From contig CACXNV010000003.1 of NCBI GenBank assembly GCA_902769185.1, positions 1 to 62,998 of the forward strand: a DNA stretch of 62,998 nucleotides, read 5' to 3'. Position 1 is the stretch's first letter, and the number at the start of each line of letters is the position of its first letter. A program made the position numbers and the translations under genes. Shown here piece by piece: positions 1 to 62,998 of this stretch. The notes beneath the pieces are model-generated. The model was not told the DNA's origin. It ran no database searches and saw only the letters and a program-made list of their open reading frames with translations. The stretch comes from an uncultured Erysipelotrichaceae bacterium. Its GTDB lineage: Bacteria; Bacillota_I; Bacilli_A; RFN20; CAG-826.

Positions 1-499
1 GAACATACATGTACAGTTTTTATGTACCAGATGAAACCGATTATAAAAAAGTATTAAGAGGTAATCCTTTGTCTTGTTTAACTACCATGTATGATAGAAG
101 TGTCATAGGTGATTTATATTTTGATGAAACATATAACCGTCATGAAGACTACATCTTCTGGTTAACAATATTAAAAAGAGGAATAGTGGCTAAAGGTAAT
201 CATAATGTTTTAGCAACTTATGTTATTCACTCTAATAAAAGAACTCTAATAAATCTAAATTAGTTAAATCTATGTATCGTGCATATCATGAATCACAGGA
301 ATTTAATTGGTTGAAGAGTCGGATATTTGTATTTAGATATGCATTATATAGTTACAAGAATGTTAAGCAACTTAAACTTAAAATACAGTTCGTTGTTTAC
401 ATATTTTTAAAAGGTATTCTTGTAAAAATTAGAAATAACAGTATTAGACAAGATAATCTATGGAATAATAACTTAAAAATACTGTCCCAAAACTATTGA
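1..499 (+). pseudogene. Frameshifted 3' part of a GT2 family glycosyltransferase
   Basis: The reading frame is open from the left edge of the window, so the 5' part of the gene lies outside. Residues such as RHEDYIFWLTILKRG, followed by a YVIHSN stretch, are typical of the C-terminal part of GT2 (GT-A fold) glycosyltransferases that build surface polysaccharide. The frame stops at 261-263, but the expected continuation (SNKSKLVKSMYRAYHESQ) is in another frame from about 242 to a TGA at 497-499. The break lies where TCTAATAAA occurs twice, 14 bases apart (231 and 245). Either one missing base between the copies or a 14-base duplication would explain it. As written the gene is split; a sequencing error or reversible slippage cannot be excluded. 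It is probably the last gene of an upstream polysaccharide operon. Confidence 0.75.
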
Positions 500-546
500 C
501 TTATGTCCCAATTTTAACTATTATAAATACGTTACAAGGTAAGAGT

Positions 547-1593
547 ATGAAAAAGAAAGATGTTGTAAATCTAATTAGGTTTCATAATGAAGGCGATGAA
601 ACTGGTTTTAATAAACAAGCAATGCAAATTGCAGATGATTTTTATGATAGTGGCGATGTTGAATTATCACGATATATTTACAGCCTTTTGTCTGATGCCT
701 CCACTATTGTTCCTCAAGAAGATACAACAAAACATATTGGTGCTTTGCAACTTTTTAAAATTGAAAGCGAACCTCTATACTTGCCTCAACAAATTAAAAA
801 TAACTTAATTGGTATTGTTAACGCTGTTAAAAGAAATATTGGTCTTAATACTTTTTTATTTTATGGGCATCCAGGAACTGGAAAAACAGAAGCCTCATTT
901 AATATTGCTAGATTATTAAAGAGAAGACTTTGGAAGGTCAACATTTCGCAACTTATAGATTCTCATTTAGGAGAGACTAGCAAAAATATTAATAATTTAT
1001 TTGAATCGATTAATTCTTACCCATTTAAAAAAACGATGCTTGTTTTATTTGATGAAATTGATGCGCTCGCTCTAAGAAGAGACGACTCTAGAGATTTAAG
1101 AGAAATGGCAAGGGCGACTACAGAGTTATTTAAAGGTTTAGATGGACTTGATAAAGATGTTGTCCTAATTGCTACAACAAATATGTATAAGCAATTAGAT
1201 TCTGCTCTTGTTAGAAGATTTGTATCAAAAGTGAGTTTTGATTGCTACAGCAGAGAAGAATTGATAGATATTGGACTGAAATTGTATAGATTTTATTTAA
1301 ATAAGATTGATGGTATTTCAAATGATGAAAGAATCGTTTACAAGATTCTTAATTCAATAGAAAAAATGCCATACCCCGGTGAATTGAAAAACATTATCAA
1401 ATCTTCTTTAGCTTTTTCAAATATTGATGAACCACATGACTATTTAAAAAGGCTTATTGTTGAATTAGATCCTGAATGTGATCTTAGTGATGCCCTGAAT
1501 TTAAAGGAAAAATTTGATTTTTCAACACGTGACATCGAACTAATTACAGGCGTTTCTAAATCAGAAGTTGCAAGGAGGATTAAAAATGGATAG
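547..1593 (+). CDS. ietA: AAA+ ATPase, IetA-like, first gene of a candidate antiphage pair
   Basis: This encodes a 348-residue AAA+ ATPase. Walker A is GHPGTGKT at residues 107-114, Walker B ends in D169-E170 (LFDEID), and an arginine-finger-like ALVRRF lies at about 221-225. The C-terminal 30 residues (FSTRDIELITGVSKSEVARR) look like a small helix-turn-helix. The frame is open from a TTG at 496, but the ATG at 547 has an AAGGTAAG ribosome site just before it. The last 8 bases overlap the S8 protease gene. This pairing of a small AAA+ ATPase with a subtilisin-fold protease is the arrangement of the IetAS antiphage system (Gao et al. 2020); the assignment rests on domain pairing and order, not on an alignment. 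The ATPase would be expected to sense infection or control the protease. A housekeeping chaperone role is less likely given the neighbours. Confidence 0.7.
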   Translation: MKKKDVVNLIRFHNEGDETGFNKQAMQIADDFYDSGDVELSRYIYSLLSDASTIVPQEDTTKHIGALQLFKIESEPLYLPQQIKNNLIGIVNAVKRNIGLNTFLFYGHPGTGKTEASFNIARLLKRRLWKVNISQLIDSHLGETSKNINNLFESINSYPFKKTMLVLFDEIDALALRRDDSRDLREMARATTELFKGLDGLDKDVVLIATTNMYKQLDSALVRRFVSKVSFDCYSREELIDIGLKLYRFYLNKIDGISNDERIVYKILNSIEKMPYPGELKNIIKSSLAFSNIDEPHDYLKRLIVELDPECDLSDALNLKEKFDFSTRDIELITGVSKSEVARRIKNG

Positions 1594-3919
1594 TAGACAC
1601 AATCCTTCGTTATTGGTCGATGTACCTTTTGAAAAAGACAGAGTTGATGGTGGTTTTTCTACCCCTAAATTGGAATGTGATTGTGTCACATCATCAGATA
1701 TCGATTATTTAATTAATCAGCTAGGCATTATTAGAAACTACTATGACAATAAGACGATTTTAGAAGGCGTCATTATATCTATAAGATATAAAAGAGTGGC
1801 TCCAAAATCGAGCAGAGTAAGTAGATTGCTTTGTCATTTTAAAAGTTCATATGATACGACCATTGGTGCAAAATATGAAGAGAAATATGTTGGTGACAAA
1901 ATCACTTATAATCATGTATTAACTCATTTTGTTTCCAAACTAGAACTGTTAGAAACAATTAGCGAATTAAAAGATGCAAAAAAGATATTGGATGATTGTT
2001 ATAACGGCAAGTTCCTTGCAGGATATTTAGACAAAGGATGCAGAGAGCAACAATCTTCTTATTTTAAAAACAAACAAATTTGTAAAACCGTTTTCTATAA
2101 AATAATGTGCGACATATCGTACATACGTGATTTCTTTGTCTTATTGCCAACTGCAGAAAAAAAGAAAAAAAATGAAGTTCTTGTTACTTTTTTCCCGGTT
2201 CCTGATCTTAATATTGAACTTTTTTTAAGATCCATAAATGTTAACGGAAGACTTAAAATACTTGATAAAAACAACGCTATTTTAACTAGCGAACAATATC
2301 AACTGTTATATGATAATGCTCCATATATGATTTGTATGGAAAATGATGATTTTTCAAATTTTGAATTTGATGAATATGAGAAAATAGATGTTCCTGTTGG
2401 AAGAACTCTTCCGCCTCCTGATGATTCAATTCCTTTCATAGGGGTTTTTGATACAATTATCGAAAGAAATTCATATCTCTCTAGTTATATTAAATATGAA
2501 AATCTTGTTTCGGAGCATTATTATGATGATTCAGATAACTATGTCCATGGCACTAGGGTTGATTCTATTTTAATCGAAGGGAATAGATTGAATCCTAAAT
2601 ATGAAGATGATTGTGGCTTATTTAAAGTCCTTCATTTTGGTGTAGGTGGTAAAGGAAAGATTGAGATTGATATTTTGTTTAAGGCAATAGAAGAAAAAGT
2701 TAAAGAATATTGTTCTACTGTTAAAGTGTGGAATTTATCATTAGGCGACGAACTCGGCGTCCACCCTAATTATGTTTCTCTTCTTGGAGCTAAAATTGAC
2801 GAAATTAGCAAAAAGTATAATGTTTTATTCGTTGTTGCAGGAACAAATATATCAAAAAAATATAATGATATAATTATTGGTTCGCCTGCAGATTCATTTA
2901 ATTCTATTGTCGTGAATTCCGTGAAAAGTGTTGAAAATCCTATCCCTGCAAGTTATTCAAGAAGAGGGCCGATATTAACATTCTTTCAAAAACCTGACAT
3001 TGCTTATTACGGTGGAGATGACGGTGAGGAGTTGAACTGCTATAGTCCTAATTTTGATTATTTTTGCAAAGGAACTTCGTATGCTGCTCCTTTCATTGCA
3101 CGTAAAGCTGCTTATTTAATTCATAAAGCACATTTTCCTGTCGAATGTGCGAAAGCTTTGATAATAGATTCGGCTTTTGGTTGGAGAAGAAAATATAAAG
3201 ATTCAGATGCTCTTTATGTTGGGTATGGTATTCCAGCTATTTCAATCAAAGAAATAATTGGCTCTAAAAAAGATGAGATTAAAATGATTATTTACGGAAA
3301 GACTTTAGAACAAAACACATTAGTTCATGATATTCCAATTTTATTAGATGCTAACAATAAATTTAATTATGCAGCAAAATTAATCTTTTGTTATTTTGTT
3401 GATGGAAGCAGAAATAAAGGCGTGGATTATTCAGACCAAGAGATATCGGTAAAGTTCGGGTTAGCAAGAAGACATTTTAACGGCAAAGACAAGCGGTATC
3501 ATTATATTGTTGACTCAATAAATAAAGATAAACAAGGAATGTCGTCTGGTTCTATTACCGAACGAAATGCAATTGGAGATTTTGGAAAATGGAACAATAC
3601 AAAGGTTTTAGTAGAAGGACCTATGCAACAAAGGAGATCAAAGAAATATGATATCGATATTCCTCTTTGGGGGATACATGTACAGCATTTAAAAAGATTT
3701 GGATCGATCAGCAAATGTATGTGGACAAACACGCCTGATGAAGTTTCTGTAAGGTTTGGTCTTGTCGCGACTTTCAAAACTATAGATGGAACAGATGCTG
3801 ATTTAACCGAATATGTCAGAAAACTAAGATCAAATTCAAACTATAGAGTGAGGGAAATTGATTTTGATATCGAAAATGATATTTCAGTAGTGGAAAGTGA
3901 AACCCTTGTATTTGAATAA
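1586..3919 (+). CDS. ietS: S8 subtilisin-like protease, IetS-like partner
   Basis: The protein has 777 residues. The start is the ATG at 1586, chosen because an AAGGAGG site lies at 1572-1578; the frame upstream opens only with a TTG. The first 280 residues match nothing I recognise and probably form a sensor or regulatory part. The protease core carries D289 (GVFDT), H321 (HGTRVDS), a VWNLSLG strand and S498 (GTSYAAPF). The usual oxyanion asparagine context AGN reads AGTN here. About 200 residues follow the catalytic serine. There is no signal peptide and no membrane segment, so the protein is cytoplasmic, unlike most bacterial subtilases; that fits an intracellular immune protease activated by its ATPase partner. 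Translation is coupled to the ATPase gene by the 8-base overlap. Whether the triad is active is inferred from the motifs. Confidence 0.75.
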   Translation: MDSRHNPSLLVDVPFEKDRVDGGFSTPKLECDCVTSSDIDYLINQLGIIRNYYDNKTILEGVIISIRYKRVAPKSSRVSRLLCHFKSSYDTTIGAKYEEKYVGDKITYNHVLTHFVSKLELLETISELKDAKKILDDCYNGKFLAGYLDKGCREQQSSYFKNKQICKTVFYKIMCDISYIRDFFVLLPTAEKKKKNEVLVTFFPVPDLNIELFLRSINVNGRLKILDKNNAILTSEQYQLLYDNAPYMICMENDDFSNFEFDEYEKIDVPVGRTLPPPDDSIPFIGVFDTIIERNSYLSSYIKYENLVSEHYYDDSDNYVHGTRVDSILIEGNRLNPKYEDDCGLFKVLHFGVGGKGKIEIDILFKAIEEKVKEYCSTVKVWNLSLGDELGVHPNYVSLLGAKIDEISKKYNVLFVVAGTNISKKYNDIIIGSPADSFNSIVVNSVKSVENPIPASYSRRGPILTFFQKPDIAYYGGDDGEELNCYSPNFDYFCKGTSYAAPFIARKAAYLIHKAHFPVECAKALIIDSAFGWRRKYKDSDALYVGYGIPAISIKEIIGSKKDEIKMIIYGKTLEQNTLVHDIPILLDANNKFNYAAKLIFCYFVDGSRNKGVDYSDQEISVKFGLARRHFNGKDKRYHYIVDSINKDKQGMSSGSITERNAIGDFGKWNNTKVLVEGPMQQRRSKKYDIDIPLWGIHVQHLKRFGSISKCMWTNTPDEVSVRFGLVATFKTIDGTDADLTEYVRKLRSNSNYRVREIDFDIENDISVVESETLVFE

Positions 3920-3984
3920 ATTGATTAAGAATAATTAAAATTAGAGCATTTCAACGTTTGAAAACATCAAGGAAGGAGTAAAAA

Positions 3985-6003
3985 ATGAAAAAATATTTGA
4001 GAATCGCAATAGCATTAAATGGCGCTACATCTAATAGTTTTAATACAGTTCTATCTCACCTTGTTTCTTATGTAATTTTTAATAGCAAGAGTCCACAAAT
4101 GAATTTGACCGAAATATCTAAGGCAGTATATGAAATGACAGATCTTCGATTCGGGGAGAACGAAATATCATGCGCCATCAAAAAGGGTAAAGATGCGTTT
4201 GTGCAATTAAATAATAAATATTCGATCAGCCCAAAAGAGAGAAATAAGCATATTAAAGCGGAGAAAGAATTTGATTTAACATCGTATGTTAGTAACTTTT
4301 TATTACACATCAAAGGATCGGAAGCCGAAACCTCAAAGATAAAAGATTTGCTTATGAATTTTTTCTATTTATTGTTTGACAGCAATAAAGACGACCTATT
4401 AGCACTTTTATCATCAAAATATTATGACATGACAAATGCTACAAAAACTTTTTCAAATCAGGAAAAAGAAATTATTATTTCATTTTTGGAATGGGAAAAT
4501 TTAGATAAAGATAAGGTTGTATATAATATTATTAAATCGGCATATGAATATTGTATATTAACTTTAAAAGAAGACATTAACGAGTCTGTTTTTCTTTCGA
4601 AAAAATTCTATCTAGACACAAATGTTATTTTTTCTTTGATTGGTATTAATGGCGACGATAAAAAAGAGGCAACCGAATCCTTTGTTTCAAAATGCAAAGA
4701 AATGAAGTCACAAATTTGGTATACCGAAAAAACATTATCTGAATGCAAGAATACATTATCGTCAATTATTGATCGAGTTGAAAGATTGGTAAAAGGACAA
4801 GATTATTTTACATCAGATAACTTCCGTAGCACTTTTAGAAATAGTAGTATTTCAATTGTATACAATATGTATCTGAATTGGTCGTATAAATCAACGAATA
4901 GAAGCGGAGACTTCCCGAGATTTAGGTTATATATGGATGAGTTATTAACAGAAAAATTGAATTTGATGAATTATGCTCCAATACCTTCTGAAATTATGCA
5001 AAACAATGACTTAATTGAATCAAAATCATCAAGTCTGTCTGCTTATAAATGCAAGAAGGAAAAACATTTTACTGAAAGTTCAATTGTAACTGATGTAATT
5101 AATTACTTGTATGTTGAAAATATTCGAAATAAAAATTCAATAAATTTGACTAATCAAAAATCATTTTTTATTTCGATGGATAATGCGTTTATTTCTTGGG
5201 CAGCAGAAAACAGAGGAGATTATACATCGCTAATTGTCCACCCCAACATTATGTACTCTATTTTATTGAAATTTACGAATCGAACAAAAAATGACTACCG
5301 ATCATTTAATAATTTTATTTCATTAGGAATTTATTCTGACTCTGATTTGTTTGGTGATTTAAAATTTAAAGAAGAAATCGTTAAGATCATTAATGATTTA
5401 GATGAACCTTCAAATGTTAAAAGTAAGATTTTATACATATCAAATAATATGTTAAGTAATAACGGAGAGTTTGATTCTCGCTGCTCGAGCGTAGAACCTG
5501 TTGAAGTTGTTGAGAAATCAAAAGCATATTTTTACAATGAATTAAATAAAAAGAATGAGAAAGAAAAGCAAGAATTAATTACGCATTACACACAAGAAAT
5601 TGAGAGTATTAAAATCGGCAATCAAAAAACACTAGAAGAGACCGCTGAACAAAAATATAAAGAGGGAGCGAATAATTTGCTTTTGCAAATTTCAACAAAA
5701 AAAGCACGAATCAAATCTATTAGAAACAGAATTGTAAGATGGCTTTTATTTATAGCTTTGTTGGCCGGTGTGATTACTGCTGTCATTTTTGGGATATTGT
5801 TTTTTGTTAATGAAGGTGTGAATTCGGTTGTAGCATGGATATCTCTTGTCTCTGGAATTATTGGCATAATTTGTAGTGTGGTTATTCCGCTTTTTAAAAG
5901 AATTAAGACACCGTTATTCAAATTATTAGAAAGAATGTTGCCTATTGATACAAAAAAATTAGCTATTAAATATTATGAACAGCTAAAAAATGATTATAAA
6001 TGA
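3985..6003 (+). CDS. Membrane-anchored PIN-domain protein, putative third component of the IetAS-like locus
   Basis: This 672-residue protein starts 65 bases after the protease, with an AAGGAGT site before the ATG. Residues 1-100 look like a winged-helix-type region (LTEISKAVYEMTDLRFGENE). The centre resembles a PIN nuclease: KFYLDTNVIF puts an acidic residue at D211, with later acidic candidates E253, D370 (IVTDVINYLY) and D399 (SMDNAFISW). A lysine/glutamate-rich coiled coil spans about 525-580. Two membrane helices lie at about 585-608 and 614-637, with a short charged tail. PIN domains usually cut RNA, so a membrane-tethered RNase acting as toxin or effector is possible. The gene ends with TGA, unlike most neighbours, and is followed by 395 bases without a gene. 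The family is not known to me, and its link to the ATPase-protease pair is inferred from position. Confidence 0.6.
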   Translation: MKKYLRIAIALNGATSNSFNTVLSHLVSYVIFNSKSPQMNLTEISKAVYEMTDLRFGENEISCAIKKGKDAFVQLNNKYSISPKERNKHIKAEKEFDLTSYVSNFLLHIKGSEAETSKIKDLLMNFFYLLFDSNKDDLLALLSSKYYDMTNATKTFSNQEKEIIISFLEWENLDKDKVVYNIIKSAYEYCILTLKEDINESVFLSKKFYLDTNVIFSLIGINGDDKKEATESFVSKCKEMKSQIWYTEKTLSECKNTLSSIIDRVERLVKGQDYFTSDNFRSTFRNSSISIVYNMYLNWSYKSTNRSGDFPRFRLYMDELLTEKLNLMNYAPIPSEIMQNNDLIESKSSSLSAYKCKKEKHFTESSIVTDVINYLYVENIRNKNSINLTNQKSFFISMDNAFISWAAENRGDYTSLIVHPNIMYSILLKFTNRTKNDYRSFNNFISLGIYSDSDLFGDLKFKEEIVKIINDLDEPSNVKSKILYISNNMLSNNGEFDSRCSSVEPVEVVEKSKAYFYNELNKKNEKEKQELITHYTQEIESIKIGNQKTLEETAEQKYKEGANNLLLQISTKKARIKSIRNRIVRWLLFIALLAGVITAVIFGILFFVNEGVNSVVAWISLVSGIIGIICSVVIPLFKRIKTPLFKLLERMLPIDTKKLAIKYYEQLKNDYK

Positions 6004-6398
6004 TATATGTTTAAGATTTTATTGCAGTTATTTGACAAAGTCATAAATTCATTATCTTGTACAGTGAATTTCTACTTGAAATTTCATGCAAACATCATAA
6101 ATATTTTAAATTAATATGTTCGTGTCCATTTGGTGGACCCTAAAAGATTTAAAGTATCTAAACGCATATTCTTATCTTTAGTTATTATCTTTAATAGATT
6201 TATAAATACATATTCTTGTTTTTATAAAGACACTAAGAAAGATTTAATAACTTGGTAACTAATATATTTGTAGAAATAGTTAATAACATTGTTTAAGAAA
6301 CAGAAGAAATACTTTTGTTGTTTAACTATTAAGGCATTCTTTAACTTTAACCATTTCCATATTCCATAGGGAAAATAAATAATCTACAATATGTAGAT
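6004..6398. other. 395-base gene-free spacer after the defence island
   Basis: No convincing gene or RNA was found here. The stretch is very AT-rich. A short perfect hairpin, GTCCA-TTTGG-TGGAC, sits at 6124-6138 without a T-run, so it is not an obvious terminator. At the right end CTACA-ATA-TGTAG (6384-6396) is a perfect inverted repeat immediately before the next start codon and overlaps its likely -10 box. The spacer probably marks the right border of the inserted defence genes, but no direct repeats or transposase remnants were recognised. Confidence 0.5.
6385..6398 (+). promoter_or_regulatory. Probable -10 box and inverted repeat before the Big2-VanZ gene
   Basis: TACAAT at 6385-6390 lies 8 bases before the ATG at 6399, and no ribosome site is present, so the mRNA may start at or next to the ATG. 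The box sits inside the CTACA-ATA-TGTAG palindrome (6384-6396), which could be a regulator site. No good -35 box is visible. Confidence 0.4.
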
Positions 6399-8123
6399 AT
6401 GGAAGTAGCAAAAAAGAAAAGATTTAAAATTTCTAGATGGATATTTTTATCATTAGCGGTACTCACTAATACTTTTCTTGTGCTTTATTCTACTTTACCT
6501 AGAGAAATAACGATTAAATGGAATAATTTCTTTAGAAATCTTTTTGCACAATTTATTAATTCAATAACCGAAAAAGAAGTAGTGCCAGTTCCAATGACTG
6601 AACTAGAAATAAAATTATCTAATGAAGGAACTTATAAATATAATTACATTCCTGGCTATGAAGTTGACGAAATACCTTTAGGGAGTGCAAAGCAAGTTGA
6701 ATGTACTTATCTTCCTTTAGATACAACTGATAAATCAATTCAGTATTATACCGAACAAAACGATATAATCACTTTGAACCAAAGTGGTGCAACTGTATCT
6801 GTTGTGGGGATGAAGCCTGGTATTGCTACGATACACGCTAAAAATACTCTAAGTAAATTAGATGTATCTTGCGAAGTTAAAGTTGTGGAAACTGTTGAAC
6901 CTAAATTATTTGATATTTCTATTGCATCTAGTGAGATACCTATAGGTAGCCAACAAACAATTGGTATTGATATTAATGGTGGGAATCTAGGCCATGATGA
7001 ATTAATTAACTTTAGATATTACGATACAAGAAAGTTAACATATGCATCTTCTGTAGAAAATGTATGTTCTGTGGATGAATATGGAATTATTTATCCACAC
7101 TCTATTGGCGATTCAACTATCACAGTTAGTAATTCCTCGGGATGCACCAAAACTATTGAAGTCAGTGTCACTGATGGCAGTGCTGTAGAACCATATTCTG
7201 ATTTATCTATCTTCGGTTCTAGCTATTGCTATGATAATGATATGATTAAAGATCAATCATCACCACATAACAACCATTATCAATTGGGAGTTAAAGATGG
7301 TGATATTGAATTAAATCCAGAAGATTTTATTTGGGAAAGTTCTAATGAATTACTTGCTAAAGTTGATAAACGTGGTGTTTTACGTGGTTTCAGAAAGAGT
7401 GTTATCGATGATGAGTTTGTAACAATAACCGCAGCATCTAAATTAACCGGTCAATCAGTTACTTACGAAATTGTTGTTAAAGAGCAACTGCCAGAACAAT
7501 TATACTACTGGATTACTAATGGTGAAAAAACCACCTGGAATCCAGTTGAATTTACAGCGTGTGTTGGAGACAACTTAGTGTTAAATGTTTCCTATTCTCC
7601 GAATATATCCAAAAAAGATATAGTAGCAAAAATATCTAATGAGAGTTTGGTGGAATGCACTAATCAGGGATCGTCGTTGAATCTTGTTGTTAAGGATACC
7701 GGATCTTGTTTAATAACCATTACATCTGTGATTAATCCTGAGCTACATAAAACAATTAGCTTTAGTTTTTTAAAGGCTGGAGCGATATCCACGAATGACT
7801 TGGACGATGTTGGATTAAGCGTGAGAAAAGTGGTTGGTCATGCTTCTTTATTTGCTATTGCTGAGCTATTTACTTTTGTTGCTTTATTTATGTTCTTGTA
7901 TAAGAAAAAACTCTGGCTGCCTATTGTTATTTCTTTAGGTGTTGAATTGCTTGTTGCATCAGTTTCTGAGTTAGTACAGTATTTTACTCCTAATAGGCAC
8001 GGATCATTTACTGATATTTTGATTAATATGTCTGGAGCAGTATTTATTACATTGATAGTATTAGCTATCCACTTTATAAGAAGATTAATTATTAAAAAAA
8101 AGAAAATGCGAAATAACAACTAA
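6399..8123 (+). CDS. Membrane protein with Big2-like extracellular domains and C-terminal VanZ-like domain
   Basis: The protein has 574 residues. A membrane helix at about 12-32 is followed by an extracellular stretch (about 60-465) with repeated immunoglobulin-like Big2 features: 'TIHAKNTLSKLDVSCEVKV' and 'SVENVCSVDEYGIIYPHSIG' are typical strand patterns. The last 110 residues form a VanZ-like unit with RKVVGHASLF, then ELVQYFTPNRHGSFTDI and NMSGA, spread over several membrane helices. VanZ-family proteins are small membrane proteins linked to glycopeptide resistance or envelope work; the function is unknown for most. Joining a long Big2 stalk to VanZ is unusual. The gene lies at the left end of the polysaccharide locus, which suggests a surface role. 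No ribosome site is visible before the ATG. Confidence 0.7.
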   Translation: MEVAKKKRFKISRWIFLSLAVLTNTFLVLYSTLPREITIKWNNFFRNLFAQFINSITEKEVVPVPMTELEIKLSNEGTYKYNYIPGYEVDEIPLGSAKQVECTYLPLDTTDKSIQYYTEQNDIITLNQSGATVSVVGMKPGIATIHAKNTLSKLDVSCEVKVVETVEPKLFDISIASSEIPIGSQQTIGIDINGGNLGHDELINFRYYDTRKLTYASSVENVCSVDEYGIIYPHSIGDSTITVSNSSGCTKTIEVSVTDGSAVEPYSDLSIFGSSYCYDNDMIKDQSSPHNNHYQLGVKDGDIELNPEDFIWESSNELLAKVDKRGVLRGFRKSVIDDEFVTITAASKLTGQSVTYEIVVKEQLPEQLYYWITNGEKTTWNPVEFTACVGDNLVLNVSYSPNISKKDIVAKISNESLVECTNQGSSLNLVVKDTGSCLITITSVINPELHKTISFSFLKAGAISTNDLDDVGLSVRKVVGHASLFAIAELFTFVALFMFLYKKKLWLPIVISLGVELLVASVSELVQYFTPNRHGSFTDILINMSGAVFITLIVLAIHFIRRLIIKKKKMRNNN

Positions 8124-8133
8124 TTTATTTGGC

Positions 8134-8161
8134 TTGTTTATTTAATAATAAAAGATATAAT
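8134..8161 (+). promoter_or_regulatory. Promoter for ugd
   Basis: TTGTTT (8134-8139) and TATAAT (8156-8161) are separated by 16 bases, in the short gap between the VanZ-like gene and ugd. The expected mRNA start is about 12 bases before the ATG. Confidence 0.6.
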
Positions 8162-8179
8162 ATAGCGGGTGATTAAAAT

Positions 8180-9388
8180 ATGAATATTTCAGTAGCAGGA
8201 ACCGGATATGTCGGTTTATCTAATGCGATTATATTATCGCAACATAATAAAGTATACGCAGTAGATGTTGTTAAAGCTAAAGTTGATTTAATTAACTCTA
8301 GAAAATCTCCTATTGTAGATAAAGAGATAGAAGAATATTTAGCCACTAAAGAATTAGACTTAGTAGCAACATTAGACGGAGATAGTGCTTATAAAGAATC
8401 AGAGATAGTGATTATCGCTACTCCTACTAATTATGATAGTGAAACTAATAAGTTTGACACTTCTAGTGTAGAGTCAGTTATAGAGCAAGTTATTAGAGTT
8501 AACCCTAATGCTTGGATTATTGTGAAATCCACTGTAGGAGTAGGATTCACTAAATATGTAAGAGAAAAATATAATTTTGAACATATATTATTCTCTCCTG
8601 AATTCTTAAGAGAAGGTAAGGCTTTATATGATAACTTATATCCTTCTAGAATCGTAGTGGGAGTTCCTGAAAAGAAAGAGCCATATTTATCTAAGGCTAA
8701 AGAATTTGCTTCTTTACTTAGACAAGGTGCAATTAAGAAAGATATAGATGTTCATATATTAGGTTGTACAGAAGCAGAAGCTGTTAAATTATTTGCGAAT
8801 ACATATTTAGCGCTTAGAGTAGCCTATTTTAATGAACTAGATACTTTTGCTCAAACTAAAGGTTTAGATACTTTAGATATTATTAAAGGGGTGTGTGGAG
8901 ATCCTAGAATAGGAGATTTCTATAATAATCCATCATTTGGTTATGGAGGATATTGCTTGCCTAAAGACACTAAAGAGTTAAAGGCAAACTTTGAAGATAT
9001 ACCTGAAAACCTTATCTCTGCGATTGTGGAATCTAATAGAACGAGAAAACAATTTATTTGTGATGATGTTCTTAGAAAAGCTGGATATAAAAATGACGGT
9101 AAAGATAATGTCACTGTTGGTATATATAGACTCACTATGAAAAGTGGTAGTGATAACTTTAGACAGTCCTCTATTCAAGGGGTTATGAAAAGATTACACG
9201 CGAAGGGTGTAAAGATAGTGATATATGAACCAACACTTAAAGATGAAGAATTCTTTAACTGTAAGGTTATCAAGGATTATAATGTTTTCAAAGCAATGTC
9301 TAAAGTCATTATCGCTAATAGATATGATTCATCCTTAGATGATGTTAAAAATAAAGTTTATACTAGAGATTTATTAAGAAGAGATTAA
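8180..9388 (+). CDS. ugd: UDP-glucose 6-dehydrogenase
   Basis: This 402-residue enzyme oxidises UDP-glucose to UDP-glucuronate with two NAD+. The N-terminal Rossmann motif GTGYVG is at residues 7-12, the IVKSTVGVG and [10 protein letters not shown] blocks follow, and the catalytic cysteine is C259 in [11 protein letters not shown]. Length and order fit the family. The product would feed the surface polysaccharide and is the expected substrate of the UDP-glucuronate epimerase domain at the end of the giant ORF at 14739-18797. The next gene starts 1 base after the stop, so the two are one operon. A GDP-mannose dehydrogenase is the alternative, but this short single-gene type is usually specific for UDP-glucose. 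Confidence 0.9.
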
Positions 9389-9389
9389 T

Positions 9390-9917
9390 ATGAAAATCAA
9401 AAGAATGTTCGACTTAATGCTGCTTCGGAATAATCCTAAAAAATGGTGCAAAAAGCATGATGTCAAATTAGGAAAAGATGTATTTTTTACTGGGAAAATG
9501 GATTTTGGCACAGAACCATATCTAGTTTCAATAGGAAATCATGTTCTTATTGCGGGATGTTCATTCATAACTCATGAAGGTGGTCACTGGGTTTTAAAAG
9601 GCCTCGAGCCAAATATAGGTGAAATATTTGGATATGGGCGTATTACTGTTGGCGATAATGTTTATATAGGACATAACTGCACAGTACTTAGAGGAGTGAC
9701 GATTGGAAACAATACGATCATCGGAGCATGTAGTTTAGTCAACAAAAGTTGTGAGCCGAATTCAGTGTATGCTGGTGTGCCCGCTAAACGCATCTGTTCA
9801 ATCGATGAATTTAAAGAAAAATTCCTAGCGGATATACCTGAATTTGACTTAAACAACTATCGTAATAATAAAAAAGACGAAGTGTTGAAAATCGTCGATA
9901 AATTCAGAAAGAGATAA
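9390..9917 (+). CDS. Hexapeptide-repeat (left-handed beta-helix) acyltransferase
   Basis: This 175-residue protein has the repeating IGDNV/IGNNT pattern of left-handed beta-helix acyltransferases, ending in ACSLVNKSCEPNSVYAGVPA, the usual closing coil of the maltose/galactoside acetyltransferase-like (WbbJ/CatB-type) group. Histidines typical of the acetyl-CoA site are present (THEGGHW, YIGHNC). It probably O- or N-acetylates a sugar in the polysaccharide; the acceptor cannot be told. It is translated directly after ugd. Its stop codon lies inside a terminator hairpin shared with the convergent glycosyltransferase gene. Confidence 0.8.
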   Translation: MKIKRMFDLMLLRNNPKKWCKKHDVKLGKDVFFTGKMDFGTEPYLVSIGNHVLIAGCSFITHEGGHWVLKGLEPNIGEIFGYGRITVGDNVYIGHNCTVLRGVTIGNNTIIGACSLVNKSCEPNSVYAGVPAKRICSIDEFKEKFLADIPEFDLNNYRNNKKDEVLKIVDKFRKR

Positions 9918-9934
9918 GCATAGCTTATCTTTTT
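9913..9934. terminator. Terminator between convergent genes
   Basis: GATAAGC-ATA-GCTTATC (9913-9929) is a perfect 7-bp stem followed by TTTTTATT on the + strand. The stem contains the stop codon of the acyltransferase gene and the last codons of the opposite-strand glycosyltransferase gene. Termination of the minus transcript is less clear because its T-run is broken. Confidence 0.7.
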
Positions 9935-11025
9935 ATTAATTCGTTTATTGTTTTTAAATAGATATTAATAGTTGTTTTGCGATTAAAATTGTTTGCAACA
10001 AACTCTCGCCCAAATTTGCCCATTTCTTCTATTTTTTCTTTGCTTGTCCTTGCGGCATTTTTAATTGCGAAAATCAAATCTTCTAAATTATTTGATCTAA
10101 CTCCATAACCTGTCTTCCCTTCAATTAATAGTTCTTTGCATCCGTAGTTATCGTTAGTTGTAATAATTGGTCTACCACAAGCAAGAGATTCTAATAGTAC
10201 GTTCGAAATGCCTTCATTATAGAACGAAGGAGAAATGATGAAATCGCTTTTTTTATAATAATGAAGAACATCTTTTTCAAATGAATGGAATTCAACGTTA
10301 TTTAATGAGCTAATTCCTTCTTTTTTAATTAATTTTTTAGACTCTTTGGTCTCGCTCCCAAGGAAAATGAAACGAGTTCTTGAATATTCTTTGACAACGT
10401 ACGGAATTGCTTTAATAAGAGCATTAAAACCCTTGGTTTCAATTAATCTAGAAGGGTATAGAAAAGTTGTTCCGTCATGTTTGTCTAGTGGGAATAACTG
10501 GAATCTTTCAACATTAACTCCAGAGCCAGGAATTATTGAATAGTTATTAACTGGAATTTTGTGTTTTTTAAAGCATTTAATTCCACCCTCGTTTTGGAAC
10601 ATTATATGATCTACATTTTTGAACGATTTTCTATATAAATGTAAAACATATTTTTTTAATAGGCCGTTTTTATCAAAAGCAGATCCCAATCCTGTAATAT
10701 TTGCGATGGATATATATTTTTTATTTTTAGATAAATTACAGAAAATATTTGGCTTGATTGTAAAGGTTAGCAATACATCAGGGTTATAATCTTTAATTAT
10801 TCTTTTATATTTTTTTATCAACGATAAATTTTTAAAAACATTCTTGGATTTTAAATTTGTGTTTAAACGGATAACTTTAATATCTTTAGAATAATGTTTA
10901 ACTACTTCATTAGAAAATTCACCAGCAAGACAAATGTCGTATTTTTCTTCTATGAGTCTGTCTAGAAGTTCTTTTCTAAATGATTGCAATGTAATGTTGT
11001 TATTTTCAACGAATAGTATTTTCAT
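9925..11025 (-). CDS. GT4 family glycosyltransferase
   Basis: The protein has 366 residues in the GT-B fold. The C-terminal half carries the GT4 signatures: PGSGVNVERF, FLYPSRLIETKGF and NEGISNVLLESLACGRPII with the EX7E pair that binds the nucleotide sugar. It starts with a plain cytoplasmic N-terminus (MKILFVENNN). It should transfer a sugar from a nucleotide donor to the lipid-linked polysaccharide; donor and acceptor are unknown. It shares a minus-strand operon with the acetyltransferase gene 5 bases upstream. Confidence 0.88.
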   Translation of the reverse strand: MKILFVENNNITLQSFRKELLDRLIEEKYDICLAGEFSNEVVKHYSKDIKVIRLNTNLKSKNVFKNLSLIKKYKRIIKDYNPDVLLTFTIKPNIFCNLSKNKKYISIANITGLGSAFDKNGLLKKYVLHLYRKSFKNVDHIMFQNEGGIKCFKKHKIPVNNYSIIPGSGVNVERFQLFPLDKHDGTTFLYPSRLIETKGFNALIKAIPYVVKEYSRTRFIFLGSETKESKKLIKKEGISSLNNVEFHSFEKDVLHYYKKSDFIISPSFYNEGISNVLLESLACGRPIITTNDNYGCKELLIEGKTGYGVRSNNLEDLIFAIKNAARTSKEKIEEMGKFGREFVANNFNRKTTINIYLKTINELIKR

Positions 11026-11030
11026 ATTGT

Positions 11031-11567
11031 CTATTGTCTAGAGATAATCTTGGCGGGCACCCCACCTAATGTAATTGATGATTCTTCAAAACTCTTGGTT
11101 ACAACCGCTCCTGCTCCGATTGTTATGTTATCTCTTAAAACTATTCCGCCAATTATGGATGCACCGACACCAATGTAACAATTATCACCAATAATAGGAC
11201 CATTTTCTTTTCCACTAGTAGCAACAAGAGCTGTGTTAATGTGAATGCGGCAATTTTTTCCGACCCTTGTGTTTTTATTTATAAGAATAGAACCAATGTG
11301 GACGATATATAGCCCAATATCAAAATTATTTGGACTAATATGAAAGCCGTATTTAATCCCAATAGATGTTGCTTTCATTTTATAAAATAAAGTCCTGCAT
11401 TTATGATTACTATTGTAATGATATTCCCATTTTCGTAAAAATTTTTGATAACGCCAAATAATTGAACTTTCAGATAATCCAATCAGCGAAAGAAACCATG
11501 ATGTTTTTACATATGATTTTTTTTCGGTTTTTAAACATTGTTTTAATTCGGCTTTTGTTTTAATCAT
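11031..11567 (-). CDS. Serine O-acetyltransferase-like hexapeptide acyltransferase
   Basis: This 178-residue protein has the CysE-like core: a helical N-terminus, then hexapeptide repeats (HIGSILINKNTRVGKNCRIH, IGDNCYIGVGASIIGG) and the ending GAGAVVTKSF...GGVPAKII. A true CysE has a longer helical domain and a cysteine synthase as partner, and none is visible here. Relatives of this size are common in capsule and exopolysaccharide clusters and acetylate sugars. It is the first gene of the short minus-strand pair with the GT4 gene. The polysaccharide acetyltransferase role is inferred from context. Confidence 0.8.
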   Translation of the reverse strand: MIKTKAELKQCLKTEKKSYVKTSWFLSLIGLSESSIIWRYQKFLRKWEYHYNSNHKCRTLFYKMKATSIGIKYGFHISPNNFDIGLYIVHIGSILINKNTRVGKNCRIHINTALVATSGKENGPIIGDNCYIGVGASIIGGIVLRDNITIGAGAVVTKSFEESSITLGGVPAKIISRQ

Positions 11568-11624
11568 AGTGTTGTTAATAATATCATATTTTTTAAATGC
11601 TGTACTTTTTTTATAAAAAAAATA

Positions 11625-11642
11625 TATAATTAAGCACGCAAT
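11625..11642 (+). promoter_or_regulatory. -10 box close to the start of the GT4 gene at 11643
   Basis: TATAAT at 11625-11630 is 12 bases before the ATG. There is no SD-like sequence in the gap, so the leader would be about 5 bases. The -35 match is poor. Confidence 0.45.
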
Positions 11643-12701
11643 ATGAAAGAAAATAATAAAAACATTTGTTTTGTTGTTACAAATATGAAAAGTGGTGGTT
11701 TACAAAGAAATGCTAGTATTTTAGCCAACCACTTTGATTCTGTGGGTAACAAAGTATTTATTTGTTGTTTATATTCCATTGACTGCTTTTTTGAATTAAA
11801 CAAAGGTGTTGAGATAATTGATTTGACCACCAATAAAAGAAAAATTAGATCGTTATCAATCTGGAAGAAATCTCTTAGAGACTTCTTTGATAAGAATAAC
11901 ATTGATTCTGTAGTTTCTTTTGGAGAAAGATGTGGGATAGTTACTGCTTCTGCTATCAAAAAAAGAAACATCAACCATATTTGTAGAGGCGTAAACACGA
12001 ACCCTAAATTTATTAATAAATTATTCTTAAATTTGAAGATTAATAATATAGACCATTTTGTTTTTCAAACAAATGCTCAGAAAAATATATATAATAAGAA
12101 AATGCAAAATAAAGGTGTTGTAATATCTAACCCATTTAAGTTGTATGATAAATGTTTGAATACTGGCGAAGGAAATAAACGATTTGTCTCAGTTGCTAGT
12201 TATAAGATAAATCAAAAAAGACAAGACATTATGGTGCAAGCATTTGCCAAGTTTTACGTTAATCACCCAGATTATTCTTTAGAATTGTATGGAGAAGTGG
12301 ATAATAACACTGCATCAATAGAAAACCTTATTAATAAACTTAATCTTAAAGATAATGTTAGAATTATGGGCGAAAAAAGCAATGTTAAAGAATTAATTGT
12401 TAATAGCCGCGCTTTCATATGCACATCGACGTATGAAGGTATGCCAAATGCGATGATAGAAGCTCTGGCGTTAGGAATTCCGGTCATCACCACAGATTGG
12501 AATGGATATGATGAAATTATCAATGACAAAGTAAATGGACTTGTTTGTAAAATGAATGATGTTGATCAAATATCTAATGCAATGGCTTTAATTGCAGATA
12601 ATGATAACTTATTTAACTCTATTAAAAACAATGCTTGGCATCATATAATTTGTAATTTTAATTTTATTAATGTTTTTAAAAAGTGGGATGAGATAATTTA
12701 A
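11643..12701 (+). CDS. GT4 family glycosyltransferase
   Basis: The protein has 352 residues in the GT-B fold. The N-terminal donor-fold motif MKSGGLQRNAS replaces the more usual GGAER, and the C-terminal GT4 block reads YEGMPNAMIEALALGIPVIT. It is one of three GT4 enzymes in this locus and is followed after 1 base by the next. No SD is visible before the ATG; the promoter is so close that the mRNA may be leaderless. The specific sugar cannot be told. Confidence 0.87.
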   Translation: MKENNKNICFVVTNMKSGGLQRNASILANHFDSVGNKVFICCLYSIDCFFELNKGVEIIDLTTNKRKIRSLSIWKKSLRDFFDKNNIDSVVSFGERCGIVTASAIKKRNINHICRGVNTNPKFINKLFLNLKINNIDHFVFQTNAQKNIYNKKMQNKGVVISNPFKLYDKCLNTGEGNKRFVSVASYKINQKRQDIMVQAFAKFYVNHPDYSLELYGEVDNNTASIENLINKLNLKDNVRIMGEKSNVKELIVNSRAFICTSTYEGMPNAMIEALALGIPVITTDWNGYDEIINDKVNGLVCKMNDVDQISNAMALIADNDNLFNSIKNNAWHHIICNFNFINVFKKWDEII

Positions 12702-12702
12702 T

Positions 12703-13767
12703 ATGAAGATTGTTATTTATACACATTATTTAAAAGGTGGTGGAGCTGAAAAAAGGGCAACTACATATGCAAACTATCTTTTTGATAGCGGAATTGATGT
12801 TCATGTAGTTACCATTTATCCAACAGAAAGTGAGTACACTATCAACAATAAAATAAAAAGAAGTTTTATTGCATCTAACAAAACTGAATATGACAAATTA
12901 TCAATTGCTAAAAAAACTAAAAGACTTAGAGAAATTCTTACAAATATTAAACCAGATGTTGTTGTTTCTTTTTTAACTACATACGGACTATATACTGTTT
13001 TTGCTAGAAGGCATTGTAAAGAACTAAAAAACACAAAATTAGTTTATTGTGTTACTGTCTATCAGAGAAAGTATTCGTTAAAGCACAGAATAGTTGATTT
13101 TTTATGCTGTTTGCATTCCGATAGAATATCACTACAATGCTATGAGCAGATTAAATGTAATCGTCTTTTTAAAAGGAAATGTATAGTTAACTTTAATCCT
13201 GTTGCTGATAAGTGGGATGTATATAAAAGAAATTATTCCTCTTTGTCCATTATTTCTGTTGGGCGTTTAACAAAACAAAAAAGATTCGATATAACTATTA
13301 AAGCTGTATGCAGGGCACATGCTATAAATAGCAACATCTCATTAGATATATTTGGCGATGGACCATTAAAAAACAAATTAAACAAATTAATTAAAAAATA
13401 CAAAGCTGAAAAATACATAAAGTTGATAGGTTTTTCCTTTGAGTTACCAAAAGAATTAGAAAAGCATAATATGATGATATCTTCTAGCGGATTTGAAGGG
13501 TTTCCTAACGGCTTGGCCGAAGGGATGCTTGCTGGGCTTGTTTGCCTATCAACACCATGTCCAACCGGTCCGAAAGAAATTATTGAAAATAATGTTAACG
13601 GCATTTTATTTAAAAATAAAAAAGAATTAACTTCTAGTATAATTAGATTGATTAATAACCCATTATTATGCGAAAACCTTGGCATAGAGGCTAGAAAATC
13701 ATGTTTAAAAAGATTTGAGGCCAGTGTTGTTTTGCCTAAATTTCTTAAAGATTTATCTAAATTGTAA
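12703..13767 (+). CDS. GT4 family glycosyltransferase
   Basis: The protein has 354 residues. It has the GGGAEKRATTYANYL N-terminal motif, then ISVGRLTKQKRFD and GFEGFPNGLAEGMLAGL with the EX7E arrangement of GT4 enzymes. It starts 1 base after the previous GT4 gene, and a weak GATGAG may serve as ribosome site. The EGFPNxLxEAMxxGxP pattern is common in N-acetylgalactosamine or galactose transferases of polysaccharide clusters, but the donor is not determined. Confidence 0.87.
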   Translation: MKIVIYTHYLKGGGAEKRATTYANYLFDSGIDVHVVTIYPTESEYTINNKIKRSFIASNKTEYDKLSIAKKTKRLREILTNIKPDVVVSFLTTYGLYTVFARRHCKELKNTKLVYCVTVYQRKYSLKHRIVDFLCCLHSDRISLQCYEQIKCNRLFKRKCIVNFNPVADKWDVYKRNYSSLSIISVGRLTKQKRFDITIKAVCRAHAINSNISLDIFGDGPLKNKLNKLIKKYKAEKYIKLIGFSFELPKELEKHNMMISSSGFEGFPNGLAEGMLAGLVCLSTPCPTGPKEIIENNVNGILFKNKKELTSSIIRLINNPLLCENLGIEARKSCLKRFEASVVLPKFLKDLSKL

Positions 13768-13831
13768 TTTTTTATTAATTATTAATAAATGATAAACAAT
13801 TAAATAGTAGTTGTGATAACATAATTAGCAT

Positions 13832-14755
13832 ATGAAATTTAAAAAAGCCTTAAAACATCCAATTCAATCTTTTAAAAGAACACTGACTAGATTCAGATTG
13901 CGTTTAACTTGTTTTAGGTGTGTATCAGATAAATCTGCCATTTGCAAACAATATAAGTTATCAATGAAAAAGAAACTTAATCTAGATAACCCAAAAACTT
14001 TTAACGAAAAACTTAATTGGATAAAACTATATTATAGAAAGCCATTATTTATTGATATGGTTGATAAGTATAATGTTAAGCAATTGGTTTCAAACAAGAT
14101 TGGCGAAGAATACGTTATTCCTTCAATTGGCGTTTATAAGAAATGGGATGAAATTGATTTCTCAAAAATTGAGGCACCTTTTGTTATTAAGACCACTCAT
14201 TCAAGCGGATGTATTGCTGTGATTAAAGAAAAAAACGAGAGAGTTTTAGAGTCTACAAAAAAGAAAATGAATAGATCTCTTAGGACTAATTATTTTTATC
14301 ACTGCCGCGAATGGGCATATAAGAACGTTGAACCAAGAATTATAATTGAAAAGTTTGTTAAAGATGAAAAAGAAGACAATTTACCAGTCTTTAAATTTTT
14401 CTGTTTTGATGGTGAGCCTTATTTGGTTCAGACAATTAAAAATGATAAAACCAAATATGAGACAATTGATTATTTTGATATGGATTGGAAACTATTAAAT
14501 CTTAGACAAAATTTCAATAATTCCGACATTCCATTAGATAAACCAAGAAATTTTGGAGAAATGAAAAAAATAGCTGCTCAATTATCAAAAGGTTTCCCTT
14601 TTATAAGAGTTGACTTATATTCCGTTAATGGAAAAGTGTTTTTCTCGGAATTCACTTTCTTTTCTGATGCTGGTTATCAAAGATTTTATCCTGATGAATG
14701 GGATTATATTCTTGGAGAAAAGATTAAATTAGATTTAAATGAAAAATATTGTTAG
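13832..14755 (+). CDS. TupA-like ATP-grasp protein
   Basis: This 307-residue protein belongs to the TupA-like ATP-grasp group. The diagnostic blocks are LDNPKTFNEKLNWIKLYYR, VIKTTHSSGC (nucleotide loop), PRIIIEKFV, FKFFCFDGEPYLVQT and the metal-site end RVDLYSVNGKVFFSEFTFF. TupA of alkaliphilic bacilli helps make teichuronopeptide, so these proteins are thought to join amino acids to uronic-acid polymers; with ugd nearby that fits. Its 3' end overlaps the flippase gene by 17 bases. A CATAAT at 13820-13825 is 6 bases before the ATG and no SD is present. A second TupA-like gene lies at 18890. Confidence 0.85.
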   Translation: MKFKKALKHPIQSFKRTLTRFRLRLTCFRCVSDKSAICKQYKLSMKKKLNLDNPKTFNEKLNWIKLYYRKPLFIDMVDKYNVKQLVSNKIGEEYVIPSIGVYKKWDEIDFSKIEAPFVIKTTHSSGCIAVIKEKNERVLESTKKKMNRSLRTNYFYHCREWAYKNVEPRIIIEKFVKDEKEDNLPVFKFFCFDGEPYLVQTIKNDKTKYETIDYFDMDWKLLNLRQNFNNSDIPLDKPRNFGEMKKIAAQLSKGFPFIRVDLYSVNGKVFFSEFTFFSDAGYQRFYPDEWDYILGEKIKLDLNEKYC

Positions 14756-17700
14756 TCCAAATTCAAGATTATCTAAATCTTTGGTGAATGTCGCCACTGG
14801 TGTTGTTCTCCAAATTTTGACGTTGGCACTAAGCTTTGTTGTTAGAATCGTTTTTGTAAGAAGAATTGGCTATGACTATTTAGGTGTTTCTTCTTTGTTT
14901 ACTAACATTTTAACTGTTTTATCTGTCGCAGATCTCGGATTTGGTACATCAATTAGTATTTCATTATATGCAGCTTTAAAAAAAGCGGATGAAGACCATA
15001 TTGCAGGTATTATTTCTTATTATAAGAAAGTTTATCTTATCATCGGTGGAATTATTTTTACAGTTGGGTGTGCTATTTGTCCTTTTGTTGGGCATATTGT
15101 TAATACTTCTACACCTGTTCCTTTTCTTGAATTATATTTCTTTATATATTTGGTTAACCTTGTTTCAACTTACTTTATATCCTATAGACATGCGATTATT
15201 AAGGCAGATCAAAAAAATGGTGTTCTCAACGTTATACACTCATTGGTTCTTTTGGCTAAAAGTATTGTTGAATTACTAATATTAACTATTTTTCCTTTTT
15301 TTGCAGAACCACAATACGTTTATATTTCTTATTTGGTTGTCATGGTTCTCGCTACATATGCTGGAGAAATTATTAGTGCCAGATTAGCCAAGAAAATGTA
15401 TCCTTTCGCCTTTGTTAAACGAGAGATACCAAAAGAAGAAAAAAAAGAAATTTCAAAAAATGTTAGAAGTTTGTTGCTTTATAAAGTTTGTAAAGCTGTC
15501 AATGTATCTATTGACAGTATTTTAATTTCTATAATGGTTAGTACAACTATTTTAGGTAAATATAATAATTATGTATTAATTATTAATGTCTTGATGGGAT
15601 TTGGTGCTTTGATATCCAGAAACTCTATTGCAAGTTTAGGAAACTTTGTCTTGACCGAATCAAAAGAACGTCAAATTAAGATGTTTAACACCATTAATTT
15701 TATTCATATAGTAATAACGGCATTCTTTGTTGTTAACTATGTTGGTATTTTAAATCCATTTTTCCATCTAGCATTTGGGCTTGATTCTACGCTATCTGTT
15801 GTTACACTGGCTTTTAGTGCCATTCATTTAGCATTCAATATGAACTACCAAGTTAATGAATTGTTTAGGGAAACAACAAAGATGTTTAGAAAAATTCCAT
15901 ATATCTCTGCTATTAATTTAGCTTTGAATATAGGTTTATCTATTTTATTAGGACATTTTTATGGATTAGAAGGAATTCTTGCTGGAACTCTTATTGCTTA
16001 TTTTTGCACATCATTCTGGTTTGAAACTTTCGCTTTGTTTAAGTTTTATTTTAAATCTTCTTCTAAAAATGTTTGGATTAAACTCGGATATGCTATTTTG
16101 TCCATTTCTGCTTGCTCGGTTGCTGCATATTTCATCAGCACAAAAGTTGTGCTCAATAGTCAAGTCGCACAACTAGTATTATCAGCATTTATTTCTGTGG
16201 TTTTATCTATTATTTGTATATTCTCTTTTGTGTGGTTTGAAGAATTTAAACCAGTATTTTTAACAGCAAAGAGAATACTTATTTCGATATACAAGAAAAT
16301 CAATGGATTCTTGACTAAAGAAAAGGTGCAAATTGCAACCTTAATTATTTCTATCGTTGCAATTGTTTGTTTAACTGTTGTCAGAGATTTATTGACTATT
16401 GAAATCGATAAATATATTTTTGTTGCCCTCTGTTTTGTTTTTGCTTCTTTATTAAAAAAGGAATATTTCTTGGGCTTTGTTTTCTTCTTGATACCATTCC
16501 ACTCTGGAATGTCTACAAGAATTATCTATCCAATGCTGACTATTATTTTCTTATTGAAAAACTTGAAGATGTTCAAGAATTGGAGATTGTTAATTAATTA
16601 CTTATTAATACCTACACTTATAGCTATATTAGAAATTATAATGTCCACTGTCTATGGCGGGACAACATCATTTGATGTAGTACTATTGATTTGGGCAATC
16701 TTAGTTATTTTCTCTTTCATTGTTTACGATAAAAAAGAAACATCTAGACTCCCAATTAAATTATTTGTTGCTGGCGCTGCAATTGTTGGATTAATAATGG
16801 CGGCTAATTGGATAAAAATAGCATGGTATACTTCATCTAAATCAACAGTGCCTGGTATGTCATTCACCGATATTTTATCTAAAAATAGGTTTGGTGATGT
16901 TCAAGGCTTGATAGAATGGTGTGAATTTTGGGGACAAATAACATATCCATTTAAAACATCCATGAAATTGGGCGATAACGAAAACTATGTTGGTCTTTTA
17001 ATGCTTGTTGGACTTATGACTTCAGCATTCTTGCTTTTCAAAAAAGAAAAGTTATATATTAAATTGTTGATTTGCTTAGCGGCTTTAGTTTTTGCTGTTC
17101 TTGGTGTCTATACAGCATCTAAATCATTCTTTATATGTTTTGCCATATTCATATTTGTGTTCTTCTTATCTCTATATGCCGAAAACAGATTAAAACTTTG
17201 GGTTGTTGGTTTGATTCTTGGTAGCATAACAGCAGCCACACTCATTGTTTGTTTTAAAGTTCCGTTTGTTAATAAATATCTTGTTGATAGATTAAATAAT
17301 GATTCAGGAAGATTTACACTTATTGGTCAATATTTTGGAGAAATATTTAGAAGACCTTTAGTTGCACTTTTTGGCACTGGTTCGTCAATGACTCAAACAT
17401 TATTTAGCATTAAAGAACCCCCACACAATTCAATTGTTCAAATAGTTGGAGGTTATGGCTTGTTTGGGTTTGGTGTTATTATTGCTGGTACTATTTTAAC
17501 TTTTGGAAAAGCTCGAAAAAGAGTCAGTATTATAAAAGATGATATTTTAGGATCTTTAGCCCCGTTATTTGTTTATGTCATATTTACTATGACATCTCAA
17601 ATATTCTTACCACCTACAACATTAGTATTTGGTCTACCAGCCATGTATATATTCATTAGTAAATGTAATTATATTTCAACTACAGGAGCGTTAAATATGA

Positions 17701-18797
17701 ACTTTAGAAAAGATAACAAACTCGAAGTAAAGCGATCAAAAAAACAAAATACCTCTGATGGCAAAAAACTGGAGGGTAAGGTTTTAGTAACTGGTGCCGC
17801 TGGATTTATAGGAAGTTTTTTAGTAAAGAAGCTTTTAGAAACCACAAACTATACAATTGTTGGTATTGATAATATGAATGATTATTATGATGTTTCTTTA
17901 AAGAAAGCAAGAATTAGACAAATAAAAAAGAACAAGAAATTTATATTTATTAAAGATGACATCTCGGATAGAGAGGCAATTGAAAAATTATTTAAAAGAT
18001 ATAAATTCGACATCGTTGTTAATTTAGCTGCTCAGGCTGGTGTGAGATATTCCATAGACCATCCTGATACATACATCAAATCTAACATTATTGGCATGTA
18101 CTATATTTTAGAAGCGTGTAGATATAATCCTGTTAAACATCTAGTATATGCTTCTAGCTCATCTGTATATGGTGGTAACACTAAAGTACCATTTAGTACA
18201 AAAGACAAAGTGGATAATCCAGTAAGTTTATATGCCGCTACTAAAAAGAGCGATGAATTATTAGCGCATGCTTATAGTAAGTTATATAACATACCTACCA
18301 CTGGACTTAGATTCTTTACTGTATATGGTCCAATGGGCAGACCAGACATGGCCTATTTCTCATTTACTAACAAGCTAATTAAAGGCGAACAAATTGACAT
18401 CTTTAATTATGGAAATTGTAAAAGAGATTTTACGTATGTCGATGACATTGTTGATGGCGTTATTAAAGTTATGGAGAATCCACCAAAGAAGAAAGAAGGA
18501 GAAGATGGATTACCTATTCCTCCATATAAGGTTTATAACATTGGTAATAGTAATCCAGAAAATTTAATGGATTTTGTTAATACGCTTGCTGATTCACTAA
18601 AGAATGCAAAAGTGTTGCCAGACAACTTTGATGTTGAACAATACATTAGATTAGTACCAATGCAAAAAGGTGATGTCGAAGTAACATACGCCGACACATC
18701 TGATTTAGAAAAAGATTTCGGTTATAAACCATCAACCCCATTAAGTGAGGGATTAAAAAGATTTGCTGAGTGGTATAAGGATTATTATAAAAAATAG
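14739..18797 (+). CDS. Three-part fusion: Wzx-type flippase, Wzy-type polymerase, UDP-glucuronate epimerase-like domain
   Basis: This is one uninterrupted 1352-codon ORF. Residues 1 to about 505 are a multi-helix polysaccharide flippase (RRIGYDYLGVSSLFTNIL is typical of the Wzx group). Residues about 515-965 are a second multi-helix unit resembling O-antigen polymerase/ligase, with a large central loop and ending LPPTTLVFGLPAMYIF. Residues about 1010-1352 are a soluble short-chain dehydrogenase-type epimerase with GAAGFIG at 1019, Y1165-x3-K1169 (YAATK) and RFFTVYGPMGRPDMA, close to UDP-glucuronate 4-epimerases. These are normally three proteins. An in-frame ATG at 17697 (M987) has AGGAG at 17684-17688, so a free epimerase may also be made. 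The start overlaps the ATP-grasp gene and lacks an SD, implying coupling. Epimerase specificity is inferred from the family and from ugd. Confidence 0.85.
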   Translation: MKNIVSPNSRLSKSLVNVATGVVLQILTLALSFVVRIVFVRRIGYDYLGVSSLFTNILTVLSVADLGFGTSISISLYAALKKADEDHIAGIISYYKKVYLIIGGIIFTVGCAICPFVGHIVNTSTPVPFLELYFFIYLVNLVSTYFISYRHAIIKADQKNGVLNVIHSLVLLAKSIVELLILTIFPFFAEPQYVYISYLVVMVLATYAGEIISARLAKKMYPFAFVKREIPKEEKKEISKNVRSLLLYKVCKAVNVSIDSILISIMVSTTILGKYNNYVLIINVLMGFGALISRNSIASLGNFVLTESKERQIKMFNTINFIHIVITAFFVVNYVGILNPFFHLAFGLDSTLSVVTLAFSAIHLAFNMNYQVNELFRETTKMFRKIPYISAINLALNIGLSILLGHFYGLEGILAGTLIAYFCTSFWFETFALFKFYFKSSSKNVWIKLGYAILSISACSVAAYFISTKVVLNSQVAQLVLSAFISVVLSIICIFSFVWFEEFKPVFLTAKRILISIYKKINGFLTKEKVQIATLIISIVAIVCLTVVRDLLTIEIDKYIFVALCFVFASLLKKEYFLGFVFFLIPFHSGMSTRIIYPMLTIIFLLKNLKMFKNWRLLINYLLIPTLIAILEIIMSTVYGGTTSFDVVLLIWAILVIFSFIVYDKKETSRLPIKLFVAGAAIVGLIMAANWIKIAWYTSSKSTVPGMSFTDILSKNRFGDVQGLIEWCEFWGQITYPFKTSMKLGDNENYVGLLMLVGLMTSAFLLFKKEKLYIKLLICLAALVFAVLGVYTASKSFFICFAIFIFVFFLSLYAENRLKLWVVGLILGSITAATLIVCFKVPFVNKYLVDRLNNDSGRFTLIGQYFGEIFRRPLVALFGTGSSMTQTLFSIKEPPHNSIVQIVGGYGLFGFGVIIAGTILTFGKARKRVSIIKDDILGSLAPLFVYVIFTMTSQIFLPPTTLVFGLPAMYIFISKCNYISTTGALNMNFRKDNKLEVKRSKKQNTSDGKKLEGKVLVTGAAGFIGSFLVKKLLETTNYTIVGIDNMNDYYDVSLKKARIRQIKKNKKFIFIKDDISDREAIEKLFKRYKFDIVVNLAAQAGVRYSIDHPDTYIKSNIIGMYYILEACRYNPVKHLVYASSSSVYGGNTKVPFSTKDKVDNPVSLYAATKKSDELLAHAYSKLYNIPTTGLRFFTVYGPMGRPDMAYFSFTNKLIKGEQIDIFNYGNCKRDFTYVDDIVDGVIKVMENPPKKKEGEDGLPIPPYKVYNIGNSNPENLMDFVNTLADSLKNAKVLPDNFDVEQYIRLVPMQKGDVEVTYADTSDLEKDFGYKPSTPLSEGLKRFAEWYKDYYKK
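17684..17699 (+). promoter_or_regulatory. Internal ribosome site and start codon for a separate epimerase
   Basis: AGGAG (17684-17688) lies 8 bases before an in-frame ATG (17697). It is positioned after the last polymerase helix and before the epimerase Rossmann fold, exactly where a separate gene would begin. It would give a 366-residue epimerase. Confidence 0.5.
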
Positions 18798-18889
18798 CTT
18801 TAAACTAATAAAATGCGAAATAATTAGTTAGAAATTAATAATGATGTTTATATTAATTAACTCAATAACTAAGGAAGAATATTAATTAG

Positions 18890-19855
18890 ATGAAATCGAT
18901 AAAAAAATTGTTTATTAAATTATTTCCGTGTCTATATTACAAACTTTATGTAATTGTTAAAACACACAAAGCCAATAAGGTAAAAAATAAAAAGCTTTTT
19001 TGTATAGAAAAATATAAAAAAAGATTTGGTGCTTTAATTGATTTAGATAATCCAAAAACATTTTATGAAAAGCTTAATTATTTAAGATTGTTTTGGGACA
19101 GCGAACAATCTAAGGAACTTGTCGATAAGCATTTAGTTAAAGAATATTTATTGAATAAAGGGTATGGCAAATTTATTGCAAAGGAAATTGCTTATTTTGA
19201 ATCATTCGCTGATTTCAAAAAAGCTTTTGTAAGTATTGCTAATCAGCACCATAGATTTGTTGTTAAATTAGCACACACTAGTGGTGATGTTTTTTTCTTT
19301 GATAATTGGAAATGGAGAGACAAACACGGTTTTAAAACAAGTAAAAGGTCTGTCTTTTCATGCTTAAGCAATAAAATTAAATACAATTATTATTGTGAAA
19401 ATTTTGAAAACCCATATATTCACCTTAAAGGATCTATTATTATTGAAGAGTATTTACCTTCTTTATCTTCTCATGGATTAAATGAATTTAAAATTTTTTG
19501 CAATTACGGAAAACCTATTTTAATTAACTATGTGGAAGGCAGGCAAAACAAAACACATGTTACAGAATGTTTTTTATATAGTGATTTAAGAAACACTCAT
19601 TATAAACAAAACCAAAACACTTTTGATTTCGAACGTCTAGAACAGGATGTTCCATACAAAGAGATGATGGACTTCTGTAAGAATACATGCTCTGAATTTC
19701 CGCTTGTTAGAGTTGACTTATTATTAAATAAGAACTCGTTTATGTTCTGTGAGTTCACTTTCTATGATTGTGGTGGATATAATATCTTTACGCCAGGAGA
19801 AGCAAACTTAAAACTTGGAAGTCTGATTGATATAAGCGCTATATCCAATAATTAA
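18890..19855 (+). CDS. Second TupA-like ATP-grasp protein
   Basis: This 321-residue protein is of the same family as the gene at 13832: LDNPKTFYEKLNYLRLFW, VVKLAHTSGDVFFF, IIEEYLPS, LNEFKIFCNYGKPILI and RVDLLLNKNSFMFCEFTFY. The two are diverged paralogues rather than a recent duplication. It likely ligates an amino acid or similar group to the polysaccharide or its precursor. The loop after HTSG differs (DVFFFDN against CIAVIKE), so the substrate may differ. AAGGAAG lies 13 bases before the ATG, a long spacing. It is the last + gene before the minus-strand acylation genes. Confidence 0.83.
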   Translation: MKSIKKLFIKLFPCLYYKLYVIVKTHKANKVKNKKLFCIEKYKKRFGALIDLDNPKTFYEKLNYLRLFWDSEQSKELVDKHLVKEYLLNKGYGKFIAKEIAYFESFADFKKAFVSIANQHHRFVVKLAHTSGDVFFFDNWKWRDKHGFKTSKRSVFSCLSNKIKYNYYCENFENPYIHLKGSIIIEEYLPSLSSHGLNEFKIFCNYGKPILINYVEGRQNKTHVTECFLYSDLRNTHYKQNQNTFDFERLEQDVPYKEMMDFCKNTCSEFPLVRVDLLLNKNSFMFCEFTFYDCGGYNIFTPGEANLKLGSLIDISAISNN

Positions 19856-19979
19856 CCTGATTCTTTTAATATTTAGTTATTAAAACCTTACAAAAATATA
19901 AATTAAATTTTTGATTGTGATTTCTAAATTATTTTACATAACTATGAATGCACAACAAATAGTTTTTATTATTTAAATT

Positions 19980-21995
19980 TTATAAAATGTCGTTCAACTG
20001 TATGGCCCAACGATTAATTCTAAGACTTCCACCCGCAAGAGTTAAATGATTATTGTCATTTTTTCTGAAGTACTTGCCTGTATAAATGTTTTCAGTGATT
20101 GAATCAATAAATGTGTATTCTGAAAAATCATTTCTAATTGTTGACTCAAATGTCAAAAAGGAGTCCATTTGTTCTATTGCATTTATGTTATAAGTTGACC
20201 AAACTATTATCTTTTTTTGTGCTTTTAACTGATCAAGTCGTTCTTTGATGAATGAATAATAACCTGGTTTAAGATATTTAGATGGTATCGAAATGGTTGA
20301 AGGCCCGACGTTATCTTCTGTAACATCATAGTCTTCTTTATACATTTGCACATCTTCGCCTCGATTACTAATTTTATGTTTTGTTTCATAAGTATAAACT
20401 TCAGTTTCAAAATCACGTACATAATATGTTTTTGAGCAAGCATTATAACTCTCAAAGAAACAATCAAAATAATTTCTAAAATCAACGTTTAGAAAGCAAT
20501 CAAAATTTAAGTCAATTCTTGCGAATGTGTCATACCCATTCCCCAATACATCAACAGCATTTTCATGAAATTGAAACAAGAAAAAATCATCTTTGCTTAA
20601 TAAAGATTCGCAAAGTTCAACCATCAGTTTGGTTGAGGTACCTCGTGTTGCTCCAAAAAACTGAAAATTATAATCTGGATACTGTTCAATAAGTGGAGTG
20701 AGGTTGTGATTTTGATATAAAGTTGAATGGCCTATCATCAAAAATAACTTTCGATTATCGCGCGAGAGTAAAATATCTTCACACCTAAATGCGAGGTCTC
20801 TTACACATTCTTCGTGATTGTTTGAAAATGATTCACCATTAACGTAACACTTTTCACATTTCGGTACATCAAGGGCGTTGCTCTTAAATTCTTTTAAACT
20901 TGTAAAGAATAACATTGATTCTACTGAATGACCATTTATTGCATTGGTTTCAATAGTCTCAATTTTATTATTTAAATAAAGTTGTTTTTTGTGAGTTACA
21001 ATAGCGTTGCTTTTAATTATTGAAACAGGATATTCATTATAGAAAGATGGTATAGCTAAATAAGAATCTTGGTTCTTTGTTTCGTCATATGAAAGCAATG
21101 AGCATATATTGTTTTCAACGGAAAACGTAAAGCAATCCATACTTGTTTCTTTAACCCATTGGGCATACAGTTCTATTGATTCGCTTTTATTTTGGGTAAC
21201 GTGTGCGATTGATCCTAAACCAATCCTAATCCCGTTACCATCTTGCTTTGTGTTCCAGGATTCAAGGATATAATTCTTCCTTTTAAAGTATCTAGATCCT
21301 TGCAATGTGTTTGGATAATATTCTTCTCTAGATGGAAAGAAATCAGCTGTAATAACCTCTTCTTCGTCGTCTGCAAAACCGCCATTGCCATAATATTTTA
21401 ACAAGTAACTGTTATCTTGATAATAATTGACATATATATCGAGATTTTTCTCAATCACCATCTTATGCTTTTTTGAGAATGTAAATGGTACATATGTTTT
21501 TTTTGAGCCGTTTCTTGTGTAGTCATGCGTTGGACCATTGAAAGAATAAGAGATGAACTTACCATCGTTAATCTCTTTGCATTCTAAGATTATTTCGTCA
21601 CCGAAAGCAAATTTATCTTTGTTTGGGGAGATGCTTATTGTTCCTTTTGAATCGTCGTTATGAATATTGATTACAAATTCACCAATTTTTGTAACGGCAA
21701 AAATGACACTGCAACTATATTGAACATTTTTAACTGTGAATAGATTGTTTTTGTATGTTCCATCTGATTTTATAGAATCAAACTCGTATTTGTCATCGAC
21801 GGCAATATCAAATGTAAAATCATCTCCCTTTTTGCCGGTCTTTGCATTATCTCCATTAATTGTAAAATGATCTCCTGGCAAAACTTCTACGACAATGGTG
21901 GTGTCATCATTAACATAACGATTGTTTAAAGAACAAGAAGAAATATAAATACATGATAATGCTGTGAATAATAATTCGTATAATACCTTCTTCAT
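19980..21995 (-). CDS. Lipoprotein with InlB-like and LRR-like repeats and an SGNH-like C-terminal domain
   Basis: The protein has 671 residues. The signal peptide ends in YISSC with the lipidated cysteine at C21. Domains in order: beta-rich repeats (about 35-200), an InlB-type repeat closing in ESWNTKQDGNG and ELYAQWVKE (about 215-285), a short BspA-type leucine-rich stretch (about 305-380), then an SGNH-hydrolase-like domain. That last part (FLMIGHSTLYQNHN, later FLFQFHENAV and the end DNNHLTLAGG with a D-x2-H pair) runs in parallel with the SGNH domain of the next gene upstream. It is probably an outer-face partner in O-acylation of the polysaccharide. The usual GDS serine context is GHS here. 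It follows its neighbour with a 1-base gap. Confidence 0.65.
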   Translation of the reverse strand: MKKVLYELLFTALSCIYISSCSLNNRYVNDDTTIVVEVLPGDHFTINGDNAKTGKKGDDFTFDIAVDDKYEFDSIKSDGTYKNNLFTVKNVQYSCSVIFAVTKIGEFVINIHNDDSKGTISISPNKDKFAFGDEIILECKEINDGKFISYSFNGPTHDYTRNGSKKTYVPFTFSKKHKMVIEKNLDIYVNYYQDNSYLLKYYGNGGFADDEEEVITADFFPSREEYYPNTLQGSRYFKRKNYILESWNTKQDGNGIRIGLGSIAHVTQNKSESIELYAQWVKETSMDCFTFSVENNICSLLSYDETKNQDSYLAIPSFYNEYPVSIIKSNAIVTHKKQLYLNNKIETIETNAINGHSVESMLFFTSLKEFKSNALDVPKCEKCYVNGESFSNNHEECVRDLAFRCEDILLSRDNRKLFLMIGHSTLYQNHNLTPLIEQYPDYNFQFFGATRGTSTKLMVELCESLLSKDDFFLFQFHENAVDVLGNGYDTFARIDLNFDCFLNVDFRNYFDCFFESYNACSKTYYVRDFETEVYTYETKHKISNRGEDVQMYKEDYDVTEDNVGPSTISIPSKYLKPGYYSFIKERLDQLKAQKKIIVWSTYNINAIEQMDSFLTFESTIRNDFSEYTFIDSITENIYTGKYFRKNDNNHLTLAGGSLRINRWAIQLNDIL

Positions 21996-21996
21996 G

Positions 21997-23445
21997 TTAA
22001 TACCCCTTTAATAAATCAGAATAACAAGTCCAGTTATAATCAGCTTTATATTCTGCTAAAGCAGATATAGGAACATAGATATCAACTTCTTTTTCTTCAA
22101 ATAATCCTCGTTGATAATTAACAATAATCTTGTTTGGATGCAGTTGAGTCAAATAAATGGATGTTAATTTCTTGGTACCGTTAAACGCTCCATTCTGAAT
22201 CACAGATATATTATCAGTTATGATAATAATTTCAACATTATCGCACCCACTAAAGGCGTTGCGACTAATAATTCTGACAGGCTTGTTGTCATAAATGGTA
22301 GGGGTAGTTAATGAATTAAGATTTTTGTAATCAGAATTTACATTAGATATAGCGAATTCATCATTAACAAGTTGATATTCATAGTACCCCGAATAACCAT
22401 TGTCTATATATGTGTCTTGTTCTGGGTAATCAGGTTTTGTTGGAATATTAAATGCTTCAATTGTACTCAATTTCAAAATATCTCTCTTAATATCATTTAT
22501 AAATAGTTTTGTTCGATATATAGCCCCGCTATTGTTTAAGTGAAAGTTTGAATCATAAAAATAATGTGGATCCAAAATATATTCAATTGGATTACCTATA
22601 ACTTCGCAAGACAAAGATTCTCTTAACGACCAATAATAATCTACAGGTGTGCTCTTTTTATCGATGACTGCTAATTCATTAACCGGTGAAAAAGCATAAA
22701 AAAGTTTTGCGTTCTTTGATTTTATTAAAGCATTATAATCGTTTATATATTTTAGAAAAGAGCTATCGACAGAATATGAATAATCAATCATCGTGGTTAG
22801 ATCATAATGAACTGCCATTCTGTTTCCGTCTTGAAATAAAACGCCATTAGAGTCTTTGCTATCGTACGTAACATCACCGTATTCATTAAAATTATTTCTT
22901 CTATATACAGTTTCTCCTGGATCAATGATATCTTTTTGCTTTGATTTGTTAATAACAAAATTAAAATAACTACCAATCACAGCTTCCTTATTATCTTTAG
23001 GAAGACTTTGGATAATAGACATATCATCTTCTAAAGCTTTTAATGTTGCTTCACCATCAAAATATAGAGAAGTCGATTGCTTATTAATTTCTGGAATTAC
23101 AAATATCATGTCATCTGGACCAACATATTCTAAAGCTAAATCCGTCATGATTTTGGTGCCAAGCATCGCATATAAACCAAAATTCACCACTTGATATTCT
23201 GGAAATTCTTCTTCGATGATTTTTGATTTAAAACCGAAGGCAACATTTGATCCACCGATAAGGATAATTTTTTTATTGTTTTTATGAGAACGAAGGTTAT
23301 GAACTTTGTCTACTAAAGCAGCATAGTAAGTCTTTGAATAAACATGTAGTTGATTGTTCCCGACAGACATAAAAATACCAAATGGAGCAAGAACCAGTGC
23401 CACACCTAATATAAATAATGAAATCTTTATTAATAGCTTTTTCAT
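21997..23445 (-). CDS. SGNH-hydrolase-like O-acyltransferase partner with C-terminal LRR-like domain
   Basis: The protein has 482 residues. One N-terminal membrane helix (about 5-27) is followed by an AlgX/AlgJ/DltD-like SGNH domain: IILIGGSNVAFG with candidate nucleophile S66, and DSNFHLNNSGA as the D-x-x-H block near residue 315. A C-terminal BspA-type leucine-rich segment follows (RIISRNAFSGCDNVEIIII, then SVIQNGAFNGTKKLTSIYL). Such proteins accept an acyl group from an MBOAT protein and move it to a polymer outside the membrane. The MBOAT gene is 3 bases upstream in the same operon. The substrate is presumably the polysaccharide made by this locus. Confidence 0.75.
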   Translation of the reverse strand: MKKLLIKISLFILGVALVLAPFGIFMSVGNNQLHVYSKTYYAALVDKVHNLRSHKNNKKIILIGGSNVAFGFKSKIIEEEFPEYQVVNFGLYAMLGTKIMTDLALEYVGPDDMIFVIPEINKQSTSLYFDGEATLKALEDDMSIIQSLPKDNKEAVIGSYFNFVINKSKQKDIIDPGETVYRRNNFNEYGDVTYDSKDSNGVLFQDGNRMAVHYDLTTMIDYSYSVDSSFLKYINDYNALIKSKNAKLFYAFSPVNELAVIDKKSTPVDYYWSLRESLSCEVIGNPIEYILDPHYFYDSNFHLNNSGAIYRTKLFINDIKRDILKLSTIEAFNIPTKPDYPEQDTYIDNGYSGYYEYQLVNDEFAISNVNSDYKNLNSLTTPTIYDNKPVRIISRNAFSGCDNVEIIIITDNISVIQNGAFNGTKKLTSIYLTQLHPNKIIVNYQRGLFEEKEVDIYVPISALAEYKADYNWTCYSDLLKGY

Positions 23446-23448
23446 AAT

Positions 23449-24996
23449 TTAGAAGTCGAAGTAAATAAACGACGATCCGCCTCCATTAATGGATTTTGTA
23501 TAAAATAACATAAATATTGCTAAAGAGAAAAAGACAATTGTGAAGACATATTTTCCTAAATAGTTAATACAAGCTGGATATTTGATTTTATCAATTATCT
23601 TTGTTTTATAAGTTGAAAAAACTTTAAATGCAATTAACACCACTAAAATTAAGCTTGAAACAATCAGTAGCCAATTGTAATTAACAAGTGATGCATCTAA
23701 AAATGGGCTATAGGCACTTGTATGCCACACCTTAATCATATGATATCCGAACCTTGCTGCGTCCTTAATATTGTCTGCTCTAAAGAAGATCCATCCTATA
23801 TCAACCAGAATAAAAGTTATAGCAACAAATAAAGCTTTGAGCACCAAATTTGGTTTCTTCTTCTCTTTAGAAATTCCTTTAGTTTTTTGCATTTGCTTAG
23901 GTAATCCGTTTATTACCAATAAAACACCATGGAATAATCCCCATACGACAAAAGTCCAATTTGCCCCGTGCCAAATACCAGATACTAACCACACAATAAG
24001 AGTGTTAATAATCCATCTCCAGATAGGCACTCTATTGCCACCCAAAGGAATATAAATATATTTCTTTAACCAATTGCCTAATGTGATGTGCCATCTTCTC
24101 CAAAATTCTTGAATAGAGGATGAGATATACGGAACATCAAAGTTTTCTTCTAGTTTGATACCAAATAGATTGCTTACTCCTATAGATATATCCATAAATC
24201 CAGAGAAATCACAATATAATTGAATTGCATAGAATATGCTTATAAGGATTAGATTAAAACCAAACATCGTTTGTAAGTTTGCATATGCTTTATTAACATA
24301 TAAACCAACCACATTGGCGATAACTAGTTTTTTAACTAATCCAATAGATATTCTAAATAACGCCTTTAGATAATCATTATTGACAAAATTATGTTGATTG
24401 AATAAACCATCTTCTTTTAATTTGTCATAAGAAGATATTGGTCCTTGTAATACCTTTGGAAAATAAGACACAAATAAAAGGAACTTAGCAGGATTAATCT
24501 CTGCTTTAGTAACTCTTTTACAGCAATCTACGTTATAGGCTATTAAAGAGAATGTGTAGAATGATATTCCTAAAGGAACAATAAATCGATATGTATTTAG
24601 GCTTAGATGAAATAAAGAATTAATACTATCAACAAAAAAATTAAAATATTTAAGAGCCGCTAAAACACCAACGTTGATGATAATCGCTAAAGCGCATAAT
24701 AGGTTCTCATATTTTTTTCTTTTTGCATGTGAATCAACATATCTAGACTCATTATCTCTCTTTCTGAAACGATATTGGCAAAGTATTGCGAATAAATACG
24801 ACAGTAATGTGCTTCCACCTAAATATGCTAAAAATATCCAATTTGTAAAGCCATAAAAGAATAGTGAGCCAGCTAATAAAACAGTCCACTGAGGAATTAT
24901 TCTTTTCTTAAATGCTTTATTGATTAAAAAAACTAGATAATAGAGAATAAAGCATGAAGCAACAAAAATAATAAATTCTAGAGAGAATAAATCCAT
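23449..24996 (-). CDS. MBOAT family O-acyltransferase (AlgI/DltB type)
   Basis: This 515-residue membrane protein has about ten helices. The family core is clear: SSIQEFWRRWHITLGNWL with H303, KKYIYIPLGGNR, and WLVSGIWHGANW with the catalytic H343. Relatives (AlgI, PatA, DltB) pass an acyl group across the membrane to an extracellular acceptor. The gene heads a three-gene minus-strand operon with two SGNH-like proteins, the classical partner type. No dltA or dltC is near, so O-acetylation of polysaccharide is more likely than D-alanylation of teichoic acid. On the minus strand a TATCAT lies 6 bases before the ATG with no SD, again suggesting a leaderless start. Confidence 0.88.
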   Translation of the reverse strand: MDLFSLEFIIFVASCFILYYLVFLINKAFKKRIIPQWTVLLAGSLFFYGFTNWIFLAYLGGSTLLSYLFAILCQYRFRKRDNESRYVDSHAKRKKYENLLCALAIIINVGVLAALKYFNFFVDSINSLFHLSLNTYRFIVPLGISFYTFSLIAYNVDCCKRVTKAEINPAKFLLFVSYFPKVLQGPISSYDKLKEDGLFNQHNFVNNDYLKALFRISIGLVKKLVIANVVGLYVNKAYANLQTMFGFNLILISIFYAIQLYCDFSGFMDISIGVSNLFGIKLEENFDVPYISSSIQEFWRRWHITLGNWLKKYIYIPLGGNRVPIWRWIINTLIVWLVSGIWHGANWTFVVWGLFHGVLLVINGLPKQMQKTKGISKEKKKPNLVLKALFVAITFILVDIGWIFFRADNIKDAARFGYHMIKVWHTSAYSPFLDASLVNYNWLLIVSSLILVVLIAFKVFSTYKTKIIDKIKYPACINYLGKYVFTIVFFSLAIFMLFYTKSINGGGSSFIYFDF

Positions 24997-25110
24997 ATAT
25001 AGATGATATCATATAATAAGCAATTATTAATAACATACATATAAAGCAATAATTGGACACTTTTATTTGATATCTAACCTCTTGCTTGTGAAGTTTGTAA
25101 GCAAAAAACA

Positions 25111-25140
25111 TAATTAGTAATTGTCTAATTATGCTATAAT
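25111..25140 (+). promoter_or_regulatory. Promoter with perfect palindrome before the cytidylyltransferase-aminotransferase gene
   Basis: TATAAT at 25135-25140 is preceded by TG at the right distance (TGCTATAAT, an extended -10). A perfect inverted repeat, TAATTAG-TAATTGT-CTAATTA, covers 25111-25131 where the -35 box would be, so it is a candidate operator. A GCAGGTAA ribosome site lies between the promoter and the ATG. Confidence 0.55.
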
Positions 25141-25160
25141 ACATCGCAGGTAAATAAATT

Positions 25161-26972
25161 ATGCAAGCATTAATGTTAGCCGCAGGGTTAGGAAAAAGAC
25201 TCGCCAAATATACAAAAGATAACACCAAATGTATGGTGGAAGTCGCTGGTCAAAAGTTAATTGACCGCGCTATTACCGCCATTAAAAAAGCAGGTATAAA
25301 AAGATTTGTCATTGTTACTGGTTATAAAGGTGACAATTTAAAGAAATATATTTTAGATAACTATTCAGGTCAATTAGACTTTGTTTTTATTGATAACAAA
25401 GACTATGCGTCCACAAATAATATTTATTCATTCTATTTAGCTAAAGAAGAATTAAAGAAAGATGATGTTATATTATTAGAAAGCGACATCATCTTTGATG
25501 AAGACTTAATTAAAGATGTTTTAGAATCTCAAGATAAAGATATTGTTACTGTCGCCAAATATGAATCTTGGATGGATGGAACTTGTGTCACTTTAGATGA
25601 GAATAATCATATTAAGAAATTCATTGAAAAAGCCAGATTCTTGTATGAATTTATCGATAAATACTATAAGACAGTAAATATCTATAAATTCTCTAAAGAA
25701 TTTGTTAATAACATCTACATTCCATTCTTAGAAACATATATGAAGATGTATGGTCTTAATTGTTATTATGAGACCCCACTTAAATATATATGTAAACTTC
25801 CAGAAATATCATTTAAAGCCTTCACTATGGATGATAGGCCGTGGTACGAGATTGATGACGCGCAAGACTTAGATATCGCCACTGTTTTATTCTCTAAAGG
25901 AGAAGATAAGTTAAGACTAATCGAAAAGAAGTATGGGGGATATTGGAGATTCCCTGGATATATTGATTTCTGCTATTTAGTTAATCCATATTTCCCACCT
26001 AAAGAAATGGTGGAAAAACTTAGATATGAGTTACCTACTTTATTAACTCAATATCCATCTGGTTTATCAGTTCAAAATATGAACGCAGGTAGATTATATA
26101 ATGTGGATGAGAGTCATATATTTGTCGGTAATGGAGCGGCAGAATTAATTAACGCTTTAGGACATATCTCTAAAGGCAAGAAAGTTGGAGTTAATATCCC
26201 TGCCTTTAACGAATATGTGAGATGCTTTAAAGATAGTGAGATATTAGAAATTGATAATTCTAAGCACGACTATAAATTAGATATGACATCAATCAAATTA
26301 ATGATTGATAAAGCGGATATCACAGTAGTGATTAATCCAGATAACCCTTCTGGCTTTATGCTTACTCAAAAAGAGATTATTGAATTAGCAGAATACTCAA
26401 AATCTAAAGGTCATCAATTAGTAGTGGATGAATCTTTTGTGGACTTCGCTAGAAGTGAAGTAAGATTTACATTATTTAATGATGAATTTATTAATAAATA
26501 TCCTAATGTGATTGTTATTAAATCTATATCTAAATCATATGGAGTACCTGGACTTAGACTTGGGTTACTCGCTACAAGTGATACTAATTTGTTAAAAGAG
26601 TTAAAACAAGAAATGCAAGTTTGGAACATTAACTCTTTTGCGGAATATTATTTACAAATCTATCAATTATTCGCTAAATCATATTCTGAAGCATGCGATA
26701 AGATTGTTGAAGCGAGAGAAGAATTTGTTAATAAACTAAAAGAATTTAAACAATTTAAAGTTTATCCAAGCGAAGCGAATTACGTGATGGTGGATCTTGG
26801 CTCGATTAACTCTAGAAAACTTGCTATTACTTTATTAGATAAATATAAACTCATTATTAAAGACTTATCTAGTAAGAAGACCTTTGAAGGCAAAAACTTC
26901 ATTAGACTTGCAGTTAGAGATAAAGCTGATAATGATTATCTAATTAAGTGCTTAAAAGAAGTTACTAAATAA
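25161..26972 (+). CDS. Bifunctional nucleotidyltransferase (LicC/PntC-like) - PLP aminotransferase/decarboxylase-like protein
   Basis: The protein has 603 residues. Residues 1 to about 245 form a sugar-nucleotidyltransferase fold with MLAAGLGKRLAKYTKDNTKC and the metal aspartate in LLESDIIF, closest in style to phosphocholine or phosphonate cytidylyltransferases. Residues about 255-603 are a fold-type I PLP enzyme of the histidinol-phosphate aminotransferase/CobD group: VGNGAAELI, VINPDNPSGF and the PLP lysine K458 in SISKSYG. Known relatives with this fusion activate phosphonates (PntC joined to a transaminase); CobD-like enzymes instead decarboxylate phosphothreonine. Either way the product would be a CDP-activated small amine for decorating the polysaccharide, but the exact substrate is inference. 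Divergent from the MBOAT operon. Confidence 0.78.
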   Translation: MQALMLAAGLGKRLAKYTKDNTKCMVEVAGQKLIDRAITAIKKAGIKRFVIVTGYKGDNLKKYILDNYSGQLDFVFIDNKDYASTNNIYSFYLAKEELKKDDVILLESDIIFDEDLIKDVLESQDKDIVTVAKYESWMDGTCVTLDENNHIKKFIEKARFLYEFIDKYYKTVNIYKFSKEFVNNIYIPFLETYMKMYGLNCYYETPLKYICKLPEISFKAFTMDDRPWYEIDDAQDLDIATVLFSKGEDKLRLIEKKYGGYWRFPGYIDFCYLVNPYFPPKEMVEKLRYELPTLLTQYPSGLSVQNMNAGRLYNVDESHIFVGNGAAELINALGHISKGKKVGVNIPAFNEYVRCFKDSEILEIDNSKHDYKLDMTSIKLMIDKADITVVINPDNPSGFMLTQKEIIELAEYSKSKGHQLVVDESFVDFARSEVRFTLFNDEFINKYPNVIVIKSISKSYGVPGLRLGLLATSDTNLLKELKQEMQVWNINSFAEYYLQIYQLFAKSYSEACDKIVEAREEFVNKLKEFKQFKVYPSEANYVMVDLGSINSRKLAITLLDKYKLIIKDLSSKKTFEGKNFIRLAVRDKADNDYLIKCLKEVTK

Positions 26973-26994
26973 GAATTGATACATATAAATGAAT

Positions 26995-27038
26995 AATACG
27001 TTTTTGCTATTTAAGGTAGAAACGTATTTTCATTTTTT
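26995..27038 (+). terminator. Probable terminator after the fusion aminotransferase gene
   Basis: AATACGTTT (26995-27003) pairs with AAACGTATT (27020-27028) around a 16-base loop and is followed by TTCATTTTTT. The stem is long but AT-rich. Confidence 0.55.
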
Positions 27039-27044
27039 AATATA

Positions 27045-27081
27045 CAATACAAAAGTATTGTGTTAGTATTTATACTCGGCT
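27045..27081 (+). promoter_or_regulatory. -10 box and palindrome immediately before the sugar phosphotransferase gene
   Basis: TATACT (27071-27076) ends 5 bases before the ATG at 27082, too close for a ribosome site. CAATAC-AAAA-GTATTG (27045-27060) is a perfect inverted repeat at the -35 position and could be an operator. Confidence 0.4.
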
Positions 27082-27705
27082 ATGAAAAAACACCAAAAAT
27101 TTTACTTAATTATTAAAAGGTTAATTGACATACTAGGCTCATTAGTAGGAATAGTGTTCTGTTTAGCGTTATTCTGGTGGTGGGTATTTATTATCAATTT
27201 AATAGTCACTAAAGGACATCCAGTATTCTGCCACGTTAGAACTGGTAAAAATGGTAAACATTTTAAACTCATTAAATTTAGAAGTATGAGAAGAGATGTT
27301 GATCCAGACTTAACTAGCGAGGAGATTAAAAGTGTTGATAAGCCATATACTGGATTTGGCAAATTCTTAAGAAAGACATCATTGGATGAGACATTACAGT
27401 TAATCAATGTTTTAACTGGCAAGATGGCTTTTATTGGTCCTAGACCATTAATTGATAAAGATGAAGACCATATCACAATTGAATTAAGAAAGGCTAATGG
27501 ATCGATTAAATTGACTCCTGGTATTAGTGGCTACGCTCAAATAAACGGAAGAGTGATTGTCTCTCCAGAAGATAAAGGAAAGCTAGATGGATATTATTAC
27601 GAACACTTCTCATTCTGGCTTGATATTAAAATCTTCGTAATTACTGTCTTACAAACATTGCATATTCTTAAAAACAAACCACAAACTAAGGAAGAGGGAA
27701 AATAA
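27082..27705 (+). CDS. Undecaprenyl-phosphate sugar phosphotransferase
   Basis: This 207-residue protein belongs to the bacterial sugar transferase family (WcaJ/PglC type). It moves a sugar phosphate from a nucleotide sugar to the lipid carrier and so starts the repeat unit. Visible features are one N-terminal hydrophobic helix (about 15-40), VRTGKNGKHFKLIKFRSMR, the catalytic D-E pair in LRKTSLDETLQLINVL, FIGPRPL and the end block GITGYAQ-like ISGYAQINGR. The short form without extra membrane helices is the functional core. It is the only initiating enzyme seen in the locus. The first sugar is unknown. Confidence 0.9.
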   Translation: MKKHQKFYLIIKRLIDILGSLVGIVFCLALFWWWVFIINLIVTKGHPVFCHVRTGKNGKHFKLIKFRSMRRDVDPDLTSEEIKSVDKPYTGFGKFLRKTSLDETLQLINVLTGKMAFIGPRPLIDKDEDHITIELRKANGSIKLTPGISGYAQINGRVIVSPEDKGKLDGYYYEHFSFWLDIKIFVITVLQTLHILKNKPQTKEEGK

Positions 27706-27746
27706 TCCCTTTTCTTTTTATATTAGTTAATCATTTCTCAATTACT

Positions 27747-27763
27747 TTGTTATAATTAGAGAA
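27747..27763 (+). promoter_or_regulatory. Extended -10 promoter before the flippase-like gene
   Basis: TGTTATAAT ends at 27756, 7 bases before the ATG at 27764. The -35 region is weak, as allowed for extended -10 promoters. No SD is present, so the mRNA probably begins at the start codon. Confidence 0.55.
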
Positions 27764-28882
27764 ATGGATTATCCAGCTAATAAAAGTATCAAAAGACAAA
27801 TCATCTTAAATATCATTTATATAGTGATTGTTTTAGGTTTAACCGCTTTAGCGTTTTATTTTACTTTAAGAGGTAAAACTAGCGAAGTTCTTACTGATTT
27901 AAGACATGCTAATTGGGGATATATCATCGCGATACTTGGAGTGGTATTAGGCTGTATATTAGCAAGAAGTATATCCGTATATTCTTTAACTAGATTATTT
28001 GATAAGTCTTATTATTTCCATCGAGCGATAGCGATTGATCAAATTGGTAGCTTATATCGTATGGTGACTCCTGCCGGATTAGGGTCCCATGTGATGGAGA
28101 CATATATCTATCATAAACAAGGCATTAGAATGTCTAATGCATTAAGCATTTTAGCGATGTATACGATTGTGTATCAATTTGTTCTAATTATTTATGGACT
28201 AATTAGTATTATCGTTAAACATCAAATGATTTCTGATATTGGTTATATCTCTATTGGAAGTGGAAATATCTCTATTTGGTTACTTATTGGAATTGGTTTT
28301 GGTTTTAATATATTAACAATTGCCTTTGTCTATTTATTATCATTTTTTGAACCATTTTATAAATTAATTAAAGGACCAATCTATCTCTTATTATTTAAAT
28401 TACATTTAATCCGTGATTTAAAGGCTTCTAGAGAGCGTTTAGAAGATAGTAAAGTAAATTTCCGTAATAACTTAAAAAACCTCTTAAAACACGTAAAAAC
28501 ATTATTAATAGTAGCGGTTATGTTTTTTGTCTATATCACTATTTCTTATAGTGTTCCTTATATATGTGGATTAGCGGTTGGTAACTCTAGTATGACCGCA
28601 AATTATTGGGATAGTGTATTACTCTCTAATGTCCACCAAATGGCGACATGTGTAATTCCTATTCCTGGTAGTGCGGGTGTCTCTGAATTAGTGTTCTATA
28701 ATTTATTTTATAAATCAGGATTCTACGCTTCTGAAGATATCACTAGAGCCTCTTTATTACTTTGGAGAACTTTAATGTTTGTGATCCCTTTAATTATCGC
28801 TTTAATGTACACGCTTATCTATAGACCAAGAAAGAGAATTGTTAATTATGAAAATAACCAAAATCAAGATATTAAAGAATAA
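27764..28882 (+). CDS. Flippase-like membrane protein (lysylphosphatidylglycerol synthase TM-region family)
   Basis: This 372-residue protein has about eight membrane helices and the family blocks AIAIDQIGSLYRMVTPAGLG, VMETYIYHKQGI and the C-terminal IPIPGSAGVSELVFYNLFY. The family (membrane part of MprF, also called UPF0104) is thought to flip lipids. No aminoacyl-transfer domain is attached, so the LPG synthesis step itself is not present here. It overlaps recX by 35 bases. It may serve the envelope together with the polysaccharide genes, but it could equally be a housekeeping lipid protein. Confidence 0.8.
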   Translation: MDYPANKSIKRQIILNIIYIVIVLGLTALAFYFTLRGKTSEVLTDLRHANWGYIIAILGVVLGCILARSISVYSLTRLFDKSYYFHRAIAIDQIGSLYRMVTPAGLGSHVMETYIYHKQGIRMSNALSILAMYTIVYQFVLIIYGLISIIVKHQMISDIGYISIGSGNISIWLLIGIGFGFNILTIAFVYLLSFFEPFYKLIKGPIYLLLFKLHLIRDLKASRERLEDSKVNFRNNLKNLLKHVKTLLIVAVMFFVYITISYSVPYICGLAVGNSSMTANYWDSVLLSNVHQMATCVIPIPGSAGVSELVFYNLFYKSGFYASEDITRASLLLWRTLMFVIPLIIALMYTLIYRPRKRIVNYENNQNQDIKE

Positions 28883-29606
28883 GGTCAATATCTCTTTTGA
28901 TAATGCGAATAAATTATCTATAGATAAAGAAGTATTCACAAACTTCTATCTCTATGAAGGAAAAGAATTAAGCAAAGAAGAATATAAATCTATTTTAGAG
29001 CTTAATGACACTAATAAGTTATTACAGTACGCTTTAAAATTAAGAAGTAAGGCAATCTATAGTGAATATAAATTAAGAGAAAAGCTATATTCTAAAGAAG
29101 CTAGTAAAAGAAATGTTGATAAAGTAATTAAAATCTTAAAAGGATATGATCTTATAGATGATAAAGCCTACGCTAGCGATTTAGTGGAATATTATAACTC
29201 CTTAAATTATGGAGTGAATAAGATTAAAACTAAATTAGGTGATAAAGGGATATTTAAAGAAACGATTGATAAAATGAAGTTTCCTATTTCTATAGAAAAG
29301 AAAAAGGCAAATAATTTACTCCCTAAACTAGAAAAGAAATATGATAAATATAACGCTTCTAGTAAGAAGTCTCATATCTATAATGCTTATCTACTAGAAG
29401 GATATAGTATAGATTTAGCAAGTGAGATGATTAGTAAAATCAAATCACCTAATCAAAAAGATGAATTAGATAAATTAAAAAGTGATTATTTAAAAACTAA
29501 AACTAGATTAGAAAGAAAATATAAAGGTAAAGAATTAAAACAAAAGATATTATCTTCTTTATTAATCAAAGGTTATAAGATGAATGATATCTTAAAGGTC
29601 TTATAG
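28848..29606 (+). CDS. recX: RecX-like recombination regulator
   Basis: The protein has 252 residues from the ATG at 28848; the frame also opens 9 bases earlier, but the later start matches the family beginning. The centre has the RecX three-helix repeat: ALKLRSKAIYSEYKLREKL, VDKVIKILKGYDLIDDKAYA and VNKIKTKLGDKGI. RecX binds RecA and limits filament growth. The N-terminal 60 residues (KVNISFDNANKLSIDKEVF) are the extra beta segment found in Firmicutes RecX. It overlaps the flippase-like gene and precedes yhaM by 15 bases, an arrangement that suggests one operon. Confidence 0.8.
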   Translation: MKITKIKILKNKVNISFDNANKLSIDKEVFTNFYLYEGKELSKEEYKSILELNDTNKLLQYALKLRSKAIYSEYKLREKLYSKEASKRNVDKVIKILKGYDLIDDKAYASDLVEYYNSLNYGVNKIKTKLGDKGIFKETIDKMKFPISIEKKKANNLLPKLEKKYDKYNASSKKSHIYNAYLLEGYSIDLASEMISKIKSPNQKDELDKLKSDYLKTKTRLERKYKGKELKQKILSSLLIKGYKMNDILKVL

Positions 29607-29621
29607 GAGGAAATACAATAT

Positions 29622-30554
29622 ATGGTATTACTTAAAGATTTATTAGAAGGAGATCGAACCTCTATTCAAGCTTTAGTGGGTTCAGTATCTAACGGGACCA
29701 ATAAAAGTGGATCCCCTTATTTAAATGTAGAATTAAGAGATAATTCTGGATCTTTAGCTGCAAAAAAGTGGGAAGTGGACGGCAGTGATAAAGATATCTT
29801 TGTCGTAGGTAATATTGTGGAAGTGATGATTGAAGTTATTAAATATAATGATTCTCTACAAGGCAAGATCTTAGGAGCGAAGTTATTAGATTTAGATAAT
29901 ATTGATGTCACTAGATTTATTAAAGCTCCTCCAATTCCTAAAGAAGAATTAATATCTAGATTTAATAAACTTGTATCTTCTATTAAAAACAAAGACTGTA
30001 AAGCCTTATTAGATTATTTTATTAAGAAGTTTGGAGAAAAGATTTATGTGTCTCCTGCAGCAGCCTCAGTTCATCATGAATTCTCTAGCGGCTTATTAAT
30101 GCATTCAGTCTCTTTAGGAGAGCACGCAGATTATTTTGCGAAATATTATCCTGATATTAATAGAGACTTATTAGTAACAGGCGCCTTACTCCATGACTTT
30201 GGAAAGATGATTGAATTAGAAGGACCAGCGGTTTATCACTATTCATTAGAAGGCAAGTTACTTGGTCATATATCTATTATGTGTGGAGAACTTAGAATCG
30301 CCACTAAAGAATTAGGCTTAACTAGTGAAGTGCCTCTACTACTAGAACATATGGTGTTATCCCATCACGGACAATTAGAATTTGGCTCTCCTGTCCTTCC
30401 TCTTACTAAAGAAGCATTACTATTATCTATGATTGATAATTTAGATAGTAAGATGCTAGTGCTTGATAAAGCGTTCACTGATGTCGCTCCTGGAGAATTC
30501 TCTCAAAAAGTGTTCGCACTTGACGGCAGAATGTTCTATAAACCTAAAGAATAA
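29622..30554 (+). CDS. yhaM: YhaM-like 3'-5' exoribonuclease
   Basis: This 310-residue protein combines an N-terminal OB-fold (residues about 15-90, NVELRDNSGSLAAKKWEVDG) with a C-terminal HD domain: HHEFSSGLLMHSVSLGEHA, ALLHDFGKM and the late LSHHGQLEFGSPV. This order and length are those of YhaM of Bacillus, which trims RNA and single-stranded DNA from the 3' end. The ribosome site GGAGG lies 11 bases before the ATG. It is the last gene of the recX operon and is followed by a bidirectional terminator shared with the hinT operon. Confidence 0.88.
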   Translation: MVLLKDLLEGDRTSIQALVGSVSNGTNKSGSPYLNVELRDNSGSLAAKKWEVDGSDKDIFVVGNIVEVMIEVIKYNDSLQGKILGAKLLDLDNIDVTRFIKAPPIPKEELISRFNKLVSSIKNKDCKALLDYFIKKFGEKIYVSPAAASVHHEFSSGLLMHSVSLGEHADYFAKYYPDINRDLLVTGALLHDFGKMIELEGPAVYHYSLEGKLLGHISIMCGELRIATKELGLTSEVPLLLEHMVLSHHGQLEFGSPVLPLTKEALLLSMIDNLDSKMLVLDKAFTDVAPGEFSQKVFALDGRMFYKPKE

Positions 30555-30563
30555 CAAATAAAC

Positions 30564-30599
30564 GCTATTTTACTGCACAAAATAGGGTGTAAAATAGGC
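30564..30599. repeat. Hairpin-forming inverted repeat after yhaM
   Basis: GCTATTTTAC (30564-30573) and GTAAAATAGGC (30589-30599) pair with one bulged base, and CAC/GTG extends the stem inward. No T-run follows, so it may protect the 3' end of the yhaM mRNA rather than terminate. Confidence 0.4.
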
Positions 30600-30620
30600 A
30601 GTAAATCTAGTGATTATGCA

Positions 30621-30656
30621 GAAAAAAAGCAAGGACACCAGACACCCTTGCTCTTT
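30621..30656. terminator. Bidirectional terminator between yhaM and the hinT operon
   Basis: AGCAAGG (30628-30634) pairs with CCTTGCT (30646-30652). On the minus strand the stem is followed by seven T, and on the plus strand by CTTTT, so it can stop both convergent transcripts. Confidence 0.75.
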
Positions 30657-30658
30657 TA

Positions 30659-30784
30659 CTATTTTATGTTGATTGGACCGTAGACATTGCCATTTTTTAG
30701 GTTTTCCATTGATTTATCCATCGTCTTCAATGTTTTCTTAGAAACCTTCAATGTATCCTTCTTCTTTTTGTCTGATTTTGACAT
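30659..30784 (-). CDS. Small 41-residue basic protein downstream of hinT
   Basis: This minus-strand frame starts at 30784 and encodes 41 residues: a lysine-rich amphipathic N-terminal part (MSKSDKKKKDTLKVSKKTLK) and a more polar end (NGNVYGPINIK). It starts 2 bases after the hinT stop codon, has AAGGAATT in ribosome-site position inside the end of hinT, and is followed directly by a good terminator. These three signs make a real small gene likely. I do not recognise the family; the high lysine content suggests nucleic-acid or ribosome binding, but that is a guess. Confidence 0.6.
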   Translation of the reverse strand: MSKSDKKKKDTLKVSKKTLKTMDKSMENLKNGNVYGPINIK

Positions 30785-30786
30785 GA

Positions 30787-31197
30787 TTATAATTCCTTTT
30801 TAATTTCTTTTGCTAACGCTGGTAGATTAAGTCCTTCGGCGTTATTTTTCATCTCTAGGATAAATCCTTCTTCAGAGTTATAGCGAGGAATAACGTGGAC
30901 ATGGAAGTGCATCACTGTTTGTCCCGCTGCTGGATAGCAGTTAGTGAGTATATTCACTCCTCTAGCGCCTAGTAACTTTACTTCAACTTGACCAATCCTT
31001 TGAGCGACATCCATCACTTTATGCATTTCTTCTTGAGGAATAGTTAAGAAGTTGTCATAGTGTTTTTTTGAGACCACTAAAGTGTGGCCTTTAGTAACTT
31101 GAGATATATCTAAGAAGGCTAATACATCATTATCTTCATAGACTTTGTGACATGGGATTTCCCCATCAATGATTTTACAAAAGATATCTTTTTCCAT
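30787..31197 (-). CDS. hinT: HIT family nucleotide-binding protein
   Basis: This 136-residue protein starts MEKDIFCKIIDGEIPCHKVY and contains the histidine triad HFHVHVIPR near the C-terminus. HIT proteins of this type hydrolyse adenosine phosphoramidates and aminoacyl-adenylates in the cytoplasm. C7 lies at the usual position of the zinc-binding pair, but the second cysteine of that site is not obvious (C16 is the candidate). It is transcribed with the 41-residue ORF. A terminator for the upstream lipoprotein gene lies between, so hinT probably has its own promoter (TATAAT about 21 bases before the ATG on the minus strand). Confidence 0.9.
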   Translation of the reverse strand: MEKDIFCKIIDGEIPCHKVYEDNDVLAFLDISQVTKGHTLVVSKKHYDNFLTIPQEEMHKVMDVAQRIGQVEVKLLGARGVNILTNCYPAAGQTVMHFHVHVIPRYNSEEGFILEMKNNAEGLNLPALAKEIKKEL

Positions 31198-31237
31198 AAT
31201 ATTTCAAACCTCTATTTAATTATATATCCTTTTTATA

Positions 31238-31272
31238 AAATAAAAACCAGATACAATCTTATGTACCTGGTT
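31238..31272 (-). terminator. Terminator of the lipoprotein operon
   Basis: On the minus strand AACCAGGTACA and TGTATCTGGTT pair with one mismatch (31245-31255 with 31262-31272), followed by TTTATTTT. It lies 15 bases after the lipoprotein stop. Confidence 0.75.
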
Positions 31273-31286
31273 AATTATTTTGTTAA

Positions 31287-33284
31287 TTATTCAAATAAGT
31301 CTGGATAATTACTCTTGAAGTAATCATAGACACTTTGATCGTGATAGACGATGTCCATCTTCTTTAACCAATATTCTTTACTTAAAGAAGAATAGCTACC
31401 GGTTTCAGCGACTTTAGTGGTGACTTCGGAGATGACTTCATTTAAGAATTTTTGTCCACGGGTGTTAGCATAGCTACCTTCGGATTCAGAATTTCTTAAT
31501 TTGACGTCTTTAGCAGCTTCGATGACTTGGCAGATATAATATGCACTTCCATCGTCATAGACGATATCGCTTGTATATTCACTACCAGCGTAGCTTCCTT
31601 CAAATTTGAGGAAGTAGCTGCCGTTGATAGAGCAGATGTATTTGTTTTCTGCTTTAGCTTTTTCTTCTCTAACTTCCCAGACACCTTCTTTTTTGACATA
31701 TCTATCAGTGGCGGCTAAACCAGTGACATTGTCAAATTTAAGGATTTCATCAGTGGCGTCTTTTGCTTCTAACTTGTTATTAGCAACTGAGAGTTGGAAT
31801 AAGTTAGATTTGATGGTGCCGTTACTATCTAATGATGGTCCGCTCTTTTGGACGTACCACCCTTTAGTAATCGCTTCGACTTGGCTTAAGGAAATTCTTT
31901 CTTGATCGAATCCTTCTTCTGGAGAAACAGTGCCACTAGAAGTGAACTTATTTCTTAAAGAGGTATCGATTTCTTCAAAGCTTTCAGCACTTAAGAATTC
32001 ATCATAGTCTTCAACTAAATCACCGTAGGTGGTGTTTTCATAATATGCTTTTCCTTGTTTAATAGCATATTTGAAGGCGTCAGAACGAGATTCATGAATT
32101 CTATAGATGATTTGATCAGCGTCCCAATAATGTTCATCTGCTTCGCTTGTAACAGGGGTGACTGTTGCTGGGTCATAGACTTTTAATCCTTTGGAGATTT
32201 CTTCATACTTTTCAAAGACTTCTCTAAATGGGTTATTAACTTCATCAACATAAGCGAGGTAATCACCAGTTGGCGCTTTAGAATAGATTTCTCTGACTAA
32301 TTGTTTGACTAATAAGTCAGCGTTAATGTGGAAGGAAGAATATTTTTCGATTTTGATAACGTTGATTAATCTTGCTCTAGATTGTTTGACCGCGTTACTT
32401 TCTTCATCTAATAAATATTGTTCGACTAATAAATCGCTATAGATTTGTGGAACGATTTCTTTTTCAATATATTGATATTTTTCTGTTCCAGCAGTTTCGT
32501 CTTGTTCTAAACCGAAGTTTGATTGATAGAATTCTCTATGAAGAATTCCAGCAGAGAATGCTTCATCTTCTTCAACAGTGTAATCAATGATTAATGGCTT
32601 AACAGCTTTAACTTCTGCATCGGTGTATTTTTTCACACTTTGACCAGCTTCATATAAAGATTTAAGATAATCAGCTTCTTTAAAGAAATGTTTAGTGGTA
32701 TAGGAACTACCAGATACTTTGGAGAACATATTCTCAGCGATTCTTTTTTCAATATCATCGAATCTAGAAGTCATTCTGATGATTTCTGAACTGCATGGAA
32801 TAAAGGTCTTATCATTTTCAACTTTACTCCATTTGCTAGGATCAGCGTCATCATCATTAATATGTTCGCCTTTGTCGTTATAGGTCCAATAGACTTTATG
32901 AGCTCTAATGAACTTATAGAGTTTTTCTAAATCTTCAGTAGAAGCATTATTGCTTCTAGCAATTTTGGTTGCTTCTTTTAAGGTGACACTGGTGTCGCCA
33001 TCAGCAAGAGCAACTTTGTTATAAGCACCATAGACACTTTGAGCGTATCTATATAAGACTTTGTCTAAGGTCTTACTTGGAAGGTCTCCATCGTGAAGTT
33101 GATCCGCAATAATCTTAATAATATTGTTATGAATTTCTTCGGTCTCATCATCGATGGTGATAATTGGGTCATTGTAGTTTGATGGTAAAGATTTAACTTC
33201 ATCAGTGGAACTACCACAGGCAGTTAAGCCTAAGACGCCTAATAAGGATAAAACTGCTAATTTAGGAAATTTCTTATTTAACAT
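31287..33284 (-). CDS. Large lipoprotein of unknown function, translated with the PrsA-like protein
   Basis: The protein has 665 residues from the ATG at 33284, which has GGAGGAG 6 bases upstream; the longer frame above it has no signal peptide. The signal ends in LGLTAC with lipidated C23. The rest is mainly helical and acidic, without a family I recognise; it has overall likeness in size and composition to the PrsA-like protein encoded just upstream, whose gene it overlaps by 11 bases. Roles as a folding partner or second chaperone of the same kind are plausible, but no parvulin motif (HILV, GG) is visible. Confidence 0.7.
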   Translation of the reverse strand: MLNKKFPKLAVLSLLGVLGLTACGSSTDEVKSLPSNYNDPIITIDDETEEIHNNIIKIIADQLHDGDLPSKTLDKVLYRYAQSVYGAYNKVALADGDTSVTLKEATKIARSNNASTEDLEKLYKFIRAHKVYWTYNDKGEHINDDDADPSKWSKVENDKTFIPCSSEIIRMTSRFDDIEKRIAENMFSKVSGSSYTTKHFFKEADYLKSLYEAGQSVKKYTDAEVKAVKPLIIDYTVEEDEAFSAGILHREFYQSNFGLEQDETAGTEKYQYIEKEIVPQIYSDLLVEQYLLDEESNAVKQSRARLINVIKIEKYSSFHINADLLVKQLVREIYSKAPTGDYLAYVDEVNNPFREVFEKYEEISKGLKVYDPATVTPVTSEADEHYWDADQIIYRIHESRSDAFKYAIKQGKAYYENTTYGDLVEDYDEFLSAESFEEIDTSLRNKFTSSGTVSPEEGFDQERISLSQVEAITKGWYVQKSGPSLDSNGTIKSNLFQLSVANNKLEAKDATDEILKFDNVTGLAATDRYVKKEGVWEVREEKAKAENKYICSINGSYFLKFEGSYAGSEYTSDIVYDDGSAYYICQVIEAAKDVKLRNSESEGSYANTRGQKFLNEVISEVTTKVAETGSYSSLSKEYWLKKMDIVYHDQSVYDYFKSNYPDLFE

Positions 33285-35382
33285 AGCACTCTCCTCCTTC
33301 TTTCCATAAGTCTTCATTACCTTTCTTGAATGAGAAGGCACATGTGGTTGGAACAAATGCATCTTTATACATACCTTCATCGCTTCTTAATTCGTTTTGA
33401 TTAATTAATTGCATGAGGTATTCAGTCCATGCTTTATTAATGGATTCTTCTTGAGAGAGTTTTGCACTTTCTCTAAGTTGGCTAATAGTTCTTTCGATAT
33501 TAGCTCTGATAACAGATTTACCTTCAACTTCATCAGAGAAGTGGATTCTATTTTTTAAGGCTCCACCTTCTAATGGGTAGTTAAGTAAGGTTTCATATAG
33601 ACGATAGTCATAAGCAGCATCGAAGTTGCTTGATTTAACGTCATTCTTGATAGTGTTTACACGATTTGTATAATAGGAGCTATCATTAACATTTTTAATG
33701 TTAACATATGTTTCATGATCATGATCATAATCTTTATCGGTTGGGATTTGAGCGGTGTAGTAATAATCCTCTAAAGATGTATGTGTCTTTAAGACAGATG
33801 CATCTGGATCAATAGAACCATCAGCTTTATAAACAACTTTTTCATAAGCTTTCTTATTAGTGTTTTCAAAGACTGATTTTCTCATTACCATGAAGTGGAT
33901 ACCAGCAGTACTTCTAACACCGATAACAACGTTACCATTGGTGTCACATAATACTTTCTTTGCAAATGCTGGATCACCTAATTTGCCTTCTTGGAAGTTA
34001 TTACTTTGTAACTTTAAGATATCTTCGTTATCAAAGTCATAAGTTTCGGTAGCAATTTTGTCATCACCAGTACTCACAGAGTCTTGTTTTAACAATTCAT
34101 TTGTAATAACAAATGGTGAACGGAAGTTTAAGAAAGCATTGAATAAAACGTTTCTTGGTAAGGAAGCTTGGCTACCTTCTGGAGAGAATGTACCAATCTT
34201 ATCTTCTTTAGCCATTAAACCAATTTGTCTAAAGACATCAAATGGAATAGCTGGTAAAGCAGTTTGTGGATTTTCTAAGTGAACGTTAACTTCTTCTAAC
34301 ATTGTTTCTTTAATTAAATCGACAACGTTTTCTTTAGTTTCCACTCTATATTCCACTCCAGTAACTGGATCAACTTCTGCCATGGTCTTTGTGACGATTT
34401 CAGCGTTTGAATCAATACCAAAAGCTTTATAGATGTTATCGTTAACATTAGCGGTTTCGGTGTTATTAGCACTTAAGATAGCGTCATAAGCATAAGTACC
34501 TAATTTGAATTCGTTATAGAATGAAGTTCTGGTGCTCATTAATTCGACATCACCATATTCACTGCTAGAAGTATCATCAGATAATTTAGCAGTTTCTTCG
34601 AAACTATATTGTCCGTCAACTAAGTGTCTGACAATATCCCATAATTTCTCAGCTTCTGATTCTGAGATTGTAGCGTGACTATAATCACCAGCATCAGCGC
34701 TTAATTTCACTAAGATGTGAATAACGTGATATGGGAAGACTGGTTCAACATTTTCAGTATCTGGTTCAATTTCTGTCCAGTCTTTAGTTAAACCGGTTGT
34801 TTGATCTGTAGTAGCAGACACTCCGATATATTCTTGTCTTAAGCCAACAACAGTGTCATCTTCACTTGTTTCAAAGTGCTTTTTGAAATACCAATCAGTC
34901 ATCGCCTCTTTTTCTAATTCGTAGACGTATTTTAATCTGAGGTTTTCTTCGGAATCGACATTGTTATTTTCTAAAATCTTTGCCCATTCATCCTCTGGTT
35001 CAGTGCCATTATTGGTGGCATTATCATTAGCGGTTTGTCTAGCTGCTTTGACTTTATCAGCGGCTTCTGACTTAATTCTGTTAAACTTTTTGAGATCAGG
35101 TTCTTTTGGATTCTCATCTGCGGCAAGTTTTGGATATTCGTATCTGATTAAAGATTCAAGGATGGCATTATAGTATTTGGTTGTACCATCTTTTCCTTCT
35201 CCAAATTCGCGATACAATTCATCCACATTGATTTCAATACGGTCAGTTGAACTGTTATAACCGATAAAATCAACAACAGATTTGTCACTTGGGGTAACTG
35301 TTGCTGCGTCTCCACAGCTAGTTAACGCAAGAGCGCCGATGAAACTAGTAACTAAACCGATAGATAGCTTACTTTTTTTCAT
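33274..35382 (-). CDS. PrsA-like lipoprotein with parvulin-like region
   Basis: The protein has 702 residues. Signal peptide with lipobox ALTSC, lipidated C23; GGAGA ribosome site before the ATG. A SurA/PrsA-type N-terminal helical region is followed by a parvulin-like segment: FPYHVIHILVKLSADAGDYS, then EAEKLWDIVRHLVDGQYSFEETAKLSDD and a GDVEL remnant of the usual GGDLG. PrsA lipoproteins help secreted proteins fold outside the membrane. At 702 residues it is more than twice the usual PrsA length. Because glycines of the loop are altered, it may be a chaperone without isomerase activity. It could help fold the large secreted protease and lipoproteins coded nearby. Confidence 0.68.
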   Translation of the reverse strand: MKKSKLSIGLVTSFIGALALTSCGDAATVTPSDKSVVDFIGYNSSTDRIEINVDELYREFGEGKDGTTKYYNAILESLIRYEYPKLAADENPKEPDLKKFNRIKSEAADKVKAARQTANDNATNNGTEPEDEWAKILENNNVDSEENLRLKYVYELEKEAMTDWYFKKHFETSEDDTVVGLRQEYIGVSATTDQTTGLTKDWTEIEPDTENVEPVFPYHVIHILVKLSADAGDYSHATISESEAEKLWDIVRHLVDGQYSFEETAKLSDDTSSSEYGDVELMSTRTSFYNEFKLGTYAYDAILSANNTETANVNDNIYKAFGIDSNAEIVTKTMAEVDPVTGVEYRVETKENVVDLIKETMLEEVNVHLENPQTALPAIPFDVFRQIGLMAKEDKIGTFSPEGSQASLPRNVLFNAFLNFRSPFVITNELLKQDSVSTGDDKIATETYDFDNEDILKLQSNNFQEGKLGDPAFAKKVLCDTNGNVVIGVRSTAGIHFMVMRKSVFENTNKKAYEKVVYKADGSIDPDASVLKTHTSLEDYYYTAQIPTDKDYDHDHETYVNIKNVNDSSYYTNRVNTIKNDVKSSNFDAAYDYRLYETLLNYPLEGGALKNRIHFSDEVEGKSVIRANIERTISQLRESAKLSQEESINKAWTEYLMQLINQNELRSDEGMYKDAFVPTTCAFSFKKGNEDLWKEGGECYVK

Positions 35383-35521
35383 CTAATTGTTTCTCCTTTT
35401 TGAATACATAGCGAATATATTTTATATATCTTCGATTTTGCGCGCAATAATAATTTTAATTATTTGTCATGTGAGTATATACGCAAGAAACTCATTATTT
35501 ACAATTTTATTACTATATCGT

Positions 35522-35550
35522 TTGCATATTATTTTGCTAAAAATTACAAT
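35522..35550 (+). promoter_or_regulatory. Promoter of the suf operon
   Basis: TTGCAT (35522-35527) and TACAAT (35545-35550) are exactly 17 bases apart, upstream of sufC. It is the best housekeeping promoter match in this part of the window. No clear regulator site is seen next to it. Confidence 0.7.
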
Positions 35551-35572
35551 ATTTCAGCATTGAGGTATGAGC

Positions 35573-36394
35573 ATGGCAACTTTAAAAATTAATGACCTAC
35601 ATGTCCAAGTTGAAGGAAAAGAAATCCTTAAAGGTGTCTCTTTTAGCATGTCGGAAGGAGAAACAGTAGCCTTATTAGGACCAAACGGACACGGTAAGTC
35701 CACATTATTTAACGCGATTATGGGTCATCCTAGATATAAGATTACTCAAGGTAGTATTTATTTAGATGACTTAGATTTGACAAATTTATCCACAGATGAA
35801 CGTGCTAGAGCGGGTTTATTTTTAGGATTACAAAATCCTGCTGAAGTTCCAGGAGTCATTAATAGTGATTTCTTAAGAGCCGCAGTTAACGCGACTAGCA
35901 AAGAAAGAATTTCAACTTATAAATTTTATAAGTTACTTGATAATGCCACTAAAGAATTAAAGATGCCATTTGATTTAGCCACTAGAAGTTTAAACGAAGG
36001 ATTTTCTGGTGGAGAAAAGAAAAGAAATGAAATACTCCAATTGATGTTATTAAATCCTAAAATCGCCATGCTTGATGAAATTGATTCTGGCTTAGATGTT
36101 GATGCGATTCAAACTGTCGCTGATGTGATCAATAAATTAGAGGCTCAAGGCAAGGGATTTTTAGTCATTTCTCACTATGCCAGATTGTTTGATTTAATTA
36201 AACCTACAAGAGTGATTGTCATAGTGAACGGAAAAATCGTTCTAGATGGTGATCCAAGTTTAATTAAAAGAATCGATCAAACTGGGTATGAATTTATTAA
36301 AACTGAACTCGGAATTAGTATCGAAAAAGAAGAAAGCAAAATGAATGAGGTCTCTATTGGTAGTTGCGCTGTTAGAGAGTCAATTAAAAAATAA
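35573..36394 (+). CDS. sufC: Fe-S assembly ATPase SufC
   Basis: This 273-residue ABC-type ATPase starts at the second ATG (35573), because the GAGG site at 35562-35565 fits it and is too close to the ATG at 35567. Walker A GPNGHGKST is at residues 36-44, the signature reads FSGGEKKRNEI and Walker B is IAMLDEIDSGLD. SufC drives the SufB-SufD scaffold that builds Fe-S clusters in the cytoplasm. The C-terminus carries about 25 extra residues (EKEESKMNEVSIGSCAVRES) beyond the usual end. It is first in the operon sufC-D-S-U-B, the Firmicutes order. Confidence 0.95.
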   Translation: MATLKINDLHVQVEGKEILKGVSFSMSEGETVALLGPNGHGKSTLFNAIMGHPRYKITQGSIYLDDLDLTNLSTDERARAGLFLGLQNPAEVPGVINSDFLRAAVNATSKERISTYKFYKLLDNATKELKMPFDLATRSLNEGFSGGEKKRNEILQLMLLNPKIAMLDEIDSGLDVDAIQTVADVINKLEAQGKGFLVISHYARLFDLIKPTRVIVIVNGKIVLDGDPSLIKRIDQTGYEFIKTELGISIEKEESKMNEVSIGSCAVRESIKK

Positions 36395-36396
36395 GT

Positions 36397-37170
36397 ATGA
36401 AGAAGATTATTGTAGAAGAAAATACTAACTTAGATTTATCCACTTTAGATAGTCAACTTTCTTTTGCTATTGCTAAAAGTGAATCTAGTTTATATCTACA
36501 TAATTTAAAAAGTGATAATGAGTTATCTTTTGAAGTATTAGAGAACGCTGTTTTATATTTATCAATCTTCTCTGACAAAGCTCTTGAAAACTGTAAAATC
36601 ACTGCAAATCTAGGAAAAAATTCGAAAATTGTCGTGTATTTTGCCGATTTTAGTGTTTCTAAGAATAAGCTTGATGCAACGATTAATTTAAATGAAGAAG
36701 GGGCAACTTGTGAGTGGCATTTAGCCTCTTTATCTTCTAAAAATGATAATAAGGATATAGTGGTCAATATCTATCATAATCACCCATCTACTTTTGGTCG
36801 AATTGATAATTATGGAGTGTGTAAAGATAAGGGACAATTAACTTTCTCAGGAATCTCCTATATTAATAAAGGATGTCACTTATCTAAATCTCATCAAAAC
36901 GCCAAAATTGTGGTCTTTGATAATGAGTGTGTCGCTAAAGCTAAACCAATATTAAAAATTGATGAAAATGATATCGAAGCAAGTCACGCCGCAACTGTTG
37001 GCAAAGTGAGTGATGAACACATATTTTATTTAACCTCTAGAGGTTTAAATCTAGAAGAAGCAAAAATGCTCATTACACTTGGATATTTAAAGCCTATTTT
37101 AAAAGGATTTAATGACTCTATTCAAAATGAGATTGATAGTCTTATTGAAAGGAGACTTTCTAATGTATAA
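36397..37170 (+). CDS. sufD: Fe-S scaffold subunit SufD, short form
   Basis: The protein has 257 residues. It retains the SufB/SufD beta-helix core and the conserved end SHAATVGKVSDEHIFYLTSRG, with the histidine that takes part in cluster assembly. It is about 150 residues shorter than common SufD proteins, lacking most of the N-terminal helical region. The gene starts 2 bases after sufC and overlaps sufS by 8 bases, so it is intact in context. It forms the scaffold complex with SufB and SufC. Confidence 0.85.
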   Translation: MKKIIVEENTNLDLSTLDSQLSFAIAKSESSLYLHNLKSDNELSFEVLENAVLYLSIFSDKALENCKITANLGKNSKIVVYFADFSVSKNKLDATINLNEEGATCEWHLASLSSKNDNKDIVVNIYHNHPSTFGRIDNYGVCKDKGQLTFSGISYINKGCHLSKSHQNAKIVVFDNECVAKAKPILKIDENDIEASHAATVGKVSDEHIFYLTSRGLNLEEAKMLITLGYLKPILKGFNDSIQNEIDSLIERRLSNV

Positions 37171-38395
37171 GTTAGACGAAATTAGAAATCAATTTCCAAT
37201 GTTAAATAATAAGACTATGCAAGGTCAACCTTTAGTGTTCCTTGATAATGCTTCAACAACCTTTAAACCATATTCAGTTATTAAGGCAATCGAAGAATAT
37301 TATAGTGACTACACCGCCAATCATCATCGTGGTGATTATGATCTTTGTTATAAAGTGGATATGAAAGTCCAAGAAGTTAGAAGAAAAATTGCTAACTTTA
37401 TTAATTCTGAAGTTAATGAAGTAGTGTTTACTTCTGGAGATACTGAAGCTTTAAATTTAATCGCCTATGGATATGCTTTATCTAATTTAAAGAAAGATGA
37501 TGTTATTTTATTAAGTTTAGAAGAACATGCTTCTAATACTTTACCTTGGTATCGTATTTGTGAATTAACTGGGGCAAGAGTAGAATTTGTTGATTTAGAA
37601 GATAAAAAGATTACAGTTAACAAAGTTAAAGAGGCATTTAATAAATATCAAAATATTAAAATTGTGTCTTTTGCCCATGTTGGTAATGTCCTAGGCTATG
37701 AAATAGACGCAAAGAGCATTGCGAAAGTAGCTCATGAACATAACGCAATCTTTGTTTTAGATGGCGCTCAATCCGTGCCACATATTAAAACTGATTTTAA
37801 AGATTTAGATGTTGATTTTATTACTTTCTCCGCCCATAAAATGTGTGGACCTACTGGAATTGGTGCTCTAATTGGTAAATATGAATTACTCCAAAAGATG
37901 TCTTTATTTAAGACTGGTGGAGGAATGAACGTTAAATTTAATAAAAATATGGAAGTTATTCCTTTAGATGCTCCTAATAAATTTGAAGCTGGCACTTTAA
38001 ATATCGCTGGTATTATTGGTTTTGGTGCCGCGATTGATTTTATTAACTCTATTGGAATTGATAATATCCATAACTACGAATTAGAGCTAGCGGATTACGC
38101 TCTATCTAAATTAGAAAAATGTAAAGATATTGTTATTTATAACAAAGATTCTAAATCTGGTATTATCGCTTTTAATAGAGTGGGTGTTTTTGCTCAAGAT
38201 GAAGCTACTTTACTTAACTCTAAAGGTATTGCGGTTAGAAGTGGTCAACACTGCGCGAAAATGATTGATGAAGTGATTGATACAGTCGCTACTGTAAGAG
38301 CAAGTTTTTATTTATATACTTCTAAAAAAGAGATTGATGTATTCGTTGATAATTTAATTAATGGAGGAGATATTTTAGATGCCTATTTTAAGTAA
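37163..38395 (+). CDS. sufS: Cysteine desulfurase SufS
   Basis: The protein has 410 residues from the ATG at 37163, which has AAAGGAGA before it; a longer frame begins inside sufD without a ribosome site. It is a PLP enzyme with K226 in SAHKMCGPTGIG and the persulfide cysteine C364 in RSGQHCAK. It takes sulfur from cysteine and hands it to SufU, encoded next. It overlaps sufD and sufU at both ends, so translation is coupled along the operon. Confidence 0.95.
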   Translation: MYKLDEIRNQFPMLNNKTMQGQPLVFLDNASTTFKPYSVIKAIEEYYSDYTANHHRGDYDLCYKVDMKVQEVRRKIANFINSEVNEVVFTSGDTEALNLIAYGYALSNLKKDDVILLSLEEHASNTLPWYRICELTGARVEFVDLEDKKITVNKVKEAFNKYQNIKIVSFAHVGNVLGYEIDAKSIAKVAHEHNAIFVLDGAQSVPHIKTDFKDLDVDFITFSAHKMCGPTGIGALIGKYELLQKMSLFKTGGGMNVKFNKNMEVIPLDAPNKFEAGTLNIAGIIGFGAAIDFINSIGIDNIHNYELELADYALSKLEKCKDIVIYNKDSKSGIIAFNRVGVFAQDEATLLNSKGIAVRSGQHCAKMIDEVIDTVATVRASFYLYTSKKEIDVFVDNLINGGDILDAYFK

Positions 38396-38810
38396 TGATA
38401 TGATGAGATCCATTATTATGGATCATTCCTCTAACCCAATGAATAAACATCTTCCTAAAGGGGAAGGATATGATAAAGTCCATATGCATTCCGATAACTG
38501 CATAGATGATTTAGATATTTATTTTAAAGTTGAAGGCGATAAAATCACTGATGCTTGTTTTGAAGGAGTAGCCTGTACAATTTCTTTAAGTAGTACAGAT
38601 ATTATGTGCGACTTAATTAAAGGAAAAACCAAAAAAGAAGCAGAATATATGATTGAGCAATATCAACATATGATGCATGAAGAAGATTTTGATGCGGACG
38701 TGCTCGAAGATGCGATTGTTTTTGTTAATACAAGTAAACAAGCTGCACGTATTAGATGCGCGACTATTGGCTGGAATGCAGCCTCTCAACTATTAGAGGA
38801 TAAAAAATAA
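38379..38810 (+). CDS. sufU: Sulfurtransferase SufU
   Basis: This 143-residue protein is of the IscU-like SufU type. The three zinc/sulfur-site cysteines are C41 (SDNCIDD), C66 (GVACTISL) and C127 (RIRCATIGW), with D43 as the fourth ligand candidate. It accepts persulfide sulfur from SufS and passes it to SufBCD. GGAGGAG lies before its ATG, inside the end of sufS, and its stop overlaps the sufB start by one base. Confidence 0.95.
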
Positions 38811-40210
38811 TGGCCCCTAAAGATATTAAATTTCAAAGCGATTATAAATTTGGTTTTAAAGATGAAGATGTCTCTATTTTAAAAACGGAAAAAGGATTGA
38901 ATGAAGATATCGTTAAAAAGATATCTAAATATAAAAATGAACCTGATTGGATGCTTGAGTTCCGTTTAAAAGCTTTAAAAAGCTTTAAGGCTATGCCTTT
39001 ACCAAATTACGGACCAAATTTAAAAGATTTAGATTTTGATTCTTTTACATACTTTATTAGACCAAGTGAAAAAGAAGTGAAAAATTGGGATGAAGTTCCT
39101 GACACTATAAAAAACACTTTTGATAAATTAGGAATCCCAGAAGCTGAACAAAAATATTTAGCAGGTGTCTCCACTCAATATGAATCAGAAGTGGTTTATC
39201 ACAATATGCTTAAAGAAATCGAAGATAAAGGAGTTATTTTCTTATCTACTGATATGGCTTTAAAGTTATATCCTGATTTATTTAAAAAATATTTCTCTAC
39301 ATTAATTCCAGTGGCTGATAATAAATTCTCCGCGCTTAATGGAGCGGTGTGGTCTGGAGGTAGCTTTATCTATGTTCCTAAGGGAGTACATCTAGATAAG
39401 CCACTTCAATCTTATTTTAGAATTAATAATGAAAAGTCCGGACAATTTGAAAGAACTTTAATTATTGTTGATGAAGGAGCGGATGTTCATTATGTAGAAG
39501 GTTGTACCGCACCTACTTATTCTAAAGAATCGCTTCACGCAGCAGTAGTGGAGATTATTGTTCTTAAAGGCGGTAAGTGCCGATATTCCACAGTACAAAA
39601 CTGGTCCACTAATATTATTAATCTAGTTACTAAAAGAGCAGTCTGCTATGAGGATGCTTCTATGGAGTGGATTGACGGCAATATCGGTAGTCAAGTAAAT
39701 ATGAAATATCCTGCTTGTATCTTAAAAGGTAGAGGGGCAAAAGGAACTTGTATTTCTATTGCCGTTGCGGGAGCGGGACAATATCAAGATGCTGGAGCTA
39801 GAATGATTCATGAAGCTGAAGATACAACTTCTACAATCATCTCTAAATCTATTGTTAAAAATGGGGGAGTTGCTAATTACCGTGGAACGGTAAGACATAA
39901 AGCAAATGCTAAAAACTGCCGTAGTCACGTTGAATGTGACACGCTTATTTTAGATCACTTATCCAAGAGTGACACCATTCCTAATAACGAGGTACATAAC
40001 AATACTTCTTATATTGAACATGAAGCTACTGTAAGCAAGATTAATGAAGACCAATTATTCTATCTTATGAGTAGAGGTATCTCAGAAAAAGACGCCACTC
40101 AAATGATTATTATGGGATTTATTGAACCATTCTCTAGAGAACTTCCTATGGAATACGCAGTTGAGTTAAATCAACTTATTAAGATGGATATGGAAGGAAG
40201 TGTCGGCTAA
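38810..40210 (+). CDS. sufB: Fe-S scaffold subunit SufB
   Basis: This is a full-length 466-residue SufB. Family blocks are [41 protein letters not shown] and the end [20 protein letters not shown]. The cysteine in EGCTAP and those in the later CRSHVECD segment are candidates for sulfur handling. It completes the suf operon and is followed 1 base later by mnmG, so the two processes are likely co-transcribed. Confidence 0.96.
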
Positions 40211-40211
40211 T

Positions 40212-42086
40212 ATGGACTATCAAGTGATTGTTGTTGGTGGTGGACATGCTGGCTTAGAAGCGGCTTTTGCTAGTGCTCATATGGGCATGAAAACACTTTT
40301 AGTATCCATTAATATCAAGATGATGGGTAATATGCCTTGTAATCCTTCTATTGGAGGATCTGCAAAAGGAATAGTGGTTCGTGAGATTGACGCGCTAGGT
40401 GGAATGATGGGAATTGCAGCCGATCATCACTATTTACAAATGAAAATGCTTAATACTGGAAAAGGCCCAGGAGTGCAGTGTTTAAGAGCCCAACAAGATA
40501 AGCTCGAATATCCAAAATTCCTGCAGGAGGCCGCCTTAAATTGTAAAAATCTCACTGTTGTTGAAGGAATTGTAAATGAATTAATTCACGATGATAGTCG
40601 TGTTTTTGGAGTTAAGTTAACTGATGGAAGAAGCTATACTTCTGAAGCAGTTATTTTAAGTACAGGAACATATATGGAATCTTATATCTTTAGAGGCCAT
40701 AAAAAGATTCAACAAGGTCCAGATGGAGAAAAGCCTTCTTTAGGTTTATCACCATATTTAAGAAAGATGGGTATAGAAACTTATCGTCTTAAAACAGGTA
40801 CTCCTCCTAGAATTAAAAAAGACTCAATAGATTTTTCCAAAGCAAAATTAGAACCTGGCACTAAAGGACATTTAGCCTTTTCATATACCACAAAGGAATT
40901 TATTCCTTTAGAAGAACAAGAACCATGTTATTTGATATACACTAATCAAACTACTCATAACATCATTAAAGAACATTTAGATGAAACTGCTTTATATAGT
41001 GGAAATATTGTAGGAGTGGGTCCGAGATATTGTCCGTCTATTGAATCTAAAATCATGACTTTTAAGGATAAAGAAAGACATCAATTATTCTTAGAACCTG
41101 AATCTAGATATACTGACTCAATTTATTTACAAGGCTTCTCTACTAGTATGAGCGAAGAAGTGCAAGAGTTGATGGTGAGATCTTTACCAGGATTTGAAAA
41201 CGCAGTATTTCTTAAATACGCTTATGCGATTGAATATGATGCGATTAAAACTACAGAATATGGTCCAACTCTTGAATTAAAGAAGTGGCCAGGATTATAT
41301 ATTGCTGGTCAAATATGCGGCACATCTGGCTATGAAGAAGCAGCTGGACTTGGTTTATTAGCGGGTATTAATGCTTCTTTAAAAATTCAAGGAAAAGAGC
41401 CACTTATTTTAAGAAGAGATCAATCCTATATTGGAGTGATGATTGATGATTTAGTCACTAAAGGAACTGAAGAACCTTATAGGTTACTTTCTTCTAGAGC
41501 GGAGTTCCGCCTTTTACTTAGACACGATAATGCAGATTTAAGATTAACAGATATAGGTCATCAAATTGGTTTGATATCTGAAGATAGATATAAGTACTTC
41601 TTAAAGAAGAAACAAAATATTAAAGAAGTATGTGAAATATTAGAGTCAACTTATTTAGGTAAAAGAAAAGATGTTGAAGAATATATTATGTCTTTAGGCT
41701 TTAATGAACTTAAAGGTGGGATATTAGCCTCTGAGTTACTTAAACGTCCAGGAGTGGAATATACTAAACTCGCTCAATTTATTCCTGAATTAGATAAATA
41801 TGATTTAGATGAACAAACTATTGAAGAGATAGAAATCATTGAAAAATATGAAGGCTATATTGTTAAACAAAAACGTGATGCAGAAAATCATCAAAAGTTA
41901 GAAGAACTAAAAATACCTAGTGATATTGATTATATCAATATGTCTGGAATTAGATTAGAAGCTAGAGAAAAACTAAATAAAATTAGACCTCTTACTGTTG
42001 GTCAGGCTAGTAGAATCGCTGGAGTTAATCCTAGTGATATCTCTATGTTAATATTAAATATAAAGAAGATTCTTAATCATGACTAA
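40212..42086 (+). CDS. mnmG: tRNA uridine-5-carboxymethylaminomethyl modification enzyme MnmG
   Basis: This 624-residue FAD enzyme starts at the ATG at 40212; the frame also opens with a GTG inside sufB, but that would add residues before the conserved MDYQVIVVGGGHAGLEAA start. The second signature block is PCNPSIGGSAKGIVVREIDALGG, and ICGTSGYEEAAGLGLLAG marks the FAD site. With MnmE it modifies the wobble uridine of tRNAs. The mnmG-rsmG pair with an 8-base overlap is a widespread arrangement. Confidence 0.97.
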   Translation: MDYQVIVVGGGHAGLEAAFASAHMGMKTLLVSINIKMMGNMPCNPSIGGSAKGIVVREIDALGGMMGIAADHHYLQMKMLNTGKGPGVQCLRAQQDKLEYPKFLQEAALNCKNLTVVEGIVNELIHDDSRVFGVKLTDGRSYTSEAVILSTGTYMESYIFRGHKKIQQGPDGEKPSLGLSPYLRKMGIETYRLKTGTPPRIKKDSIDFSKAKLEPGTKGHLAFSYTTKEFIPLEEQEPCYLIYTNQTTHNIIKEHLDETALYSGNIVGVGPRYCPSIESKIMTFKDKERHQLFLEPESRYTDSIYLQGFSTSMSEEVQELMVRSLPGFENAVFLKYAYAIEYDAIKTTEYGPTLELKKWPGLYIAGQICGTSGYEEAAGLGLLAGINASLKIQGKEPLILRRDQSYIGVMIDDLVTKGTEEPYRLLSSRAEFRLLLRHDNADLRLTDIGHQIGLISEDRYKYFLKKKQNIKEVCEILESTYLGKRKDVEEYIMSLGFNELKGGILASELLKRPGVEYTKLAQFIPELDKYDLDEQTIEEIEIIEKYEGYIVKQKRDAENHQKLEELKIPSDIDYINMSGIRLEAREKLNKIRPLTVGQASRIAGVNPSDISMLILNIKKILNHD

Positions 42087-42765
42087 GCAAGAATTAGTAA
42101 TGGAACTAGATAAACTAAATTTAGATTCCTCTAAAGTAGATAAGTTAGAAGAATATATGTTAGCGACTTTAAAAGTTAATGAGTCTTTTAATTTAACTGC
42201 AATTAAAGAAGAGAATAAATTTAGAGAACTCATGATTTTAGATAGTGCTTATCCACTTAAATATTTTGATTTCACTAATAAAAAAGTTATTGATATAGGT
42301 ACTGGGGCTGGCTATCCAGGAATGGTGCTTGCAACTTTATCTAAAGGAGAATTTACTTTATTAGATTCTACTAAAAAGAAGATTGATTTCATAAGCAATT
42401 ACGCGACGGAGCACGGCTATTTTAATGTAAAAACTGTTATTGATCGGGCTGAAAACTACGCTAAAAAACATAGAGAAGAATTTGACTTTGCAGTCGCTCG
42501 CGCTGTATCGGAATTACCTATTTTAATTGAATTAATTATTCCTCTACTTAAAGTTGGAGGATGTTTCATTGCTTTAAAAGGATCTAAAGGTTTAGAAGAA
42601 TTAAATAAATCTAAAAAAGTATTATCTAATCTAGGCGCGGAAGTGGAACTTATTGATGAATATGAACTTCCTGAATCGAAAGAAAAAAGAATTAATATCG
42701 TCATTAAAAAAATAAAGAAAACCAATCTTAAATATCCTCGTCCTTATAATGAGATAATTAAATAA
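42079..42765 (+). CDS. rsmG: 16S rRNA m7G527 methyltransferase RsmG
   Basis: This 228-residue SAM-dependent methyltransferase has the family core NLTAIKEENKF, VIDIGTGAGYPGMVLA (SAM loop) and the catalytic-site block RAVSELPILIELIIPLLK with GGCFIALKGSKG. It methylates G527 of 16S rRNA. Its start overlaps mnmG by 8 bases. It is the last gene of the suf-mnmG-rsmG run; the 41-base repeat that follows contains a palindrome with T-run that might stop its transcript. Confidence 0.96.
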   Translation: MTKQELVMELDKLNLDSSKVDKLEEYMLATLKVNESFNLTAIKEENKFRELMILDSAYPLKYFDFTNKKVIDIGTGAGYPGMVLATLSKGEFTLLDSTKKKIDFISNYATEHGYFNVKTVIDRAENYAKKHREEFDFAVARAVSELPILIELIIPLLKVGGCFIALKGSKGLEELNKSKKVLSNLGAEVELIDEYELPESKEKRINIVIKKIKKTNLKYPRPYNEIIK

Positions 42766-42774
42766 TTAACAAAG

Positions 42775-42815
42775 TTAACATCTATGATATTGACAAAAGT
42801 TGTTAACTTTTTTAA
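42775..42815 (+). repeat. Copy 1 of a 41-bp direct repeat flanking the HipA-like gene
   Basis: Copy 1 (42775-42815) and copy 2 (44130-44170) match from TTAACA to CTTTTTTA apart from a few positions (T/A near the start, GA/TG in the middle). Both contain the palindrome AAAAGTT-GTT-AACTTTT. The two copies lie on either side of the gene at 42825-44126. Confidence 0.75.
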
Positions 42816-42818
42816 TAT
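42790..42818 (+). promoter_or_regulatory. Promoter with operator-like palindrome for the HipA-like gene
   Basis: TTGACA (42790-42795), 17 bases, then TAATAT (42813-42818); the ATG is 6 bases after the -10 box. The spacer is almost entirely the palindrome AAAAGTT-GTT-AACTTTT (42795-42811), so a protein bound there would block RNA polymerase. A TATAAT 3 bases further on is too close to the ATG to be the box used. Confidence 0.6.
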
Positions 42819-42824
42819 AATTTT

Positions 42825-44126
42825 ATGAAAACTTTTGAAAGTGTATTAAATGAATATAACTCTCTTCCTAGCGGTAATGTTTATATAAAAGTTATTAAGG
42901 GAAATACTTATTTTTATTATCAATTTTCTGATAATGGAAAAAAGATTACAAAATATATTTCTAAAGATGAATATGATGATCTATTAATTAAAATCAATCA
43001 TAAAAAAGAATTGTCTAAATTCATTAAAGAAAATCTTAAAGATGAGAATCGTTCTTTATTTTTATCTAATTCCGCTAGAAATCTAACTGGGTATCTCATG
43101 TTGGAAGATAAAATTATTGGGGAATTTGAAAATGGACAATTGATTAAAGGAAATGAAAAACTATTACCTTTAATTATTAAAAGAACTAAACAATTAAATA
43201 AGTTTTTACAAACTAGAGTAATTGACACTAGTAGAACCAACGCCCGTTTATTAAAAAAAGCGCTTAATATCCATGAAGAAAACGATGAATTATTATCAAT
43301 TTATTCTTATGCGGTGAGCATAACTGATAATTATTGGTTTAAGCCAAAAAAATCAAAACTTAAATATAAAGATGTACAGTTTAAAAATGATGTCTTATTT
43401 GATGTTTCTTTAAAAGGAAGTTTATCTTATTTTCCTAGAAAGGTTGTCTTGTCGCCTGAATTAACTACCGGCGGAAGCTTTGAAAAAGGATGGAAAAGAA
43501 TTGATAATGAGTGGTGGTTATATAAAGTTGGAACTGATAATGAGAAATTTTCAGAACTCTTTTACGCAACTTTGTTAGAGGAGTTAAATATTCCAACTGC
43601 TCATTATGAACTAGATGATAAATATATAAGAAGTAAGAATTTCGCAGTTGGTTATAATTACGAACCAATGTATTCACTTATGGATGATAATGATGATTAT
43701 AACGATGTTTTAACTGAGCTAATGAAAATTAGTAAAGATATCGCTAGACAATACATGGTTCTAATTTATTTTGATGCATTACTTAATAATGTTGATCGAC
43801 ATAACGAGAACTATGGGCTTTTAAAGGATAAAAAAACTGGATCTATAATTTCTTTAGCGCCTAATTTTGATAACAATTTATGTCTTATAAGTAGAAATGA
43901 GATTTTAAATTGCTCTATCAAAGAAGGATTTTTATCTTATTTTCTTAAATTCTTAAAATCCAATCAGTTAGCTAAAGATTTATTAAAAGAATCAAATCTT
44001 CCTAGAATCAATGAAAGCATCTTAAATAAATGTTTTAACAAAATATCTATTAAAGTTAATGAAAAGATGATTAGAGAGTTTATTTTATCAAGACAAAAAT
44101 ATTTGTTTGATGAAATATTTAAATAA
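42825..44126 (+). CDS. HipA-like serine/threonine kinase, stand-alone
   Basis: The protein has 433 residues. The C-terminal 250 residues have the HipA/CtkA kinase pattern: ELTTGGSFEKGW (phosphate loop region), WWLYKVGTDNEKFSELFYA, then FDALLNNVDRHNENYGLL with catalytic D324 and SLAPNFDNNL with metal-binding D349. The first 170 residues are not the usual HipA N-terminal domain and match nothing I know. There is no HipB antitoxin gene beside it. HipA kinases phosphorylate tRNA synthetases and halt growth; others act on host proteins. The gene lies between two copies of a 41-bp repeat, and its promoter contains a palindrome, so control by a distant regulator or by itself is possible. The mRNA seems leaderless. 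Confidence 0.72.
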   Translation: MKTFESVLNEYNSLPSGNVYIKVIKGNTYFYYQFSDNGKKITKYISKDEYDDLLIKINHKKELSKFIKENLKDENRSLFLSNSARNLTGYLMLEDKIIGEFENGQLIKGNEKLLPLIIKRTKQLNKFLQTRVIDTSRTNARLLKKALNIHEENDELLSIYSYAVSITDNYWFKPKKSKLKYKDVQFKNDVLFDVSLKGSLSYFPRKVVLSPELTTGGSFEKGWKRIDNEWWLYKVGTDNEKFSELFYATLLEELNIPTAHYELDDKYIRSKNFAVGYNYEPMYSLMDDNDDYNDVLTELMKISKDIARQYMVLIYFDALLNNVDRHNENYGLLKDKKTGSIISLAPNFDNNLCLISRNEILNCSIKEGFLSYFLKFLKSNQLAKDLLKESNLPRINESILNKCFNKISIKVNEKMIREFILSRQKYLFDEIFK

Positions 44127-44129
44127 AAT

Positions 44130-44170
44130 TTAACAACTATGATATTTGCAAAAGTTGTTAACTTTTTTAT
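44130..44170 (+). repeat. Copy 2 of the 41-bp repeat, likely promoter of the riboflavin transporter
   Basis: It aligns with copy 1 at 42775-42815. The -35-like box is TTTGCA (44145-44150), the palindrome is at 44150-44166 and a weak -10, TATCGT, lies at 44168-44173. Transcription would begin about 30 bases before the FMN riboswitch. The palindrome plus T-run could instead terminate the HipA-like transcript. Confidence 0.6.
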
Positions 44171-44212
44171 CGTATTTATTGATATCTATTTTATTAATAC
44201 TTAAAATGTAAT

Positions 44213-44369
44213 TACTTCAGGGCAGCGAATTAACGCGACCGGCGGTATACCCCGCAAGCTAAATAGCATGAACTAGTGAAATTCTAGTGGCGACAGTAAA
44301 GTCTGGATGAGAGAAGTATATAGAATCTATTTTCTATTATGTAGCCCCTGAAGTAGAGGGCTATTTTTT
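44213..44369 (+). ncRNA. FMN riboswitch with terminator/SD-sequestering platform
   Basis: The aptamer runs from 44213 to 44318. P1 is TACTTC (44213-44218) with GAAGTA (44313-44318). The conserved FMN-element blocks are present: GACCGGCGGTATACCCCGC, then AACTAGTGAAATTCTAGT and GCGACAGTAAAGTC, GGATGAGAG. The platform is TAGCCC (44342-44347) with GGGCTA (44358-44363) and six T; the GAGGG in its 3' arm is also the SD of the next gene. ACTTCAGGG (44214-44222) can pair with CCCTGAAGT (44345-44353), which would break both P1 and the terminator and free the SD. With FMN bound, expression should be off. Confidence 0.93.
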
Positions 44370-45125
44370 ATGGATTCAAATGAGTTAAAAGCTTTTATGG
44401 GCTGGTTTAAATGGGTATTATTCGCTCTAATGATAGTGGCGGTAATCCTTTTGGTGTTCTTTTCTATTAGAAGTTTTAAAAAGAAAAAAGTTAATCCTAG
44501 TAAGTTTATCGCTGTAACAGGTATATTTGCGGCATTGTCCGTTCTTTTATATGTTGTTATACCAGATTTTGGATTAGGATTTACTCCATTTTGGTTAAAG
44601 GTTCATCTAGATGAAATTCCAATGTTTTTAGCAGGTTATATGTATGGACCGTTATCCGCGATTATGATTAATCTAACTAAAACGCTTATTAAGTTACCAA
44701 TGTCTTCAACGGCATGTGTCGGAGAAATTGGAGACTTCATCTTCTCTTTAATTTTTGTGATACCTGCAGTGATTCTCTACGAGAAAAGAAGAAAACTATC
44801 ATCAGTATTTATTGGAACTGGAATATCTACGGCAGCCCATATCATTTTCGCGATGATCTTTAATGTTTATGTTATGGTCCCATTCTTCTCTTATTTTTAT
44901 AATTATCCTTTAGAAGGATTAGAGAAAGCATGTTCTGCAATTATTCCTGCAGTGAGTGGAGAGAATTGGATTTGGATGTACGCTCTTATCATGGTTGCGC
45001 CTATGAACTTAATTAAGGATGCGATAGTGTTCTTAGTTGTCCTTCTTTTATATAAAAGGCTACATATCCTTATTAATAGAATTGGCTCTAGGAACGATAA
45101 TTCGATACCAAAAGAGCAAAATTAG
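44370..45125 (+). CDS. ribU: Riboflavin ECF transporter S component RibU
   Basis: This 251-residue membrane protein has about six helices. The family signature appears in GIFAALSVLLYVVIP and in FWLKVHLDEIPMFLAGYMYG, followed by KLPMSSTACVGEIGDF. The S component binds riboflavin and works with the shared EcfA/A'/T module coded elsewhere. It has an extra N-terminal helix (about 12-33) not found in the shortest family members. Its start codon is directly after the T-run of the FMN riboswitch, which supports the substrate assignment strongly. Confidence 0.93.
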   Translation: MDSNELKAFMGWFKWVLFALMIVAVILLVFFSIRSFKKKKVNPSKFIAVTGIFAALSVLLYVVIPDFGLGFTPFWLKVHLDEIPMFLAGYMYGPLSAIMINLTKTLIKLPMSSTACVGEIGDFIFSLIFVIPAVILYEKRRKLSSVFIGTGISTAAHIIFAMIFNVYVMVPFFSYFYNYPLEGLEKACSAIIPAVSGENWIWMYALIMVAPMNLIKDAIVFLVVLLLYKRLHILINRIGSRNDNSIPKEQN

Positions 45126-45223
45126 TAATAGGGCATTGGGCTTTAATATGCCTTGATTTCTCTTTTTTGTAAAACGTTGCTTATTTTGTTTACAAAAAAT
45201 CATAACTATGTTTCAATAAACTT

Positions 45224-45274
45224 ACCGGTTGATATACCTGTCTTAATTGATGTGAGTTCGATACCGGTTTTTTT
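45224..45274 (+). terminator. Possible terminator after ribU
   Basis: ACCGGT (45224-45229) and ACCGGT (45263-45268) can pair, with GAT/ATC extending the stem, followed by seven T. The loop is long, so the call is weak. A second weak hairpin (AGGGCAT with ATGCCT, 45130-45153) lies just after ribU. Confidence 0.4.
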
Positions 45275-46187
45275 ATGAAGTTTTATCAACTAGTTCTAAT
45301 AATATATTTATGATTTCCTTGTTCTCATTTTTAATTATATTAAACATTTTTTTGCCAATATAATTTAAAGACGCGCCTAGTTGAAAGCATTCTTCATTAT
45401 CAATAATTAAATATCTATCATGGTTATCATCCAGATGCTTGACATCAATCTTTCCATATTGTAATTCAAATTTTTCTATTTCATCTGTATCTAATTTTGA
45501 TAATTTGCTTATACAAACTGTAAGATGGGCTGTTTCGTTTTTATTTTTTAAGAAAACAAACGCTCTAGAATCACAATATGGATCGATTAAAATAATTGAG
45601 CTGTTTGCTTTTCTAATAATCTCAGATATAAATTCATACGCATCATAAAATTGTCCAGCAAAAAAGAGAGCCTGTTTCGGCAAATCAACTTTGCTTATGA
45701 GTTTTAGAATCTCATCAAATTTATTGTTTGTTTCATTTTCGAATTCAATTTGTCTATTTTGAAGTTTTGCAAGTGTAAACAAAGCGTCGCCATTTTCTAA
45801 AATTAATTTCCGCATTTGAATAAACTTTCTAGCGATTTCGACACTCATTTTATTTGCATTGTCGCTTTTTAATACTCCAGCAAGAGCGATAATACCTTCT
45901 TCTGTATAAACATAAGGATTATATCTTCTTTTAGAAGATAAAAATTTTGCTGTGCCAATTTGGCATCGCAAATAATTAATATCTTTGTTTTGCAGCTGGA
46001 AACAAAAATCGTCAGGAAATCTTTCTTTGTTTCTTCTCATTTGCCTATTCATTATTGAAACTGTAGTTCCAAAAAAGAAAGCAATATCACTATCTATCAT
46101 TACTTGTCGCCCTCTTATGTTATATATACAATCTTCTATATTTTTGTTTTCGATTGAATTCAACATTAATAATTGGTTTTTATCCAT
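45273..46187 (-). CDS. ORF6N-domain protein with PLD-like C-terminal region
   Basis: The protein has 304 residues. The N-terminal ORF6N domain (about 20-110) is clear: IYNIRGRQVMIDSDIAFFFG, MRRNKERFPDDFCFQL and YVYTEEGIIALAGVLKS. ORF6N is a DNA-binding domain common in phages and mobile islands. A helical linker follows, then a C-terminal region (about 180-304) with IILIDPYCDSRAFVFL and HDRYLIIDNEECFQLGASL, resembling half of a phospholipase-D-type nuclease site (H-x-x-x-x-x-D). It may be a DNA-binding nuclease or regulator of a mobile unit. AAAGGAGA precedes the ATG, with TATAAT further upstream on the minus strand. Confidence 0.7.
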   Translation of the reverse strand: MDKNQLLMLNSIENKNIEDCIYNIRGRQVMIDSDIAFFFGTTVSIMNRQMRRNKERFPDDFCFQLQNKDINYLRCQIGTAKFLSSKRRYNPYVYTEEGIIALAGVLKSDNANKMSVEIARKFIQMRKLILENGDALFTLAKLQNRQIEFENETNNKFDEILKLISKVDLPKQALFFAGQFYDAYEFISEIIRKANSSIILIDPYCDSRAFVFLKNKNETAHLTVCISKLSKLDTDEIEKFELQYGKIDVKHLDDNHDRYLIIDNEECFQLGASLNYIGKKMFNIIKNENKEIINILLELVDKTS

Positions 46188-46266
46188 TTTTGTCTCCTTT
46201 TACGTCTTTTGCTAATAAAGCCCTACATTATATAAAGAGTGGTTTTTTTCGAAAATTTGTGAAAAA

Positions 46267-46341
46267 AAGTTTCTGAGATGGTCTCAAAAACTTCATTATG
46301 CAAAGCATAAAAAAACCAGATTATTTTATTAACCTGGTTTT
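46267..46341. terminator. Cluster of three inverted repeats between the ORF6N gene and ferredoxin
   Basis: AAGTTTcTGAGA-TGG-TCTCAaAAACTT (46267-46293), TTATGC-AAA-GCATAA (46296-46310) and AACCAG with CTGGTT (46314-46339) stand side by side. The last has a T-run on both strands and lies just after the ferredoxin stop, so it is the ferredoxin terminator. The first two are of unknown use. Confidence 0.65.
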
Positions 46342-46350
46342 TCTATATCA

Positions 46351-46530
46351 TTACTCTTCTACAGAGATTGCACCAACTGGGCAGACACTAACGGCGTCTT
46401 CTTCGCCTTCTCCAGAAACAACTTCTGCTAATCCGCTATCGCCGATTGCAAAATCATCTGGGTATGTACCTGCGCAACATCCGCAACCGATGCAAAGACT
46501 TTGATCGATTCTGACTTTCTTTTTCGCCAT
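46351..46530 (-). CDS. fer: Small [4Fe-4S] ferredoxin
   Basis: This minus-strand gene encodes 59 residues. It has one cluster motif: C13-x2-C16-x2-C19 (CIGCGCC) and C50 followed by proline (SVCPVGAI). C18 is an extra cysteine next to the cluster. The acidic middle part is typical of electron carriers. AGGAGGT is a near-perfect ribosome site before the ATG. It carries electrons for redox enzymes in the cytoplasm. A minus-strand promoter (TTAGCA, 18 bases, TATAAT) overlaps the -35 region of the divergent ispD-like gene. Confidence 0.92.
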   Translation of the reverse strand: MAKKKVRIDQSLCIGCGCCAGTYPDDFAIGDSGLAEVVSGEGEEDAVSVCPVGAISVEE

Positions 46531-46584
46531 TGATATTTACCTCCTAGGTTTTGTTAGGATTATTATACTATTGCCTAATTTATT

Positions 46585-46619
46585 TTGCTAATTATTATTA
46601 AAGAGTTTATCATTTACGC
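46585..46619 (+). promoter_or_regulatory. Promoter of the ispD-like gene
   Basis: TTGCTA (46585-46590), 17 bases, TATCAT (46608-46613); the ATG at 46620 follows 6 bases later, so the mRNA should begin at the start codon. The -35 box overlaps that of the divergent ferredoxin promoter. Confidence 0.55.
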
Positions 46620-47282
46620 ATGAACGTTGCGCTTATTGTCTTTGCAGGAAGTGGTAGTAGAATCCACTCCGACATCCCAAAACAATTCATTAAAATTAAG
46701 GATATTGATTTAGTCGTTTATGCGATTAAGAAGTTCAATGATAACCCGCATATTGATGAGGTTAATTTAGTAACTTCTAAGGAATATATTCCTTATGTTG
46801 AGTGTTTTAAAGAGAAATATAATCTAGATAAAATCAATAAAGTGATCGTCGGTGGAGAGACTAGACAAGAGTCTGTTAGATTAGGTTTAGAGGCTCTTGA
46901 TTTAGACGAAAAAGATAACGTCTTAATTCATGATGGAGATCGTCCTTTAGTGAGCCACGCGATTATTAATCAAGCAATAGATTATTTAGATGAGTTTGAG
47001 GTTAGTTGTCCTTTTATTTCTATAGAAGATAGAATTCCTGAAATTTCTAATTCTGGAAGAAAATATAAGTTAAATGGAGTGGAAGTGGATATCCAAACAC
47101 CTCAATGTTTTAGATTTGGACTTATTAAAGATAAACACATTTTAAAACAAGATATACAGGTTAATGACGATATTTCTTTAGTGGATCCAGCTTTAGTGAA
47201 ATTTTATCCTGGAGATAGATTAAATTTTAAAGTCACCACTGATGAAGATTTAAAATATTTAAAAAATTATTTAGAAAACTAA
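46620..47282 (+). CDS. IspD/TarI-like cytidylyltransferase
   Basis: This 220-residue protein has the IspD/TarI family core: FAGSGSRIHSDIPKQFIKI (CTP-binding loop), GGETRQESVRLGLEAL, VLIHDGDRPLVS and DIQTPQCFRF with the end block VNDDISLVD. IspD makes CDP-methylerythritol for isoprenoids, while TarI makes CDP-ribitol for teichoic acid. The loop variant DIPKQF fits both groups. No other isoprenoid or teichoic-acid gene is near, so I cannot choose. The downstream membrane protein gene begins 1 base after it. Confidence 0.8.
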   Translation: MNVALIVFAGSGSRIHSDIPKQFIKIKDIDLVVYAIKKFNDNPHIDEVNLVTSKEYIPYVECFKEKYNLDKINKVIVGGETRQESVRLGLEALDLDEKDNVLIHDGDRPLVSHAIINQAIDYLDEFEVSCPFISIEDRIPEISNSGRKYKLNGVEVDIQTPQCFRFGLIKDKHILKQDIQVNDDISLVDPALVKFYPGDRLNFKVTTDEDLKYLKNYLEN

Positions 47283-47283
47283 T

Positions 47284-47712
47284 ATGAGTAAGTTTATTTT
47301 AAGCGTTAAAAAACACTATAAGGCATTTATAATCTATGGGTTAATTGACATAGTTATTGGCATATCAATTTTCTTAGTTTTTTATTTTGCTATAAATGTT
47401 AAAACATTTATTGGTGCGATTGATGGCGTAGGTGTTGCTGGGGCTATTTTATTAGCGGCATTCATCTTTGTCTGGTTAAGTAGAAATGGTGCTTTTGATA
47501 CAATGAGTTATGGCTTTTCTCAATTATTTTCTTCAATGTTTGGAAAAAAGGCGAACAAATATAACGATTTTGCCGGTTATAAAGAAAACAAAAACACCAA
47601 AAGAGAAGCCGCAAGCTATGCATATTTTATGCATTTATTCGTTTCATTATTATTTTTTATCGCATTTGCGGTATTGGAAATTATCTATCACACCGTTCCT
47701 CTTTTTGCTTAA
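47284..47712 (+). CDS. Small membrane protein, DUF3899-like
   Basis: This 142-residue protein has three membrane helices (about 13-37, 45-65 and 115-138). A conserved-looking motif, RNGAFDTMSYGF, follows the second helix, and a lysine-rich loop (YKENKNTKREAA) precedes the third, as in the DUF3899 family of Firmicutes. The function is unknown. It is co-transcribed with the cytidylyltransferase gene. Confidence 0.6.
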   Translation: MSKFILSVKKHYKAFIIYGLIDIVIGISIFLVFYFAINVKTFIGAIDGVGVAGAILLAAFIFVWLSRNGAFDTMSYGFSQLFSSMFGKKANKYNDFAGYKENKNTKREAASYAYFMHLFVSLLFFIAFAVLEIIYHTVPLFA

Positions 47713-47821
47713 TTTTTGAGTGATTTTTTAATAGTTTTTGTCTCTTTTAAGCTTTTCTTTTAATGAAAAGTGGTTGCTTTTCTTTTTCACTATAGTATAT
47801 AGTAATACACAAACATTATTA

Positions 47822-47840
47822 CGTGCCCTATGTGGACACG
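47822..47840 (+). repeat. Short hairpin in the leader of the subtilase gene
   Basis: CGTGCCC-TATGT-GGACACG can fold with a single mismatch just before the AAGGAAGG ribosome site (47844-47851). It could stabilise the leader or be a regulator site. ACTATAGTATATAGT, a near-palindrome, lies about 25 bases further upstream. Confidence 0.35.
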
Positions 47841-47856
47841 AGAAAGGAAGGTATAC

Positions 47857-50800
47857 ATGATTAAAGTTACAATGCTTGCTACACTATTTGCCGGACTTGT
47901 AATGGGTACAACTGTTGCTAGTGGTGCTAATCCTGCTCCTAAAGAAGTAAGAGACACTAAGATCATCGTCGAAGTTAATCGTTCGTTGGAAACATTAACT
48001 GAAGAAGGCATCAAAAATACTCAATTATCTGTCTTTGAAAGCATTAGAAACAATATCACTAGAAATGTCGAATTAGGTACTCAATACCATGTGCTCAATA
48101 ACGCATTTGTTGTTTCTATCAATAGCAAATATGTGGAAGCTGTTAAATCATTACCTGGAGTTAAAAGTGTGACCGTTAACAAATTACATATGGTCAAAAC
48201 TCAAGCTCTTCAAACTACTGCAGATAGTGAAACCCCAGATCCTGCACATGATTATGGTGGATCTGATAATGCTTCTGCGGAAACAATGCATCTCACTCCT
48301 AATACCACAAATGATGGTGAAGGTACTGTTATAGCAATTCTTGATAATGAATTTTACTTCCGTGGAAAAACTAAAACCGCTGATGCATGGAAACATGTCA
48401 CATTTACCGAATTAGCTTCTTCTACAAAAGTAAGATTTGATGGTAGACCAAGTAGTTATAACCAAACAATTGCATACACAAATAATAAAGCTACTGTTGA
48501 TGCAGCTACATTAGGAGATGAAGGTTCGCTCTATTTCAACAACAAGGTTCCATTCTACTTCGACTATGGTGGAGAAACTAATACCTATGGAGGAGATCCT
48601 GTACAAGACTTTGATGTCTCAAGTTTACTCTCTTATCACGGTTCTCACGTTGCTAGTATCGCTGCTGGAAACGATCCATATTACAAAGGTATCGCTCCTA
48701 AGGCTCAATTAGTCTGTATGAAGGTCTTCACAAACTTTGAAGCACAAAAGATCGACCAAGCGATGGGATTCCAAAGTTCTTCTGGAGCTTATGATGAACC
48801 AATTCTTAACGCTTTAGAAGACTGTATGACTCTTGGAGTTGATGGCATTAATATGTCTCTTGGTAGTAACTTAGATGACTTCGATGCTGATTCAATTACC
48901 ATGAGAACCTTAGTCGATTTATCTAATAAAGGAATATTATCTTCAATTTCCGCTGGTAATAACGGTAAATCCTCATTCGCATTTGCTGGAGGATATGGAA
49001 ACTGGACAAAAGACACTGTCGAAACCGGTATCTTAGGTGGTTACGCCAATAATAAAGCAACAATGTCTATTGCTGCTGGTCAACCTGCTAAGACATTCTA
49101 TGCTTCAGCGTTTAAATATAAAGGCGTTAATATTTCTTACCAAGACCAAGTTGTAAATACTGGTAATTCTTCTGAATATGAAGAAGACGAAGAAAGACAC
49201 ATGAGTGATTTGACTCCTGGTGAATCTAAAACACTTAACTGGGTTTACATTCCTAACTTTGGTTCAAGTGCTGACTATAAAGATAAAGATGTCACTAATA
49301 AAATCGCCGTTGTCAATCGTGGTAGTATCGACTTTGCTACTAAAGTTTCAACCGCTAAAGATAAAGGTGCTATCGGTGTAGTCATTATTAATAACGACCC
49401 AACTGCATCTGACTTCAACTTCCATTGTAGTTTTGGTGATTTAAAACCAACTATTCCAGTGGCCTTAGTCTTATTTAGAGAAAAACAAACATTCGAAAGA
49501 GACGGTTGGGGATCATTTGACATCGTTAAAAATGAAGTTGATGTCAACCCAAGAGCAAATACTATTTCTACTTTCTCTTCTGATGGTGCAACTGCAGCCT
49601 TAGATATGAAACCTGAAATTACTGCTCCAGGTGACTTTATTAGAGGGGCTGTTCCTCCACAAAAGAAAGAAGATAAGCAAGAAGAACCAGCTGGAAGAAG
49701 ACATTCAACCTATGAATTCTTATCTGGTACTTCTATGAGTGCCCCTAACTATGCTGGTGCTCAAGCGGTTGTTCTTTCTAAAAAAGCCAACGAATTAAAA
49801 AATAATCAAGATGCATACGTTGCATATCGCAAAACTGTCGATATGAGACTCATGTCTACTGCAATTCCAATGTTTGATTTTGAAGAATGTCCAGAAGATG
49901 CAGGACATACATATAAAACCTCTCCACGTATTCAAGGTGCAGGTATGGCAAATGTTGGAGATGCTTATAAAACTGATGTCTATTTAGAAGGCTATGATTT
50001 ATTAGGTAATCCAATTGGAAAATCTAAAATCGCCTTAAGAAATAACTCAAAAATTAACGCTGGTACTGTTTCTCTTAGCTTCTTAGCTCATAACGAGAGT
50101 ACAACTGCTAAGAAATATCAAGTCAGTTATTCTGTAATGAGACCTGCGATTAAAAAGTCTAACGAAATTGTTTCTAGACAATATAACTATCGTGGTGAAG
50201 TTGATAATATCTCTTCTTTCCCAGGCATGTCATATTGGGTTGAACAAGTTAATCCAGATATGTCTAAAGAGATTGTTGAAAGACACGCGACTGGTGATAT
50301 CAACGTTGGTGATGTATTCAAAGTTTCAAAAGAAATTGAATATTTCGTTCCAGATGAAAGAGAAGGACACGAAGGCGAATTATTAAAACAAACTTTCGCT
50401 ATCGGTAGATATAAATGTACTGATACTCAAGTTGTTGAACACGCTCCAGGCGTTAATTGGACTTATGGTTCTTTTGAAGAACTTGAAGGTAGCAACTATC
50501 AATCAGTCCAAGACATGCTCATTAAGACTGTTAACGTTGGTGAAGTGGAAATTGCTCCAGGTGATCATAAAATCGTCTTACCTGAATACAGTTTAACAAC
50601 TGAACAAAAACAAGAGATCTTAGAATTCTATGAATTTGGAACATATTTAGAAGGATTTGTCAGTCTTACAAGTATGGAAAATGAAGGCATTAATTTATCA
50701 ATGCCATGGATGGGATTCTTTGGTGGAGAAGGACAAGATTATAGTTCTGCTCCAGTAGTGGAACCATTCAACTTTGAAAAAGATGCTTCTTCCATTTATC

Positions 50801-51966
50801 CAAGTGAATTAAATAATGATATTGGCTATAGCTTATTAGGTAAAACTAATATTGATATGGGTAGTACAATGGCCACAACTTATGTTGAACCAGGTAAATC
50901 ATTTAAAGAAAGTGATATTTTACAAAATGATGAAAGCTTAACCCATTTAGCTAAGAGTGACGCTAATTATCATTTATTAGGAACTGACTCTGAAGGCAAA
51001 TATTATAGTGAGCCAGCAAACAACTTATATGTTGGTAATCCACACTCTAGTAATACATTACTCGTTCAACAATTTGTCCTTAGATCTGTTGATGATAACT
51101 ACTTCACTATCACTAATAAGGCTAACGGCAAGGTTTATATCCAAGACGTATTAGAAGATATGATCTTTGGTGAAAGATATGGTAGATATCCATTATATAA
51201 ATCTCACGTTGATGAAAACTACTTAAGCCAATATGTTGGACATAGAGCGTTCGCTGCTATTCCATTATATGATTCAAAAACTGGTGAAAGTCTCCCTGAT
51301 GGTGATTATGAAATCAAGTTCAACTACAAATTAGTTGCTACTGGTACATGGGTAAGTTCATCTTATACATTACATGTTTGTAGCAGTGAACCAACCATTA
51401 GTAGTGTTCAAGTTCAAGCACAAAAAGTGAGATTCAATATTTCTGAAAAATATCTCAATAACGTCAAAGTTGGACAAAGCTACTATCAAATGTCTGAAGA
51501 AGAAATTAATGGAAACTACATTGAACTCACTAAAGATGACATTGAACTTGAATTAGAAAACAACTTCAATGAAGTCTATGGTTCTGGACGTTTATTCATC
51601 GAATTACAAAACAAAGCTTATGGTAGAACCGGTATTATTGTTAGATTCGGTGAAAAAGATGGTCAAATCGATTTTGATAAATACACAATCGTTGAACATT
51701 ACACATTTACACTAAGTAATGACTTTGAAGACTTAGGTACCTCTATCCATTACGTTACCTATGACTCCAAAACATATAATATTAAGGATTACGACGTTGA
51801 CGCATATGTCCGTGTCAAACGTGATTCTGATAAGCCAATTGCTCCTGCTACTGGAGGATGTGGTGGTAATGTCGCTACTACAAGTATTGTCTTATCAAGC
51901 TTAGCTGGTTTATTAGCTGTTGCTATTATTCTCAGCAAAAAAAGAAAATTAGGAGGTAAAGAATAA
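47857..51966 (+). CDS. Large surface subtilisin-like protease with PA domain and C-terminal GGCGG anchor
   Basis: The protein has 1369 residues from the ATG at 47857, which has AAGGAAGG before it and begins a signal peptide (about 1-24). An I9-like propeptide follows (about 30-105). The S8 domain has D163 (ILDNEF), H261 (YHGSHVAS), N368 (SAGNNG) and S626 (GTSMSAPNYAG). A PA domain is inserted (about 480-540, IAVVNRGSIDFATKVSTAKD). Beta-rich Fn3-like modules fill about 690-1320, as in C5a-peptidase/lactocepin enzymes. The end is PATGGCGG, a hydrophobic helix, then KKRK, with no LPXTG. It would cut external proteins on the cell surface. It is translated directly before oppA (1-base overlap). 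Confidence 0.88.
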   Translation: MIKVTMLATLFAGLVMGTTVASGANPAPKEVRDTKIIVEVNRSLETLTEEGIKNTQLSVFESIRNNITRNVELGTQYHVLNNAFVVSINSKYVEAVKSLPGVKSVTVNKLHMVKTQALQTTADSETPDPAHDYGGSDNASAETMHLTPNTTNDGEGTVIAILDNEFYFRGKTKTADAWKHVTFTELASSTKVRFDGRPSSYNQTIAYTNNKATVDAATLGDEGSLYFNNKVPFYFDYGGETNTYGGDPVQDFDVSSLLSYHGSHVASIAAGNDPYYKGIAPKAQLVCMKVFTNFEAQKIDQAMGFQSSSGAYDEPILNALEDCMTLGVDGINMSLGSNLDDFDADSITMRTLVDLSNKGILSSISAGNNGKSSFAFAGGYGNWTKDTVETGILGGYANNKATMSIAAGQPAKTFYASAFKYKGVNISYQDQVVNTGNSSEYEEDEERHMSDLTPGESKTLNWVYIPNFGSSADYKDKDVTNKIAVVNRGSIDFATKVSTAKDKGAIGVVIINNDPTASDFNFHCSFGDLKPTIPVALVLFREKQTFERDGWGSFDIVKNEVDVNPRANTISTFSSDGATAALDMKPEITAPGDFIRGAVPPQKKEDKQEEPAGRRHSTYEFLSGTSMSAPNYAGAQAVVLSKKANELKNNQDAYVAYRKTVDMRLMSTAIPMFDFEECPEDAGHTYKTSPRIQGAGMANVGDAYKTDVYLEGYDLLGNPIGKSKIALRNNSKINAGTVSLSFLAHNESTTAKKYQVSYSVMRPAIKKSNEIVSRQYNYRGEVDNISSFPGMSYWVEQVNPDMSKEIVERHATGDINVGDVFKVSKEIEYFVPDEREGHEGELLKQTFAIGRYKCTDTQVVEHAPGVNWTYGSFEELEGSNYQSVQDMLIKTVNVGEVEIAPGDHKIVLPEYSLTTEQKQEILEFYEFGTYLEGFVSLTSMENEGINLSMPWMGFFGGEGQDYSSAPVVEPFNFEKDASSIYPSELNNDIGYSLLGKTNIDMGSTMATTYVEPGKSFKESDILQNDESLTHLAKSDANYHLLGTDSEGKYYSEPANNLYVGNPHSSNTLLVQQFVLRSVDDNYFTITNKANGKVYIQDVLEDMIFGERYGRYPLYKSHVDENYLSQYVGHRAFAAIPLYDSKTGESLPDGDYEIKFNYKLVATGTWVSSSYTLHVCSSEPTISSVQVQAQKVRFNISEKYLNNVKVGQSYYQMSEEEINGNYIELTKDDIELELENNFNEVYGSGRLFIELQNKAYGRTGIIVRFGEKDGQIDFDKYTIVEHYTFTLSNDFEDLGTSIHYVTYDSKTYNIKDYDVDAYVRVKRDSDKPIAPATGGCGGNVATTSIVLSSLAGLLAVAIILSKKRKLGGKE

Positions 51967-54900
51967 TGAAAAAAGCTAGATATTTATTCTTATCATCTAC
52001 TGCATTAGCATTCGCTGTTGTTTTAACAGCCTGTGGTGGTTCTGAGGGCGGAGGTGGCGATGTTCCACCTGTTGCCGAATTCAGCTTCAGTGCTTCATTT
52101 ATTGGTACAAAAACCGACAAAATTTATGTTGGCACTAATGAATTATTAGAAATTAAAGAAGTTAATCCTGGTGAAGTTACACGTACTTATACCTATACTT
52201 TAACTTCTGGTTCAGCTAACTTTATTTCAGTTAGTTATGATAGTGCCGCTAAATTATTTACCGTTACCCCTGAACACGATAGTGGTGATCAAAAAGTTGG
52301 CATTCGTATTACCGAACAAACTTCAGGTAAAAAATTCACCAAATTCTTCTATGTTGGTGAAAGATACGATGCCGCTAATACTGGTTATAACTTCTCAGCA
52401 GATACTGAAAAGAAATCCGAAATTTTAGGAAAACTTGAAGAATATGCGATGAAGAATTACTTAACCGGTATCACCTTATTTGAAAATGGTGGCTATATCC
52501 GTAAAGCGGAACGTGTCCATTATGGAACAGAAAAAGAAGGCAAAAATACTTATGTTACTGGTTATGGATTTGGTTTATTAGCCGAAGGTTATTTGGAAAC
52601 CGATCCTACAAAAGCACCTCAACCAGCTGTTTCCGGTAAAAAAGAATATTTACAATCCGCTCAAAGCAGTGATCCAGGTAATATTTCTGGTTGGAACGCT
52701 TCTGGTAGCCAAATCGGTGATTTATATGGATATATGACTTCTTCATTTTGGGGAACGAAATTAAATTCCGACAAAACCGGATATGAATGGTACCCTGTTT
52801 TAGCTGCGGAAAACTGTCTAGATCCAATTCCTCAAGATGGAAAACCTACAGATACTATTCACAAGAAATATCGTGTCTATGTTAAAACTGGAAATACACC
52901 AGATGGACCAAGCGGTGAGAAATATTCCATTGCTTATCGTTCTATTAACGGTGAACCATTTGATGGACGTCCCGTTGCCTTAGAAGATTACATCACTACA
53001 TTTAGATTACTTTTAACTCAAAGTTCTAAATTAAGCCGTGGTGCTGAACTTGCTACTGATACTTCATATGGTTTTAAAGGTGCATATGCCTACTTTAGAA
53101 AAACCGAAAAAGCAAACGATGAACAAGCGGAAGGATTCTGGTCTGATATGACCGAAAACGACCAATTAGGTATTGTTGCCGGAACAGACGCTCAAGGCGA
53201 ATATATTGATTTCGAATTTGTGAACCCAATTGATCAATTTACCGCTAAATACACTTTATCTAGCAGCTTATATAGTCCAATTCCAAAAGAATTCTTAGAG
53301 TCTATTGGCGGAGGTAGCTGGATTGCTGGCGGTGAAGTTTTCGGTACTGGTTCGAAAACTCAAGGTACCACAAAAGGTGCAATTCTTAATAATGTTATCG
53401 GTGTTGGCCCTTATTTCTTAGAAGAATGGGTTGGCGACCAAGAAATCGTCTTTAAAAGAAATGATAATTGGTTTGAATACGTTAATACAAAAGGCACTGA
53501 TAATCCACGTTATCGTATTGAAGGTGTGCACTTCCAAGTTATTAGTGCTGCTCAACAAAGAGATGACGCTATCTATGATGAATTTAACTTAAAACACTTA
53601 GATCAAACTAGTATCCCAGTGTCAAGAATGAGCGAGAGAAAACCAACTGACGATCAAACTAAAGGTGATGCAACATTTAAATTAAATGTTAACTCTTGTG
53701 ACCAAACTAGATGGGATAACTTATTCTGGTCTACTAAATATCCAGATGTTGAAAAACCAACAAATAGATATCTTGTTAAACCATGGATGAGTAACAAAAA
53801 CTTCTTAAATGGTTTATTCTGGTCTATTAATAGATCTGACTTTGCTGAAACAAGAGGTGCTATTCCTTCTTATAACTACTTTGCAGATGCTTACTTAGAT
53901 GATCCAATTGCTGGTCATTCATATAATGCTTCTGAAGCTCATGAGCTTGCTGAAAGAGGTTTTGATCCAAGTTTACCAAATAGTAACTATGGATTTAACC
54001 AAGCAAAAGCAACCGCTTATTTCGCAGACGCTGTTGATGAATTAGTTGCATCTGGAGATATCACTTTAGGTACTACAATCAATAAAACTAAAATCTATAT
54101 TGATATTTGGTGGATGTACCAAAACGACGAAACTACTTATGGTGAAGATATCGCAAACTACTTTACTGACGCATTCAATAACTCTGAAGTTGGTAAAGGA
54201 TGTGTTGAATTAGAAGTTAGACATAACGCTGAATCTCAATGGGAACAAGTCTATAACGACCACTTAATGGTTGGTGTATATGACCTTGGATTTGGTGCTA
54301 TTAGTGGTAATACCTTAAACCCACTCAACTTCATGGAAGTCTTAAAGAGTGATAACTCTTCAGGATTTACTCTTAACTGGGGTGTTGATACTTCTAAAGT
54401 TGATCCTGATGATCCAATCGTCTTTGAAGTCAAAGAAGATGGTGTAGATGTTAAAAAAGAATGGTCATTTGACTCTGCTTGGGCAACTGCAGATCATGGT
54501 GCAGTCGTTAAAGATGGTGAACCTGTTGATTCAGTTCAAGTTGGTTATACAACTAAACCTACTACTCCAAGTGGTACTGATACCAATAGATTAGCTAATG
54601 GTGCCATCATGTTATGCAACTTCGAATTTGTTGAAGTTGATCCAGGTGTTGAATTTGAAATTACCAGAGTTCAACTATCCTTAATGGGCTATGGTTCTAT
54701 CACTATTGATGAATCTAACATTGAGAGAATATACGTTGATGATGACCCAACTAAAGCAATTATTGGATTCAAGATTATCTTTGATAACGAAACAGTTAAA
54801 GAAGAATATGATAATATGACCTTCTCTAAGTACGTCAATAAGATGTTATTCGACGGATTAAAATTACAAAAAGTTATCGATAATTTAGATCCAACTGATC

Positions 54901-55088
54901 CAAAATACGCTGAAAAGAAAGCGGAATTAGAGAATCCATTAGCATACGACTATTACGATGCTTATTGGTGGGTTGATGTTTATTATAACATTACAATCTC
55001 TGGCTCTGTTCCAACTGAAAACTACTATAAAGTCACAAAGACCAAACAAACTAAAGCTTTGTCATTTGCTAGTTTAGGAGGTAGATAA
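51966..55088 (+). CDS. oppA: Oligopeptide-binding lipoprotein, SBP family 5
   Basis: The protein has 1040 residues, almost double the usual OppA length. Signal peptide with lipobox VLTAC, lipidated C23; AGGAGGT precedes the ATG. A beta domain of about 110 residues comes first (KIYVGTNELLEIKEV). The SBP family 5 core follows: VIGVGPYFLEEWVGDQEIVF, RNDNWFEY, then KPWMSNKNFLNGLFWSINR and AEARYNG-like segments. Several acidic inserts account for the extra size. It captures peptides outside the membrane for the OppBCDF permease encoded downstream, and the co-translated surface protease would supply them. Confidence 0.85.
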   Translation: MKKARYLFLSSTALAFAVVLTACGGSEGGGGDVPPVAEFSFSASFIGTKTDKIYVGTNELLEIKEVNPGEVTRTYTYTLTSGSANFISVSYDSAAKLFTVTPEHDSGDQKVGIRITEQTSGKKFTKFFYVGERYDAANTGYNFSADTEKKSEILGKLEEYAMKNYLTGITLFENGGYIRKAERVHYGTEKEGKNTYVTGYGFGLLAEGYLETDPTKAPQPAVSGKKEYLQSAQSSDPGNISGWNASGSQIGDLYGYMTSSFWGTKLNSDKTGYEWYPVLAAENCLDPIPQDGKPTDTIHKKYRVYVKTGNTPDGPSGEKYSIAYRSINGEPFDGRPVALEDYITTFRLLLTQSSKLSRGAELATDTSYGFKGAYAYFRKTEKANDEQAEGFWSDMTENDQLGIVAGTDAQGEYIDFEFVNPIDQFTAKYTLSSSLYSPIPKEFLESIGGGSWIAGGEVFGTGSKTQGTTKGAILNNVIGVGPYFLEEWVGDQEIVFKRNDNWFEYVNTKGTDNPRYRIEGVHFQVISAAQQRDDAIYDEFNLKHLDQTSIPVSRMSERKPTDDQTKGDATFKLNVNSCDQTRWDNLFWSTKYPDVEKPTNRYLVKPWMSNKNFLNGLFWSINRSDFAETRGAIPSYNYFADAYLDDPIAGHSYNASEAHELAERGFDPSLPNSNYGFNQAKATAYFADAVDELVASGDITLGTTINKTKIYIDIWWMYQNDETTYGEDIANYFTDAFNNSEVGKGCVELEVRHNAESQWEQVYNDHLMVGVYDLGFGAISGNTLNPLNFMEVLKSDNSSGFTLNWGVDTSKVDPDDPIVFEVKEDGVDVKKEWSFDSAWATADHGAVVKDGEPVDSVQVGYTTKPTTPSGTDTNRLANGAIMLCNFEFVEVDPGVEFEITRVQLSLMGYGSITIDESNIERIYVDDDPTKAIIGFKIIFDNETVKEEYDNMTFSKYVNKMLFDGLKLQKVIDNLDPTDPKYAEKKAELENPLAYDYYDAYWWVDVYYNITISGSVPTENYYKVTKTKQTKALSFASLGGR

Positions 55089-55090
55089 TT

Positions 55091-56260
55091 ATGAAAAAAT
55101 CCATGTTATCTATCATTGGATTAGTTGCTGCTATGACTTTAACAGGTTGTGGTGGAGGAGGAGAAGCTCCTAGTAGCACTTCTAACGTCGTTCTTCCTGT
55201 TGAAAGCATTAGACTTAACGCTGGTAAAAAGGCACTTCTAGTTGGGGATTCCCTTCAAGTGAAGCCATTAGTAACTCCTTTGCTTGCTTCTAGCGCTGCT
55301 CTTGTTTATGAAAGTAGCGATAAAGAAGTTGCCACTGTTGATTCTAATGGTCTAGTTATGGCTAAAAAACAAGGAAGCACAACAATTAAAGTTAGTAGCA
55401 AAGATAATCCAAAAGTCTATACAGAAATGAAAATCTTTGTTGCTGCTAATCAAAATGCTGACGCTGTTCAAAATAAACTTGCTAACTTGTTAGTCTATCA
55501 AAAAACTAAAGTTAAAAAGCCAAGAAAATTAGCAACAACTGAAGTTGAAACTAGAACTTTATATGTCGATGGAAAAGTCTATAAAAAATCATTTGAAATC
55601 GCTGATTTTATTCTTGATAAAGATGAAGCATATTTCCACATTGGTGGAATAGACGCGGATTCAAAATATTATGACGCTCCAGAACATAGATCTACATTTG
55701 GTTATCATTTCTATACCGATGTTGACTATCATAGCTTCCTTTATCACGAAAATGATAATGTCCATAACTGGTGTTATGTTCCTACTGAATTCTATTTAGG
55801 TACTGGTACTACTAGAGACGGCGTTATCTATGCGATGATGGGCTCTTTCTTCAATCGTGGTTCTGACATTGCTGAAAACACAGTTGAATATTCTATGAGT
55901 TCAGATTTTCTTGGACCTATGTATAGAAAGATGTGTTACGCTGGTGGTTTTGACGACGATATGGTTTTTGGAAAATTCCAAGCCTCAAGTAAAGATCAAA
56001 AAGCCGATATTTCTGAAGAAAATAACTTAGATATTCCAGCCGGAACTCTTTATGATGAAATCGACAATTTTGAGGTTTATTGGTATAAAGGTAATGCTAA
56101 ATATTACCGTGTTAACTTTATACTCTCATATGTAATCGATGGTCATAATTATGTTCTTGATATCGTTAGAGACTATTCATTTGATAGAGATGATGAATTC
56201 ACATATGAATTACCTAATCGTAGTGAATACATTCAAGTGAAAGACGTCTTCGAATTATAA
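55091..56260 (+). CDS. Lipoprotein with Big2 domain
   Basis: The protein has 389 residues. The signal ends in LTGC with lipidated C20. A Big2 domain covers about 35-115: ESIRLNAGKKALLVGDSLQV, VYESSDKEVATVDSNGLVMA and KQGSTTIKVSS. The remaining 270 residues are unknown, rich in aromatic and acidic residues. GGAGGT precedes the ATG, 2 bases after oppA. It is the last gene of the protease-oppA operon and is followed by a terminator, so a role in surface binding of substrate or in assembling the protease is possible but unproven. Confidence 0.75.
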   Translation: MKKSMLSIIGLVAAMTLTGCGGGGEAPSSTSNVVLPVESIRLNAGKKALLVGDSLQVKPLVTPLLASSAALVYESSDKEVATVDSNGLVMAKKQGSTTIKVSSKDNPKVYTEMKIFVAANQNADAVQNKLANLLVYQKTKVKKPRKLATTEVETRTLYVDGKVYKKSFEIADFILDKDEAYFHIGGIDADSKYYDAPEHRSTFGYHFYTDVDYHSFLYHENDNVHNWCYVPTEFYLGTGTTRDGVIYAMMGSFFNRGSDIAENTVEYSMSSDFLGPMYRKMCYAGGFDDDMVFGKFQASSKDQKADISEENNLDIPAGTLYDEIDNFEVYWYKGNAKYYRVNFILSYVIDGHNYVLDIVRDYSFDRDDEFTYELPNRSEYIQVKDVFEL

Positions 56261-56278
56261 TCATTAACTTCACAACTA

Positions 56279-56303
56279 AGGGCGTAGAAATACGCTCTTT
56301 TTT
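56279..56303 (+). terminator. Terminator of the subtilase-oppA operon
   Basis: AGGGCGTA-GAAA-TACGCTCT, an 8-bp stem with one G-T pair and a GNRA loop, followed by TTTTT. It is the clearest terminator in the right half of the window. Confidence 0.88.
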
Positions 56304-56329
56304 GATGCCAATTATTAATAATTGTAAAC

Positions 56330-56358
56330 TTGCTTTTTAATATATGCAGTAATATAAT
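56330..56358 (+). promoter_or_regulatory. Promoter of oppBCDF
   Basis: TTGCTT (56330-56335), 17 bases, TATAAT (56353-56358). AAAGGA serves as ribosome site about 40 bases further on, before oppB. The permease genes therefore can be controlled apart from oppA. Confidence 0.7.
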
Positions 56359-56405
56359 ATATAACACTTTACTTTAGAGTAAGGTTAGAAAGGAAAAGGG
56401 CTGTA

Positions 56406-57446
56406 ATGTTAAAGTACGTTATTAAAAGAATTGTTCTTGCTCTCATTACTGCTTTTATTATTCTTTCTATTACCTTTATTCTAGTTAAATCATTAGGTAT
56501 TGCAGATACTACTTTCGGCGCTAAAGAAAACGTTAAACACGCCTTCTATTTAAAACAACTAAATTTAGGATATGTTGTTGTTTTTGATCATGAAGTAGAT
56601 GGGTATGGCAAACTACTTGCTCAATTCCATATTGAAGGTGTTGATGAATATTTCTATGCGCGCCCTATCTTAGAACAGTATTTTGCATGGCTAAAGAATA
56701 TCTTTACAGCGTGGGACTGGGGTGAATCAACATCTATTGAATTAAGATCGCAAGCGACGGATATTATTGCCTCTAGATTACCTACATCTATGTATATAAA
56801 TATTGTTTCCGTTGTGGTATCTGTTCCACTAGGAATTGGTTTAGGTATTTTAGCTGGATTAAAGAAAAACACATGGGTTGACCACTTTATTTCCACAGTG
56901 GTTATGATCTTTATTTCTATCCCATCATTCGTTGTTATTTCGTTCTTGATGTATTTCCTGTGTTATAAAAATCAGCTACTGCCGTCGATGTGGCCGAACC
57001 CGAGTGACACTATTTCTAATAAAATCTTAGCTTATTTCATTCCGGTGATGTCCTTATCATTTGGTAGTATTTGTGGATATACTCGATTTGTTAGAGCGGA
57101 ACTTTGTGAAGTTATGTCTAGTGAATATTTGTTATTAGCTAGAACTAAAGGTTTAACTAAAAATCAAGCAATCACAAGACACGCTTTAAAAAATGCATTC
57201 GTTCCAATTCTTCCATCCATTTTAGCGGAATTCATTGGTATCTTTGGTGGATCAATGATTCTTGAAAAATTATACGGCATTCCTGGAATTGGTGACTTAT
57301 ATATCAGATCCATTAACGAAAAAGACTACAACGTTTTAATGGTGGATATGGCAATCTTTACCACAGTCGGCTTATTAGCGGGCATTGTTTTAGATTTATC
57401 ATATGGCTTTATTGACCCACGCATCAGAATGGGAGAAAAGAAATAA
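56406..57446 (+). CDS. oppB: Oligopeptide ABC transporter permease OppB
   Basis: The protein has 346 residues and six membrane helices. The first helix (about 10-30) is followed by an outside loop of about 90 residues that contains WLKNIFTAWDWGES, then the permease core. The EAA-like coupling loop reads YLLLARTKGLTKNQAITRHA and the end is DLSYGFIDPRIRMG, as in OppB. The outside loop is somewhat longer than usual. oppC begins 1 base after the stop. Confidence 0.93.
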   Translation: MLKYVIKRIVLALITAFIILSITFILVKSLGIADTTFGAKENVKHAFYLKQLNLGYVVVFDHEVDGYGKLLAQFHIEGVDEYFYARPILEQYFAWLKNIFTAWDWGESTSIELRSQATDIIASRLPTSMYINIVSVVVSVPLGIGLGILAGLKKNTWVDHFISTVVMIFISIPSFVVISFLMYFLCYKNQLLPSMWPNPSDTISNKILAYFIPVMSLSFGSICGYTRFVRAELCEVMSSEYLLLARTKGLTKNQAITRHALKNAFVPILPSILAEFIGIFGGSMILEKLYGIPGIGDLYIRSINEKDYNVLMVDMAIFTTVGLLAGIVLDLSYGFIDPRIRMGEKK

Positions 57447-57447
57447 G

Positions 57448-59595
57448 ATGAAAAAGAAGAATGACGACTTTGAACTTATTGAAACTCCTAATGAAGTAGT
57501 CACTTCTGATATTTCAGATGCGGATTTTGTCTTGCAACAAGCTGATGATTCAATTCATGAACAAAAATTCCAAACTAAACCAACTACCTTCTTAAAAGAC
57601 TCTTTAAAAAGATTTAGAAAAAATAAGAGCTCAGTGGTTGCTGCCTTCATTTTAGGCATTTTAATTCTTTTAGCAATTTTTGTTCCTATTTTTAACACAA
57701 ACGATGTCAGTAACGCTGCTAACTCTGCTTTAAAGAACCTAGAACCTAAATTATTTAATGGTGGTGGTTTCTGGGATGGAACTGTGACTGTTAGACATAA
57801 AGAAGTTGATTATGAGACAGGTTATCCTGATCCATCTTTATATTACAAAAGTGGTATTAGAGATATAGTTAGAGAAGGTGAACATTTCACTAACGTTCCT
57901 AACGCCTTTGGTAAAGGTGGATATATCCAAACTGGATTCTATGGTGGATATGGTATTGAAAAATCATATTTAAATTCCACAAACCCAATGGATAATTCCG
58001 CTGCAAATAAATTCGTTTTAGACTTAGAACAATCTCATTTAACTCTCACTAACTTCGTTGTTATGGACGAAGATATGTTAAAAGAAGATTTAGGCAATGA
58101 CGGAGTTATTCCTGAAAACTTTAAGTTAGGTTTAACCGGTTTGCAATTCGTCTATTATTATGATGAAGAAGAAAAGGCTATCGATTTAGTCGAACCAAGT
58201 CTTACTCATACAGTTGGAATAGAAGGCGGAGAATCTACTATTGTATTAAACGACTTAATTCTTGCTAATGAAGATCATTTAACTTCTTTTGAATCATTCT
58301 ATTTCCGTTTTGTCACTTCTAAAGACGCTGATATTACTGCTTCTGACCATGTTTGTTCCTTAATTAAGAGCATGGTTATCGAAACAGATTCTCATGTTGA
58401 TGAAGAACAAGTCTATTTCTCTCCTAAAGCTGATAAAGAAACTGGAATAGAAGGAATCAGTTTTACAGATGCGATGAAGATGTCTGCTCGTAGTTTTGAA
58501 CTTGGTTCAGGTAGTAGACAACGCCGTAACTGTGGATATTGGACTGTTGATAGTTCTGGTAAATATTTCAAAAAAATATATTTAGCTAAAGCGGTTTATG
58601 CTTCATTTACTTACGATTCTTATTCCGCTACATTAGGCGAAAGAGAAAATGTTCCAGTTAGTAGCTATGATGTTCAACGATATTATAGAAATCGCTGGGT
58701 TGATTATACAATCGATATTATTTACGATGGTTCAACTCCAATTATTGATCCAGATACATTTGAATTTGTCATTTTAAACGAAGCAAAATGTCCATTTATC
58801 AAAGCGCCAGAATACGAAGATGTCAAAGATGTATTCGTTACCGAAAGTGGTAGAGAAGGATTTACTATTTACGGCGATGTCATGTACTACAAATATCTTG
58901 GTTATGAAACCATGCCAAAATTCTTATTTGGTACCGATAAAAGTGGTAGAGACATGTTTAAATATGTCTTTGAAGGTTTAAGAAACTCCTTATTACTTGG
59001 CGTTTTGACTTTCGCAGTTTGCTTTATTATCGGACTTATTTGGGGCGCTATATCTGGATATTTCGGTGGTGCAGTTGACTTAATCATGGAACGTGTCACT
59101 GATATTTTAAGCGGTGTTCCTTGGATTGTTTTAATGACTATTATCATCTTAAAAGCGGGTAGTAGTTTTGGTACTTTTGCTCTTGCGTTATGTTTGACTG
59201 GTTGGATTGGCACTGCTAGTACCACTAGAACTCAGTTCTATAGATTTAGAGGAAGAGAATATGTTTTAGCCTCTCGTACATTAGGAGCAAGTGACGCTCG
59301 ATTAATCGCGAAACATATCTTACCTAATGCGATGGGTACGATTATCACTGGTGCAGTCTTAATGATTCCTAGTGTTATCTTCTCTGAAGCGACTATTTCC
59401 TATTTAGGATTAGGCTTTAAGAACTTATCTTCTTTAGGTGTTATTTTATCGAATAACCAATCTGAATTAACTAACCACCCATATCAATTAATATTCCCAT
59501 CCGTAGTTATTGCTTTAGTAATGATTTCCTTTAACTTATTTGGAAATGGTCTACGTGATGCGATTAACCCAAGTCTGAAAGGAGAAGGAGAATAA
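57448..59595 (+). CDS. oppC: Oligopeptide ABC transporter permease OppC with giant extracellular insert
   Basis: The protein has 715 residues; typical OppC proteins have about 300. The start at 57448 follows oppB directly; the longer frame begins within oppB. The N-terminal tail is followed by the first helix (about 62-82). The normal continuation, FGTDKSGRDMFKYVFEGLRN, comes only at about residue 494, so some 370 residues are inserted outside the membrane between helix 1 and the core. The insert is beta-rich and acidic (FYGGYGIEKSYLNS, SARSFELGSGSRQRR). The core ends with the coupling loop YVLASRTLGASDARLIAKHI. The insert could contact OppA or the surface protease. No frameshift is involved. 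Confidence 0.9.
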   Translation: MKKKNDDFELIETPNEVVTSDISDADFVLQQADDSIHEQKFQTKPTTFLKDSLKRFRKNKSSVVAAFILGILILLAIFVPIFNTNDVSNAANSALKNLEPKLFNGGGFWDGTVTVRHKEVDYETGYPDPSLYYKSGIRDIVREGEHFTNVPNAFGKGGYIQTGFYGGYGIEKSYLNSTNPMDNSAANKFVLDLEQSHLTLTNFVVMDEDMLKEDLGNDGVIPENFKLGLTGLQFVYYYDEEEKAIDLVEPSLTHTVGIEGGESTIVLNDLILANEDHLTSFESFYFRFVTSKDADITASDHVCSLIKSMVIETDSHVDEEQVYFSPKADKETGIEGISFTDAMKMSARSFELGSGSRQRRNCGYWTVDSSGKYFKKIYLAKAVYASFTYDSYSATLGERENVPVSSYDVQRYYRNRWVDYTIDIIYDGSTPIIDPDTFEFVILNEAKCPFIKAPEYEDVKDVFVTESGREGFTIYGDVMYYKYLGYETMPKFLFGTDKSGRDMFKYVFEGLRNSLLLGVLTFAVCFIIGLIWGAISGYFGGAVDLIMERVTDILSGVPWIVLMTIIILKAGSSFGTFALALCLTGWIGTASTTRTQFYRFRGREYVLASRTLGASDARLIAKHILPNAMGTIITGAVLMIPSVIFSEATISYLGLGFKNLSSLGVILSNNQSELTNHPYQLIFPSVVIALVMISFNLFGNGLRDAINPSLKGEGE

Positions 59596-61346
59596 TGGAA
59601 GAAAAACAAGTTGTTCTTTCTGTTAAAGATCTAAAGATTAACTTCTCAACAGACCATGGGTATGTCCAGGCTGTTAGAGGTGTCTCTTTTGACTTATATA
59701 AAGGTGAAACCTTATGCATCGTTGGTGAATCAGGTTCTGGTAAATCTGTCACTAATAAAGCGATCATGGGTATTTTAAGTGCGAATGGACGTATTATGGG
59801 CGGCTCTATTATGTATGAAGGCGAAGACTTAACTAAAGTTAGTGAAGACGAATTCCATCGTATTAGAGGACACAAAATTGGAATGATCTTCCAAGACCCA
59901 TTATCATCTTTAAACCCAATTGTACGTATCGGTAAACAAATTACTGAAGCGATGTTAATTAATAACTCTAAACTTAAAAGAATGTTTAATGATAAAGTCG
60001 CTGATGAATTAGTAGCCTATAAAAACGCGCAAACAGAATATAAAACCTTATTAGCCGCTAGAAAAGAAAAATTAAAATTCACTAAGGGTGAAGCTAAAAA
60101 AGAAAAAGCAAAAATTAAAAATGAACCTAGCTTATATAAAAGCGGTCAATTCTATACTTTAAAAATTGAATATAATGGTAAAAAATCTCATATTAATGAG
60201 GAGTATAAAGCTAAGATTAAATCTCTTTCAAAAGAAGAATTAGCTTCTCAAGAAGCAGTTTTAAAAGCGGAAAGAGATGAACAAATCGCTAAAGTCAGCG
60301 AATGGTATAATTCTGAATCTTTAAAAATTAAAGAAGAATACGCCAAATTAAAAGCGGGTGTACCTCAAAGAATTAAAGAAGTTAAGGACAATACCCAAAA
60401 GGAATATACCTTAATTAAAGATGAATATAGTGAATCAAAATCTTCTTTAAAAGCCAAATTCGTTCCTTTAATTAAAGAAAATAAAGCAAAATACAAAGCT
60501 AGATGTAAAGTTGCGAAAAAAGAAGTTAAAGAATATAAAAAAGAAGTTAAAGAAAAATATTTATATAAAGTTAACTATGCGAAATCATATTTAACTGATA
60601 AACAAGAAATAAAAGAGACTTGTAAAAGAGCTAAACAAGACTACATTTCTTCAATTAAAATCACCAAAGCTCAAGCTAAAGCAAGAGCCTTAAAGATTAT
60701 GAAAGAAGTTGGCATTTCTAATCCTGAAAAGAGATTTAGACAATATCCATTCGAATTCTCTGGTGGTATGAGACAACGTATTGTTATCGCGATTGCTTTA
60801 ACCGCTAATCCAGATATTTTGATTTGTGATGAACCAACTACTGCTCTTGACGTTACTATCCAAGCCCAAATCTTAGAGTTAATCAATAGATTAAAACAAG
60901 AAAGAAACATCTCTGTTATCTTTATTACTCACGATTTAGGTGTTGTGGCTAATATGGCGGACCGTGTCGCGGTTATGTACGCTGGAAAAATTGTTGAATA
61001 CGGTACTGAAGATGATATCTTCTATGACCCACGTCATCCATATACCTGGGCGTTACTATCTTCTATTCCTGATGTTGATAGTAAAGAAAAACTTGAAGCG
61101 ATTCCAGGTACACCTCCAAATATGATTTATCCACCTAAAGGTGACGCTTTTGCTTTACGTAGTAAATATGCTTTAGCAATCGACTTTAAAAAAGAGCCAC
61201 CAATGTTTAAAGTTAGTGATACTCACTACGCTGCGACTTGGTTACTTGATCCTAGAGCCCCTAAAGTGGAAATGCCTAAGATTGTGAAAACTCGTATCGA
61301 GAATTCTTTAAAGAATGCGAAGAAAGGAGTTAGTTTAGAAAAATAA
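59595..61346 (+). CDS. oppD: Oligopeptide ABC transporter ATPase OppD with coiled-coil insert
   Basis: The protein has 583 residues against about 350 in common OppD. Walker A is GESGSGKS at 44-51, the Q-loop is MIFQDP with Q100, the signature is FSGGMRQR at 388-395 and Walker B is ILICDEP at 408-414. Between the Q-loop and the signature an insert of about 235 residues (about 123-358) is almost all lysine/glutamate coiled coil. It lies in the helical subdomain that touches the permease. The usual C-terminal part follows (YAGKIVEYG, HPYTWALLSSIPD), but the cysteine-rich Fe-S-like end of OppD is not seen. It starts inside the oppC stop (TAATG). Confidence 0.92.
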   Translation: MEEKQVVLSVKDLKINFSTDHGYVQAVRGVSFDLYKGETLCIVGESGSGKSVTNKAIMGILSANGRIMGGSIMYEGEDLTKVSEDEFHRIRGHKIGMIFQDPLSSLNPIVRIGKQITEAMLINNSKLKRMFNDKVADELVAYKNAQTEYKTLLAARKEKLKFTKGEAKKEKAKIKNEPSLYKSGQFYTLKIEYNGKKSHINEEYKAKIKSLSKEELASQEAVLKAERDEQIAKVSEWYNSESLKIKEEYAKLKAGVPQRIKEVKDNTQKEYTLIKDEYSESKSSLKAKFVPLIKENKAKYKARCKVAKKEVKEYKKEVKEKYLYKVNYAKSYLTDKQEIKETCKRAKQDYISSIKITKAQAKARALKIMKEVGISNPEKRFRQYPFEFSGGMRQRIVIAIALTANPDILICDEPTTALDVTIQAQILELINRLKQERNISVIFITHDLGVVANMADRVAVMYAGKIVEYGTEDDIFYDPRHPYTWALLSSIPDVDSKEKLEAIPGTPPNMIYPPKGDAFALRSKYALAIDFKKEPPMFKVSDTHYAATWLLDPRAPKVEMPKIVKTRIENSLKNAKKGVSLEK

Positions 61347-61348
61347 TT

Positions 61349-62866
61349 ATGAATTTTATTAATAGCTCCATTTATCGCATTAAAGCGAAATACAAACCAA
61401 GAAAACCAACATATAGACCTGAACTTAAAGAACAAGGGATTGAACTTTCTGTTCGTCATTTAAAGCAGTTCTTTAAATTTGGTCATGGTCGTAGTGCTTT
61501 TAAAACTAAAGCAGTTCATGATGTCTCTTTTGATATTAAAAAAGGAGAATGTTTTGGAGTTGTTGGCGAATCTGGATGTGGTAAAACCACAACTGGTAGA
61601 TCTTTAATTAGACTATATAACATTACTTCTGGTTCTGTTTATTTTGAAGGTAGAAGAACTTCTGCAGGAAGTAGATGGAATGAAAAAGAAATCAAATGGA
61701 CCAAAATTAGAGGCCGTAGAAAAATTAAAGAATTAAAGAAAGAATTAGCCTCTGAATTAGAAAAAGCATTAGACACAACTGGCTTAATTCCAGAAATTGA
61801 AAAGATTAATGATGAATTATCTAACTTAGAAGCAGAGATTAAAGAAATTAAATCCACATATAAAGAAAGAATGGAACAAGCTTCTAATATTGAAGATGAA
61901 GAAGCCAAAGCTTTAAAATTCGAAGAGATTAACAAAGAACATTCTTCGGAGATTGAAATTAGAAGAAAGAAGATGCTTGAATTAAGTGAAAAACTTAAAG
62001 AATTTAAAGCTACTGTTAAAGCTTCTAAAAAGAAAAAGATTGATGAACAAACTCAGCAAACCGCAGAAACTTTAAAAGCGGAATATAAAGAAAAAATTCA
62101 AGCTGTTAAAGACCATATCGACGAAGTCGAAAAAGAGCAAATTGAACAAATTGCTCAAATTAAATATGATAATAAACACGTCGATAAGAAATTAATGTCG
62201 AAGATGCAAATGATCTTCCAAGATCCTGTTGACTCATTAGACCCTAGAATGACTGTTGAAGATATCATTCAAGAAGGTTTACATATTCAAGGTCAATATA
62301 ATAAATTCAAAAACTCTCAAAAAGTTAGAGATGTTCTTGTTAAAGTTGGTTTACTTCCAGAATATGCTTCTAGATATCCTCATGAATTCTCGGGCGGACA
62401 AAGACAACGTATCGGTATTGCTCGTGCTTTAGTAATGAATCCTAGATTCTTAATTTGTGATGAACCTATTAGTGCGCTTGACGTTTCTATTAGAGCCCAA
62501 ATCATTAACTTATTAAATGATTTAAAAGAAGAAATGGGCTTAACCATTATGTTTATTGCTCACGACTTATCGGTTGTTAAATATTTCTGTGATCGAATCG
62601 CGGTTATGTATTATGGAGAAATCGTAGAGCTCGCTAGTAGTGATGAACTATTTGCGCACCCACTTCACCCATATACTCACGCTTTACTATCTGCTATTCC
62701 TAAACCAGATCCATTAAGCGAAAAGAAGAGAACTAGATACGTCTATATTCCTGCTAATGAGCATGATTATTCTAAAGAAGCTCCTAAACTTGTTGAGATC
62801 ACTCCAGGTCACTGGGTCTTAGCAAACTCTGTCGAGTTAGAAAAATATAAAGAAAAACTTAAATAG
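61349..62866 (+). CDS. oppF: Oligopeptide ABC transporter ATPase OppF with coiled-coil insert
   Basis: The protein has 505 residues against about 310 in common OppF. Walker A GESGCGKT is at 73-80, the Q-loop MIFQDP has Q291, the signature FSGGQRQR starts at 347 and Walker B has D371-E372. Here the coiled-coil insert (about 104-282) lies before the Q-loop, whereas in OppD it lies after it. The insert is again rich in lysine and glutamate. The end block YYGEIVELA and HPYTHALLSAIPKPDP is normal. It starts 2 bases after oppD and is followed by a terminator. Confidence 0.92.
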   Translation: MNFINSSIYRIKAKYKPRKPTYRPELKEQGIELSVRHLKQFFKFGHGRSAFKTKAVHDVSFDIKKGECFGVVGESGCGKTTTGRSLIRLYNITSGSVYFEGRRTSAGSRWNEKEIKWTKIRGRRKIKELKKELASELEKALDTTGLIPEIEKINDELSNLEAEIKEIKSTYKERMEQASNIEDEEAKALKFEEINKEHSSEIEIRRKKMLELSEKLKEFKATVKASKKKKIDEQTQQTAETLKAEYKEKIQAVKDHIDEVEKEQIEQIAQIKYDNKHVDKKLMSKMQMIFQDPVDSLDPRMTVEDIIQEGLHIQGQYNKFKNSQKVRDVLVKVGLLPEYASRYPHEFSGGQRQRIGIARALVMNPRFLICDEPISALDVSIRAQIINLLNDLKEEMGLTIMFIAHDLSVVKYFCDRIAVMYYGEIVELASSDELFAHPLHPYTHALLSAIPKPDPLSEKKRTRYVYIPANEHDYSKEAPKLVEITPGHWVLANSVELEKYKEKLK

Positions 62867-62873
62867 TTTGATG

Positions 62874-62900
62874 AAGCCAAGAAAAAACTTGGCTTTTTAT
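62874..62900 (+). terminator. Terminator of oppBCDF
   Basis: AAGCCAAG-AAAAAA-CTTGGCTT (62874-62895) is a perfect 8-bp stem followed by TTTATTT, directly after the oppF stop. Confidence 0.9.
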
Positions 62901-62901
62901 T

Positions 62902-62998
62902 TACCGGACAGCGTCAAAGCGGTGGCCGTAAATAAAACCGCCTCCTCTGGGGGCGAGAAATGAAAAAGCGGAAGCGTTCAATAACAAATAAAAACTCC
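62902..62998 (+). ncRNA. Start of a candidate structured RNA, cut by the window end
   Basis: After the oppF terminator the base composition jumps to GC-rich with no reading frame. CGCCTCC-TCT-GGGGGCG (62939-62955) is a 7-bp hairpin, and ACCGG, GCGGTGGCCG and AAGCGGAAGCG blocks surround it, looking like joined helices of a conserved RNA. The style recalls the raiA-type RNA of Firmicutes, but I cannot confirm that by eye. It could also be a leader of a gene beyond the window. Confidence 0.4.

What the first reader, a model, noticed from the sequence alone, without database searches (positions are those of the whole stretch)
42775..44170. HipA-like kinase gene flanked by duplicated promoter/operator repeats
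Two 41-bp copies with few mismatches flank exactly one gene. In copy 1 the palindrome fills the spacer of a good promoter (TTGACA-17-TAATAT). In copy 2 the same palindrome sits between TTTGCA and TATCGT ahead of the FMN riboswitch. It looks as if the kinase gene was inserted with duplication of the ribU promoter, placing a growth-arrest kinase and riboflavin uptake under one regulator; or the repeats are a recombination or excision site.
Basis: partly seen in the sequence, partly recalled or inferred. Interest (0 to 1): 0.65.

Follow-up and report, generated by a model that had tools for sequence, protein, structure and literature searches.

The report
Excisable kinase gene between direct repeats
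A single HipA-like protein-kinase gene in an uncultured gut bacterium sits between two nearly identical short palindromic DNA repeats. The same arrangement recurs at about two dozen unrelated chromosomal places in related bacteria, and where a relative has lost the gene one repeat can remain, so this looks like a minimal single-gene mobile cassette whose end repeat also carries its promoter.

Summary
In detail: two direct 44-nt copies (91% identical) bracket one HipA/CtkA-like kinase ORF and occur nowhere else in the genome. They belong to a family of imperfect palindromes (about 33 nt, 9-bp covarying arms) found around homologous kinases in this bacterial family. Where the locus can be read, 25 of 29 kinases carry the pair: the upstream copy at a near-fixed distance over the -35 of a promoter whose -10 ends about 6 nt before the ATG, the downstream copy starting at or near the stop codon. 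There are about 24 unrelated insertion sites. The two copies at one locus match each other (94%) far better than copies from other loci (81%; 0 of 20,000 shuffles). Arm type follows the kinase tree (one change) while host genera are scattered over it.

The kinase-free sister G018, nested among carriers, keeps one hybrid copy at rsmG. One metagenome bin holds both the filled allele and an empty allele with one copy. At recG, 29 relatives show no copy in the stretches searched. So the pair arrives with the kinase and loss can leave one copy. Autoregulation through the N-terminal domain is inferred. Shared control with ribU is not supported. How the cassette moves is unknown.

The parts
42771..42814 (+). 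Repeat copy 1 (upstream); model core 42775-42807; palindromic arms around the -35 of the kinase promoter
   Evidence: (R1, 43 bits)
42790..42818 (+). Kinase promoter TTGACA-17-TAATAT; the -10 ends 6 nt before the ATG, suggesting a leaderless message
   Evidence: same geometry in 21 of 25 homologous loci
42825..44126 (+). HipA/CtkA-like Ser/Thr kinase, 433 aa (K234, N322-V-D-R-H-N-E-N329, P346-N-F-D349 conserved)
42825..43055 (+). N-terminal H-bbb-H domain, proposed to bind the repeats; absent from repeat-free Clostridia homologues
   Evidence: no significant PDB match
44126..44169 (+). Repeat copy 2 (downstream); model core 44130-44162; directly after the kinase stop codon (44124-44126)
   Evidence: (R1, 49 bits)
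42079..42765 (+). rsmG, left flank of the insertion
44179..44207 (+). Likely promoter of the riboswitch transcript (TTGATA-17-TAAAAT), outside the repeat
   Evidence: the sequence next to the aptamer is kept in relatives without repeat
44209..44322 (+). FMN riboswitch, right flank
44370..45125 (+). ECF transporter S component (RibU-like), right flank
   Evidence: PF12822

Best explanation
This is a single-gene cassette: an about 33-nt imperfect palindrome, a HipA/CtkA-like kinase with an N-terminal H-bbb-H domain, and a second copy of the palindrome. Shown from sequence: the upstream copy carries the -35 of a promoter that appears to start the kinase without a leader, the downstream copy starts at or near the stop codon, and the unit sits at about two dozen unrelated chromosomal places in one bacterial family. 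Inferred: the kinase binds the palindromes through its N-terminal domain, represses itself at the upstream copy (taking the place of a HipB antitoxin as DNA-binding partner), arrests growth or acts in stress or phage defence as other HipA kinases do, and the two copies recombine so that the gene can be lost cleanly, leaving one copy. At least one loss (G018) follows from the species tree by parsimony. How new insertions arise is not known; no dedicated recombinase was found.
For: (1) Pair around 25 of 29 readable family kinases, at near-fixed positions: upstream copy mostly at -49 to -53 from the ATG (outer copy at -73 to -76 in a few), downstream copy mostly at -4 or -11 relative to the end of the stop codon, at +2/+3 in three loci. 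(2) Copies at one locus 94% identical vs 81% between loci of the same arm class, 0/20,000 permutations as high. (3) Shared flanking ORFs only between four close pairs plus one polC-region pair, hence about 24 contexts. (4) Kinase tree: arm class changes once; genus labels need 11 changes where 6 is the least possible. (5) Loss: G018 (98% complete, no kinase homologue) keeps one copy, copy-1-like on the left and copy-2-like on the right, and is nested among filled G000 and G001 (99/99 and 100/97 support). G028 holds both alleles: contig C104 carries both flanks and one 36-nt copy, contig C183 is filled. One-copy kinase-free counterparts also at the pyrB (G188), birA (G160) and, right flank only, G166 loci. 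(6) Before insertion: no repeat at rsmG in the 13 other genus members whose downstream sequence is held, and none by model in the recG loci of 29 other genomes. (7) Domain link: 45 Clostridia homologues without the N-terminal domain lack the pair; the 24 of them scanned with both models have no site near the gene start, while 4 of 8 with the domain have a model-detected site directly upstream and the others visible half-sites. (8) Fold: HipA 3dnt E 2.4e-9, CtkA 3akj E 4e-8.
Against: No mobilising enzyme identified: G000 has only two tyrosine recombinases, and Y1 transposases are missing from several carriers. All data are from unfinished metagenome assemblies. DNA binding by the N-terminal domain is correlation only; that domain alone has no significant match in the PDB. 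Four family loci have only the upstream copy. About 14 solo T-class copies lie where no filled counterpart was found, so a separate function of the site is not excluded. Loss could be ordinary RecA- or slippage-mediated deletion. Toxicity is untested.
Confidence: 0.72

Rival explanations
1. The repeats are only operators of the kinase: the upstream one for autorepression, the downstream one for DNA looping or 3'-end control. Scattered loci reflect ordinary gene transfer, and pair identity reflects shared binding specificity.
For: Arm class follows the kinase tree; the upstream site exists without a downstream copy in homologues outside the family and in 4 family loci; the site spans the -35.
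Against: Does not explain single copies at kinase-free counterpart loci, nor locus-specific loop sequences shared by both copies. It can be true together with the cassette model.
Confidence: 0.2
2. Solo copies are pre-existing landing sites, and insertion duplicates the resident site (as a CRISPR repeat is duplicated at spacer insertion, or by site-specific recombination).
For: Solo sites with perfect arms occur in genomes without a detected kinase (G008, G013, G140). In G025, higBA-like genes also lie between two identical copies. In L067 and L088 an outer upstream copy, not the promoter-proximal one, matches the downstream copy best.
Against: Relatives lack any site at recG, most of the genus lacks it at rsmG, and the solo in G018 is nested among filled genomes.
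Confidence: 0.2
3. The palindromes are intrinsic terminators of rsmG and of the kinase.
For: In the window both are followed by a T-run and lie just after stop codons; RNA fold z-scores -2.9 and -1.8.
Against: The terminator scan finds none; a T-run after the downstream copy is not conserved in homologues; a fixed distance to the promoter and shared sequence upstream and downstream are not expected of terminators.
Confidence: 0.04
4. Kinase and ribU form one regulon through a duplicated promoter.
For: Adjacency in the window.
Against: Riboswitch promoter-like match outside the repeat; sequence next to the aptamer kept in repeat-free relatives; a different gene downstream in G001; other cassettes beside unrelated genes.
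Confidence: 0.03

Closest known systems
HipA of hipBA (type II toxin-antitoxin)
   Same: Kinase fold, catalytic motifs, palindromic operator over the promoter (operator in hipBA from general knowledge)
   Different: No hipB gene; proposed DNA-binding domain fused at the N-terminus and not HTH; gene bracketed by direct repeats
YjjJ (monocistronic HipA homologue with N-terminal HTH; PMC8262856)
   Same: Single-gene organisation with an N-terminal domain that may stand in for HipB
   Different: N-terminal domain is predicted H-bbb-H, not HTH; flanking repeats and patchy mobility
HipL (monocistronic, C-terminal HIRAN; PMC8262856)
   Same: Monocistronic HipA kinase with extra domains
   Different: No HIRAN domain found; extra domain is N-terminal
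CtkA of Helicobacter pylori
   Same: Only solved protein found by profile search (3akj, E 1.1e-8)
   Different: About 325 aa, aligns only with the kinase part
Integron gene cassettes with attC
   Same: Single gene followed at its stop codon by an imperfect palindrome; gene can be lost
   Different: Two near-identical copies per gene; no integron integrase seen in G000; copy absent from related loci before insertion
LTR or composite-transposon logic
   Same: Direct repeats alike within an element, different between elements; loss leaves a solo repeat
   Different: Repeats only about 33 nt and no transposition gene

Membership tests
HipA-like kinase | HipA/CtkA kinase fold | tested here: met
   AF2 pLDDT 93, 3dnt E 2.4e-9, 3akj E 4.1e-8; Pfam HipA_C 27.5 bits, below its 30.5 cut-off
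HipA-like kinase | Catalytic residues (Lys, D-x-H-x-x-N loop, metal-binding Asp) | tested here: met
   K234, D324, H326, N329, D349 invariant in the 28- and 37-sequence alignments
hipBA type II TA | Adjacent hipB antitoxin gene | tested here: not met
   One gene between the repeats; unrelated neighbours
hipBA type II TA | Toxin activity neutralised by partner | not testable with these tools
   needs expression
YjjJ | N-terminal HTH | tested here: not met
   predicted H4-13, E18-24, E27-36, E39-45, H47-76
HipL | C-terminal HIRAN domain | tested here: not met
   Pfam scan of the whole protein lists only HipA_C
Integron cassette | attC ending in GTTRRRY | tested here: inconclusive
   GTTAAAT fits; GTTAACT and GTTACAA do not
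Integron cassette | Integron integrase in genome | tested here: inconclusive
   G000 has two tyrosine recombinases (open frames 294 and 308 aa) with counterparts in kinase-free G004; not classified further
IS200/IS605-type element | Y1 transposase acting on end hairpins | tested here: not met
   no Y1_Tnp match in carriers G025, G028, G030, G171, G207
Excisable direct-repeat element | Filled and empty alleles differing by gene plus one repeat | tested here: met
   G028 C183 vs C104; G000 and G001 vs G018

The most novel reading that the evidence does not exclude
A minimal mobile element without its own recombinase: one kinase gene whose own binding site is at once promoter-operator and recombination end, with the kinase protein, through its N-terminal domain, taking part in moving or removing itself; related sites may also bracket other toxin-antitoxin genes (higBA-like unit in G025).
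Probability: 0.2. Interest if true: 0.85.

Novelty: new variant of a known kind. Interest (0 to 1): 0.6.

Why it matters
It adds a HipA-kinase architecture (a proposed DNA-binding domain fused at the N-terminus, no antitoxin gene) and shows a single-gene, recombinase-less cassette recurring at about two dozen loci in a family of uncultured gut Bacilli. The natural filled and empty alleles, the one-copy scars and the arm-type switch make autoregulation, loss and spread of an orphan toxin-like kinase directly testable.

Tried and rejected
Terminators, shared ribU regulon, dedicated tyrosine recombinase (PF00589) and Y1 transposase (PF01797) as explanations. Viral contigs gave no relative; plasmid and phage hits cover at most 80% of the protein at 24-30% identity and were not followed as cassettes. 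Resemblance to dif/Xer sites considered by eye only. Literature searches for HipA with direct repeats or cassettes gave no precedent in the titles and abstracts listed. The third genomic match to the palindrome was chance. A regex tally of sites at recG was unreliable (it missed the G168 sites), so the model search is used there instead.

Full report
Observation. The two repeats, the kinase between them, the FMN riboswitch and the promoter-like match in copy 1 are in the sequence as described. The 44-nt pair (40/44 identical) is the outstanding direct repeat of the region and its core occurs only twice in the 1.34-Mb genome.

The gene. The 433-aa ORF matches HipA_C just below the Pfam cut-off. 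AlphaFold2 on a 37-sequence alignment gives pLDDT 93 and Foldseek matches HipA (3dnt, 2.4e-9) and CtkA (3akj, 4e-8). Residues 1-77 form a helix, three strands and a long helix with no significant PDB match. PADLOC lists candidate defence models PDC-M03A (5.9e-12).

The same arrangement elsewhere. Homologues (E <= 1e-12) occur in 43 of 224 family genomes, 12 of 35 genera. In 25 of 29 readable loci the gene is bracketed by direct copies of a palindrome: upstream copy mostly at -49 to -53 from the ATG (outer copy at -73 to -76 in a few), downstream copy mostly with the stop codon inside its left arm (-4 or -11), +2/+3 in three loci including the window. Two arm classes exist, TTAACAAAC/GTTTGTTAA and GTAACCTAC/GTAGGTTAC, with inner positions covarying. 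In 21 of 25 loci the best promoter has its -35 in the site and its -10 ending 5 to 7 nt, nearly always 6 nt, before the ATG. Flanking ORFs are shared only by four close pairs and one polC-region pair, so about 24 contexts are distinct.

Pair logic. Copies at one locus are 94% identical, copies from different loci of the same class 81%; none of 20,000 class-restricted permutations reaches the observed mean. On the kinase tree the arm class changes once, while genus labels need 11 changes against a minimum of 6. So the site travels with the kinase lineage, and the two copies at each locus are kept or made alike.

Zero, one, two copies. At rsmG-FMN, G000 and G001 have kinase and two copies, G018 and G003 one copy, and the 13 other genomes with sequence downstream of rsmG none; rsmG ends at a contig end in G002 and was not found in G017. 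On an mnmG+rsmG tree G018 is sister to G001 inside the filled group (99/99, 100/97), so loss is the simpler reading there; its copy is copy-1-like on the left and copy-2-like on the right. Bin G028 holds a filled contig and an empty contig sharing both flanks and one 36-nt copy. G188 and G160 show one copy with the left flank of filled loci, G166 one copy with the right flank only. For the recG insertion in G168, I searched loci around recG from G168 and 29 other genomes with the C-class model: only G168 has sites. Downstream sequence was read for a few of these, and G144 and G141 run straight into plsX. The simplest account is that the pair comes with the kinase and loss can leave one copy.

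Solo copies. Of 45 strong T-class sites (E < 1e-6) I count by hand 19 not next to a kinase, in 16 genomes; few can be matched to a filled counterpart. G025 carries site, higBA-like genes, site, kinase, site.

Domain link. Clostridia homologues without the N-terminal domain (about 345 aa, 45 loci) show no flanking pair of this type; a 51-nt repeat around one (L218) is of another kind. Of these, 24 loci were scanned with both models: none has a site near the gene start. Eight full-length homologues from the same scan (seven outside the family set, and L208, the family member already seen as L087) have upstream sites or half-sites only; the model detects four. This supports, but does not show, that the domain binds the site.

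Riboflavin link. Not supported: the riboswitch promoter match lies outside copy 2, the sequence before the aptamer is retained without repeats, and G001 has another ECF gene downstream.

Comparison with the known. HipA homologues without an antitoxin gene are known (YjjJ with an N-terminal HTH, HipL with HIRAN; PMC8262856). This protein shares the single-gene plan but has a different N-terminal domain. I found no report of a HipA kinase bracketed by direct repeats in the library searched.

Limits. Draft metagenome assemblies; rough E-values; mechanism of insertion unknown; all functional steps inferred.

Noticed in passing
window 45273-46187 (-): ORF6N-domain protein matching the PADLOC candidate defence family PDC-S05 (6.7e-92); the corresponding stretch shown for G001 does not carry it.
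   Followed up: partly
window 44370-45125: RibU-like protein is 97% identical to that of G004 although rsmG is only 79%; nearer relatives have an 81% version (G018) or another S-component gene (G001), suggesting exchange downstream of copy 2.
   Followed up: partly
L034 1399-1839 and counterparts in 17 other genus genomes: Conserved protein of about 140 aa sharing the kinase N-terminal domain motif; TAGGTTA-like sequence just before its start codon in several species.
   Followed up: partly
L105 1501-2437 (G025:C179): HigBA-like toxin-antitoxin genes between two identical copies of the site, directly upstream of the kinase.
   Followed up: partly
L094 (G008:C3): Two identical perfect sites 109 nt apart with no kinase.
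   Followed up: no
L160 (G122): Site followed by what looks like remnants of a kinase with its middle deleted.
   Followed up: no
L065 (G136), L066 (G153), L118 (G160): A second, partial copy of the 3' end of the birA-like gene lies between the kinase cassette (or solo site) and the HAD gene.
   Followed up: partly
L218, -145 and +195 of the kinase: 51-nt direct repeat of another kind around a Clostridia homologue without the N-terminal domain.
   Followed up: no
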